From an uncultured Caryophanales bacterium (GTDB taxonomy: Bacteria > Bacillota_I > Bacilli_A > RFN20 > CAG-826): a DNA stretch of 47,069 nt. The stretch covers positions 1 to 47,069 of the forward strand of contig CAMPCW010000003.1 of NCBI GenBank assembly GCA_946647665.1, in the 5' to 3' direction. Below, in pieces: positions 1-47,069 of the stretch. Every line of letters begins with the position of its first letter. The stretch's first letter is position 1. The translations under genes were made by a program, and so were the position numbers. The notes under the pieces were generated by a model. That model was not told the origin of the DNA. It did no database searches and worked only from the letters and a program-made list of their open reading frames with translations.

Positions 1-20
1 AAAATAATCCAACTAACCTT

Positions 21-52
21 AATACCGGGCCGATAGGTTCGGTATTTTCTTT
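21..52. terminator. Rho-independent terminator-like hairpin
   Basis: AATACCG-N12-CGGTATT followed by TTCTTT. Confidence 0.6.
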
Positions 53-142
53 ATTAATTTGATATCTTTTTTGCGGATTTATCTCACGTGCTTGATACAT
101 AAAAAGAGTTTAAGTAAAATAAAATAAAGGCAGGATTTTATT

Positions 143-766
143 ATGAAAATCAATAAATTTTTACCAATCATCTTACTAACTGGTGTTTTGATGTTATCAG
201 CGTGTGGATCTGAAACTCCATCAGGCCCTTCGTACACCATAACAGAGGTAGAGTTTCTGGCTTTAAAGGCAAAACTAGTGAAACCAAATATCCTTGTCGA
301 AGACAATTTCACAGTTGATATTACAATTAGCGGAGTAACTTTCAAAAACAAGGTTGCTAATGGGAAAGATGATATCTATTTTCAAGGAACGCATATTGTT
401 CTTGACTTGGATGTTTCTTCATATAATGCCTCTACTTCTAAGGCTAGTGGCGATACCTATGAATATGACGAAGATGAAAAAACGTGGTCAAAAGAAACCG
501 GCGAAGTTAATGTCGCTCTTTATAATTCCTATGCTCTAGGTTTTGAAACCGTGTTTAAATTTTCTCCTACTTTTTTTGATGCTTTTACCTATAACAAAGA
601 TACAAGGCTCTATACCGGAAGCTTGACAGTCGATGATGATACATATATAACCAGATTCATGGTTAAGGATGGTCAATTTCTTTATTATGAAGTTGGTGAT
701 GTATACAAATATGAATTCTCTAATTATGGAACTACAACTGTCACTCTTCCTCAAATAGTGGCCTAA
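143..766 (+). CDS. Lipoprotein of unknown function
   Basis: ORF with signal peptide and lipobox LSAC|GSE. Confidence 0.75.
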   Translation: MKINKFLPIILLTGVLMLSACGSETPSGPSYTITEVEFLALKAKLVKPNILVEDNFTVDITISGVTFKNKVANGKDDIYFQGTHIVLDLDVSSYNASTSKASGDTYEYDEDEKTWSKETGEVNVALYNSYALGFETVFKFSPTFFDAFTYNKDTRLYTGSLTVDDDTYITRFMVKDGQFLYYEVGDVYKYEFSNYGTTTVTLPQIVA

Positions 767-805
767 ATATCTTTAAACCAACTAAATCAAATAATTAATA
801 TAAAA

Positions 806-835
806 TGGTCAAGAGTTCACTCTTGATCTTTTTAT
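806..835 (+). terminator. Rho-independent terminator
   Basis: TCAAGAGttcaCTCTTGA followed by TCTTTTTA. Confidence 0.6.
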
Positions 836-916
836 TTATGAATAAAAATAAAAGCGTATTTATTTACAAAAATTGTTGGAGTAGACATAATTTACTCATC
901 AAGGGGAAAACTAGAT

Positions 917-1333
917 ATGAAAGTTGCGATTAGATATTTTACAAAAAGTAAAAAGGGTAATACTGAAAAGATTGCCAAATTTATCGAGGATAAGATAAGT
1001 GTACCTGCTAAAAGCGTCTCTAATCCTTTAGAAGAAGAAGTGGATGAACTTTTATTAGTTAATGCGATGTATGCTGCTGATGTTGATAAAGAGATTAAAC
1101 AGTTTTTAAAAGCTAATAAAGATAAGATTAAACTCCTTATTAATATCAATAGCTCCGCAAGTGGAAAGTCTACTTTAAAAGCGGTGAAGAAAGTTTGTGA
1201 TAAAGAAAATATCAAAGTCTCCAAAAAAGAATTCCACACTGTCGCTAGTTGGATCTTTATAAATAAAGGCAGACCAAATGAAGAAGACTTTGCTAGATTA
1301 GACGCTTTCTTAAAAGAAGTAGTGAATCAATAA
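917..1333 (+). CDS. Flavodoxin-like protein
   Basis: N-terminal KVAIRYFTKSKKGNTEKIAKFI resembles a flavodoxin FMN-phosphate loop; length typical. Confidence 0.65.
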   Translation: MKVAIRYFTKSKKGNTEKIAKFIEDKISVPAKSVSNPLEEEVDELLLVNAMYAADVDKEIKQFLKANKDKIKLLININSSASGKSTLKAVKKVCDKENIKVSKKEFHTVASWIFINKGRPNEEDFARLDAFLKEVVNQ

Positions 1334-1468
1334 TTAATCAAATGGAAAAATTGAACAGTCACTAGTGATTACTGCCTCTCATGCTATTGGGTCGTATAAC
1401 ATCAAGAAGAAAACGATTAAAGGATAAAACCTAATCTATTAATTAGATTACTTTGCTATAATAGTCAT

Positions 1469-1822
1469 GTGAAAACCGACATGACTTTTTTTGAATTTAA
1501 AAGCTTTGAAGAAATGTATTCTTGGCTTTTAGCTAACCATAAAAAAGATACTGAACTATATGTAAAAATATCAAAGAAAAAGCCTGAAGAGTGTATTGAT
1601 ATCATTAATTATATTGATTCAGTTAATGCTGCCTTATGTTTTGGCTGGATAGATTCTACCTTACGCAATATAAATGGGTCTCTTATATTAAGATTTTCAC
1701 CTAGAAAGAAAAAGTCTCATTGGACCGAGACAAATATTAATCGCTGTGTCGAATTAGACAAAAAAGGGCTCATGACTTTAGAAGGCAAAATTGCTTGTCC
1801 ATATTTTGATACGGTAAAATAG
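1469..1822 (+). CDS. YdeI/OmpD-associated-like protein, short or C-terminally truncated
   Basis: Motifs [32 protein letters not shown] typical of YdeI-like proteins; GTG start. Confidence 0.65.
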
Positions 1823-1824
1823 TT

Positions 1825-2736
1825 TTGATTATGAAAAGAAGCGGTATATTTCTTATTTTAACTGGCTTAATTCTAACTACTAGTTGCTCTAGTAGTGGAG
1901 ATGAATCTCCTACTCCTCCAAGTGAGATAAATTATTATCGTATTACTTGGAAAAACTATGATGGGACTATTTTGGAAACTGATCGAAGAGTAAAAGAAAA
2001 TACTGTTCCTACTTATAATGGGGCTACTCCTACTAAACCAGATGATAGCTCTTATACTTATTCTTGGAGTGGTTGGACTCCTAAAGTGGTGGCCGCTACT
2101 AGTGATGCCACATATACTGCAACTTTTACTAGTACACCTAAAGGCGGAGGGGACCCTGAAAAAGTAATAGTGGCCAAACATACACTTAAAGACACTAATC
2201 CTCCATTTGACTCAGATGATGATGGAGAAAGAGTGTCTGAAAGTACATGGAACGCATTTAGATCTGCTCCACAATCTGAATTTAAGAAAAATTATAACTA
2301 CACGTATGAAGCATATTCTGGTGGAACATATACATTAGAATATTTCACTAAAAATGGATATTATGTATCAACTAGTGCTGGTACGTTATATTACGAAAGA
2401 AAAAATAGTACTGGAAATACTTTCTATGAATATACATCCACTAAAGATGGCTACTTAAGACAAGAAACTAGTTTAGATTTAGAAAGTAAATATACGTATA
2501 GAATTCATCATGAAATCTATGTTCATATGTTTGACTATAATGAATATGAATATATGGATGGTCTTGGAGGAGTATATACATATAACGAAAGCGGTGTATT
2601 TAGCTCACAAATTAAATTCCAAAATGGTTATCTCTCTAGTCTAACTTATCTTCTTTATAGCACGATGTCTAAATTTGAAATTAAGCTAGCGTTTAAAACC
2701 GAAATTGAGATTCCTAAATCCTACTATTACAAATAA
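1825..2736 (+). CDS. Lipoprotein with InlB B-repeat-like region
   Basis: Lipobox [24 protein letters not shown]...[25 protein letters not shown] resembles Listeria-Bacteroides/InlB repeat units. Confidence 0.7.
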
Positions 2737-2741
2737 AACTA

Positions 2742-2770
2742 AAAAAACTACCATTTATGTTAGTTTTTTT
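2742..2770 (+). terminator. Rho-independent terminator-like hairpin
   Basis: AAAAAACTA...TAGTTTTTTT. Confidence 0.5.
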
Positions 2771-2807
2771 CTAAACAATTATATTTAATTGATATAAAAT
2801 AGCAGTT

Positions 2808-3935
2808 ATGAAGAAAATGCTTATAGCATTACTTGTCACCGCATCAGTATTTTTTACTCTTGTTTTTACTTTGGGAACAGTGGGTAGAAATAAAAGTGAT
2901 GAATTTAAAGTAGCGATGGTTACTGATTTCTCTGATGTTAATGATGGCTCATTTAACCAAGCCTGCTACGAAGGGGCTAAAGAGTGGAGCAGAAGACATA
3001 ACGTCACTTTTAACTACTATAAGCCAGCAAGTATTTCTCCTGCTGAAAGAATTAAATCCATGCGTTTAGCAATTGACCGTGGCTATAACGTTATTTTGTG
3101 TCCAGGATTTGCTTTAGGAGAACCAATTTCTATCGTTGCCCCTGAACATCCTAACGTGCAGTTTATTGGTTTAGATATTTCTGGTTTTCAAAAAATTGAT
3201 AATGTCACTATTTATAATTATCAAGAAGAAATAGCGGGTTATTTAGCGGGCTATGCAGCAGTAAAAGAAGGCAAGAGAAAACTAGGTTTTTTAGGCGGAC
3301 AAGAATACGAATCAATCACGAGATACGGTTATGGTTATATTCAAGGAGCTGACGCTGCTGCTGAAGAATTAGAAGAACATATCAAGATAGACTTTGTCTA
3401 TGGTGGTCAATTTTTCGGCTCTCCGGAAATTCATAACTATATTGACCAATGGTATAAAAGTGGCACCGAAATAGTGTTTTCTTGTGGAGGAAGTATTTAT
3501 ACTTCTGTAGCTTTAGCCGCTAAAGAAAATGGTGGTTATATGATTGGGGTTGATGATGATCAAGCTCCAATAGTGGACCGCGACTATAAGCCTGGAGTTT
3601 GTATTACCAGTGCGATGAAAATGATTAAAAAGACTGTTATTGATAAATTGGAATTATGCTATCAAGGTATACCTTTAGAAGGCGACACTGTAAAGCTTGG
3701 ATTAGTATCTGGAGATAATGTTGAAGAAAACTATGTTCAACTTCCTTTAAGTACTTGGCAAAATTACGACGATACCCATCCAAGAATGAAAAACTTTACC
3801 TATGAAGACTATAAAGATTTAGTTAAGTATTTATTTGATAACCCTGATACAGTGAGTCCTGAAATTGGCTATGAGCCAATAGATGTCCCTCATAGTGAAT
3901 ATACAACTATTATTGCTCATGACCCAATAAATTAA
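2808..3935 (+). CDS. BMP/PnrA family nucleoside ABC transporter substrate-binding protein
   Basis: FKVAMVTDFSDVNDGSFNQACYEGA... typical of the BMP family; upstream of a matching ATPase and two permeases. Confidence 0.88.
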   Translation: MKKMLIALLVTASVFFTLVFTLGTVGRNKSDEFKVAMVTDFSDVNDGSFNQACYEGAKEWSRRHNVTFNYYKPASISPAERIKSMRLAIDRGYNVILCPGFALGEPISIVAPEHPNVQFIGLDISGFQKIDNVTIYNYQEEIAGYLAGYAAVKEGKRKLGFLGGQEYESITRYGYGYIQGADAAAEELEEHIKIDFVYGGQFFGSPEIHNYIDQWYKSGTEIVFSCGGSIYTSVALAAKENGGYMIGVDDDQAPIVDRDYKPGVCITSAMKMIKKTVIDKLELCYQGIPLEGDTVKLGLVSGDNVEENYVQLPLSTWQNYDDTHPRMKNFTYEDYKDLVKYLFDNPDTVSPEIGYEPIDVPHSEYTTIIAHDPIN

Positions 3936-3937
3936 TT

Positions 3938-5557
3938 ATGAAAGAAAATTACGCGATTGAAATGTTAGGGATTACCAAAAGATTTGGTAACATATTAGCC
4001 AATGATCATATTGATATTAGACTTCAAAAAGGTCACATTTTAGCGTTGTGTGGAGAAAATGGTGCTGGTAAATCCACAATTATGTCGATTTTATTTGGTC
4101 TATATACTCCAGACGAGGGAGTTATTAAAAAAGAAGGAAAAGTGGTCAAAATCACTAATCCTAATGACGCGACTAGTTTAAATATTGGTATGGTCCATCA
4201 ACACTTTAAACTAGTGGATACCTTTACCATTTTACAAAATATTATTCTAGGTGATGAAACTCTTAAAGAGTTTAAAGGAGATAATCTTAACTTTGTTAAG
4301 AAATCACTTAATTATTTAAATAAAAAGATTTTTAAAATTATTGATTATAAAAAAGCTAGAGAAGATATTAATAAAATTATTAATCAATATGATTTACAAG
4401 TTGATTTAGATAAGAAAGTTAAAGATATCTCTGTAGAAATGCAGCAAAAGGTAGAAATCATTAAAATGCTATATCGTAAAAACGATATTCTCATTTTTGA
4501 TGAACCTACCGCGGTGTTAACAGAACAAGAAATTCAAGACTTCTTAAAAATAATGAACAACCTTAAAAAAGAAGGTAAATCCATTATCTTTATTTCTCAT
4601 AAACTTAATGAAGTTTTTGAAGTCAGTGATGAAATCACTGTTATTAGAAAAGGTCAATATATTGATACTTTAAAAACTAAAGAGACCACTAAAGAAGAAA
4701 TATCGGCTTTAATGGTGGGAAGAAAGCTCAAAGAATTTAAAGGCAAATCTAAAATAACTCCGAAAGAAGAAGTCCTAAGAGTAGAACATTTAACAATGAT
4801 TGACCCATTCTCTAAAAAGAAGGTGGTTAATGATGTCTCTTTTAACGTTAGAAAAGGAGAAATTGTCACTTTAGCGGGAATTGATGGGAATGGACAACAA
4901 GAAGTGATTTACGGTATTACCGGCATTAAAAAGGCTCATAGTGGTACTATAACCCTAGATAAGAAAGATATCTCCTCTTATTCCATTAGAGAAAAAATTA
5001 AAGCAGGTATCTCTCATATTCCTGAAGATCGACATAAACATGGCTTAATCTTAGATTATTCCATCTATGAGAATACTGTACTAGACCGATATTACGAAAA
5101 AGAATTCTCAAAATGCTTATTTTTAAATGAAAAGAACATTAAAAAATATGCGGATGAGTTAATTGATAAATATGATGTTAGATCTAGTGGAGATGGTAAC
5201 ACAATTGTTAGAAGTATGTCAGGAGGTAACCAACAGAAAATTATTGTTGGTAGAGAAATAGAACGTAACCAAGATTTATTAATTGCCGTTCAGCCAACTA
5301 GAGGTTTAGATATTGGGGCAATTGAAGGAATTCATAATCTTTTGCTTAAGCAAAGAGAAGAAGATAAAGCGATTTTATTAGTCTCTTTAGAGTTAGATCA
5401 AGTCTTTGCGCTTTCTGATCGTATATTAGTAATGTATGAAGGTGAAATTGTTGGTGAATTCACTCCAGATAATGTGAATAAAGAAACTTTAGGTTTATAT
5501 ATGTCAGGTGCGAAAAAAGACAAAGTTAATGCGATTAAGGAGGGTATAAATGAATAA
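3938..5557 (+). CDS. Nucleoside/sugar ABC transporter ATP-binding protein (two ABC domains)
   Basis: GENGAGKSTIMSILFGL, SMSGGNQQKIIVGREI, QPTRGLDIGAIE. Confidence 0.92.
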   Translation: MKENYAIEMLGITKRFGNILANDHIDIRLQKGHILALCGENGAGKSTIMSILFGLYTPDEGVIKKEGKVVKITNPNDATSLNIGMVHQHFKLVDTFTILQNIILGDETLKEFKGDNLNFVKKSLNYLNKKIFKIIDYKKAREDINKIINQYDLQVDLDKKVKDISVEMQQKVEIIKMLYRKNDILIFDEPTAVLTEQEIQDFLKIMNNLKKEGKSIIFISHKLNEVFEVSDEITVIRKGQYIDTLKTKETTKEEISALMVGRKLKEFKGKSKITPKEEVLRVEHLTMIDPFSKKKVVNDVSFNVRKGEIVTLAGIDGNGQQEVIYGITGIKKAHSGTITLDKKDISSYSIREKIKAGISHIPEDRHKHGLILDYSIYENTVLDRYYEKEFSKCLFLNEKNIKKYADELIDKYDVRSSGDGNTIVRSMSGGNQQKIIVGREIERNQDLLIAVQPTRGLDIGAIEGIHNLLLKQREEDKAILLVSLELDQVFALSDRILVMYEGEIVGEFTPDNVNKETLGLYMSGAKKDKVNAIKEGINE

Positions 5558-6692
5558 GATTAAATCATTTTTCTCTTCTTTAATTAAAAAAGATTCTACT
5601 AAAACAGTAGTGACCTCTTTATGGTGCGCTATGCTAGGCTTAATTTTAGGCTTCTTTATCTTGCTTATCATTAACCCATCTAATGCAGCATATGGCATGA
5701 CTTCAGTACTAGGAAATTATTTAATCTTTTCTAGTCCAACTGATAGATTAAATTATTTTGGTCAAACTTTAGCAAAAACCGCGCCATTAATTGCGATGAG
5801 CTTATCGATTTTAGTCTCTTATAAAGCAGGCTTATTTAATTTAGGTGCTTCTGGACAATATTCTATTGCGGTACTCGTGATTTGCCTTTTAGGAGCAGGA
5901 GCGAATTGGCCATGGTATATTGTGATGATTATTGCCATGATTGCCGCTGCTATTTGGTCTATGCTTACCGGCTTATTAAAAGCGTTCTTTAACGTTAACG
6001 AAGTTATTTCTGGAATCATGCTTAACTGGATTGCCTTATATTTAGTTAATGGTATTTTATCTAATGCTGGTGATAGCGTTTGGGACGGGGCTCACTCTGA
6101 ATCAGTTGCAATTACAAGCGCCTCTAATTCCTTTATTCCTTCGATTGGATTAGACAAATTATTTGCTGGTAACTCAATAGTCGGATTAGGAATGATTTTA
6201 ATTCTAATAGTAGTCATAATTATCTTTATCTTGTTAAAGAAAACGACTGTGGGTTACGAACTTAAGGCCACTGGCTTAAATAGTGATGCTGCTAGATATG
6301 CTGGAATTAGCAAAGTTAAAAGTATTTTAATTGCGACCGCGATTTCAGGAGCCTTAGCAGGTTTAGCGGCCTCGCTTAGTTTACAAAACGGCTTTACTAG
6401 TTGGAGGTTATCTTCAGTTCCTCCAGAAATTGGCTTCCAAGGAATTTCTTCAGCCTTTTTAGGAGGGCTTCACCCAATTGGAATAATCTTCTCTTCATAT
6501 TTCATTATGCATATCACTGAAGGTGGATCAATGATTACTGATTTAGGTTTCTCTCCTGAAACTGCCTCAATTATGACTTCAGTGATCATTTATTTATCTG
6601 GATTTGTCTTCTTTATTAAAGAAGTAATGAGAAAATATGAAATTAAAAATGAACTTAATATGCTAAGTAGAAATAAGGAGAACAAAGTATGA
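5550..6692 (+). CDS. ABC transporter permease (nucleoside type)
   Basis: Overlaps ATPase gene; SD AAGGAGGG; FNLGASGQ motif of BPD_transp_2 permeases. Confidence 0.88.
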   Translation: MNKIKSFFSSLIKKDSTKTVVTSLWCAMLGLILGFFILLIINPSNAAYGMTSVLGNYLIFSSPTDRLNYFGQTLAKTAPLIAMSLSILVSYKAGLFNLGASGQYSIAVLVICLLGAGANWPWYIVMIIAMIAAAIWSMLTGLLKAFFNVNEVISGIMLNWIALYLVNGILSNAGDSVWDGAHSESVAITSASNSFIPSIGLDKLFAGNSIVGLGMILILIVVIIIFILLKKTTVGYELKATGLNSDAARYAGISKVKSILIATAISGALAGLAASLSLQNGFTSWRLSSVPPEIGFQGISSAFLGGLHPIGIIFSSYFIMHITEGGSMITDLGFSPETASIMTSVIIYLSGFVFFIKEVMRKYEIKNELNMLSRNKENKV

Positions 6693-7633
6693 GTGCGGTA
6701 TTATTTCTTTTAGCGTTTGTTTCTATTCTTACTATTGTTGCTTTAGGAGGAATGTTCTCTGAAAAAAGTGGAACAGTGGCTTTATCTTTAGAAGGCTGCA
6801 TGACTTTTGGCGCTTTTAATGCTGGCATGGTGATGTACCTACTTCCTAATACAGTTCCCGCTGGAATTAGCGCTTTAATCGTTATTTTAGTCGCTATAGT
6901 TAGTGCAGGATTATATTCTCTTTTATTAGCGGTAGCGTGTGTCACCTTTAAGGCTAATCAAACTTTAGTAGGAACTGCTTTAAATATCTTAGCTACTGCT
7001 TTAGCAGTAGTCTTAATCAAACAAATCACTAAAACTGAAGCTTTACCAGTTGGTAATTCTAGACTTAGTTTCATGAGATTCTATGAGATATTTAATGTCA
7101 ATTTCTTTGGTATGCAAGGAGTGAGATTTAACTGGCTTATTCTTATCGCCTTAGTTTTAGTTCCTATCATTTATGTCGTTATTTATAAAACTAGATTTGG
7201 CTTAAGACTTTCTAGCTGTGGAGAAAATCCATCTAGCGCGGACTCTTTAGGAATTAATGTTAATAAGACCCGATATATTGGTATTCTTCTTTCTGGAATG
7301 TTAGCGGGATTTGGCGGGCTATTCTTAATCACCATGAATTCCGAATGGGAATTCGCTAACGGGGCAACTGGATTTGGTTATCTCGCTTTAGCGGTCTTAA
7401 TCTTTGGTCAGTGGAAGCCTTTATATATTTTATTAGGCGCTTTAATCTTCTCAGGATTTAAGACCTTATCAGTTTTCTATTCATCAATTAATTTCTTAGA
7501 AAAACTTGGTATATCATCTTATTTCTATTTAGCTCTTCCATATGTGGTGTGTTTAATTGTTCTGATATTTACCAGTAAGAAAAATGTTGGCCCGAAAGCT
7601 TTAGGCGAGCCCTACGATAAAGGTAAGAGATAA
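6689..7633 (+). CDS. ABC transporter permease (nucleoside type)
   Basis: Overlaps previous permease by 4 bp; SD AAGGAG; MFSEKSGTVALSLEGCMTFGAF, GLRLSSCGENPSSADSLGINV. Confidence 0.88.
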   Translation: MSAVLFLLAFVSILTIVALGGMFSEKSGTVALSLEGCMTFGAFNAGMVMYLLPNTVPAGISALIVILVAIVSAGLYSLLLAVACVTFKANQTLVGTALNILATALAVVLIKQITKTEALPVGNSRLSFMRFYEIFNVNFFGMQGVRFNWLILIALVLVPIIYVVIYKTRFGLRLSSCGENPSSADSLGINVNKTRYIGILLSGMLAGFGGLFLITMNSEWEFANGATGFGYLALAVLIFGQWKPLYILLGALIFSGFKTLSVFYSSINFLEKLGISSYFYLALPYVVCLIVLIFTSKKNVGPKALGEPYDKGKR

Positions 7634-7642
7634 GCAAATTAA

Positions 7643-7669
7643 AACAGCCATGGCAGGGCTGTTATTTTT
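7643..7669. terminator. Probable bidirectional terminator
   Basis: AACAGCC-N7-GGCTGTT flanked by A/T tracts between convergent genes. Confidence 0.65.
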
Positions 7670-7678
7670 GAGCAGTGA

Positions 7679-9850
7679 TTAAGCTTGAGGTTTATCGCTA
7701 ACTTCTACTTTGATTTTGCTAACTCCTTTTAGAGGAAGAATTTCAAATGTGAAGTTAGATTCATCAACTGTTAATTTTTCTCCGTTATAAGTAACAGTAA
7801 TTACTTTACCTTCTAACCAATATTTGCTTTCATCGGCGACTCCTAAAGATAGTCTAACTTTTTGACCAACTTCAAATTCTTTAGGTAAATCTTTAATAAT
7901 ATATCCAGTAGTGGAAGTTTCATCTAAAGTAAGGGTCACTTTTTGAGCTTTAGTTTGAACTATGAAATCATATGTTTTTGCATTGGCAGCAAAAGTATAA
8001 CTAATTGAGCCATCTAGATTAACGGTGTATTCACTTTCTTTTAATCTCTTATCATTAACTTCGATAGAATGGAGATCTTTATATTCGTTTAGTTTGAATT
8101 TAACGGTAACAGAGCTCTTGCCGTCAACTTCAAAAACGTCGTAGCCCATTTCTTCGGTTGCTTGTTTACCTTCAATTTCAACTTTGAAAGCGCCTTTGTT
8201 GATTCTTAAAGTAGATTTATAAGAATCTTGTTCTTGAATTGTGACTTCAAATAAAGATGATTTATCGCTAGTGGCTTTATATTTTGCAGTTTGTTCGCTA
8301 TTTAGTTTATAGATCTTGCTTTCTGGCTCTTCTTCACCATCTGGAGGTGTAAATGGAGTTAAAGGTGATCCTTCAAATGATATAGCAGTAAGAGTGGCGG
8401 TTGGATGGTCTTCATTAGCGTAGAATGTTACATAAATTGCGCCTTCAAATTCTGCGGCTAATAATTTACCTTTCTCTTTATTGGTGCCAGTTAATTCGAT
8501 AACTTCTTTACCTTCTGTTTCTCTATCGCCTTCTTCAGCGGTAAAGGAGATATTGATTGGTTTAGCAAATGGAACAGTGAAAGTATATAAATCTTTTTCT
8601 TCTTCTCTTTCAATGGTTTGTCCATTTACAATCATTTTAAGATTTTTATATCCTCTTTTTGGTCTTAAGTTAATAGAAACTTTATTACCAAAACCAATCG
8701 CGTTTTCTAAATATAGAGAAGCTTTAGGCTCAGTTTCCATAAATCCTTTAACGTATTTATTCGCGGAAACAGTATCAATAACAAAGTGTTCGTTAGCAAT
8801 TTTTGGTGTCCAAGTAGCGTTGATAGTAACTTTGCCATCTATTACATCTTTATCATCAATTAAAATACTATAAACAACAATTTCTTTTCCATCAGGGTCA
8901 AATAACTTACGATCTTGGACTAATTTGTTACCAAATTTCATGCTTAGGACATTAAAGTATTCGGCGTGATATTGGCTAAATTCGACATAAAGATAATATG
9001 GTTGTAAAGTAACAAATTCAGTGTCTGAAGAGACTAATTTTCTTTTTTGCCATTCTTCATATGTGAAACCATCAAATGAATAAACTTTGTCCTCAGCATC
9101 TAAACCATTAAATACTAATTTGGTTTTCTCAGCTACATATGGAGTGGTAGTTATAACAATTTTAGATATGACTGCTTCGTTAATGCCTTTAAAAACAATG
9201 GAATTTTGTCCTAGATTACCTTTAGTTAGAGTGGTGGTCCAAACTCCATTTGCGTAACTTTCAAATTGATCAGCGTTGATTAACGCTAGTTGGTTTTTCT
9301 CTCCAACAAAGGTGAATTCAATTTTTCTAATCCAAACGTCTTTACCTTCGCTTTTAGTACGACAAATTAATTGAAATTGTTTGTCGTTAGCAACATTTAA
9401 ATTGCTATTTTTAAATACGTTTTCAAAACCTGCTTCGGCAACATAAGGTTCGACAACCACTCTAGTTCCACCTTTTGTTAGCTTTTCTGTGTAATTCTCT
9501 TCGGTTAATCCTTCAAAAGTATAAACTACTTTGTTTTCTAATTTATTTGTTGTTACTTTTAAGGTATATGTTTTTTCTTCAGTAGGAGTGAATGTATATT
9601 TGTTGCTACTACTTGGTGGCAATTCCACTTCATTCATCTTCACGGAAGAAACGCTATATTCTTCATTTATTGGGCTAACAGTGAATTCGATAGCCTTATT
9701 TAATTCATATTCGCCTGCTTTTAAAGTGGTGGTCATGTATTGATTTGCTTCAATACTGATCGTAGCTTTTTTAATAGGAGTGCTTTCCCCACAAGAGGAT
9801 AAGAACATTCCACATAAAACAGGAAATAATAGTAATCTTTTTACTTTCAT
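7679..9850 (-). CDS. Large lipoprotein with Ig-like/InlB-like repeats
   Basis: Signal peptide and lipobox LSSC|GES; many beta-rich segments; SD GAGG upstream. Confidence 0.75.
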   Translation of the reverse strand: MKVKRLLLFPVLCGMFLSSCGESTPIKKATISIEANQYMTTTLKAGEYELNKAIEFTVSPINEEYSVSSVKMNEVELPPSSSNKYTFTPTEEKTYTLKVTTNKLENKVVYTFEGLTEENYTEKLTKGGTRVVVEPYVAEAGFENVFKNSNLNVANDKQFQLICRTKSEGKDVWIRKIEFTFVGEKNQLALINADQFESYANGVWTTTLTKGNLGQNSIVFKGINEAVISKIVITTTPYVAEKTKLVFNGLDAEDKVYSFDGFTYEEWQKRKLVSSDTEFVTLQPYYLYVEFSQYHAEYFNVLSMKFGNKLVQDRKLFDPDGKEIVVYSILIDDKDVIDGKVTINATWTPKIANEHFVIDTVSANKYVKGFMETEPKASLYLENAIGFGNKVSINLRPKRGYKNLKMIVNGQTIEREEEKDLYTFTVPFAKPINISFTAEEGDRETEGKEVIELTGTNKEKGKLLAAEFEGAIYVTFYANEDHPTATLTAISFEGSPLTPFTPPDGEEEPESKIYKLNSEQTAKYKATSDKSSLFEVTIQEQDSYKSTLRINKGAFKVEIEGKQATEEMGYDVFEVDGKSSVTVKFKLNEYKDLHSIEVNDKRLKESEYTVNLDGSISYTFAANAKTYDFIVQTKAQKVTLTLDETSTTGYIIKDLPKEFEVGQKVRLSLGVADESKYWLEGKVITVTYNGEKLTVDESNFTFEILPLKGVSKIKVEVSDKPQA

Positions 9851-9879
9851 TGAATATTCCTCAACTTTCTTACGAATAT

Positions 9880-9912
9880 ATTATATATAAGTATGCGCAC
9901 AAAAGTGTCACA
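9880..9912 (-). promoter_or_regulatory. Promoter with TGTGAC-N5-TGTGCG direct repeat and -10 TATAAT
   Basis: TGTGACACTTTTGTGCG (9896-9912, minus) then TATAAT (9880-9885, minus); same motif at 44577 and 46403. Confidence 0.6.
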
Positions 9913-9965
9913 CAATCTAATTTTTTATCATGTCGCTATTATAAATATTCTCATTATGTTAATAT

Positions 9966-9983
9966 AGTTAGCGGTAACTAACT
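9966..9983. promoter_or_regulatory. DtxR/IdeR-family-like operator palindrome
   Basis: AGTTAG-CGGTAA-CTAACT upstream of the HMA/ZIP genes. Confidence 0.55.
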
Positions 9984-10007
9984 CAGTTATCAAGGAGATG
10001 AATAAAT

Positions 10008-10256
10008 ATGAATAAATATATATTAGGTATTGATGGAATGGCGTGTGGAATGTGTGAGATGCATGTCGAAGATAAATTAAGAAAAGCCATTAAACTTAAA
10101 AAAGTTAATGCTTCTCACATTAAAAATAATGTTATTGTTATTACAGAATTAGAATTAACCGAAGAAGATTTTAAGAAGATTTTAGATCCAACTGGATATC
10201 GAATTACTTCTTATGAAAAATCTGTAGCGGTTAAAAAATTCTTCAGATGGAGATAA
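10008..10256 (+). CDS. Heavy-metal-associated (HMA) domain protein
   Basis: GMACGMCEMHV metal-binding motif; strong SD AAGGAGATG. Confidence 0.8.
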   Translation: MNKYILGIDGMACGMCEMHVEDKLRKAIKLKKVNASHIKNNVIVITELELTEEDFKKILDPTGYRITSYEKSVAVKKFFRWR

Positions 10257-10257
10257 C

Positions 10258-11052
10258 ATGGAGCAATATGTCTACCCTTTAATTGGAGTACCTTTAATCT
10301 TTATATGTACGACTTTAGGAGCGGTATTTGTTTTCTTTGTTAGAAAAAAAGATATTTCTCCTAGACTAAATAAAATCTTTATTGGTTTTGCCGCTGGGGT
10401 AATGTTTTCCGCTTCATTTTTCTCATTAATTAAACCAGCTTTAGAGACAAATGTAAGTTATATGCCTACTTGGGTGATAGTGATGATATCTATTGCTTTA
10501 GGAGCAGGTTTCTTATGGCTTATTGATAAAATTGTTCCGCACTTTCATGTTTCGGAAAATTCTAATGAAGGTTTACCAACTAGAAGACTAAGTAAAACAT
10601 CTAAAATGTTTATCGCAGTCACCATCCATAATGTTCCTGAAGGCTTATCGGTTGGCATTGCTTTTGGTGTCGCGTTATCTGAGCCAAATAACACCGCTTT
10701 ATTAATGGGTGCGTTATTACTCTCTATTGGTATCGGCATACAAAATATTCCAGAAGGAGCGGTGGTTTCTTTACCTATTAAAAGTGAAACCGGTTCCTCT
10801 ACTAAAGCATTTATCTTTGGGATGTTATCTGGAATAGTGGAACCAATCGCTGCGGTGATTGGCTTATTTCTTGCAATGCAAATTCAAGGCATTATGCCTT
10901 GGGCTTTGGCCTTCGCTGCTGGATGTATGATTTATGTGGTGACAGAAGAAATGATTCCAGAAATGACTAGTGAAGGTCATGATCATTTCGGAGTGTGGTC
11001 ATTTATTTTAGGCTTCATTATTATGCTAGCCCTTGATTGCATTCAATTTTAA
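10258..11052 (+). CDS. ZIP family metal transporter
   Basis: HNVPEGLSVGIAFGVAL and IGIQNIPEGAVVSLP motifs. Confidence 0.9.
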   Translation: MEQYVYPLIGVPLIFICTTLGAVFVFFVRKKDISPRLNKIFIGFAAGVMFSASFFSLIKPALETNVSYMPTWVIVMISIALGAGFLWLIDKIVPHFHVSENSNEGLPTRRLSKTSKMFIAVTIHNVPEGLSVGIAFGVALSEPNNTALLMGALLLSIGIGIQNIPEGAVVSLPIKSETGSSTKAFIFGMLSGIVEPIAAVIGLFLAMQIQGIMPWALAFAAGCMIYVVTEEMIPEMTSEGHDHFGVWSFILGFIIMLALDCIQF

Positions 11053-11074
11053 TCTATATTAAAATATTAAAGTT

Positions 11075-11443
11075 ATGAAACGCTTAGAATCACAAGAAGA
11101 TTATTTAGAAAAAATCTTACAAATTTCTCAAAAGAAAGAATCAGTTCATGCGATTGATATCGCTCGAGAAATGTCTTTTTCTAAACCTTCAGTTTCTGTA
11201 GCGATGAATAAACTAAAAGAATTAGGCTATATCGAGATTAATGATAAGGGTGATATTACCCTTACTGAATCAGGAAAAGAAATTGCACAAAAAACTCTAG
11301 AAAAGCATATTGTTTTAACGAGAATGCTCATGTATTTAGGGGTTAAAGAAGAAGTAGCTGCATTAGATGCATGTCGCATGGAACATGATATCTCTGATGA
11401 GACATGGTCACTAATTAAAAAATACTGGGACGAACATAAATAA
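11075..11443 (+). CDS. DtxR/MntR family metal-dependent transcriptional regulator
   Basis: SQEDYLEKILQISQKKESVHAIDIAREMSFSKPSVSVAMNKLKELGYIE...CRMEHDIS. Confidence 0.88.
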   Translation: MKRLESQEDYLEKILQISQKKESVHAIDIAREMSFSKPSVSVAMNKLKELGYIEINDKGDITLTESGKEIAQKTLEKHIVLTRMLMYLGVKEEVAALDACRMEHDISDETWSLIKKYWDEHK

Positions 11444-11478
11444 TTTAAATATTTTATTATTTATAATAAAGAGTTAAG

Positions 11479-11502
11479 AGTTAGTTTATACTAACTTTTT
11501 TC
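11479..11502. promoter_or_regulatory. Palindrome AGTTAGTTTATACTAACT with T tract: terminator and/or DtxR-type operator
   Basis: 7-bp arms AGTTAGT/ACTAACT followed by TTTTT; same GTTAG-N6-CTAAC as at 9967 and 11538. Confidence 0.5.
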
Positions 11503-11553
11503 TTTACACGCGAATAAATAGGTATATAATATATTCGGTTAGTCGAAACTAAC
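11503..11553 (+). promoter_or_regulatory. feo operon promoter plus DtxR-like operator
   Basis: -35 TTTACA (11503-11508), 16-bp spacer, -10 TATAAT (11525-11530), then GTTAG-TCGAAA-CTAAC (11538-11553). Confidence 0.6.
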
Positions 11554-11573
11554 TGTTTTAAGGAGGATATTAT

Positions 11574-11786
11574 ATGCCAATTGCATTAGCACCAATTAAT
11601 CAAGAATTAAAAGTTATTAGAGTTCTTGCTGATGATAAAACCAAAAAGCATTTAGAAAGCTTAGGTATTTTGGTCAATTCCTCTTTAACTATTATCTCTT
11701 CTGTTAATGGTGGCGTAGTGGTCGCTGTTAAAGAAGGTAGACTTGCTTTAGATCGTTCTATAGCAAGTAAAATTCTAGTAGCGTAG
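11574..11786 (+). CDS. feoA: FeoA family protein
   Basis: FeoA-like SH3 domain (RVLADDKTKKHLESLGILVNSSLTIISSVNGGVVVAVKEGRLALDRSIASKI); upstream of feoB. Confidence 0.82.
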   Translation: MPIALAPINQELKVIRVLADDKTKKHLESLGILVNSSLTIISSVNGGVVVAVKEGRLALDRSIASKILVA

Positions 11787-11800
11787 AAAGGAAGGAATTT

Positions 11801-12043
11801 ATGCTTAAAAAACTAGATGAGTTTCAAGTAGGCGAGACTGGCCTAATTAAAATGGTGGAAGGTGAAGGTAGAATTCGCCGTAGACTATTTGATATGGGTG
11901 TCACTCCCGGAGCGACAGTGTATCTCCGTAAAAAAGCCCCACTCGGTGATCCTTTAGAAGTGACGATTAGAGGATACGAATTAACGCTTCGTAAAAATGA
12001 AGCACATTTCGTCATATTAGAAGTTAAGGAGGACCTAAAATGA
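11801..12043 (+). CDS. feoA: FeoA family protein (second copy)
   Basis: RRRLFDMGVTPGATVYLRKKAPLGDPLEVTIRGYELTLRKNEA. Confidence 0.9.
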   Translation: MLKKLDEFQVGETGLIKMVEGEGRIRRRLFDMGVTPGATVYLRKKAPLGDPLEVTIRGYELTLRKNEAHFVILEVKEDLK

Positions 12044-14394
12044 AAAGATTTGCATTAGCAGGTAATCCTAACTGTGGTAAAACCACGTTATTTAACTCTT
12101 TAACCGGTAGTACCGCTCATGTCGGTAACTGGCCTGGAGTTACTGTTGAAAAGAAAGATGGAGTTTATAAAAAACTTAAAGAACCAATTTCCATTATCGA
12201 TTTACCAGGAATTTATTCTTTATCTCCATATACTCCAGAAGAAGTAGTTTCAAGAAACTATATCTTAGATGAACATCCTGATTGTGTTATCAATATTATT
12301 GACGCCACAAACTTAGAAAGAAATCTATATTTAACTACCCAATTATTAGAAATTAATGTTCCAGTAATTGTTGCTTTAAATATGATGGACGTCCTTGTTA
12401 AAAATGGTGATTCAATTGATGTTGAATCTATTGAAAAGAAATTAGGTGTCCCAGTAGTTTCTATTTCCGCTTTAAAAGAGAATAACTTAGAAGAATTAAT
12501 GTCTAGAGCGTTAGAAGCTTCTAACACTCCTAGAGAAGGAAAAACAATTATCTCTAATAAAGATTTATTACATCTCATTGGCGATGTTCGTATTGCATTT
12601 GAAGGTCAAAAAGTTGAAAATCCTCTTTTCCACGCGATTAAATTAGTCGAAAAAGATGAATTAGAAACCAAAATGCATCCAGATTTAATCCCAATGGTGG
12701 AAGCCTTTAAAAAGACATTTAATGATGAAACATTCGGTAATGACTTTGAAGCGGTAATCGCTGATAGCAGATATCAATTTATTTCTTCTAATTTCCATAA
12801 CTCAGTAAAAAGAAAAGAAGTGGAAATTGTCGAAGACAAAAAACATAAAAAACACAAAGAATCTAAATCAGATCGAATTGATAAAGTTTTAACACATAAA
12901 GTGTTTGGCTTAATCATTTTTGCAGTCATTATGTTCTTTGTTTTCCATTTAACATTCTCTGAAAATTTATTTTTCGTAGGTGCAGCATTTAAAAATAATG
13001 GGATTGCCCCTTCCTTTGAAGGAACAATCTACGAAGGCTTAATATGGACAGATAGTGGAATTAATTCCCCTGGTGTTATTTTATTCAATTTCTTTGATAT
13101 GTCGTTCTCCGCTTTAATCGGAGATGATGTACCAGGAATTGGTATGGGCGTTATCCGTAGCGGCATGATTAACGCTTTCGGTGACGGACACTGGTTTGTT
13201 GGATTTGTGAATGATGGTGTATTAGCGGGTTTATTTGCTATATTAGGCTTCTTACCACAAATATTAGTCTTATTCCTATTCTTCTCTATTATGGAAGATA
13301 CTGGATATATGGCTCGTGTCGCCTTTATTTTAGATAGAATATTCCGTAAATTTGGTTTATCAGGAAGAGCGTTTATCCCGATGATTATGGGATTTGGTTG
13401 CTCAGTCCCAGCAATGGTGAATACCAGAACTTTAGCCGATGATAAAGAAAGAACTGCCACTATTAGAGTTATTCCTTTCTTCTCATGCGGTGCTAAACTT
13501 CCTATTTTAGTAGCGATTGCAGGTGGTATTTTACAAGTATTCCACGCAGGTAATGTAGATGTCATTATTTATAGCATGTACGCTGTTGGTGTTGTGGCGG
13601 CTATTATCTGTGCTTTAATTATGAGACATACTACAATGCGAGGAGAAGCTGCTCCATTTATTATGGAATTACCAGAATATCACTGGCCACAATTTAAAGG
13701 TTTAATGATCCATTTATGGGATAAAACTAAACACTTTGTTAAGAAAGCATTTACCATTATTTTAGCTTCTACAATTGTTATTTGGTTCTTATCTAATTTC
13801 GGTTGGAACTGGCAATATCTCGGTAGCTTTGAAGGGTCAATATTACAAAGTATTGGTCAATTCATTCAACCAATCTTTACTCCACTTGGTTTTGGTTCTC
13901 AACTCAATTCTCTTGGTTGGGTATTTGCGGTTGCCGCTATTACCGGATTAATTGCAAAAGAAAATGTTATTTCTACCTTTGCCGCTTTAGCAGCGATTGT
14001 TGTATCCACTAACCCAGCAATTGTTGCTGAACTTGAAGCCTTAGGTGAAGTTGAAGAAGGTGTCGATAGCGCTTATGCAATGATTGCCGCAACTGGTATA
14101 ACCTGGCAAGGCTGTATTTCCTTTATCGCCTTTAATATGTTAACCATTCCTTGCTTTGCAGCCTGCGCAACAGCGAAAGCAGAATTACCAAAAGGTAAAT
14201 TTAAATGGACATTATTATTCTGGATTGTTGCTAGCTTTGTTGCCTCTTCTGTTATCTATTTGTTCTTAAGCATGTTTGATAGAACAAGTTATATCTGGGC
14301 TATTCCAAGCTTTGCTGGTGCAGCTTTATTAGCCGCTATTGCGATTTATTTAATCGTCAGATATAACAAATCTCACCCAGTTATGAGGGCATAA
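12040..14394 (+). CDS. feoB: Ferrous iron transport protein B
   Basis: ALAGNPNCGKTTLFNSLTGS, GNWPGVTVEKK, DLPGIYSL; gate domains; overlaps feoA. Confidence 0.95.
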   Translation: MKRFALAGNPNCGKTTLFNSLTGSTAHVGNWPGVTVEKKDGVYKKLKEPISIIDLPGIYSLSPYTPEEVVSRNYILDEHPDCVINIIDATNLERNLYLTTQLLEINVPVIVALNMMDVLVKNGDSIDVESIEKKLGVPVVSISALKENNLEELMSRALEASNTPREGKTIISNKDLLHLIGDVRIAFEGQKVENPLFHAIKLVEKDELETKMHPDLIPMVEAFKKTFNDETFGNDFEAVIADSRYQFISSNFHNSVKRKEVEIVEDKKHKKHKESKSDRIDKVLTHKVFGLIIFAVIMFFVFHLTFSENLFFVGAAFKNNGIAPSFEGTIYEGLIWTDSGINSPGVILFNFFDMSFSALIGDDVPGIGMGVIRSGMINAFGDGHWFVGFVNDGVLAGLFAILGFLPQILVLFLFFSIMEDTGYMARVAFILDRIFRKFGLSGRAFIPMIMGFGCSVPAMVNTRTLADDKERTATIRVIPFFSCGAKLPILVAIAGGILQVFHAGNVDVIIYSMYAVGVVAAIICALIMRHTTMRGEAAPFIMELPEYHWPQFKGLMIHLWDKTKHFVKKAFTIILASTIVIWFLSNFGWNWQYLGSFEGSILQSIGQFIQPIFTPLGFGSQLNSLGWVFAVAAITGLIAKENVISTFAALAAIVVSTNPAIVAELEALGEVEEGVDSAYAMIAATGITWQGCISFIAFNMLTIPCFAACATAKAELPKGKFKWTLLFWIVASFVASSVIYLFLSMFDRTSYIWAIPSFAGAALLAAIAIYLIVRYNKSHPVMRA

Positions 14395-14397
14395 AAT

Positions 14398-14580
14398 ATG
14401 AATACATCCCCTTGGCTTGAAATTATTGTTGGAATTGCGATATTTATCTTCTTTTTAGGATTATTTTTAAGATACCTTTATAAGAAGAAACATCATATCC
14501 ATACTTGCGAATGTGGGATGGTTCATAAAAATAAAGAACAACTATTAAAAGAATATAAAAAACTATATTCCAAAAAATAA
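14398..14580 (+). CDS. FeoB-associated Cys-rich membrane protein-like
   Basis: Single TM segment plus short Cys motif (HTCECGMVHK), directly downstream of feoB. Confidence 0.6.
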   Translation: MNTSPWLEIIVGIAIFIFFLGLFLRYLYKKKHHIHTCECGMVHKNKEQLLKEYKKLYSKK

Positions 14581-14587
14581 CATCAAA

Positions 14588-14615
14588 GGCCGCTATTAAA
14601 AAGCGGTCTTTTCTT
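14588..14615 (+). terminator. Rho-independent terminator
   Basis: GGCCGCT-attaaa-AGCGGTC followed by TTTTCTT. Confidence 0.65.
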
Positions 14616-14669
14616 ATGCGCGCTAAAGGTGATAAAATTAACAATAATAAAATAGTTAGGGGTAATCTT

Positions 14670-16196
14670 ATGAAAATCTTGAGACTTATATTTTCTAAAT
14701 GGCTAATTAGTGTTATTTTGCTTTTAGCCCAAGTTGCTGCAATAGTATTAGTGGCCATTTATTTAATTGAATACCTTATCTGGTTCCAAATCGTAAGTGT
14801 AGCGATTGGCGTGATTGTTTTCTTTATCTGCGTTAATCGTAGACAAAACCCAGAATATAAAATCCCATGGTTATTTTTGATTTTATTCTTACCAATTTTT
14901 GGTGTTTTATTCTATTTAATGTTTTCTAGAGTCAATACTTCTAGAAAAATGAGAAAGATATACGCTAAAGCGTATGATGAACTACTCCCTTATGTTAATA
15001 ACATTGATAAGGATATTGAAAAAGCTTATGAATATATGGGCGATAGACAAGGGATTGATAGATACTTAAAAGAGAATTCTGGTTTAGGCCCTCAACAAAA
15101 TAATGAAGTGAAATATTATCCAGTTGGGGAATTAATGTGGAAAGATATGCTTGAAGCATTGGAATCCGCAAAGAAATTCATTTTGATGGAATATTTCATT
15201 GTTGATCCAGGTCATATGTGGGATTCCATTCACGAAATTTTAGTTAGAAAAGCCAAAGAAGGAGTAAGAGTCCACCTTGTCTATGATGATTTAGGCACAA
15301 TGACAATGCTAAAAAGTGGTTATTATAAAAAACTTAGAAAAGAAGGCATTGACGCTCATAAATTTAATCCATTTACTCCAATTGTCTCTGCTGTTTATAA
15401 TAACCGTTCTCACCGTAAGATTATGGTAGTGGATGGTTTAATCGGCTTTACTGGCGGTATCAATTTAGGCGATGAATATATCAATGAAAATGATCGATTA
15501 GGTCACTGGAAAGATACTGGTTTAAGAATGAGAGGGACCGCTGTAAATTCTTTAACCGCTTTGTTCTTTACAGATTTTATTATCGCAAAAAGAGAAATTC
15601 CTGAATTCGAGTTTTACTTTAATAAAAACCCAGAGAAATTTAATGTTCCTGGCACTATTTGTCCTTTTGGAGATGGTCCTAGACCACTCTACTATGAACA
15701 AATTGGTGAAGAAAACTTTATCAATATTGTTGGTCAAGCTAAGAAATATTTCTATATTTCAACCCCTTACTTAATTATTGACCATCACTTTACTCAAGCT
15801 CTTAAAAATGCAGCGATGAGAGGAGTGGATGTGAGGGTCATTACTCCTCATATTCCAGATAAAAAGATTGTCTTCTGTTTAACTCGTAGTTCTTATAAAG
15901 AGTTAAGAAAAGCAGGAGTTAAAGTTTATGAATATACTCCAGGATTTATCCACGCCAAGATGCTTGTTAGCGATGATGATATGGCATTTGTGGGCACTAT
16001 TAATATGGACTTTAGAAGCTTAACTCACCATTTTGAATGTGGTGCAGTACTTTATAAAAACGAATGCATTAAAGACATTTACAACGACTTCCAACATATC
16101 TTTGAAGTCTCTCAAGAAATTGATAACAATTTCAAATTGTCTTTTGGCGCTAAAGTGGCTAAAGTATTGTTAGAAACATTTAGAACTTTATTCTAA
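14670..16196 (+). CDS. cls: Cardiolipin synthase (phospholipase D family)
   Basis: Two HKD-type motifs (NNRSHRKIMVVDGLIGFTGGIN; FIHAKMLVSDDDMAFVGTINMDFRS); start reassigned to MKILRL. Confidence 0.92.
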   Translation: MKILRLIFSKWLISVILLLAQVAAIVLVAIYLIEYLIWFQIVSVAIGVIVFFICVNRRQNPEYKIPWLFLILFLPIFGVLFYLMFSRVNTSRKMRKIYAKAYDELLPYVNNIDKDIEKAYEYMGDRQGIDRYLKENSGLGPQQNNEVKYYPVGELMWKDMLEALESAKKFILMEYFIVDPGHMWDSIHEILVRKAKEGVRVHLVYDDLGTMTMLKSGYYKKLRKEGIDAHKFNPFTPIVSAVYNNRSHRKIMVVDGLIGFTGGINLGDEYINENDRLGHWKDTGLRMRGTAVNSLTALFFTDFIIAKREIPEFEFYFNKNPEKFNVPGTICPFGDGPRPLYYEQIGEENFINIVGQAKKYFYISTPYLIIDHHFTQALKNAAMRGVDVRVITPHIPDKKIVFCLTRSSYKELRKAGVKVYEYTPGFIHAKMLVSDDDMAFVGTINMDFRSLTHHFECGAVLYKNECIKDIYNDFQHIFEVSQEIDNNFKLSFGAKVAKVLLETFRTLF

Positions 16197-16218
16197 ATTA
16201 ATTATTTTTTACATCATT

Positions 16219-17379
16219 ATGAAAATTCAAACTAAATCAAGTGCCCAAAATATTGTTAAGTGCTTATTAATCACATCTGTTGTTTTCTTTCATGCTTCTA
16301 TGTTTTTAGTGGCTAATCCCGCTGAAGTCATGTCGCAATTTAATATTTTATTAACTTTATTCCCATTTTTAATGATGGTGTTCTTTTTCTACGCTGGATA
16401 TAACTACACTCCAGGAAAAAGAACAATTGGACAAAATATCAAGAGAAGAACTTTTCAACTTTTAATTCCAATGGTTATTACTTTTGCTGTAGCTATTGGG
16501 ATTATTTTTGCTATTAAATTACCTACTTCTAGCGATCAGGTGATTGAAATAGAAAAAATGAAAAATAGTATTTTATATTCTTTGATGTCTGAACCATTAT
16601 CCAAAATGATTGGCTTCCCTAGTAATGGCCTATTAAGCTTTGATATGACTTTGGCTCTTGGCATTCTTTGGTTCTTATATGCTTTATATATTTGCTCTAT
16701 ATTCTTCTTTTTAATTGTTGATTATGCGATTAAAAAACCTTCTAGATTGCTTTCAATTATTTTCATTTTATTAATTGGAGCATTCTGTATGGGTCAATTT
16801 GCGGGAGTGTATCTACCTTATACAGTACAGTGCTATCCAGTGGCTTTAGCAATGATGTTACTTGCGGCTTATTTAAAACAATTTAATTTCTTAGATAAGA
16901 AACCAGAAACTAAAAAAGATTTAATATTCTTAATTATCAACACAGTAGTTGCCGAACTAGTGGTTGTGGGCATTGGCTTATTTGGCTATTTTTCTTACGG
17001 CTCTACGATGGTTGGCTCTCTTCCTGGAGGAATGTTTGATAGTAATATCAAAGGGTTTGACGCTTTTGTGTCCTTTATCATGGGCTTTTTAGGAACGTTT
17101 GTTGTCCATCAATTAAGTCGATTAATTATGAAGGTACCTGTTTTATCTACAGTCTTTGACTGGTATGGTAGACACTCTTCATATGTATATTTAGCACATC
17201 CATTATTTTTATCATTTATTCACACAATTATTTTCCAAGGACAAACTAAAGTTGGAGGATTCCAACCATATTTATATGTCTTTATGACTATTGCGATGCT
17301 AGTAGTTATCTTCTTATTTGTTGATTGGCTAATTGCCATTATTAAAAATAAAAAACATCCAGTGGAGGCAGCTAGTTAA
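16219..17379 (+). CDS. Acyltransferase-3-like integral membrane protein
   Basis: Multi-TM protein, about 10 segments, beginning VFFHASMFL; upstream of acyl-CoA ligase. Confidence 0.6.
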   Translation: MKIQTKSSAQNIVKCLLITSVVFFHASMFLVANPAEVMSQFNILLTLFPFLMMVFFFYAGYNYTPGKRTIGQNIKRRTFQLLIPMVITFAVAIGIIFAIKLPTSSDQVIEIEKMKNSILYSLMSEPLSKMIGFPSNGLLSFDMTLALGILWFLYALYICSIFFFLIVDYAIKKPSRLLSIIFILLIGAFCMGQFAGVYLPYTVQCYPVALAMMLLAAYLKQFNFLDKKPETKKDLIFLIINTVVAELVVVGIGLFGYFSYGSTMVGSLPGGMFDSNIKGFDAFVSFIMGFLGTFVVHQLSRLIMKVPVLSTVFDWYGRHSSYVYLAHPLFLSFIHTIIFQGQTKVGGFQPYLYVFMTIAMLVVIFLFVDWLIAIIKNKKHPVEAAS

Positions 17380-19025
17380 TGCCTGCTAGTCAAAGACCAA
17401 TTGATAATTATCTTTTTGAAGATGTTTATAAAGTTAGTGAAGATAAACAAAATATCCCTGCTTTAAGTTTTAAAGGTGTTTCTTATACTTTTAAAGAATT
17501 AAACGATAGCGTGAATTATTTTGCTGCTAAATTAATTAAAAAAGGTGTTAAACCTCATGACCATGTCGCTTTACTTGGAATGAACTCTTATAGCTGGGTA
17601 GTGGCATTCTACGCCATTATAAAAGTTGGGGCGGTCGCAGTTTTACTAAATTATATGTCTAGACACGACCCATTAGTAGAAGCGATAAAAAATAGTGACT
17701 GCAAATATTTAGTTGCTGGAGGCTATTTAGCAGCCTCTAGAGAAAAAGGAGAATTCCCTAGATTATTAAAAGAAGTGGGAATTGATCTTGATCATGAATT
17801 ATCGCTTTTAAAAGCTGATTTACAGTTTAAAGATGTTTTAAGTAAGCATAAGAATATCCCTGAAGTTCCAAATGCTTTCTCTAGAGAAATAGATAGTAAA
17901 AGAACTTCTTATATCATTTTTACTACTGGGACAACTTCTAAACCAAAAGCGGCGATGTTATCTCAATTTGGAATGCTTAATACGATATATCATAATTTAT
18001 ATAAGTTAGACCCAGTATTTCCTCAAAAATTTATGTGTCTACTTCCAGCGTTTCACTGCTTTGGTTTATTAGTGATTAATGCTTATTTAGCCTATCAAAG
18101 AACAGTCTATCTTAATGATTTATCTAATCCAGTTCAGTTATATAAAGAATTCTTAAAAAATAAATGTGGAGATTACGCTTCTGTATCGTTTATCTATGAT
18201 AAACTCGCTAGAGCCCCATTTTGGTGGTGGCATAGAGCGAGATTTGTTAAACACTGTATTGTGGGAGGAGGATTTACCTCTGAACAGGAATTTAACTTCT
18301 TAGAAAAGAAATATGGTAAAGGAAAATTCATGAATGGATATGGCCAAACTGAATGCTCCCCATTAATTTCTTTAGTCTATCCTGATTCGCCTAGAGAAAA
18401 ACAAAGATCGACAGTCGGCACTCCAATGGAAGATATAGAAATCGCCATTATGGATGTAAATACTAAAAAGATTATTTCTAATCATGAAAAAGGAGAAATC
18501 CTTGTTAAAGGATATAATGTATTTAACGGCTACTATAAGTTTGATAAAGATAAACAACCATTTGATGAAAATGGCTATTTACACACTGGTGATCTTGGTT
18601 ATATTGACGAAGATGGCTATCTAGTATTAAACGGACGCATTAAAGATATTATTATTCGTAAAGGAGAAAATATTTCTCCTAAAGAAATAGAAGAAGAATT
18701 ATTAAAAATTCCTTTATTTACAAAGGCTAGAGTTTTAGGCTTCCCTTCTATTGATGATGGAGAATTTATGTTAGCGGTGGTGACACTTACTAAAAAACCA
18801 CCTCACTTTGTTGAAGAAACTTATTTAAATGAATTACGTAAAACTCTTCCTTCAATTAAAGTTCCTTCGCACATTATTTATATGAAAAAGTTCCCAACAA
18901 CTGCGAACGGGAAACTTGATGAAGTAAAATTAAGAGAAATATGTCTAAAAAAGGTCTCCTTATTTATTGATAAAAAATTAGCGAGACAAACCGCTCAATT
19001 ACTTCGTAAGACAGGTAAAAAATAG
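17379..19025 (+). CDS. AMP-dependent synthetase/ligase (acyl-CoA synthetase-like)
   Basis: YIIFTTGTTSKPKAAMLS, GYGQTECSPL, YLHTGDLGYIDEDGYLVLNGRIKDIIIRKGENISP. Confidence 0.92.
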   Translation: MPASQRPIDNYLFEDVYKVSEDKQNIPALSFKGVSYTFKELNDSVNYFAAKLIKKGVKPHDHVALLGMNSYSWVVAFYAIIKVGAVAVLLNYMSRHDPLVEAIKNSDCKYLVAGGYLAASREKGEFPRLLKEVGIDLDHELSLLKADLQFKDVLSKHKNIPEVPNAFSREIDSKRTSYIIFTTGTTSKPKAAMLSQFGMLNTIYHNLYKLDPVFPQKFMCLLPAFHCFGLLVINAYLAYQRTVYLNDLSNPVQLYKEFLKNKCGDYASVSFIYDKLARAPFWWWHRARFVKHCIVGGGFTSEQEFNFLEKKYGKGKFMNGYGQTECSPLISLVYPDSPREKQRSTVGTPMEDIEIAIMDVNTKKIISNHEKGEILVKGYNVFNGYYKFDKDKQPFDENGYLHTGDLGYIDEDGYLVLNGRIKDIIIRKGENISPKEIEEELLKIPLFTKARVLGFPSIDDGEFMLAVVTLTKKPPHFVEETYLNELRKTLPSIKVPSHIIYMKKFPTTANGKLDEVKLREICLKKVSLFIDKKLARQTAQLLRKTGKK

Positions 19026-19048
19026 CACGTCTAATCGTGCTATTTTAT
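19021..19048. terminator. Bidirectional terminator
   Basis: AATAGCACGtctaatCGTGCTATTTTATT between convergent genes. Confidence 0.65.
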
Positions 19049-21411
19049 TCTCTTTCTTTAACTGCCTCTGGAAGATTCCATTTTTTCATGCTATGCATGG
19101 AGATGAAATGGCTAATTAATAAGAAAGCTAAAACTAGTCCAAGAGCTAATAGATACATTAATATCGATCTAGGGAATGGGAAAATTTGACTTGGTATAGA
19201 GATACCGTTAAGCAATAGCTTAGATAAAACCATACCTAGAGGTATCGCTAAAGCCATAGCGAAAACGTACTGCACTAAACTCATAAATAAATTAGACATT
19301 GAGATTTCTCTTCTTTGATATCCTAATGTTCTAATAGTGGCAAATGTTCTTTTTTGCTCTTTTAAGTTAGTTTGCATCATATTAAAGACAATCATAAAGC
19401 CTAGAATAATCGAAACAGCGTTTAAGATATAGCTAGAATATGTAAAGGCCATAAGTCGGTCATTATATTCTTGTTTAATTACTTCGTTAAATGAGATATA
19501 AGTTACTGGTTCATAATCTTTATATTTTTCAAAGAAAGCATTTACATCTTTAACTTGGGCGAGTAAAGACGCTCTTTCTGAAGTGCTACTAGCAGAGTCA
19601 TAACTCATATAACTAACTTGATAAAGGAACTGTTTAGAAATTCCTTTAACTTCAGTATCAACTCCGTTGATATTAATGATATCGCCAACCTTACACCCTA
19701 ATAAACCCGCGTGATAATTAGATAAGATAATTCCTTCACTAGGAATATTCATTACTTCATCATAATCACTAACGACACGAACTAAATCTTGGTTAGATTT
19801 AACTCCGTTAATTAATATTACCTCTTCATTTTCACCAAAGGTGACTTCAGAAGGAATATATTTAATTAAGGTTTTGGCTTTAATATTATCGTCATTATCA
19901 AAATAACTTTCTAATTCATCACTAGCAGCGACATCAAAATAAACTTGTACATCATAATTTAGTCTAGTCTTATATAACTGATCAATCATCGTGGTTTTCG
20001 CTAACTGTAAAGAGATAGCAAAAAACACCATCATTCCACTAGCGAGTAAACAAATTCCAGAAAGAATATATCTTCTTAAATTTCTTAAAGTTTGAGAAAT
20101 AGATATCTTTAAAGTAATTGGAGCGTTTTTAAAGACTGTTCTCACTAGATATGGAGTCTTGTTATTCATTGGAGGTAGGGCCTTCATAGCTTCTACTGGT
20201 TTAATTTTAGAAATAGATAAAGAAGCAAGTAAAGAAGTCGCCACACATACAAATACCATGGCTCCTAAAGCTATAAAGACTAATCCAGGATTAATATCTA
20301 AAGATAAAGGATATAGCTTCATCGCTGTGCCGTACGCATAATTAGCAATAGCGGTTACTCCAACTCCAACTCCAACTCCTATAGCCCAGGATATTATAGC
20401 GGTAGCTAACGCTAATAAAACATATATTAGAGTAATACTTCTCTTATTTTCTCCTAAAGCTCTCATAATGCCGATATCTTTTCGACATTGTCTAACAATT
20501 TGGAATAAGAATAAAGAGGTTACAATTAAAACTACTAAAAAGAAAGCAATAGGGACTGCTAGAGAAATCATATTAATCGCTCTTAAAGCATTTCTATATT
20601 GAGTGATGACTTCTGATTCATCATACGTAGTTACATAAGCAATATTAGCTTTAAGTTGTCTAACTTGTTCTTCAGTAATTTCCGCCCCTGCTTCTTTAGC
20701 GATTTCTAGTAAGCGATCAAATAATTCAGTAGTGGTTTTCTCTTTCCCATCGATATAATTCACCAAAATCTCATTAAAAAATGGGTCGCTAGGGTCTTTA
20801 ACATATTGATTAAAGACGTGCTTTGGTAAATATAGATAAGCGAAATCTCTAGATGAGCTAATTGAATATGGATCTGCTTTAACTACAGAAGTTTCTGCCG
20901 AGACAAAAGTTGACTCAACTTTTAAGGTTATATCATTACCGTTATGCATTCTAATAGTGATGTCATCATTAACCCCAACGTGATTAGCGTTAGAGAAATA
21001 ATATTCCATTCTTAATCCGCTATAGGTGAACTTTCCGTCAATTAAATGATGTTTTAATAGTCCTTGATGATCATAAGAAATCACGCGACAAGAATAGGAT
21101 TCGTTGTTAAAAGTAAAAGTAGTGTTATAAGAGGCGCGATATTCTAAATCTTTGACATCGAGTTTCTCTTTTAGATAACTAACCGGGATATCTTTAGTGT
21201 AAGAAGTAGCTATTTCAGGAACAGTTTGTAAATAAAAATCTGGATAGCCACATTCATTAACTAAATTCCAAATGTTAGTTTCTAGTGATAAATATGAATC
21301 TCTTAATCCTATAAGGATTCCACTTCCAAAAGCTCCAACGAACACCACACTAAGTAGCATGAGCCAGAATCTTTTTAAATATGGGAAAAGGAATGTTCTT
21401 GCGAGTTTCAT
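19045..21411 (-). CDS. ABC transporter permease, FtsX family
   Basis: Two FtsX-like 4-TM blocks with extracellular domain; adjacent ATPase. Confidence 0.87.
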   Translation of the reverse strand: MKLARTFLFPYLKRFWLMLLSVVFVGAFGSGILIGLRDSYLSLETNIWNLVNECGYPDFYLQTVPEIATSYTKDIPVSYLKEKLDVKDLEYRASYNTTFTFNNESYSCRVISYDHQGLLKHHLIDGKFTYSGLRMEYYFSNANHVGVNDDITIRMHNGNDITLKVESTFVSAETSVVKADPYSISSSRDFAYLYLPKHVFNQYVKDPSDPFFNEILVNYIDGKEKTTTELFDRLLEIAKEAGAEITEEQVRQLKANIAYVTTYDESEVITQYRNALRAINMISLAVPIAFFLVVLIVTSLFLFQIVRQCRKDIGIMRALGENKRSITLIYVLLALATAIISWAIGVGVGVGVTAIANYAYGTAMKLYPLSLDINPGLVFIALGAMVFVCVATSLLASLSISKIKPVEAMKALPPMNNKTPYLVRTVFKNAPITLKISISQTLRNLRRYILSGICLLASGMMVFFAISLQLAKTTMIDQLYKTRLNYDVQVYFDVAASDELESYFDNDDNIKAKTLIKYIPSEVTFGENEEVILINGVKSNQDLVRVVSDYDEVMNIPSEGIILSNYHAGLLGCKVGDIININGVDTEVKGISKQFLYQVSYMSYDSASSTSERASLLAQVKDVNAFFEKYKDYEPVTYISFNEVIKQEYNDRLMAFTYSSYILNAVSIILGFMIVFNMMQTNLKEQKRTFATIRTLGYQRREISMSNLFMSLVQYVFAMALAIPLGMVLSKLLLNGISIPSQIFPFPRSILMYLLALGLVLAFLLISHFISMHSMKKWNLPEAVKERE

Positions 21412-21415
21412 TTAT

Positions 21416-22126
21416 CTACCATTCAATATCTTTAGCGTCCATTGGATGCTCATTGACTTTTTCTTTTTGGATTTTACCGTTTTTTAAAGTAATAACGCGA
21501 TTAGCCATAGAGGCAATTGGAGTGGTGTGAGTCACTATTACCATGGTTTGGCCTTCTTTTCTAACAATATCTTGAAGTAACTCAAGAATTAAGCGACCGG
21601 TTTTATCATCAAGCGCACCAGTAGGTTCATCACAAAGAATAATATCTGCTTTTTTTACTAAAGCACGAGCAATAGATACCCTTTGTTGTTCTCCTCCTGA
21701 CATTTGAGATGGGTAGTGGTGCATTCTATCTTCACCTAAACCCACTAACTCTAATGTTTTTTCTGCTAAATGATCTTTATCTTTGCCTTTAATTGACAAA
21801 CGGACATTTTCTAAAGCTGTTAAATCAGGTAATAAATTATAAAATTGGAAAATAAAACCAATCTTTTCCTTACGGAAAGAAGTTAATTCTCGATCTTTAT
21901 AAGCAGTAATATCGGTGTCACCTAACATTACTTGACCTGAAGTAGGAGAGTCCATTCCTCCGATAATATTCAATAAAGTTGATTTTCCGCATCCAGAGTT
22001 ACCAAGTAGAACCAGCATTTCACCTTTATAGACATCAAAAGTCACTCCATCAAGTGCTTTTACTTGAGAGTCTCCGCTTCCATAATATTTCTTTAAATCT
22101 TTAATTTGTAAAATTGCTTCCTTCAT
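21416..22126 (-). CDS. ABC transporter ATP-binding protein (LolD/MacB-type)
   Basis: [45 protein letters not shown]. Confidence 0.93.
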   Translation of the reverse strand: MKEAILQIKDLKKYYGSGDSQVKALDGVTFDVYKGEMLVLLGNSGCGKSTLLNIIGGMDSPTSGQVMLGDTDITAYKDRELTSFRKEKIGFIFQFYNLLPDLTALENVRLSIKGKDKDHLAEKTLELVGLGEDRMHHYPSQMSGGEQQRVSIARALVKKADIILCDEPTGALDDKTGRLILELLQDIVRKEGQTMVIVTHTTPIASMANRVITLKNGKIQKEKVNEHPMDAKDIEW

Positions 22127-22230
22127 AAGATGTCCTCAACTTTAATATATGTATTATACAACAATAACTATTTTTAAATATAAAAATATTTCCCATGTAA
22201 TTATTTAGATATTGTCGAATAATATTTTAA

Positions 22231-22665
22231 CTATAAAGTCGCTAATAAAATACTTACAGCTTCTAAAAATTCTTTTTCTAAATTTAAAAATCTAGAGTAG
22301 ATAGGTGAGTCAACATCAATGACTCCTATTAGTTGATTATCTTTTAAAATTGGAACCACAATTTCGCTTTTAGATTTGCTAGAACAAGCAATATGTCCTT
22401 TAAATGTATTAACATCATCCACAATGATTGTTTCTTTTTTACTAGCAGCCGCTCCACACACCCCTTTATCTAGAGGAATAATAGTGCACGCCACTTCACC
22501 TTGAAATGGTCCTAAGATTAATCTATCTTTATCCAAAAGATAAAATCCTGCCCAATTTATATCTTCCATCGTATATAAAACAGAAGCGACGTTAGCGAGA
22601 TTACTAACAAGTGGAATATCTTTATCAATAATGGATTCGATTTGTTTTAATAATAAGTCGTACAT
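22231..22665 (-). CDS. GAF domain protein, free methionine-R-sulfoxide reductase-like
   Basis: INWAGFYLLDKDRLILGPFQGEVACTIIPLDKGVCGAAASKKETIIVDDVNTFKGHIACSSKSKSEIVVP; start reassigned to MYDLLLKQ. Confidence 0.85.
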   Translation of the reverse strand: MYDLLLKQIESIIDKDIPLVSNLANVASVLYTMEDINWAGFYLLDKDRLILGPFQGEVACTIIPLDKGVCGAAASKKETIIVDDVNTFKGHIACSSKSKSEIVVPILKDNQLIGVIDVDSPIYSRFLNLEKEFLEAVSILLATL

Positions 22666-22742
22666 AATATATATTATGCGATAACTTGTAGCATAATTGC
22701 GAAACAAATTGGTTCGGAATTGCGCAGCAATTTGCTGCGTGA

Positions 22743-23792
22743 TTACTTGAGCTTAAGCTCATTTTCAATTTCCTCTACAGTTGGAAGACTGCTTTTGAAG
22801 TTTTCTGGAATGAGTTTAGATAATTCAAAAGATGACACTCCAAGTGGCTGAGAGGAAGAATCTAGAGAATACCTTGCTAAAACATTATCCTTATCTTTGC
22901 ATACAAGAATTCCAATAGTTTTTTCGTCTCTTTCAGTTTTTAGGATATGATCGACAGCGACTACATATGTTCCTAATTGACCAACAAATTCTGGCTTAAA
23001 AGTAGTGGTTTTAACTTCTAAAACGACATAAGCATGTGCTTGAGTATTATAAAACAACATATCTAAAAATTGTTCAGTTTGACCAACTTGCAAGCGATAT
23101 TCTCTTCCAATAAACGCAAAACCTGTCCCAAGTTCTAATAAGAATTTTTGAATGTTGTTAATCAGCGCATCTTTTAATTCTTTCTCTGTATATCTATCAT
23201 CTATCGCTAAAAAATTGAAATTATAAGGATCTTTGATTAATTCATTAGCGAGATCGCTATTTATTTCAGGAAGAGTTGCTTTGAAATTAGTTAACTTATC
23301 TTGACTCCTTTCGTATAAATTTGTGTCTAAAAAGCAAGATAAAACAGACCTAGACCAATTGTTCTCTATTGTTTTTTTGATATAAAACAGCGCCTTTTTT
23401 GAATCGTTATTTGCTTTTGAAATGATTATAATAATATGTCCCCAAGGAACCATTGATAATTCGGCAACAACTTGTTGCACAATTTCATTTTTAGAAAACA
23501 ATTCATAGAATTGCTTCATGTATTTTAGATTTCTAATTGAAAATCCTGTCGCATCAGGAAAGGCCTCTTTTAAATCTTTTGAAAGCGTTTCATAGAATTT
23601 GCTTCCCCATTTGGATTCACTTTTCATTTTTACAATGTCTCTTCCTAATGACCAGTAAAACTGAATAAGTTCGCTATTGACTTTTATAGCGGCTTTGATT
23701 TGAGATTGTTTATATCTCTTTTTTAAATCAACTATCCAGTTTTGATATTCTTCATCATAGATGGATAGAACTTTTTCACTAACATCTTTCAT
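22743..23792 (-). CDS. YhcG-type (DUF1016) PDDEXK nuclease domain protein
   Basis: N-terminal SELIQFYWSLGRDI.., C-terminal DMLFYNTQAHAYVVLEVKTTTFKPEFVGQLGTYV; SD AGGAGG. Confidence 0.88.
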   Translation of the reverse strand: MKDVSEKVLSIYDEEYQNWIVDLKKRYKQSQIKAAIKVNSELIQFYWSLGRDIVKMKSESKWGSKFYETLSKDLKEAFPDATGFSIRNLKYMKQFYELFSKNEIVQQVVAELSMVPWGHIIIIISKANNDSKKALFYIKKTIENNWSRSVLSCFLDTNLYERSQDKLTNFKATLPEINSDLANELIKDPYNFNFLAIDDRYTEKELKDALINNIQKFLLELGTGFAFIGREYRLQVGQTEQFLDMLFYNTQAHAYVVLEVKTTTFKPEFVGQLGTYVVAVDHILKTERDEKTIGILVCKDKDNVLARYSLDSSSQPLGVSSFELSKLIPENFKSSLPTVEEIENELKLK

Positions 23793-23814
23793 TATTTTTT
23801 ACCTCCTATAGTTA

Positions 23815-24205
23815 GCGATGGTGTTTTTAGAAGATAAATAAAAGCCATCCATTTCTCATGATAAAAACACCATTAATGTAATTAACAACTAATATCCCTA
23901 TTAGTCTCAACTACTGGTGTTACATCACTGATTCAGTTGGATGGCCACATGCTCAGATTAATAATCTGTGTGGAGCGTGATGATCTTCTTGCTTATAGGA
24001 CCGTGTCAATAACCTGTCGCCATTTATCCTATAAACTCATATCACTACTGGGCGATACTTTCCACATTACTAGTGCCTAACACACATACTAGTAATTCAA
24101 TATATGGGTGTCCTCTATCCGTTTTAAGCCAAGCTTATACCTACTCCCGCAGTATTTCGTGCTTCGGTCTTGTGGCGCGTTTCAAGTCTGCATATAACGA
24201 ACATA
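23815..24205. ncRNA. Candidate structured RNA / long structured 5' leader (orientation unresolved; minus strand favoured)
   Basis: No plausible ORF; 12-bp, 9-bp and 8-bp hairpins, a CCACA/CAGATT compound hairpin, and loop-to-downstream pairings (pseudoknots) at 23844-23851/23938-23945 and 24016-24021/24051-24056. Confidence 0.5.
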
Positions 24206-24242
24206 ATTATTTTAAAATAATTTGTTGAGTTAAGCAAAATAA

Positions 24243-24270
24243 AACCGCTTAATCTTCTAAGCGGTTAATA
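24243..24270. terminator. Terminator hairpin for the minus-strand membrane-protein operon
   Basis: AACCGCTTAatcttcTAAGCGGTT; T-rich tail on minus side (TTTTATTTT). Confidence 0.65.
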
Positions 24271-24285
24271 TTTTTGTATTATTTG

Positions 24286-24570
24286 TTATTCTTTAACTTC
24301 TTTTTTCAAATTATTAAGAACGAAGCTAATGATTAACCAGAGGAATAATCCTGCTCCTAATGTGGCAAGTGAGATCCAACCATCTTTAGCCTCAAAGCTT
24401 AAGAATCCTTCTCCTTTAATGGAACTAGCAATGCAGTCGATTAACCACATTAACGCGCTAGCACCATAGATAATTGTAAGAATATCTAAGTGTAATGCTT
24501 TTCTGTCTCTAAAGAAGAACCACAATATTGCAGCGATTAATGCTAAACCTAAAGCAGTTAAGAAATACAT
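24286..24570 (-). CDS. Small membrane protein, unknown function
   Basis: ORF with hydrophobic segments; overlaps end of the upstream gene. Confidence 0.6.
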   Translation of the reverse strand: MYFLTALGLALIAAILWFFFRDRKALHLDILTIIYGASALMWLIDCIASSIKGEGFLSFEAKDGWISLATLGAGLFLWLIISFVLNNLKKEVKE

Positions 24571-24986
24571 TATTTCGCTCCTTCTTTTTTGGCTTCAGGA
24601 AGAGCCTTTCTTCTTTTAAATTTGATATAGTCGCTAACAAGAACTCCAATACCCCAAACAGCAACTAAAATGCCAAGCATAGCAACACCTATAGTGCCCA
24701 TTTCTTTAAGCATTTCAATTTCTCCACCTTCGCTAATAGCGGTAAAGAATGGTGGGAATGGAACAATTTCCCCGTGAATGATATGTTCAATTGCTAAAAT
24801 AAAACTTCCAGCAAATAACATTAATTCTAAATAGGCTAATTTTTTGCTCCATTTAGTGTCGCTTCCAAATTTTTCAATTTTAGGAGCGATACCAGCATTA
24901 GCTTTTTTCTTTTCTGAATGCTTAACAGCGTGACGAGCAATAGCAACTCCTACACCTGCGGCTGCACTTACAACAAAACATGCCAT
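24570..24986 (-). CDS. Membrane protein, unknown function
   Basis: ORF with TM segments, SD AAGGAGA; translationally coupled to 24286..24570. Confidence 0.65.
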   Translation of the reverse strand: MACFVVSAAAGVGVAIARHAVKHSEKKKANAGIAPKIEKFGSDTKWSKKLAYLELMLFAGSFILAIEHIIHGEIVPFPPFFTAISEGGEIEMLKEMGTIGVAMLGILVAVWGIGVLVSDYIKFKRRKALPEAKKEGAK

Positions 24987-25050
24987 AATTAATAATCTCC
25001 TTGTTAACTAATATTTATTCTATATAATTTACCTATCTAATTCAAAACTT

Positions 25051-25779
25051 TTATATGTAAAGTTGAGAGAATACTTCTCCAACAGGTTTATTAATTTCTA
25101 ATACATTACCAAAATGGATATCTAATTTGTCTTTGTTAATGACCACAATATTTGTGCCGCCATAATATCTAATTAATCCACTTGCAGGATAAACACTTAA
25201 AGAAGTACCAGCGACAATTAATAAGTCAGCGTGCTCTAAAGCGTTCACACTAGCTTCTAAAACAAATTGATCTAGTGGTTCTTCATATAAAACGACTTCA
25301 GGTTTAATTATTCCTCCGCACTTAGGGCATCTAGGGACACCTATAGAGTTCTCTACAATTGATAAATCAAACTTTTCATTACAGTTCATACAATAATTTC
25401 TATGAATTGAACCGTGTAATTCTAAAACGTTTTTTGAACCCGCTAATTGATGTAGACCATCAATATTTTGAGTTATAACAACTAGATTCTTTTTCTTCTC
25501 TAGATTTGCTAAAAATTTATGAGCAGCATTAGGTTTAGCAGATTTATTAATCATAAATTCTTTATAGAATTGATAAAAAGTATCTGTATGATTCATAAAA
25601 TATGTGTGGGAGAGCATCTCTTCATATGGTCGACCATATTTAGAGTGTAGTTGATATAACCCGTCTTTACTTCTAAAATCTTTAATCCCACTTTCAGTGG
25701 ATACACCGGCTCCACCAAAAAAGACAATATTTTTAGAAGTATCTATTAAATGCTGTAGTCTAGTAATTTCTATATCCAT
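25051..25779 (-). CDS. Sir2 family NAD-dependent protein deacylase
   Basis: FFGGAGVSTESGIKDFRS, TQNIDGLHQLAG, CxxC zinc motifs; start reassigned to MDIEITRL. Confidence 0.92.
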   Translation of the reverse strand: MDIEITRLQHLIDTSKNIVFFGGAGVSTESGIKDFRSKDGLYQLHSKYGRPYEEMLSHTYFMNHTDTFYQFYKEFMINKSAKPNAAHKFLANLEKKKNLVVITQNIDGLHQLAGSKNVLELHGSIHRNYCMNCNEKFDLSIVENSIGVPRCPKCGGIIKPEVVLYEEPLDQFVLEASVNALEHADLLIVAGTSLSVYPASGLIRYYGGTNIVVINKDKLDIHFGNVLEINKPVGEVFSQLYI

Positions 25780-25830
25780 ATCTATAATTATTTTATACCT
25801 ATAAAGATTATTATGTATAATAATTATTAT

Positions 25831-26676
25831 ATGTATTTTGATCCTCAGACCACTAAATATCCATATCCAGAATTTACTGATGAACATTATATTAATGTAA
25901 TTGAAAAAACCCATCATATAGTTGATGAAAATTATCCATATATTGATAATAGTAAATCTTTTAGATTTAAAAGGTTTTGGGTTCGCTTTTTATTAAACGT
26001 TATTGTTTTTCCGGTTGCTAAAATTTGGTATGGGTTAAAAGTAAAAGGTAAAAAGAATCTTAAAAAACATAAAGATATTATTAAAAATGGAGTAATTAGT
26101 GTTTCTAATCATATTGCCTTTTGGGACTATATATTTTTAATGCGAACAATTAACCACATTCGACCAAATGTTTTAGTGTGGGCACCTAATATTAACGGCC
26201 CTTCTGGTGGGGTGATGAAATTAGTAGGCGGGATACCAATACCAGAGAATAATTTAAAAGCGACGATGAAATATTATTCTGCGATTGATAAATTAGTTAA
26301 TGTAGATCATGGGTGGCTACATATTTATCCTGAAGGTAGTATGTGGGAATATTACGCACCAATTAGACCATTTAAAAGAGGAAGCAGTTTCTTTGCTATT
26401 CAATTTAATAAACCAATCATCCCTATTGCTTATTCATATAGAAAGCCATCATGGTTTAGAAAAAAGATTTTAAAACAAATTGCCACAATTACTATCAATG
26501 TTGGAGATCCAATTTTCCCTAATAATAACATCATTGATAAAAATGAAAGAGAATTAGATTTAACTAGTAGAGTTCATAAAAAAGTCTGTGAATTAGCGGG
26601 AATAGAAAACAATATCTATCCTAGTATTTTTAATCACTCCAAAAGAGTGGATTATTATCCACTGAAAAATAAATAA
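25831..26676 (+). CDS. PlsC-like 1-acyl-glycerol-3-phosphate acyltransferase
   Basis: SNHIAFWDYIF and YPEGSMWEYYAPIRPFKRGSSFFA; start placed at MYFDPQ downstream of TATAAT. Confidence 0.85.
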   Translation: MYFDPQTTKYPYPEFTDEHYINVIEKTHHIVDENYPYIDNSKSFRFKRFWVRFLLNVIVFPVAKIWYGLKVKGKKNLKKHKDIIKNGVISVSNHIAFWDYIFLMRTINHIRPNVLVWAPNINGPSGGVMKLVGGIPIPENNLKATMKYYSAIDKLVNVDHGWLHIYPEGSMWEYYAPIRPFKRGSSFFAIQFNKPIIPIAYSYRKPSWFRKKILKQIATITINVGDPIFPNNNIIDKNERELDLTSRVHKKVCELAGIENNIYPSIFNHSKRVDYYPLKNK

Positions 26677-26717
26677 ACTTGTAAATAATAAAATTATTTA
26701 TATAATAATTAACTTGT

Positions 26718-27878
26718 ATGGAAGAAAAAAGAGAAAAACCAGTATTAAGTTTCTTGATGAAAACCCTTAACGGGATGGCCTATGGTTTATTCGCCACTTT
26801 AATCGTAGGAACAATCTTCGCTACTATTGGTAAGCTATTTGGTTATGGAGCAGAAACGAGTAAGTTCTGCGCTTTTATGCTCCATATGTTTAACGGACAT
26901 ACTACTGAAGGTGGTAGCTGGATTGGTATCGCTACTATCTTACAATATATGACTGGCGCTGGAATTGGCGTTGGTATTGCTTTAGCCTTAAAGTTTGACG
27001 CTCTTAAAACTATAGTTTTAGCAGCAGTAGGAGAGATAGCGGCTTGTACTTCTTTAGGAACTTCGTTTATCACAAGTCCAGGAAGTATTGATCATCTAGC
27101 TTTTAAATTCCAAGTTGGTGACCCTTTAACAATTTATTTAGTGTGTATTGGTGTTGCTTTAGCAATGAAATATGTCATTAGAAAGAAAACACCGGTTGAT
27201 ATTATTATCATCCCTCTATTTGGTGTAGCCGCTGGAACTTTATTATCTTTAGGAATTAGATATCCTGCAATTAGTGTAACTTTCGCAGTTCAGTGGTTAG
27301 TGGGTACAAGTACTCAAGCTATTCCATTTGTCGCTGGAATGGTGGTGGCTGTACTTATGGGTATGGCTCTTACCGCACCTATTAGTAGTGCAGCAATTGC
27401 GGCAATGATCTTTGTTATTAAACCAGATACAGATCCAAATATTGTTCCTGGTTTATTAATTGCTAGTGGTGCTGCAGTAGTAGGCTGTTCAACACAAATG
27501 ATTGGTTTTGCAGTACAATCTAGAAAAGACAATAATATTGGCACTGTTATTTCTATTGGTATTGGCACTTCAATGCTTCAATTTAAGAATATTCTTAAAA
27601 AACCTGTAATTTGGTTGCCTACTATTATTGCTAGTGCAATCTTAGGCCCTATATCCACATGCTGGCTAGAATTAACTTGCATGGGCGCAAGTGCAGGCAT
27701 GGGTACTGCAGGACTAGTTGGTCAAATCGGAACTATCGATTCTATGGGTGCATCTAACTGGCAAGTCTGGGTAGGAATATTTGGCTTAATGATTATTCTT
27801 CCAGGAGTACTAGTCTTCTTTATCGACTTATTATTTAGAAAATTAGGCTGGATTAAAGAAGGCGACTTAACTGTTTGA
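26718..27878 (+). CDS. PTS_EIIC_2-like membrane protein (putative PTS sugar transporter IIC)
   Basis: Gly-rich multi-TM protein; MTGAGIGVGIALALKFDALKTIVLAAVGEIAA, VQWLVGTSTQAIPFVAGMVVAVLMGMALTAPISSAAIAAM. Confidence 0.75.
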   Translation: MEEKREKPVLSFLMKTLNGMAYGLFATLIVGTIFATIGKLFGYGAETSKFCAFMLHMFNGHTTEGGSWIGIATILQYMTGAGIGVGIALALKFDALKTIVLAAVGEIAACTSLGTSFITSPGSIDHLAFKFQVGDPLTIYLVCIGVALAMKYVIRKKTPVDIIIIPLFGVAAGTLLSLGIRYPAISVTFAVQWLVGTSTQAIPFVAGMVVAVLMGMALTAPISSAAIAAMIFVIKPDTDPNIVPGLLIASGAAVVGCSTQMIGFAVQSRKDNNIGTVISIGIGTSMLQFKNILKKPVIWLPTIIASAILGPISTCWLELTCMGASAGMGTAGLVGQIGTIDSMGASNWQVWVGIFGLMIILPGVLVFFIDLLFRKLGWIKEGDLTV

Positions 27879-27879
27879 T

Positions 27880-28587
27880 ATGGACAAAAGATTTTCCCGA
27901 TTAGAGGCTCTAATTGGAAAAGATAGCTTAGATAAAATCAAAAGCAAAAACATGATTGTTTTTGGTGTAGGTGGAGTCGGTGGATTTGTTGTGGAATCTC
28001 TTGCTAGAAGTGGGTTAGAAAAACTCACAATTGTCGATAATGATGTAGTGGATGAAACTAATATCAATCGACAGATTATCGCTACTAGTGATTCGCTTGG
28101 GAAAAGCAAAGTAGAAATCATGAAGGAGCGAGTGATTTCCATTAATCCGAACGCTCAAATTCTTGCGATTCAAAAATTCTATCTTCCAGAAAATGAAGAG
28201 GAATTTGATTTATCAAAATATGACTATGTGATTGACTGTGTTGATACAGTATCTGCAAAGCTCTCTATTATTTGTAGGGCAAAAAGTTTAGGCGTTCCAG
28301 TTATAACTGCTTTAGGAGCTGGCAATAAATTAGACCCTACTAAATTAGTAGTGTCTGATATTTCTAAAACTGAATATGACCCACTTGCAAAAGTCATTAG
28401 AAAAGAATTAAGAAGTCGGGGAATTAAAGGAGTTAAAGCTGTTTATTCATCTGAATCTTCTAGTAAAGTTGTGGTCGATAGCAATGATTATGGAAGACAT
28501 TCTCCTGCTAGTGCAATCTTTGTTCCGTCAACTATGGGGATACTTATTGCAAAAACTGTGATTGATGATTTGTTAGCCCAAAATTAA
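27880..28587 (+). CDS. tcdA: ThiF/TcdA family tRNA threonylcarbamoyladenosine dehydratase
   Basis: FSRLEALIGKDSLDKIKSKNMIVFGVGGVGGFVVESLARSGLEKLTIVDND; DETNINRQ. Confidence 0.88.
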   Translation: MDKRFSRLEALIGKDSLDKIKSKNMIVFGVGGVGGFVVESLARSGLEKLTIVDNDVVDETNINRQIIATSDSLGKSKVEIMKERVISINPNAQILAIQKFYLPENEEEFDLSKYDYVIDCVDTVSAKLSIICRAKSLGVPVITALGAGNKLDPTKLVVSDISKTEYDPLAKVIRKELRSRGIKGVKAVYSSESSSKVVVDSNDYGRHSPASAIFVPSTMGILIAKTVIDDLLAQN

Positions 28588-28644
28588 TTTATTTAAGAAA
28601 TAACTTGATTTATAGATTGTCTTTTAAGATAATATATTAGCGTT

Positions 28645-28720
28645 GGACCAGTGGTGTAGCGGTTAACATGTCTCCCTGTCACGGAGAAGATCGCGGGTTC
28701 GATTCCCGTCTGGTCCGCCA
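28645..28720 (+). tRNA. tRNA-Asp(GTC)
   Basis: Cloverleaf; anticodon loop CTGTCAC; GGACCAG/CTGGTCC acceptor; encoded CCA. Confidence 0.95.
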
Positions 28721-28740
28721 AAAAAACATCTTGAGGACTC

Positions 28741-28816
<76 letters not shown>

Positions 28817-28826
28817 CGAGATTACA

Positions 28827-28857
28827 AAGCTTGATGAAAATCAGGCTTTTATTTTTA
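28827..28857 (+). terminator. Terminator of tRNA operon
   Basis: AAGCTTGATgaaaATCAGGCTTTTATTTTT. Confidence 0.7.
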
Positions 28858-28867
28858 CCAGTCATTA

Positions 28868-28892
28868 ATAAAAAAGACCTTAAGGTCTTATC
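28868..28892 (-). terminator. Terminator for HTH gene
   Basis: AAGACC-TTAA-GGTCTT with T-rich tail on minus strand. Confidence 0.6.
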
Positions 28893-28894
28893 TT

Positions 28895-29500
28895 TTACTT
28901 ATTTAAGTTATAAATCAGTATAATCACAATTTGAAGTGGCACCCCAATAAAGAATAAGTACCAATAATTTCCAGAATATAAGAACGATACATAAGCAGAG
29001 GCTAATACTGTCCAGATAAATATCGATCTAAAAATTAATACTGATTTAGGATATTTAAATACTCTTTTTGCTGCAAAAGATATAACAAGTGCAGATACAG
29101 GAACACACCACAAAAATACTACCCAATATCTATTGATATTTGGATCAGAAGTTTTCATATTCCAAATACTGGCTAAATAGATTGTCATTCCAATAGTGAA
29201 AATAATGGTGATTATCAAACAAACAATTAAAGTCTTTTTATTAAAATTAGGAGTTTGCTTAATGATAGACTTAAATTCTTTTTCGTTATTATGTTCACTT
29301 AATATGTAATCAGCAGACACCCCATAAAAATCTGCGATTTGTTTTAAAACATCTACAGAAGGTAATACTGATCCGTTTTCCCATTTAGAGACGGTTTTAT
29401 CACTATAAGAGAATTTCTCTCCAAATTCTAATTGGGTAAATCCGGCTTTTTTACGTAAGAAGGTAAGGTTTTCACCAACGATTTCGTTTAATGATTTCAT
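28895..29500 (-). CDS. XRE-family HTH regulator with C-terminal membrane domain
   Basis: LTFLRKKAGFTQLEFGEKFSYSDKTVSKWENGSVLPSVDVLKQIADFYGVSADYIL, then TM segments. Confidence 0.88.
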   Translation of the reverse strand: MKSLNEIVGENLTFLRKKAGFTQLEFGEKFSYSDKTVSKWENGSVLPSVDVLKQIADFYGVSADYILSEHNNEKEFKSIIKQTPNFNKKTLIVCLIITIIFTIGMTIYLASIWNMKTSDPNINRYWVVFLWCVPVSALVISFAAKRVFKYPKSVLIFRSIFIWTVLASAYVSFLYSGNYWYLFFIGVPLQIVIILIYNLNK

Positions 29501-29694
29501 ATTTATATTGTTATCTAATTAAGAGAGAAGGTCAAATGCTATCTCTTTAATATTATTAAATTAGTTTACTTATTTTTTCTAATTCTCTTTTTGTGAGAGT
29601 ATATTTTTCTATAAGATTTCGAGTGATTTATATTTCTTTATATACGCGCGAACTTGATAATATGCTACAATAATAGACGGCTTTGGGGCCAATT

Positions 29695-31005
29695 ATGAAT
29701 ATTGATTACGATTTAGTATATATTATCTTAATTGCAATAAGCGGAGTATCAATTGTTCTATTGTTGCTTTTATCTATTTATTATTTGATTTATTGGAGCA
29801 TATCCGCTAGACCAGTGCAAATAGTCCCTCATAGCGACAAAAAGACTAAATTTGCTGTTTTAGTTGCGGCTAGAAACGAATCTAATGTTATCGAAAACAT
29901 TATGAATTCTTTAGATAAACAAACTTATCCTCGAGAATATTTTGAGGCATTTTTTATTGTTGAAAGCTTTGATGATCCGACTATTAAGATTGCAGAAAAG
30001 CATGGCTATCAATGGTTTGTTAGAGATCAACTCACTAATGAAAGACACACCAAAGGCTTTGCCTTACAAGAATGTATTAACTGGATGTGGAGAGAAAATA
30101 GGAACTATGATTCTTATTTAATCTTTGATGCGGATAATATCTTAGAGCCTAATTATATTGAAGCAATGAATGATTTAAGACAAACAGGTGTGGAAGTTGG
30201 TTTAGGCTATCGTAGCTTTACTAATGCAGACACTAACTGGGTGACCGCTAACTGTGCTTGTATGTTCTCTTATATGAATCAAATTACTTCCTATGGAAGA
30301 AGTATTCTTTTCCATAAGGCAACTTTAATGGGAACAGGCTATTTTGTTGATGATTCCATTATTAGAGATGCTGGAGGTTGGATCTTTACCGGCATGACTG
30401 AAGATATTCAATTAACAAGTTATTGTTATTATCACGATATCTATATGCGCTATTATCCAGCAGTTTGTTTTTATGATGAACAAGCTAGCGATATGAAAAC
30501 TGTTCATAATCAACACGTCCGTTGGCTAGCGGGATATTTAGCTCCTCGTAAATTTTTAAGAAAAGCTGGTACTCAAAAGGATTATCATTCTAAGAGACTT
30601 CAAAGAATGATGACTAGAGAATTTAAAATCGGAATCATTCCTTTTGTCGTCTTTAATGTTGTGAGCTTTTTAGTAATCGCTGCTGGTATCACCTTTGGTG
30701 TACTTAGTGCATTACACGGACAAGCCTATCAAACAGGAATTATCTTTGCGGTTGTAGGATTCCAGTTCTCGGTTTTATATATGTGCTTTGTTTTAGCCTC
30801 GATGTTATCGATTATTCGTAATCGTAAATATTTAAAATTATCACTTAGAAATCAAATCTGCTGCATCTTGACATATATGTTTTATTTCTATGACTTCTTA
30901 GCAGCGTTTATTGATATAATCTTCCACCCAAGCAAAAGAAACAATTGGGTAAGAATTGATCACTCAGGAACAGTGAATAATAAAGAGATTAGCAATGGCA
31001 AGTAA
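29695..31005 (+). CDS. Glycosyltransferase family 2, membrane-associated
   Basis: KFAVLVAARNESNVIENIMNSLDKQ, LIFDADNILEPNYIEAMN, QHVRWLAGY; TM segments. Confidence 0.85.
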   Translation: MNIDYDLVYIILIAISGVSIVLLLLLSIYYLIYWSISARPVQIVPHSDKKTKFAVLVAARNESNVIENIMNSLDKQTYPREYFEAFFIVESFDDPTIKIAEKHGYQWFVRDQLTNERHTKGFALQECINWMWRENRNYDSYLIFDADNILEPNYIEAMNDLRQTGVEVGLGYRSFTNADTNWVTANCACMFSYMNQITSYGRSILFHKATLMGTGYFVDDSIIRDAGGWIFTGMTEDIQLTSYCYYHDIYMRYYPAVCFYDEQASDMKTVHNQHVRWLAGYLAPRKFLRKAGTQKDYHSKRLQRMMTREFKIGIIPFVVFNVVSFLVIAAGITFGVLSALHGQAYQTGIIFAVVGFQFSVLYMCFVLASMLSIIRNRKYLKLSLRNQICCILTYMFYFYDFLAAFIDIIFHPSKRNNWVRIDHSGTVNNKEISNGK

Positions 31006-31813
31006 GAAAGATTGGAAAAAAACTAAAGTCATCTACTGGAAGGATGAAAATAAAGACGACTTCAATGAAGTCGGTTTAAAGCGTCCAAGTGTTCCAGAAG
31101 GTTATAAATATAAAAGAACAAACTTCTTTAATAATTTTATTTCTGCAATCTTTTATCATGGGGTCGCTAAACCTGTTTTAGGGTTTTATTGCTTATGCAA
31201 AGGAATCAAAGTTAAAGGAAAGAAAAACCTTAAAAAGCTTAACGGCAAGGGTGCATTTATCATGTCTAACCATGTTGCAATTAGTGATGTTTTTAAATTT
31301 CAAGCTTTTGTGTTCTTCTTTAGAAGAAGAGTGAATATTTTAGGCTATCCTGATACTTTAACTATGCCAATAGTAAGAAATCTAACTAGAGCGTTAGGTT
31401 ATCTTCCTCTACCTTTACCAGGAGATTTAAAAAACATGGTCTCTTTAGTGGATTCTTTTAAATTTTATTTAGAAAAAAGACAATATATTTTAATTTATCC
31501 TGAAGCCCATATTTGGCCATATTACACGAAAATCAGAAACTTCCACGGTGGTTCGTTTAATTATCCTGCAAAATTAGAAGCGCCTGTACTTCCAGTTGTG
31601 ACTACTTGGAGAAAATCTAAATTATGTAAAAAGCCAAAACAAACTCTATATATTTTAGAGCCAATTTTCCCTGATCCAAATAAATCAAGCAGTGATAACA
31701 AAGAGTATTTATATCAAGCGACTTTAGAAGCGATGAAAAAATGTTCTGAATCTGTCAATCAATATGAATATATAAAATATATACATGTTGAAAATGAAAA
31801 AGATAAGCAATAA
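30995..31813 (+). CDS. PlsC-like acyltransferase
   Basis: MSNHVAISDVFKF, YPEAHIWPYYTKIRNFHGGSFNYP; paralog of 25831..26676. Confidence 0.85.
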   Translation: MASKKDWKKTKVIYWKDENKDDFNEVGLKRPSVPEGYKYKRTNFFNNFISAIFYHGVAKPVLGFYCLCKGIKVKGKKNLKKLNGKGAFIMSNHVAISDVFKFQAFVFFFRRRVNILGYPDTLTMPIVRNLTRALGYLPLPLPGDLKNMVSLVDSFKFYLEKRQYILIYPEAHIWPYYTKIRNFHGGSFNYPAKLEAPVLPVVTTWRKSKLCKKPKQTLYILEPIFPDPNKSSSDNKEYLYQATLEAMKKCSESVNQYEYIKYIHVENEKDKQ

Positions 31814-32279
31814 AATAATTGGCAATATGATTACCGTAAAGAAGAAATTAACCTTACCAGAATATCGAGAAAGAAAAGAAGTTTATAAGACTCTCGGCTA
31901 TAAAGAAATCAGCATGGAAGAAAAAGGCTACCACGCGATTGTTACTTATGAGATTGACGAGACCGATAAACATTATCCTGCGATTAAGCATTTAGAAAGA
32001 AAGCTTTATCGAAAAGGACCATCTTTTTTACCAGTTATCCTCTTTGTTGGTGTATCCTTCATATTCCTTTCCATATTTGTTATTTTTATGGCGGTTCAAG
32101 GCAGTCAATTCAATTTAATCGCCAATGCATTAGGATTTTTAATCCCTGCATTTGTCTCCCTTGCTTTAGCGGTTATCTACACATATTTATACATTAGTAT
32201 AAATAAAAGAATTATCGAAGAGGCACCATATCTCAAAGCAAATTTATCCTCTATTGTTGATTCAATAAAAAATAAATAA
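31785..32279 (+). CDS. Membrane protein of unknown function
   Basis: Two TM segments; start codon uncertain because of overlap with the upstream gene. Confidence 0.55.
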   Translation: MLKMKKISNKIIGNMITVKKKLTLPEYRERKEVYKTLGYKEISMEEKGYHAIVTYEIDETDKHYPAIKHLERKLYRKGPSFLPVILFVGVSFIFLSIFVIFMAVQGSQFNLIANALGFLIPAFVSLALAVIYTYLYISINKRIIEEAPYLKANLSSIVDSIKNK

Positions 32280-32338
32280 GTCCTTAATTTTTTGGATAAA
32301 TTAAGATATAATTTCTCCAATAATGATGAGGGCTTTTT

Positions 32339-35300
32339 ATGTTAGAGTTAATTAAAATTAAAAAAGACTATAAACTAAAAGATCAAGAGCCAGTTCATGC
32401 TTTAAAAGGAATTTCTTTAAATTTCCGCAGCCATGAATTTGTCGCAATCCTTGGTCCATCTGGATGTGGCAAGACCACACTTTTAAATATTACTGGTGGC
32501 TTAGACCATTATGACGAAGGCGACTTAGTCATTAAAGGTAGAAGCACTAAAAACTTTAGCGAATCTGATTGGGATACATATCGTAATCACTCTATCGGAT
32601 TTGTTTTCCAATCCTATAACTTAATCCCTCACCAGACTATTATCAAAAACGTCGAACTTGCTTTAACTATTTCCGGCATTGGTAAAGAAGAAAGAGCTAG
32701 ACGTGCTAGAGAAGCTTTAGACTTAGTTGGCTTAAAAGGTTTATATAAAAAGAAACCAAATCAACTTTCTGGAGGACAAATGCAACGTGTCTCTATCGCT
32801 AGAGCGTTAGTCAATAATCCAGAAATCGTTTTAGCGGATGAGCCTACTGGCGCTTTAGATAGTGAAACTTCTGTCCAAGTTATGGATATCATGAAAGATA
32901 TTGCTAAGAATCACTTAGTGATTATGGTTACCCATAACCCAGAACTTGCTGAAAAATACGCAACCCGTATTGTGAAGATGAAAGATGGAGAAATCTTAGA
33001 TGATAGTGATCCATATGACGGGAAAGACGAAGTATATGAAGAAGTAACTCAAGAAGTAGTTGAAGTTAATAAAGGTAAAAAGAAACATTCCTCTATGGGA
33101 TTTTTCACTGCTTTTGCGTTATCTTTATCTAATTTACATAGTAAATTAAAAAGAACAATCTTAGTGGCTATTGCCGGCTCAATTGGTATTATTGGTGTTT
33201 CTACCGTTTTAGCGGTATCTCACGGAGTTAATAACTTTATCGATGAGATGCAAAATGACCTACTTTCTTCTTATCCAATTCAAATCGCAGAAGAAAGTGT
33301 TGATTTAAATTCTCTTGTTACTGGATTAATGAATCAGGAAAAAGAGAATTTGGCGAATTTTGATATTACTACACAAGTTGGTATGGACTCTATGATTAGT
33401 TATTTATTAACTAAATACACAGATTTGACTAATGTTAAGACCAATGATATCACTACTGAATTTGTGGAATATATGAATAAAATGCCGAAAGATTATTATT
33501 CAGCGATGAGTATGAATTATTCTATCGACCCAACCAACAACATCTTTACCGCTTTTAAAAAGAGCGAAGAGGCTGATAAAGAAATTATTTCTATTAACGG
33601 CTTAACTCAACAATATATTAAAACTTTAATGACTGTTAAAGGATTTAATGAATACGCTCAATTCGTGGATTTGTTCACAAACTTTATGAAACAACTCCCT
33701 GCGGAAGAGCCATATTTAAGTACTCAATATGATTTGATAGGTAATTCAAGATATCCAACTAAGGATGATGAAATCTTATTAGTTGTTGATAAAGACCAAA
33801 CTTTAACTGATTTAGTGTTTGCTCAACTTGGCTATTATCCTCAAGAAACATTCCTAAATGTTGCCAAAAGAGCAATTAAGTTAAACGAATTAAAACTTCA
33901 ATACGAAAAACAAGAACCTCCAATGAGCAAAGAGGAATATGAACAAAAGAAACAACAAATTATTGATAAATATCCATATAACGTGGCTTTTGATATTGAA
34001 GAGATTTTAGGACATGAATTCTATTATCTCCCACACGAAGAGCTCTATAGCGAAGGCTCCACATTAGTGTCTCATAAACAAATCACCATGGAACTTAAAG
34101 GTGAACTCGCTAGTGGGGGAGATTATTATTTATCTCTTGATTACAATCCTGAAAGTGATTCTTTAAGTGGTAAATCTTTTGAAATTACTTCTGCAGGTGC
34201 AAAAATGCATACAGTTGTCGCAACTAGAATGAGCGAAGCTCAAAGAGGCGACCCAACTCATAGTGAACTCGACGGACAATGGTCATATATTTATGTTGAT
34301 AGTATCGACCGTGACACTCTTGAATTAATTAGCGAATTAAGAACAAAACAAACTATGCAAGAAATCATTGCTTTCATTATGGCGCATCCTGAACTTGCTA
34401 ATATTATTCATTTAATGAATATCACTTCTTCTAATCCAAGTTCTCCAAAAGATAGAACAGTTGTCTTTAACACAATTAATGGAAGTATTAGTGGATTAAT
34501 GGGACCATATGTGACTAATTTACAACCTAGTGGCACTAATCCTGGTATTACTGAAATTGAACCATTAACTCCAGATTATTCTTATAACGCCGTAATTGAT
34601 CCTACTGATAGTAAATATGAGGGAAAAATTAGACCAATGAAAGTTGTTGGCATTTTAAAACCAAAATCAACAACTAGATTTGGTTCATTAAGACGTGGTG
34701 TATATTTCACCAAGGCCTTTACCGAAACTTATAAAACTGACTCTAGAGCAAGCTCTATTTACGCTGATTTTGAAGAACATATTATGGAGAAAAGATACAT
34801 TGAATCTCAATTCAATGCTTATGTCGAATTTGAATATGATGATTATACCGATGAAGATAATCCAGTGGTGAAAAAAGGCTATGCTGGATGTCTTAACGGC
34901 GACCAATCATCGACAATGTCATCTATTTTTGCTTCTTTCTTAAATATGGGTCAAGATAATCTAAAGACTGACAAATTACATTTCCGTGCTTTAGCAGGAT
35001 TAAAAATAGTGGATATTACTGATCCTGATGATTCTTCTATTATTATAGACCACGAAATTAGGAATGTTCCTCAATCAATTTCGATTTATCCAAAGGATTT
35101 TGCGAAAAAAGATTTAGTAACTAACTACATCAAAGATTGGAACAAAACCGCTGAAAAAGAAATTACGTATACTGATACAATTAGCGCAATTGTTGCCATT
35201 ATCTCAACTTTAGTTACTACTGTTAGTATTGCTTTAGTGGCCTTTACTTCCTTATCCTTAGTTGTTTCTTGCTTCATGATTGCCGTCATTACTTATATCT

Positions 35301-35620
35301 CGGTTATGGAGCGTGTTAAAGAAATTGGTGTTATTAGATCTCTTGGTGGACGTAAGAAAGACGTTTCACGTCTATTTATCGCCGAGAATTTAATTACTGG
35401 CTTTGCTAGTGGCGCTTTAGGAATTATAGTGACTTATATCTTACAACTCATTATCAATGCGATTGTTTCTCCATTTGGAGTAAGCAATATCGCTGCCCTT
35501 CCATTCTTGTGGGCATTAATTATGATTGCTTTAAGTATCTTCTTAAGCGTTATCAGCGGACTTATCCCATCATTTAGTGCTTCTAAACAAGATCCAGTAG
35601 TGGCTTTAAGAACAGAATAA
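32339..35620 (+). CDS. ABC exporter: fused ATP-binding and FtsX permease (MacB-like)
   Basis: [44 protein letters not shown]-terminal FtsX segments with large extracytoplasmic domain. Confidence 0.92.
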
Positions 35621-35622
35621 AA

Positions 35623-36915
35623 ATGAAAAAAGTTGGTCTAGTATCATTAGGATGTTCAAAAAACCTCGTTGATAGCGAGAATATTTTAGGATTATTTGAC
35701 CGTAATGGTTATGAAATCACTAATGATCCAAAAGACGCCGATATTATTGTTGTTAATACGTGTGGCTTTATTGAGCCAAGTAAAAAAGAATCCATCGAAA
35801 ATATTTTAGAGATGGTTTCTTATCATAAAAAAGTTGTCGTTACTGGTTGTTTAGCGGAGCGTTACTACGAAGAACTTAAAAAAGAAATCCCAGAAGTGGA
35901 TTTATTTATTCCAATTAGAGACTATGATAAATTTAATAAACTATTATATAGTTTAGATAACTCCATTGACCAAACTTTAGGAGTGGACGACGAATATCGA
36001 ATTGTTTCTACCGGTCCATATAGTGCTTATTTAAAAATAGGTGAAGGATGCGACAATCGATGTAGCTATTGTGCAATTCCTTTAATTAGAGGACATTTTG
36101 TTTCTAGAGACATGGCCTCAATTATTAAAGAAGCAAAAGACTTAGCCTCTAACGGAATTAAAGAAATAGTGGTCTTACAGCAAGACACAACTAAGTACGG
36201 CATAGATATTGGTGACCCAAATGTTAATATTTTTTCTTTATTAAAAGAACTATTAAAAATAAAAGAATTTGACTATATCCGTTTACTATATTTATATCCT
36301 GATGAAATAAGCGATGAATTAATTGAATTAATTGGTAAAGAATCTCGACTTACTCCATATTTTGATATTCCAATTCAACATAGCGAGTCTAATATCTTAA
36401 AAGCGATGTATCGAAGAGGAGATAAAGAGTTCCTTATTAAATTATTTAATAAGATTAGAACCAAAGTCCCTAATGCGATTTTAAGAACCACCGTGATGGT
36501 GGGTTTCCCAGGAGAAACAGAAGAGGATGTTAATAATCTTATTGAATTTATGAAAAATATTAAATTTGATCATCTAGGCGCTTTTACATACTCACAAGAA
36601 GAAGATACAGACGCCGCTAAATTGCCAAATCAAATCGAAGAATGTGAAAAAGTAAAAAGAAAAGATAAAGTCATGAAAGCTCAGCAAAAGATTTCTTATC
36701 AACAAAATAAGAAACATGTTGGTGAAATTATGGAAGGCTTAGTGGTTGGAAAGGATAATGAAAATTATCTTTTAAGAAGTTATTGGAACGCTCCTGACGA
36801 TGTTGATGGTAAAATATATTTTAGTAGTAATAAAGAACTACATATCGGAGACAAGGTGAAAGTAAAAATTAATAACGCTTTTGTCTACGATTTAATGGGG
36901 GAATATGTTTCCTAA
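35623..36915 (+). CDS. rimO: Ribosomal protein S12 methylthiotransferase RimO
   Basis: VGLVSLGCSKNLVDSENILG, GCDNRCSYCAIP radical SAM motif, C-terminal TRAM-like domain. Confidence 0.95.
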   Translation: MKKVGLVSLGCSKNLVDSENILGLFDRNGYEITNDPKDADIIVVNTCGFIEPSKKESIENILEMVSYHKKVVVTGCLAERYYEELKKEIPEVDLFIPIRDYDKFNKLLYSLDNSIDQTLGVDDEYRIVSTGPYSAYLKIGEGCDNRCSYCAIPLIRGHFVSRDMASIIKEAKDLASNGIKEIVVLQQDTTKYGIDIGDPNVNIFSLLKELLKIKEFDYIRLLYLYPDEISDELIELIGKESRLTPYFDIPIQHSESNILKAMYRRGDKEFLIKLFNKIRTKVPNAILRTTVMVGFPGETEEDVNNLIEFMKNIKFDHLGAFTYSQEEDTDAAKLPNQIEECEKVKRKDKVMKAQQKISYQQNKKHVGEIMEGLVVGKDNENYLLRSYWNAPDDVDGKIYFSSNKELHIGDKVKVKINNAFVYDLMGEYVS

Positions 36916-39334
36916 AGATTTAACTTTACTGCCACATGAAATAGCTCACTATAAGACTTTAGAGTCTTTAGCAGGCGAATGTACCTTATTTTTAAAACGT
37001 GATAATATTGCTTTCCCTATTGATAAGCCTTGTAAAGTAGCTTTATTTGGTAGTGGGGCAAGACACACCTTAAAAGGTGGAACAGGAAGTGGAGACGTTA
37101 ATTCACACTTTTTTAATAATATTGAAACTGAATTGGAGCTTAAAGGTTTTACCATAACCACTAAAAAGTGGTTAGATGCTTATGACCAAGTTAAAAAGAA
37201 TAAGCACATCTCTTTTATAAAAAGAGTAAAAGAAGACGCTAAAAGGCTTGGCATTGGTGCTCCTGCTTATTCTGTTGGTCAAATAGATAAAGAAGTAGAA
37301 TATGATATCCCAATTGAAGAATATAAAGGGGATATTTGCATTTATGTTTTAAGTAGAGTTAGTGGAGAATCCGCTGATAGGAAATTAGAAAAAGGTGATG
37401 TCCTTTTAACTGATACCGAAATAGATGATATTCTCTATTTAAACAAGAAATTTGATAAATTCATGCTGGTTTTAAATGTTTCCGGCGTTGTTGATTTATC
37501 ACCAGTACAAAAAGTTAAAAACATATTCTTGTTATCGCAATTAGGAGTTGTTACTTCTTCAATATTAGTAAAGGTCATTTTAGGAGAAATTAACCCAAGC
37601 GGAAAACTTTCAGATTCTTGGGCTAAAGTTATTGACTATCCTTACATCAATGAATTTGGTGATATAAATGAAACTAGATATTTAGAAGGAATTTATGTCG
37701 GATATCGTTATTTTAATTCTAAAGGAATAGTGCCGCTTTTCCCATTTGGATATGGTCTATCTTATTCGCAATTTAGTCATGAATTTTTAAAATATGAAAT
37801 AGTGGGAAATAAACTAGTATTGAAGGTTAAAGTAAATAACGAATCTAATCATCCTGGAAAAGACGTTATTCAAATATATGTAACAGTGGATGGAAGAATT
37901 AATACTCCAAGAAACACCTTAATTTATTTTGCTAAAACTGACACGATTAAGGCTCATAGTTCTGTTGATTTGACTCTAAAAATTCGTTTATCCGTTTTAA
38001 CAATTTTCGATGATGTTAATAACACTTATGTTATTCAAAAAGGAACATATTTAATTAGAGGTGGCTCTAATAGTGTGGACCTTACTAATATCTTAAAAAT
38101 CTATGTTAAAGATGACATTATCTTAAAAAGTGTTGAGCCAGTTTTATCCTCTCCAGATTTTAAAGATTTAGATATTGGATATCGCGAAGATATAGAAATT
38201 ATTAATGTTCCTGAAATTGAACTTCAATCTGCAAAATTTTATCATCAGAAGTCATTTTATGCGCGCAAATTCGATTTAACGGTCCCTGAATATATTAAAA
38301 AATTATCACTTGATGATTTGATTTTATTAAATATTGGTGATTATAAAACCGGACTTGCTGGGGCAATAGGTCAATCTGGATCTTTAGTTCCAGGAGCAGC
38401 TGGAGAAACTACTTTAAGATTAAAAGATTTAAATCACGCTTTAGTGATGGCGGATGGACCAGCTGGGTTACGTTTAATTAGTGAATATAAAGTTAATCAT
38501 AAAGGAACATATAATCTAGTCGAAGATTCAATTTGGAAAGGCGTTAAAGAGTTTGTTCCTGGCATTGCTAGAAGATTATTTGACGTTAAAAAGAATCATA
38601 AGAAAAAAGGAAATGTTGTTTATCAATATTGCACCGCTATTCCAATTGCTACGGCTATAGCTCAATCCTTTAATAGTGATTTAGCTAACAAAATTGGTAG
38701 GTTAGTTGCAGAAGAGATGAAAATCTATGATGTTGATATCTGGCTTGCTCCTGCTATGAACATCCATAGAAATATATTATGTGGCAGAAATTTTGAATAT
38801 TATTCTGAAGATCCTCTTCTTAGCGGAGTAATTGCTACAAGTGTTGTAAAAGGAGTGCAGGCTAGTGAAAAATTAGCGTGTATTAAACATTTTGTGTGTA
38901 ACAACCAAGAAACTAATCGTTTTAACTCTAACTCTATTGTTTCTGAACGCGCTTTTAGAGAGATTTATTTAAGAGGATTTGATTTAGCTCTTATTGACTC
39001 TTCTCCAGCGTGTATTATGACTAGCTACAACTTGGTAAACGGAATTCACGTTTCAGAGAATTTAAATTTGTTAGTGAAAGTCATTAGAAATGAATGGGCG
39101 TATAACGGACTGATTATGAGTGACTGGATTATTACTGGTCAAATTAATAACAAGAAATCTAAATATCCATCTATTAGAGCGTCTAAATGTCTCGCTAGTG
39201 GAGTTAATATCTGTATGCCTGGAAGTAAGAAAGATATTAAAGATATTAAAAAAGCTTATAAAAAAGGTGAAATCACTAGAGAAGTGTTAGAAAGAAACGC
39301 TACTAAGCTATATTATTTGATTAATGGTAAATAA
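36905..39334 (+). CDS. Glycoside hydrolase family 3 beta-glucosidase-like, domain-swapped order
   Basis: GH3 C-terminal/FnIII-like segments first (VALFGSGARHTLKGGTGSGDV...), GH3 TIM barrel last (ACIMTSYNLVNGIHVSENLNLL...LIMSDW). Confidence 0.85.
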   Translation: MFPKDLTLLPHEIAHYKTLESLAGECTLFLKRDNIAFPIDKPCKVALFGSGARHTLKGGTGSGDVNSHFFNNIETELELKGFTITTKKWLDAYDQVKKNKHISFIKRVKEDAKRLGIGAPAYSVGQIDKEVEYDIPIEEYKGDICIYVLSRVSGESADRKLEKGDVLLTDTEIDDILYLNKKFDKFMLVLNVSGVVDLSPVQKVKNIFLLSQLGVVTSSILVKVILGEINPSGKLSDSWAKVIDYPYINEFGDINETRYLEGIYVGYRYFNSKGIVPLFPFGYGLSYSQFSHEFLKYEIVGNKLVLKVKVNNESNHPGKDVIQIYVTVDGRINTPRNTLIYFAKTDTIKAHSSVDLTLKIRLSVLTIFDDVNNTYVIQKGTYLIRGGSNSVDLTNILKIYVKDDIILKSVEPVLSSPDFKDLDIGYREDIEIINVPEIELQSAKFYHQKSFYARKFDLTVPEYIKKLSLDDLILLNIGDYKTGLAGAIGQSGSLVPGAAGETTLRLKDLNHALVMADGPAGLRLISEYKVNHKGTYNLVEDSIWKGVKEFVPGIARRLFDVKKNHKKKGNVVYQYCTAIPIATAIAQSFNSDLANKIGRLVAEEMKIYDVDIWLAPAMNIHRNILCGRNFEYYSEDPLLSGVIATSVVKGVQASEKLACIKHFVCNNQETNRFNSNSIVSERAFREIYLRGFDLALIDSSPACIMTSYNLVNGIHVSENLNLLVKVIRNEWAYNGLIMSDWIITGQINNKKSKYPSIRASKCLASGVNICMPGSKKDIKDIKKAYKKGEITREVLERNATKLYYLINGK

Positions 39335-39397
39335 AATATATGAATATACTTGTATTAATTTTTCATTTTTTCTATAATCTATTCTCGTAAACCGCTT

Positions 39398-39471
39398 GCC
39401 TCCTTAGTTAAGTGGTATAACGGATCCATGGTAAGGATCTATTGCTAGTTCGATTCTGGCAGGAGGCACCA
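39398..39471 (+). tRNA. tRNA-Thr(GGT)
   Basis: Cloverleaf: GCCTCCT/AGGAGGC acceptor, anticodon loop ATGGTAA, encoded CCA. Confidence 0.85.
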
Positions 39472-39483
39472 TCATAAGTACAC

Positions 39484-39520
39484 AATCCTTGATACAATTC
39501 GTATTGAGGATTTTTTCTTT
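39484..39520 (+). terminator. Terminator after tRNA-Thr; left copy of a repeat also at 44536
   Basis: AATCCTTGATACAAttcGTATTGAGGATTTTTTCTTT. Confidence 0.75.
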
Positions 39521-39697
39521 GATTACATCGCACTTTTTTGAAACATGGCCACTGTATTAAGCTTTGCATTACGTGCTTTTATTTACTAATATTGCCTAAA
39601 ATATCATTGCCATTTTCATAATCGAAGCTTTACTCATCGTAGCGAAACTATACTAATCGTGTCTAATCTTTACTTGTTTTTGTGGAATAAATAAATG

Positions 39698-39724
39698 GAT
39701 CATGTTAATCTTATTTTTAAGATC
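39698..39724. promoter_or_regulatory. Possible operator upstream of dpnM containing GATC sites
   Basis: ATCTTA-TTTT-TAAGAT (39708-39723); GATC at 39698 and 39721. Confidence 0.35.
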
Positions 39725-39748
39725 AATAGTTCTTAAAAGGAGCAAAGT

Positions 39749-40579
39749 ATGAGTTTACAACCTTTCGTTAAATGGGCTGGCGGGAAACGTCAAATAATGG
39801 ATAAACTTCTAAAGTTTAAGCCAAAGAAATATAAGCACTATTTTGAACCATTCGTTGGCGGTGGTGCTTTGCTTATGGAATTAGAACCTATCCACGCAAC
39901 AATTAATGACTCTAATAAAGAACTAATGTATGTCTACAAATGTCTCAGAAATAAAAGGCTATTCAAAAAGTTTTATGAGATTTGTAAGATTCATGAAGAA
40001 AATCATTCCGAAGAGTATTATTACAAAATTAGAGATTTAGACAGAAAAAAGAGCGTCTATGTAAAAATGACAATGCCTGAAAAGGCAGCACGCTGCGTTT
40101 ATCTGAATAAAGCCTGTTTTAATGGCTTATATAGAGTCAGTGGTAAGGGCTACTTCAATGTTCCTTCAGCTAAACGTGAAAAAGTTAAATGTTTCGATGA
40201 AGACAACATTCAAGCACTACATAAATATTTTCATAAAAGAAAACCTATTATTTTAAATAAAGATTTTGCCGATGCTGTTGTGACAGCAAAAGCAGGAGAT
40301 TTTGTCTATTTTGATCCTCCATACGATGTCGTTGGTGAACAATCCTTTACTTCCTATACCGCTAGCGGTTTTGGAAGAGATGAGCAAACAAGACTAAGAG
40401 ATTTAATTAAGACATTAACCGACAAAGGCGTTCTTGTCATGGCGAGTAATGCTAATACACCGTTTATCAAAGATTTATATAAAGATTTCAATATTCATGT
40501 CATCAATGCTAAAAGAATGATTAATTCCAAAGGTGATGGCCGTGGTGATGTTGAAGAAGTGATAATTACTAACTATTAA
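39749..40579 (+). CDS. dpnM: DNA adenine methylase, DpnM/Dam-type
   Basis: FVKWAGGKRQIMDKL, FEPFVGGGALLMEL, FVYFDPPYDVV; first gene of DpnII-type operon. Confidence 0.93.
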   Translation: MSLQPFVKWAGGKRQIMDKLLKFKPKKYKHYFEPFVGGGALLMELEPIHATINDSNKELMYVYKCLRNKRLFKKFYEICKIHEENHSEEYYYKIRDLDRKKSVYVKMTMPEKAARCVYLNKACFNGLYRVSGKGYFNVPSAKREKVKCFDEDNIQALHKYFHKRKPIILNKDFADAVVTAKAGDFVYFDPPYDVVGEQSFTSYTASGFGRDEQTRLRDLIKTLTDKGVLVMASNANTPFIKDLYKDFNIHVINAKRMINSKGDGRGDVEEVIITNY

Positions 40580-40580
40580 T

Positions 40581-41399
40581 ATGTTTACAAAGAAAGATAT
40601 CTTTTTTCAAGATGGTGATTTTACGCTCCTAAAAGGAGATTCTTTCAAACTTCTAAAAAAGATAGAGCCAAAATCGATCGATATGATTTTTGCCGATCCA
40701 CCATATTTTCTTTCCAGTGGTGGTGTTACGTGTCAAAGCGGAAAGCAAGTATCTGTCGATAAAGGAGAATGGGATTATTCAAAAACCATAGAGGATAGAA
40801 TCAAGTATCATCGTAAATGGATTGCTTTATGCAGAGGTGTGCTTAAGGACAACGGGACGATAATGATTTCATCAACATTGCACAGTGTTTATGCCATTGG
40901 TGTAGCTCTAGAACTTGATGGATATTCCATTATTAACAACATTATTTGGAAGAAGACTAATCCTGCTCCAAACTTGTCATGCAGATGTTTTACTCACTCA
41001 ACCGAAACAATTATTTGGGCTAGAAAGCAACTCACATTAAAGAAAAAAGGAAAACATTATTTCAATTATGAGACCATGAAAGAAGAGAATGGTGGAAAGC
41101 AAATGAAAGATGTTTGGGAATTTGATGCCGAACCAGAAATAGTTGAAATTGGTACCGCTTCTAAAAGTGAGAAGAAATTCGGTAAGCACCCAACTCAAAA
41201 GCCAACAAAACTGCTTGAGAGACTAATAACAGCCGCTTCTAAAGAAGGGGATTTAATTCTAGACCCATTTAACGGAAGCGGAACAACAGGAATTGTCGCT
41301 CATAATATGAAACGACAATATATTGGTATAGAATTAGATATAGATTATTTGGAACTTACCAAGAAAAGATACTTAGGAGGCGAATCTAATGGCAAATAG
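40581..41399 (+). CDS. dpnA: Second DNA adenine methyltransferase (DpnA-like)
   Basis: IDMIFADPPYFLSSGG, KHPTQKPTKLLERLI, LILDPFNGSGTTGIVAH. Confidence 0.92.
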   Translation: MFTKKDIFFQDGDFTLLKGDSFKLLKKIEPKSIDMIFADPPYFLSSGGVTCQSGKQVSVDKGEWDYSKTIEDRIKYHRKWIALCRGVLKDNGTIMISSTLHSVYAIGVALELDGYSIINNIIWKKTNPAPNLSCRCFTHSTETIIWARKQLTLKKKGKHYFNYETMKEENGGKQMKDVWEFDAEPEIVEIGTASKSEKKFGKHPTQKPTKLLERLITAASKEGDLILDPFNGSGTTGIVAHNMKRQYIGIELDIDYLELTKKRYLGGESNGK

Positions 41400-42285
41400 A
41401 GATTTCAATCTTTGGCTATCTACAATGAAAGATAGCGTTGCAACCTGGACATATTACACGGACTTCAACAAAGTTTATGAAAACGTGCAGAAAATTAAGG
41501 TAGAACTCAACATTTTAAATTCCCTCATTGGTTCCAAGAATATCGAAGAAGAGTTTAAGAACATCTTGAAGGAATATCCGAAAGTTTTGGTCGTTGTTCC
41601 AATTCTGTTAGCTAAGCGTGAGGCAGAAATCAAAGTTCAAGATGCTGATGGAAGCTATGTTTTTAATTTTGTTAAAATGAATTACACAATCGACCAGTAT
41701 GCTCTATTCATGAGAAATAGTGGACTTTTTGATTTACTACAAAACCACCTCATCAACAACCTGGTTGATTATGTTTTAGGCGTTGAAGTCGGCATGGATA
41801 CAAACGGCCGCAAAAATAGGACCGGCCATGTAATGGAAGATTTGGTCGAATCATATCTCATCAAAGCCGGATTAGTTAAAGGAAAAACATATTTCAAAGA
41901 GATGTATGCTTCTGAAGTTGAGAAAAAATTTCATCTCGATTTATCTAAATTGAGTAATGATGGCAAGGCAGAAAAAAGATTTGATTTTGTGTTCACCAAT
42001 AATTTCGGAACAGTCTTTGCTTGCGAATGCAATTTCTATGGAAGCCAAGGCTCTAAACTGAACGAAACAGCAAGAAGTTATAAAACATTAACTTTAGAAT
42101 CGAAAGAAATTACAGACTTCCAATTTGTTTGGTTTACAGACGGCATAGGTTGGAATTCTGCAAAACACAACTTGGAAGAGACATTTGATGTTTTAGATTG
42201 TTTATATAATCTTCAAGATTTAGAAGAAGGCGCAATTAATGAACTTGTTGAGCCTGAAAAATATTTAAAGAAACTACTTAAATAA
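41389..42285 (+). CDS. dpnB: DpnII-type restriction endonuclease
   Basis: VGMDTNGRKNRTGHVMEDLVESYL, RFDFVFTNNFGTVFACECNFYGSQGSKLNETARSY; follows dpnM/dpnA. Confidence 0.92.
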   Translation: MANRDFNLWLSTMKDSVATWTYYTDFNKVYENVQKIKVELNILNSLIGSKNIEEEFKNILKEYPKVLVVVPILLAKREAEIKVQDADGSYVFNFVKMNYTIDQYALFMRNSGLFDLLQNHLINNLVDYVLGVEVGMDTNGRKNRTGHVMEDLVESYLIKAGLVKGKTYFKEMYASEVEKKFHLDLSKLSNDGKAEKRFDFVFTNNFGTVFACECNFYGSQGSKLNETARSYKTLTLESKEITDFQFVWFTDGIGWNSAKHNLEETFDVLDCLYNLQDLEEGAINELVEPEKYLKKLLK

Positions 42286-42295
42286 GGAGATAATT

Positions 42296-44380
42296 ATGAA
42301 CGCTAATTCTGAAAGAATTCTTACCTACATGTTTGAAAACAGAAGGCAGTATAGCATTCCTGTTTATCAAAGAAACTATGATTGGAAAAGAGACAACTGT
42401 GTCACTTTATTTGATGACATCAAGAATCTAATTAACACTGAGAAAAAACACTTTCTTGGTACTATTGTTCAGGTTTCTCTCGAAGAAAAGAATGGCATTA
42501 AGCGCTATTTAATTATCGATGGTCAACAAAGATTTACCACTTTGTTTTTGCTCATTAAGGCTTTAAGAGATTCAACCGTCAAAGAAAGCGAACAAGAATT
42601 ATGTGATGAAAAGCTCTTTAATATCGATAAGTTTAAAGACTGGTCACAAGACGAACAAAGCCGTTTGAAACTAAAACCAATTAAGACAGATAATGAACAA
42701 CTCCTCCTTTTAATGGCGGGTAACATTGAGGCAATGGACAAGAGTTCAAATATTTATTTGAATTATGACTACTTCCTAAAGCTTATTAAGGAATTATTGG
42801 CGACTGGAATTACTGTTCGTGACTTCATGAATGGTATGGATAGATTAGAATGCGTCATGATTACCTTGTTTGAAGAGAAGGGCGATGAACCTCAAGTAGT
42901 TTTTGAAAGAATTAACTCAACTGGCCTAGATTTGACATTATCCGACTTGATTAGAAACTACATCTTGATGACAGATGAAGATGCTGAGCACCTTTACAAC
43001 GAATATTGGATCAAGATTGAAAACAAGCTAGGAAGAGATACTGGAACCTTATCCGAATACTTTATCGACTATTTCAATTACTTATTACCAGAGCAAGTTT
43101 ATGCTAAAAACGCTTATGACTTGTTTAAGAAATATGCTTTGCGAAGCAATTTAAGCCATGAAAGCATTCTCAAAGGCATATACGATTCAGTTGAAGCATA
43201 TGCTGCTTTCATTGGAAAAGATAATAAATATAGCGAAAAAATTAATGAGAAACTCTCATATTTCAGATCATTAAAACAATCAACCATTTATACATTCTTG
43301 TTAAATGTGTTTTCTGATTTCGACAATGGTGTGATTTCCGAAGATGTCCTTTGTGAATTATTGGATTTCTTCATCTCATATACTGTGAGACGTTACATAA
43401 CTGGAGTCCCATCGAATTCATATAGAAGCTTCTACAAGTCTCTTTATAAAAGAGTCTTTGATGATGAGTCACTTAGAACTGAAGAGAACTATTTAAAAAC
43501 TATTTATTCATTTATGTTACAACTCAATACCAAAGATGCAGTGCCTTCTAATCTACAATTTGAAAGCTGCCTCAAGACAGAAAAGATTTATGAAAAAGAC
43601 GCGAGAATCTGTAAGTTCTTGCTTTGCTGTATTGAAAACTATGGTTCATCCGAAAAAGTTGAAGCAAATAGTTTAGTAACTATTGAACATATTATGCCTC
43701 AATCCGTACAAGACAATTGGAAGGATGAAATTGGCGAAGACTATGATTTCGTCCATGAAAAGTATTTACATACTTTAGGCAACTTAACTTTAACTGGTTA
43801 TAACTCGGAATTAGGCACCAAGTCATTCAACGAAAAAGTTGAAATGATGAAAGACAAGAATTCCAAGATGGTTACTCTTAATAAGGATGTTTATACTGCA
43901 ACCAAGTGGACAAAGAAATCTATTGAAGATAGAGCTGAGCGACTCGCTTCAATATTACTCAAAGCTTTCCCTCTTCCACAGTTAGCAGAACAAATCAAGT
44001 TTGAAAACATCAAGGATAACGCGCTTACCTACAACGATGTTGATAAGGTCAGAGGAACTAAGCCAACTTCATTCATCTGCTTAGGTGAAAGAGTGTTAGT
44101 TGATTCCTGGTCTGATATGTTAACAAAGCTATTCAATGTTTTATATGAGCTTGATTCAGCAAGATTAGAAGAATGCGCTAAAGAGAAATTTAAACTTGAA
44201 CATGCGGACAAAGTTTACATCACCTATGATGTCAATGACTTGAGAAAGCCATACGAGATCAAGAATAGTGGCATCCTCATCGAAACAAATTTGAGTTCAA
44301 CAAACATTTTGTCTTTTATTAGAGAGACGTTTGATAAGTATAACCTTTCTGATGATGACTTCATCTTCTATATCGAATAA
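42296..44380 (+). CDS. DUF262/DUF1524 protein (GmrSD-like, type IV restriction-related)
   Basis: YSIPVYQRNYDWKRDNC, IIDGQQRFTTLFLL, HNH motif VTIEHIMPQSVQDNWKDE..YLHTLGNLTLTGYN. Confidence 0.9.
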   Translation: MNANSERILTYMFENRRQYSIPVYQRNYDWKRDNCVTLFDDIKNLINTEKKHFLGTIVQVSLEEKNGIKRYLIIDGQQRFTTLFLLIKALRDSTVKESEQELCDEKLFNIDKFKDWSQDEQSRLKLKPIKTDNEQLLLLMAGNIEAMDKSSNIYLNYDYFLKLIKELLATGITVRDFMNGMDRLECVMITLFEEKGDEPQVVFERINSTGLDLTLSDLIRNYILMTDEDAEHLYNEYWIKIENKLGRDTGTLSEYFIDYFNYLLPEQVYAKNAYDLFKKYALRSNLSHESILKGIYDSVEAYAAFIGKDNKYSEKINEKLSYFRSLKQSTIYTFLLNVFSDFDNGVISEDVLCELLDFFISYTVRRYITGVPSNSYRSFYKSLYKRVFDDESLRTEENYLKTIYSFMLQLNTKDAVPSNLQFESCLKTEKIYEKDARICKFLLCCIENYGSSEKVEANSLVTIEHIMPQSVQDNWKDEIGEDYDFVHEKYLHTLGNLTLTGYNSELGTKSFNEKVEMMKDKNSKMVTLNKDVYTATKWTKKSIEDRAERLASILLKAFPLPQLAEQIKFENIKDNALTYNDVDKVRGTKPTSFICLGERVLVDSWSDMLTKLFNVLYELDSARLEECAKEKFKLEHADKVYITYDVNDLRKPYEIKNSGILIETNLSSTNILSFIRETFDKYNLSDDDFIFYIE

Positions 44381-44405
44381 CTAATAATCCTATTATTAAG
44401 AACAG

Positions 44406-44438
44406 GGCCTCTAGTCAATTTGAGAGGCTTTTTCTTTA
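44406..44438 (+). terminator. Terminator of R-M operon
   Basis: GCCTCT-agtcaatttg-AGAGGCTTTTTCTTT. Confidence 0.7.
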
Positions 44439-44447
44439 AAAAAACGG

Positions 44448-44497
44448 GGTGGACATTTTACTCCAAAAGGTGGACAAAATCCAAATAGGGGTGGAAA
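44448..44497. mobile_element. Possible IS21-family terminal remnant (three GGTGGA repeats at 21-bp spacing)
   Basis: GGTGGACA at 44448 and 44469, GGTGGAAA at 44490. Confidence 0.4.
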
Positions 44498-44535
44498 TTG
44501 TATTATTACGCAGCATCCTAGCCATCTTAGCATTG

Positions 44536-44568
44536 AATCCTTGATACAAGTGTATTAAGGATTTTTTT
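44536..44568 (+). repeat. Right copy of terminator-like repeat
   Basis: AATCCTTGATACAAgtGTATTAAGGATTTTTTT; first 14 nt identical to 39484. Confidence 0.7.
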
Positions 44569-44576
44569 AAAAAAAC

Positions 44577-44608
44577 TGTGACACTTTTGTGACGCATGTA
44601 GGTATAGT
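44577..44608 (+). promoter_or_regulatory. TGTGAC-N5-TGTGAC direct repeat plus -10 TATAGT
   Basis: TGTGACACTTTTGTGAC (44577-44593), TATAGT (44603-44608). Confidence 0.6.
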
Positions 44609-44637
44609 ATATAAAAGATTTTTACTGGAGGTGTTTT

Positions 44638-46020
44638 ATGCTTAAGAAAAATGTAATCTTCATATTAACTAACACAATGGCTATTGGAGTTTTTGCTTCG
44701 GTTGCCTTATTATCAAACAACTTGGGTAGTTCTTCATTTTTGAATGCTGAGAGCGAACCATACACATTAACAATTAACGCATCGAATAGATCTAATTTTG
44801 TTCAAGATGGTGATGTTTATAGAGGAACATTCAAAACAGGTCTTGGTAACGATGTCACATTTGTCACCAATTCAGTTAATTTTATTGGAGAAGATGTTTT
44901 TTATTGGCAAAGAAATAGCGGGTATTTAAAAAATGAAACTGCTATGACTGGTTTATACCAAATCGATATAAGCGCTTATGTCTATGGAGGTCCAAATCCA
45001 AGCGCTGCAACTCTTAGAACTGAAACAAGGATTGATCCAAAACAAGCGAGTTCGGTTTATAGCGTAGACAAGATGATTGGTGCAAAATCAGTTCAAACAT
45101 ATTCAATAAATATTCCTAACAACCAAAATCATGGAAATTATATTTCTATGAAATTAAACGAAAACATCCAATATGCATCTCGCTTAGAAGTCACATCAGT
45201 CAAATTTTATTTTAGTTGTTCGAACGTTAAAAACCTCGTAAAAGTGTCTTCCACAAATGAAAGCTATGGAACAGTTTCAATCGAAGGTTATGGTAGCAAC
45301 GAACAAATTGTGGCTAATGGAACTCAAATCACAATTCATGCAAATCCACTCACCAATTATCAAACTGAGTTTTTTGCATCTTTCAAAGGTTGGCATTTAA
45401 ACGGCAGTGAAGAAGTCGTAAGCAGAGATTTCGACATAACGTTCACCACAGAATTAAATAAATCATATGTTTATGTGGCAGAATTTGAAGAAGCTGAAAC
45501 AGAATTATTTGACCAAGGTGTAGACACTTCAGGCGATAAATTAACTACTTATGTAAAAAACAAGAATAACAAGTATTATCCACTCAACAGCGTGAAAGAT
45601 GATAATACGTCTTTTCCAACAGCCCTAACTGACAAAGTTAACGAATTATTTATTGCACAACATTTCAGTAGGGAGAATTACTTGACCCATCTTGAATTAA
45701 ATATTGATCGCAAAGGCCGTGGCAATTGGGAACCATTTGATCCAGACAAAATTCAAGCAGTTATCTTCTATATGAATATGGACCAGCCTACACAATACGA
45801 CCCAGTTGGAATTGATCAATTTGTAACAACAAACGGAACGCTTACAACATACAGCGGTTTAAAAGATAAAACAGATGGAAATAAGGCTATGAGTAAGGTT
45901 GTTTGGACAAACTTCACATCTAATAAAGCTGAATTTTATGTTCCTAATAAGTACCGAGATCCAGATAACATCATAAAACACAATATTTGGATCAAGAGAA
46001 TGCTGGTTATTGAAAGATAA
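44638..46020 (+). CDS. Exported protein with divergent InlB B-repeat-like domain
   Basis: N-terminal signal peptide; SYGTVSIEGYGSNEQIVANGTQITIHANP..FASFKGWHLNGSEEVVSRDFDITFT; SD GGAGG. Confidence 0.7.
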   Translation: MLKKNVIFILTNTMAIGVFASVALLSNNLGSSSFLNAESEPYTLTINASNRSNFVQDGDVYRGTFKTGLGNDVTFVTNSVNFIGEDVFYWQRNSGYLKNETAMTGLYQIDISAYVYGGPNPSAATLRTETRIDPKQASSVYSVDKMIGAKSVQTYSINIPNNQNHGNYISMKLNENIQYASRLEVTSVKFYFSCSNVKNLVKVSSTNESYGTVSIEGYGSNEQIVANGTQITIHANPLTNYQTEFFASFKGWHLNGSEEVVSRDFDITFTTELNKSYVYVAEFEEAETELFDQGVDTSGDKLTTYVKNKNNKYYPLNSVKDDNTSFPTALTDKVNELFIAQHFSRENYLTHLELNIDRKGRGNWEPFDPDKIQAVIFYMNMDQPTQYDPVGIDQFVTTNGTLTTYSGLKDKTDGNKAMSKVVWTNFTSNKAEFYVPNKYRDPDNIIKHNIWIKRMLVIER

Positions 46021-46041
46021 CTAACTAGCAAAATTCTAAAA

Positions 46042-46073
46042 AGGCTAGAGGAAATCAAACCTCTAGCTTTTTA
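46042..46073 (+). terminator. Rho-independent terminator
   Basis: GGCTAGAGG-aaatcaaa-CCTCTAGCTTTTTATT. Confidence 0.7.
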
Positions 46074-46192
46074 TTATGATATTGCTACTAAAAAGAAGTT
46101 TTAGACTTCTTTATTTGCTAACTCCATGAGGTTTTTGACACGATTAAAAAAGTTTGATTATATCTATATTTTGTGGAGGTGCTACTAACATT

Positions 46193-46233
46193 CAAAAAGT
46201 GTTCATTGTATCAAACTCGGTGCACTTATAGAA
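46193..46233. repeat. Copy 1 of a ~40-bp degenerate repeat
   Basis: AAAAGTGTTCATTGTATCAAACTCGGTGCACTTATAGAACC; similar to 46775. Confidence 0.4.
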
Positions 46234-46402
46234 CCTACATTTAATGCACGGCAATACCGTGTTTTCTTTATTTTATTAGATATAGTTTGATATTCTAAAA
46301 TATCAAATAATTCTAAAAAATCTACAATTATAAACTAATAATTTCATTATATAAAAATAGGGCTTTATTATGAATATAAAACTATAATAGAATTTGAATC
46401 TA

Positions 46403-46436
46403 TGTGGCACTTTTGTGACAGAATCAATGATATAGT
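46403..46436 (+). promoter_or_regulatory. TGTGGC-N5-TGTGAC direct repeat plus -10 TATAGT
   Basis: TGTGGCACTTTTGTGAC (46403-46419), TATAGT (46431-46436). Confidence 0.6.
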
Positions 46437-46461
46437 AAAAATAACAAGAAGGACTTAGATT

Positions 46462-46755
46462 ATGAAACAAGATTTATTAAAAGATTTAACAGAAGAACAA
46501 ATTGCAAAAATTAAAGCCTGTAATAACAGTGAAAAATTATTAGCGTTAGCAAAAGAAGAAGGCGTGGAATTAACCGATGAGCAATTAAGCGCGATATCCG
46601 GGGGATGCTTATTCAGTTCAACTAAAAATGATTGTCCTCAATGTGGCGCTGGATATGATGACATTATGTTCTGGAGTGAACGTTTTGCAGATGGGCATGA
46701 AACCGTTCATTACGAATGCAAAAAATGTCAATGTCAATGGACCAAGAATAGATAA
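46462..46755 (+). CDS. Nif11-like leader peptide protein, putative RiPP precursor with Cys-rich zinc-ribbon-like core
   Basis: LLKDLTEEQIAKIKACNNSEKLLALAKEEGVELTDEQLSAISGG double-Gly leader; C-terminal CPQC...CKKCQC. Confidence 0.75.
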   Translation: MKQDLLKDLTEEQIAKIKACNNSEKLLALAKEEGVELTDEQLSAISGGCLFSSTKNDCPQCGAGYDDIMFWSERFADGHETVHYECKKCQCQWTKNR

Positions 46756-46774
46756 TTTAGTTTGTTTTAACATT

Positions 46775-46816
46775 TTAAAAGTGTTCCTTGTATTATTCTC
46801 GTAGTACTTAGACAAC
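46775..46816. repeat. Copy 2 of a ~40-bp degenerate repeat
   Basis: AAAAGTGTTCCTTGTATTATTCTCGTAGTACTTAGACAACC; similar to 46193. Confidence 0.4.
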
Positions 46817-46866
46817 CGTAAACCCCGCCGGAAACGAACCAAATTTTCGGCTTTATTTATATCAAA

Positions 46867-47069
46867 TTAAAAATGGCCACCTCTGTATAATGAGGTGGTT
46901 TTCAAACCATTTTTCTTCATTATTTTAGAAACTGTTTCTGGACGTGTAATTATTCCTTTATTTTCTAGTACAATATCAATCCTATTTTGTCCGTACAATC
47001 CATTAGATTCATCAGTATGCCTAAAAGATATCCATCTTGACAGGATGTGTGAATTTTCAAACAGGTGTG
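46867..47069 (-). pseudogene. Fragment resembling IS3-family transposase HTH_21 region (runs off window)
   Basis: Minus-strand translation ...RHTDESNGLYGQNRIDIVLENKGIITRPETVSKIMKKNGLKTTSLYRGGHF* resembles YGyRRI..L...G..V...TV.rlMk..GL; ends where the DDE domain would be expected. Confidence 0.5.

What the first reader, a model, noticed from the sequence alone, without database searches (positions are those of the whole stretch)
46462..46755. Orphan Nif11-leader peptide with a zinc-ribbon-like core
97-aa ORF with a Nif11-type N-terminus (DLTEEQIAKIKACNNSEKLLALAKEEGVELTDEQLSAISGG) ending in a canonical GG cleavage motif. The core is CLFSSTKNDCPQCGAGYDDIMFWSERFADGHETVHYECKKCQCQWTKNR, with CxxC...CxxCxC spacing like a zinc ribbon rather than a typical lanthipeptide core. 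No LanM, radical SAM, or C39 peptidase/ABC transporter gene lies within the window. It may be a RiPP precursor matured in trans, or a metal-binding exported peptide using a RiPP leader. The Nif11 leader and GG cleavage are established knowledge; the zinc-ribbon-core idea is inference.
Basis: partly seen in the sequence, partly recalled or inferred. Interest (0 to 1): 0.7.

Follow-up and report, generated by a model that had tools for sequence, protein, structure and literature searches.

The report
Exported zinc-ribbon peptides with Nif11 leaders
A small gene in an uncultured gut bacterium (its relatives are mostly rumen MAGs) belongs to a previously undescribed multigene family that appears to use the export machinery of natural-product peptides to secrete tiny zinc-binding proteins, with up to about 20 different ones per genome under a shared promoter switch.

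Summary
The ORF is real: 97 aa, good RBS, 48-aa Nif11-like leader ending in GG, 49-aa core with CxxC...CxxC. It is not an orphan. Its incomplete genome (69%) holds two paralogs. Relatives carry up to 22 copies, often in tandem arrays, and rumen Lachnospiraceae carry the family too. All 94 intact long members read in the first set keep two zinc knuckles; AlphaFold gives a confident three-stranded ribbon (core pLDDT 91-94), and fold and sequence searches return RPB9/RPA12/NrdR-type zinc ribbons. PCAT recognition positions (L-12, L/I-7, V/I-4, GG) are essentially invariant. The family tracks an NHLM-type C39-ABC exporter: 14/17 family genomes versus 0/42 others, the three exceptions being <80% complete MAGs; 13/15 further genomes have it, including five Lachnospiraceae. 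Most members sit behind one promoter box (TGTGRCACATTTGTGACA, ~60 nt before ATG), shared by secreted proteins, including this gene's upstream neighbour, and by exporter cassettes. Zinc-ribbon GG peptides also lie inside exporter cassettes. Best reading: leader-cleaved, NHLM-exported zinc-ribbon miniproteins, probably not chemically modified, used for competition, signalling or the cell surface. Zinc binding, export and activity are untested. The exporter is not in the window's own assembly.

The parts
46462..46755 (+). Nif11-leader/zinc-ribbon precursor gene (97 aa)
46462..46605 (+). Leader, residues 1-48, ending ...LTDEQLSAISGG; L-12, L-7, I-4 and GG as read by PCAT C39 domains
   Evidence: recognition rule from PMC6363468
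46606..46752 (+). Predicted mature core, 49 aa, zinc ribbon (strands at core residues 20-26, 32-38, 44-48)
46633..46644 (+). First zinc knuckle C58-PQ-C61
   Evidence: Invariant in A1 and A3
46717..46728 (+). Second zinc knuckle C86-KK-C89 (C91 is not conserved)
   Evidence: Invariant in A1 and A3
46403..46420 (+). Promoter box TGTGGCACTTTTGTGACA (two 7-bp repeats, 11-bp period), 59 nt before the ATG
   Evidence: (window matches expected by chance 0.01)
46428..46436 (+). Extended -10-like element TGATATAGT
   Evidence: Sequence; same position in aligned relatives
46447..46453 (+). Ribosome-binding site AGAAGGA
   Evidence: Sequence
46776..46814 (+). 3' element conserved downstream of the gene in all ten species; function unknown
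44638..46020 (+). 460-aa predicted secreted protein (N-terminal signal-like segment), same promoter box; homologs lie within 2 kb of this peptide gene in 4 of 7 genomes
44577..44594 (+). Second copy of the promoter box (2 mismatches), 61 nt before the 460-aa protein gene
46179..46231 (+). Diverged copy of the 3' element, after the 460-aa protein gene

Best explanation
The gene encodes one member of a large family of exported zinc-ribbon miniproteins. It is transcribed, together with co-regulated secreted proteins and the exporter cassette, from a repeat-type activator box. The 48-aa Nif11-like leader is bound by the C39 domain of an NHLM-type transporter (NHLM_ABC1, with ABC2 and a short HlyD-like subunit). 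It is cut after GG, and the 49-aa core is exported. Outside, in the reducing anaerobic gut, the four cysteines bind Zn(II) and the core folds into a three-stranded zinc ribbon. Different genes present different ribbon surfaces. These most likely act on neighbouring cells (antagonism or signalling) or at the cell surface. Shown by computation: architecture, Cys conservation, ribbon fold, conserved leader recognition residues, co-occurrence with the exporter, shared promoter box. Inferred: cleavage, export, metal, lack of chemical modification, and biological role.
For: (1) The four core Cys are the invariant core columns in 25 and 29 diverse members; 94 long members carry the double-knuckle pattern. 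(2) AlphaFold: core alone pLDDT 86.6, 91-94 across the ribbon. Foldseek best hits are RPA12, NrdR and RPB9 zinc ribbons at prob 1.00, rmsd about 2-3 A over 43-46 columns. A sequence profile hits the T. celer RPB9 ribbon 1qyp at E 6e-5. (3) In all 94, position -12 is L, -7 is L/I, -2 and -1 are G; -4 is V/I in 93. These are the pockets of the LahT C39 structure, a Lachnospiraceae PCAT that cleaves Nif11 leaders with widely differing cores (PMC6363468). (4) Full-length exporter in 14 of 17 family genomes and 0 of 42 others (p 5e-11); among genomes >=80% complete 13/13 versus 0/38. A further 13 of 15, including five Lachnospiraceae, have NHLM_ABC1, nearly all with an ABC2-like gene beside it. (5) Zinc-ribbon GG peptides lie inside exporter cassettes (L277:14308-14625; L283:6843-7088 with a different, short GG leader). 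(6) One promoter box serves the family, secreted proteins and exporter cassettes.
Against: No NHLM exporter or cassette rSAM was found in the window's own genome, although that assembly is only 69% complete. Nif11 model scores are at or below curated cut-offs. Foldseek E-values are weak (best 0.013), as expected for a 49-residue domain. No direct evidence exists for export, zinc or activity. Zinc ribbons are usually intracellular. All genomes are MAGs. The genomes in the co-occurrence test are related, so the p-values overstate independence.
Confidence: 0.72

Rival explanations
1. True RiPP precursor: the cassette radical SAM/SPASM enzyme (or another enzyme in trans) crosslinks the core, for example at its cysteines, and the zinc-ribbon look is secondary.
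For: A 465-aa rSAM/SPASM protein lies in the exporter cassette and tracks the family (12/17 versus 0/42). Nif11 leaders are classic RiPP leaders (PMC2887384).
Against: In Bacilli the rSAM usually sits next to a separate 61-68-aa GG peptide with a K/R-rich ...I-(D/E)-(D/S) tail that the zinc peptides lack. Core Cys spacing is that of metal knuckles with conserved P and G and aromatic/strand residues, and the fold prediction is confident. No LanM was noticed in the cassettes read.
Confidence: 0.13
2. Exported or surface zinc/metal scavenger (metallophore-like) rather than an effector or signal.
For: Four-Cys sites bind Zn tightly (general knowledge); copies are many and hydrophilic (median GRAVY about -0.65).
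Against: Within each core group the non-ligand residues are strongly conserved (mean core pN about 0.04), which a generic chelator would not need. No zinc uptake gene was noticed among box-controlled genes.
Confidence: 0.12
3. Cell-envelope protein exported by a PCAT, like MAM of Faecalibacterium, building a surface layer or scaffold together with the co-regulated secreted proteins.
For: MAM has a GG leader, strict PCAT co-occurrence and envelope location (PMC12184118). The window gene's upstream neighbour is a secreted protein with the same promoter box.
Against: No repeats, lattice or anchoring motif seen. MAM is one abundant helical protein, whereas here there are many divergent ribbons per genome.
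Confidence: 0.2
4. Intracellular zinc-ribbon protein whose GG-ended N-terminal domain is not a cleaved leader.
For: Zinc ribbons are typical of intracellular nucleic-acid machinery. The exporter is not in the window's own assembly.
Against: Invariant PCAT recognition residues and the genome-wide tie to the exporter across two bacterial classes; a different short GG leader carries the same kind of core inside an exporter cassette.
Confidence: 0.07

Closest known systems
Nif11-derived peptides (N11P) with NHLM export genes TIGR03794/03796/03797 (Haft et al. 2010, PMC2887384)
   Same: Nif11-like leader, GG site, many paralogs per genome, tie to NHLM_ABC1/ABC2/HlyD-type genes
   Different: Core is a conserved folded zinc ribbon; no TOMM or LanM enzyme noticed; scores at or below the family cut-offs; HlyD partner is a short ~130-aa protein
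Prochlorosins and the lah cluster of Lachnospiraceae C6A11 (PMC6363468, PMC10783134)
   Same: Many Nif11 leaders with divergent cores served by one modifying enzyme or transporter
   Different: Those cores are lanthipeptides; here four Cys are invariant zinc ligands
MAM of Faecalibacterium with its PCAT (PMC12184118)
   Same: GG leader in front of an apparently unmodified folded protein exported by a PCAT
   Different: MAM is one helical envelope protein with a short non-Nif11 leader
Class II bacteriocins and peptide pheromones with double-glycine leaders
   Same: GG leader, C39-ABC export, multigene regulon; VP1 pheromone and cerein-type models match the GG region weakly
   Different: Longer Nif11-type leader, hydrophilic zinc-ribbon core, no dedicated immunity gene noticed in the arrays read
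RPB9/RPA12/TFIIS C-terminal zinc ribbons
   Same: Fold and local sequence of the window core (CPQCG...R.AD...TVxYxC..C)
   Different: The acidic DE pair of TFIIS-type ribbons is replaced (DGHE, NGHE, KGHE); exported context; bacterial

Membership tests
Nif11 domain PF07862 | Score above gathering cut-off 23.8 | tested here: inconclusive
   Window 20.3 bits; paralogs 24.0 and 23.8; 24 of 25 members match at E<=0.1
TIGR03798 N11P RiPP precursor | Score above 32.3 bits | tested here: not met
   18.9 bits; other members tested at most 24.0
PCAT (C39-ABC) substrate | Hydrophobic -12, -7, -4 and Gly -2, -1 | tested here: met
PCAT (C39-ABC) substrate | Cognate exporter in the same genome | tested here: inconclusive
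   Absent from the 69%-complete own assembly; present in all 13 family genomes >=80% complete
PCAT (C39-ABC) substrate | Cleavage after GG | not testable with these tools
   Needs protein
NHLM export system | ABC1, ABC2 and HlyD partners together | tested here: inconclusive
   In relatives, not in the window's own assembly: ABC1 825 bits (cut-off 853), ABC2 398 bits on a truncated copy (cut-off 709), HlyD-like only 22.7 bits (cut-off 156); some ABC1 copies pass the cut-off
Lanthipeptide (prochlorosin type) | LanM nearby | tested here: inconclusive
   None noticed among ORFs of the cassettes read; no genome-wide LanM search was run
rSAM-modified RiPP (ranthi/sactipeptide) | rSAM maturase paired with this precursor | tested here: inconclusive
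   rSAM in cassette but usually beside a different short GG peptide; adjacent to a zinc peptide in L283, and 1.2 kb away (ECF sigma and STAS genes between) in L277
Zinc ribbon fold group | Two CxxC-type knuckles and a three-stranded sheet | tested here: met
TFIIS/RPB9-type cleavage ribbon | Acidic DE pair on the loop | tested here: not met
   DGHE/NGHE/KGHE in ten species
Bacteriocin | Growth inhibition and immunity gene | not testable with these tools
   No dedicated immunity gene noticed; activity untested

The most novel reading that the evidence does not exclude
Rumen Bacilli and Lachnospiraceae deploy a switchable repertoire of dozens of secreted zinc-ribbon miniproteins that act inside or on neighbouring cells, some (such as this one) imitating RNA-polymerase zinc ribbons of the RPB9/RPA12/TFIIS type. 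This would be a new class of effector that borrows the RiPP export route.
Probability: 0.1. Interest if true: 0.92.

Novelty: new variant of a known kind. Interest (0 to 1): 0.7.

Why it matters
It suggests that the NHLM/PCAT route, known for modified peptides and bacteriocins, also exports a large repertoire of folded metal-binding domains. The family spans two bacterial classes that share the rumen. Some carriers are Lachnospiraceae with culturable relatives, so export and activity can be tested. The literature searches run here found no description of zinc-ribbon cores behind Nif11 leaders (open-access library only), and NCBIfam 20 has no dedicated model.

Tried and rejected
Mobile-cassette idea: the first alignment suggested a ~430-bp unit in unrelated contexts. 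It was dropped because most copies lie downstream of the same ABC-FtsX/rimO/GH3 block, so this is a positional ortholog in a variable region. Integron-like or dispersed repeat: the 3' element is not a general repeat. One genome search for it used a mis-spaced pattern and is uninformative. RNA element: no Rfam match and unremarkable folding. Viral origin: no relatives in viral contigs. The adjacent response regulator as the certain box binder: associated (11/17 versus 3/42, p 1e-5) but also present in three genomes without the family. Literature searches for Nif11 with zinc ribbon returned nothing.

Full report
What is there. The ORF at 46462-46755 encodes exactly the 97-aa protein described. 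It has a good RBS and a promoter-like region, and it ends 314 nt before the contig end. The leader is Nif11-like but scores just under the curated cut-offs.

It is not an orphan. The same genome (672 kb, 69% complete) has two paralogs close together on another contig, both Nif11-GG followed by a zinc-knuckle core. Seventeen of 59 genomes in the relatives set (this one included) carry the family, with up to 22 matches per genome, often in tandem arrays. A scan of named genomes found relatives in rumen MAGs labelled Erysipelotrichaceae, Bacillales and Bacilli, and in rumen Lachnospiraceae including Pseudobutyrivibrio sp. UBA3626. Across a spread of 388 genomes of the phylum it is rare (5 hits). 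No relatives were found in viral contigs.

Core. Of 106 members collected, 94 are long precursors with the double-knuckle pattern, 7 are short GG peptides and 5 are truncated or frameshifted. In diverse alignments the four zinc-ligand cysteines are the invariant core columns, and CPxCG is the common first knuckle. AlphaFold of the whole precursor gives a confident three-stranded core and a low-confidence helical leader. The core alone reaches pLDDT 91-94 across the ribbon. Foldseek returns RPA12, NrdR and RPB9 zinc ribbons, and sequence searches agree. The window core resembles the RPA12/RPB9 ribbon most closely, but the acidic pair of TFIIS-type ribbons is not conserved (DGHE, NGHE, KGHE).

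Leader and exporter. In all 94 long members position -12 is Leu, -7 is Leu or Ile, and -2/-1 are Gly; -4 is Val/Ile in 93. These are the residues buried in the C39 domain of LahT, a Lachnospiraceae transporter that cleaves Nif11 leaders with widely differing cores (PMC6363468). A full-length C39-ABC exporter occurs in 14 of the 17 family genomes (in one, G008, split over two contigs) and in none of 42 others. The three exceptions (G000, G009, G033) are all <80% complete. NCBIfam identifies it as NHLM_micro_ABC1 (825 bits, cut-off 853), with an ABC2-like second transporter and a short HlyD-like protein next to it. Of fifteen further family-bearing genomes, thirteen have NHLM_ABC1, including five Lachnospiraceae. 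One of the two exceptions is a contig binned as Saccharibacteria, which may be misbinned. Haft et al. already noted for the related NHLP leaders that they track the transporter rather than a modifying enzyme (PMC2887384).

Cassette. In Bacilli and Lachnospiraceae the exporter lies with a radical SAM/SPASM protein and STAS, RsbW-like or SpoIIE-type regulators. There is an ECF sigma factor in two Lachnospiraceae loci, and a histidine kinase and/or response regulator in several Bacilli. A short GG peptide with a basic ...I-(D/E)-(D/S) tail usually sits beside the radical SAM gene in Bacilli and is its likely substrate (inference). Two loci (L277, L283) have a zinc-ribbon GG peptide inside the cassette; that in L283 uses a different, short GG leader. 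This links zinc ribbons to the exporter independently of the Nif11 leader.

Regulation. An 18-bp box, TGTGRCACATTTGTGACA, lies 57-64 nt before the ATG of about 70 of 106 family genes (at least 14 of 18 matches; best among 2120 shuffled upstream regions was 13). Most other members are downstream genes of arrays. The reversed control pattern has no hits in eight genomes, and two family-less genomes have no box. The same box precedes secreted and lipoproteins and occurs in exporter loci. In the window it also precedes the 460-aa secreted protein upstream. Lachnospiraceae members have the same architecture but not this box. Two 7-bp repeats 11 bp apart, about 10 nt before a -10 element, resemble a PhoB/OmpR-type activated promoter. 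That comparison is from general knowledge, and the binding protein is unproven.

Evolution. The window gene lies near an ABC-FtsX/rimO/GH3 block in most carriers. Neighbouring rimO genes are near saturation at synonymous sites (pS 0.58-0.73), but the peptide core has pS 0-0.18 (median 0.09) among ten species, and about 60 nt after the stop are conserved too. The leader is more variable than the core. Other core groups mostly show higher synonymous divergence with conserved protein. This DNA-level conservation is unexplained: recent exchange between rumen species or a nucleotide-level function are both possible.

Mechanism. The most likely course is transcription from the shared box, recognition and cleavage of the leader by NHLM_ABC1, export of the core, zinc binding outside, and action on neighbours or at the surface. 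Shown by computation: architecture, conservation, fold prediction, exporter association, shared promoter. Inferred: cleavage, export, metal, absence of modification, role. Chance that the core binds zinc, about 0.9; that it is exported by an NHLM system, about 0.85; that its role is antagonism or signalling, about 0.5.

Verdict. This is a new variant of the Nif11/NHLM export theme whose cargo is a repertoire of zinc-ribbon miniproteins. It is real and apparently undescribed in the open literature that could be searched here. Its function is untested.

Noticed in passing
window 46606-46814 and L084, L085, L087-L090, L170, L172, L173: Core plus 3' region of the peptide gene is almost identical at DNA level in ten species (core pS median 0.09) while rimO nearby has pS 0.58-0.73; unexplained.
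   Followed up: partly
window 44638-46020; L137, L142, L087:3990-5381: Family of secreted proteins (IDASNxSNFVQDGDVYRGTFKT...) under the same promoter box, lying near the peptide gene in 4 of 7 genomes.
   Followed up: partly
window 39749-44380: Defence genes between the GH3 gene and the 460-aa protein: two DNA methyltransferases (D12 class and N6_N4 class), a DpnII-type endonuclease and a GmrSD-type endonuclease.
   Followed up: no
L069:5721-5906, L073:5795-5992, L072:4098-4292, L282:4573-4779, L280:14199-14456: Short peptides next to the radical SAM/SPASM gene with a K/R-rich tail ending in ...(I/F)-x-(D/S); probable substrate of that enzyme and possible signal. L280's has no GG and is assigned by its tail only.
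   Followed up: partly
L283:6843-7088: 81-aa peptide with a short GG leader (about 25 aa, not Nif11) and a zinc-ribbon core inside the exporter cassette.
   Followed up: no
L277, L280, L078, L282: RsbV/RsbW/SpoIIE-type partner-switching genes (and an ECF sigma factor in two Lachnospiraceae loci) attached to NHLM exporter cassettes.
   Followed up: partly
L037:1408-2718 and nearly all relatives: A ~410-440-aa C39-domain membrane protein without an ATPase domain, near dnaJ and ybeY in this genome, present in almost all genomes of the order irrespective of the peptide family.
   Followed up: no
L234 (CAMVEA010000052.1): Contig binned as Candidatus Saccharibacteria carries three family genes; one is nearly identical to a gene in a Bacilli MAG (L182), so probably misbinned.
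   Followed up: no
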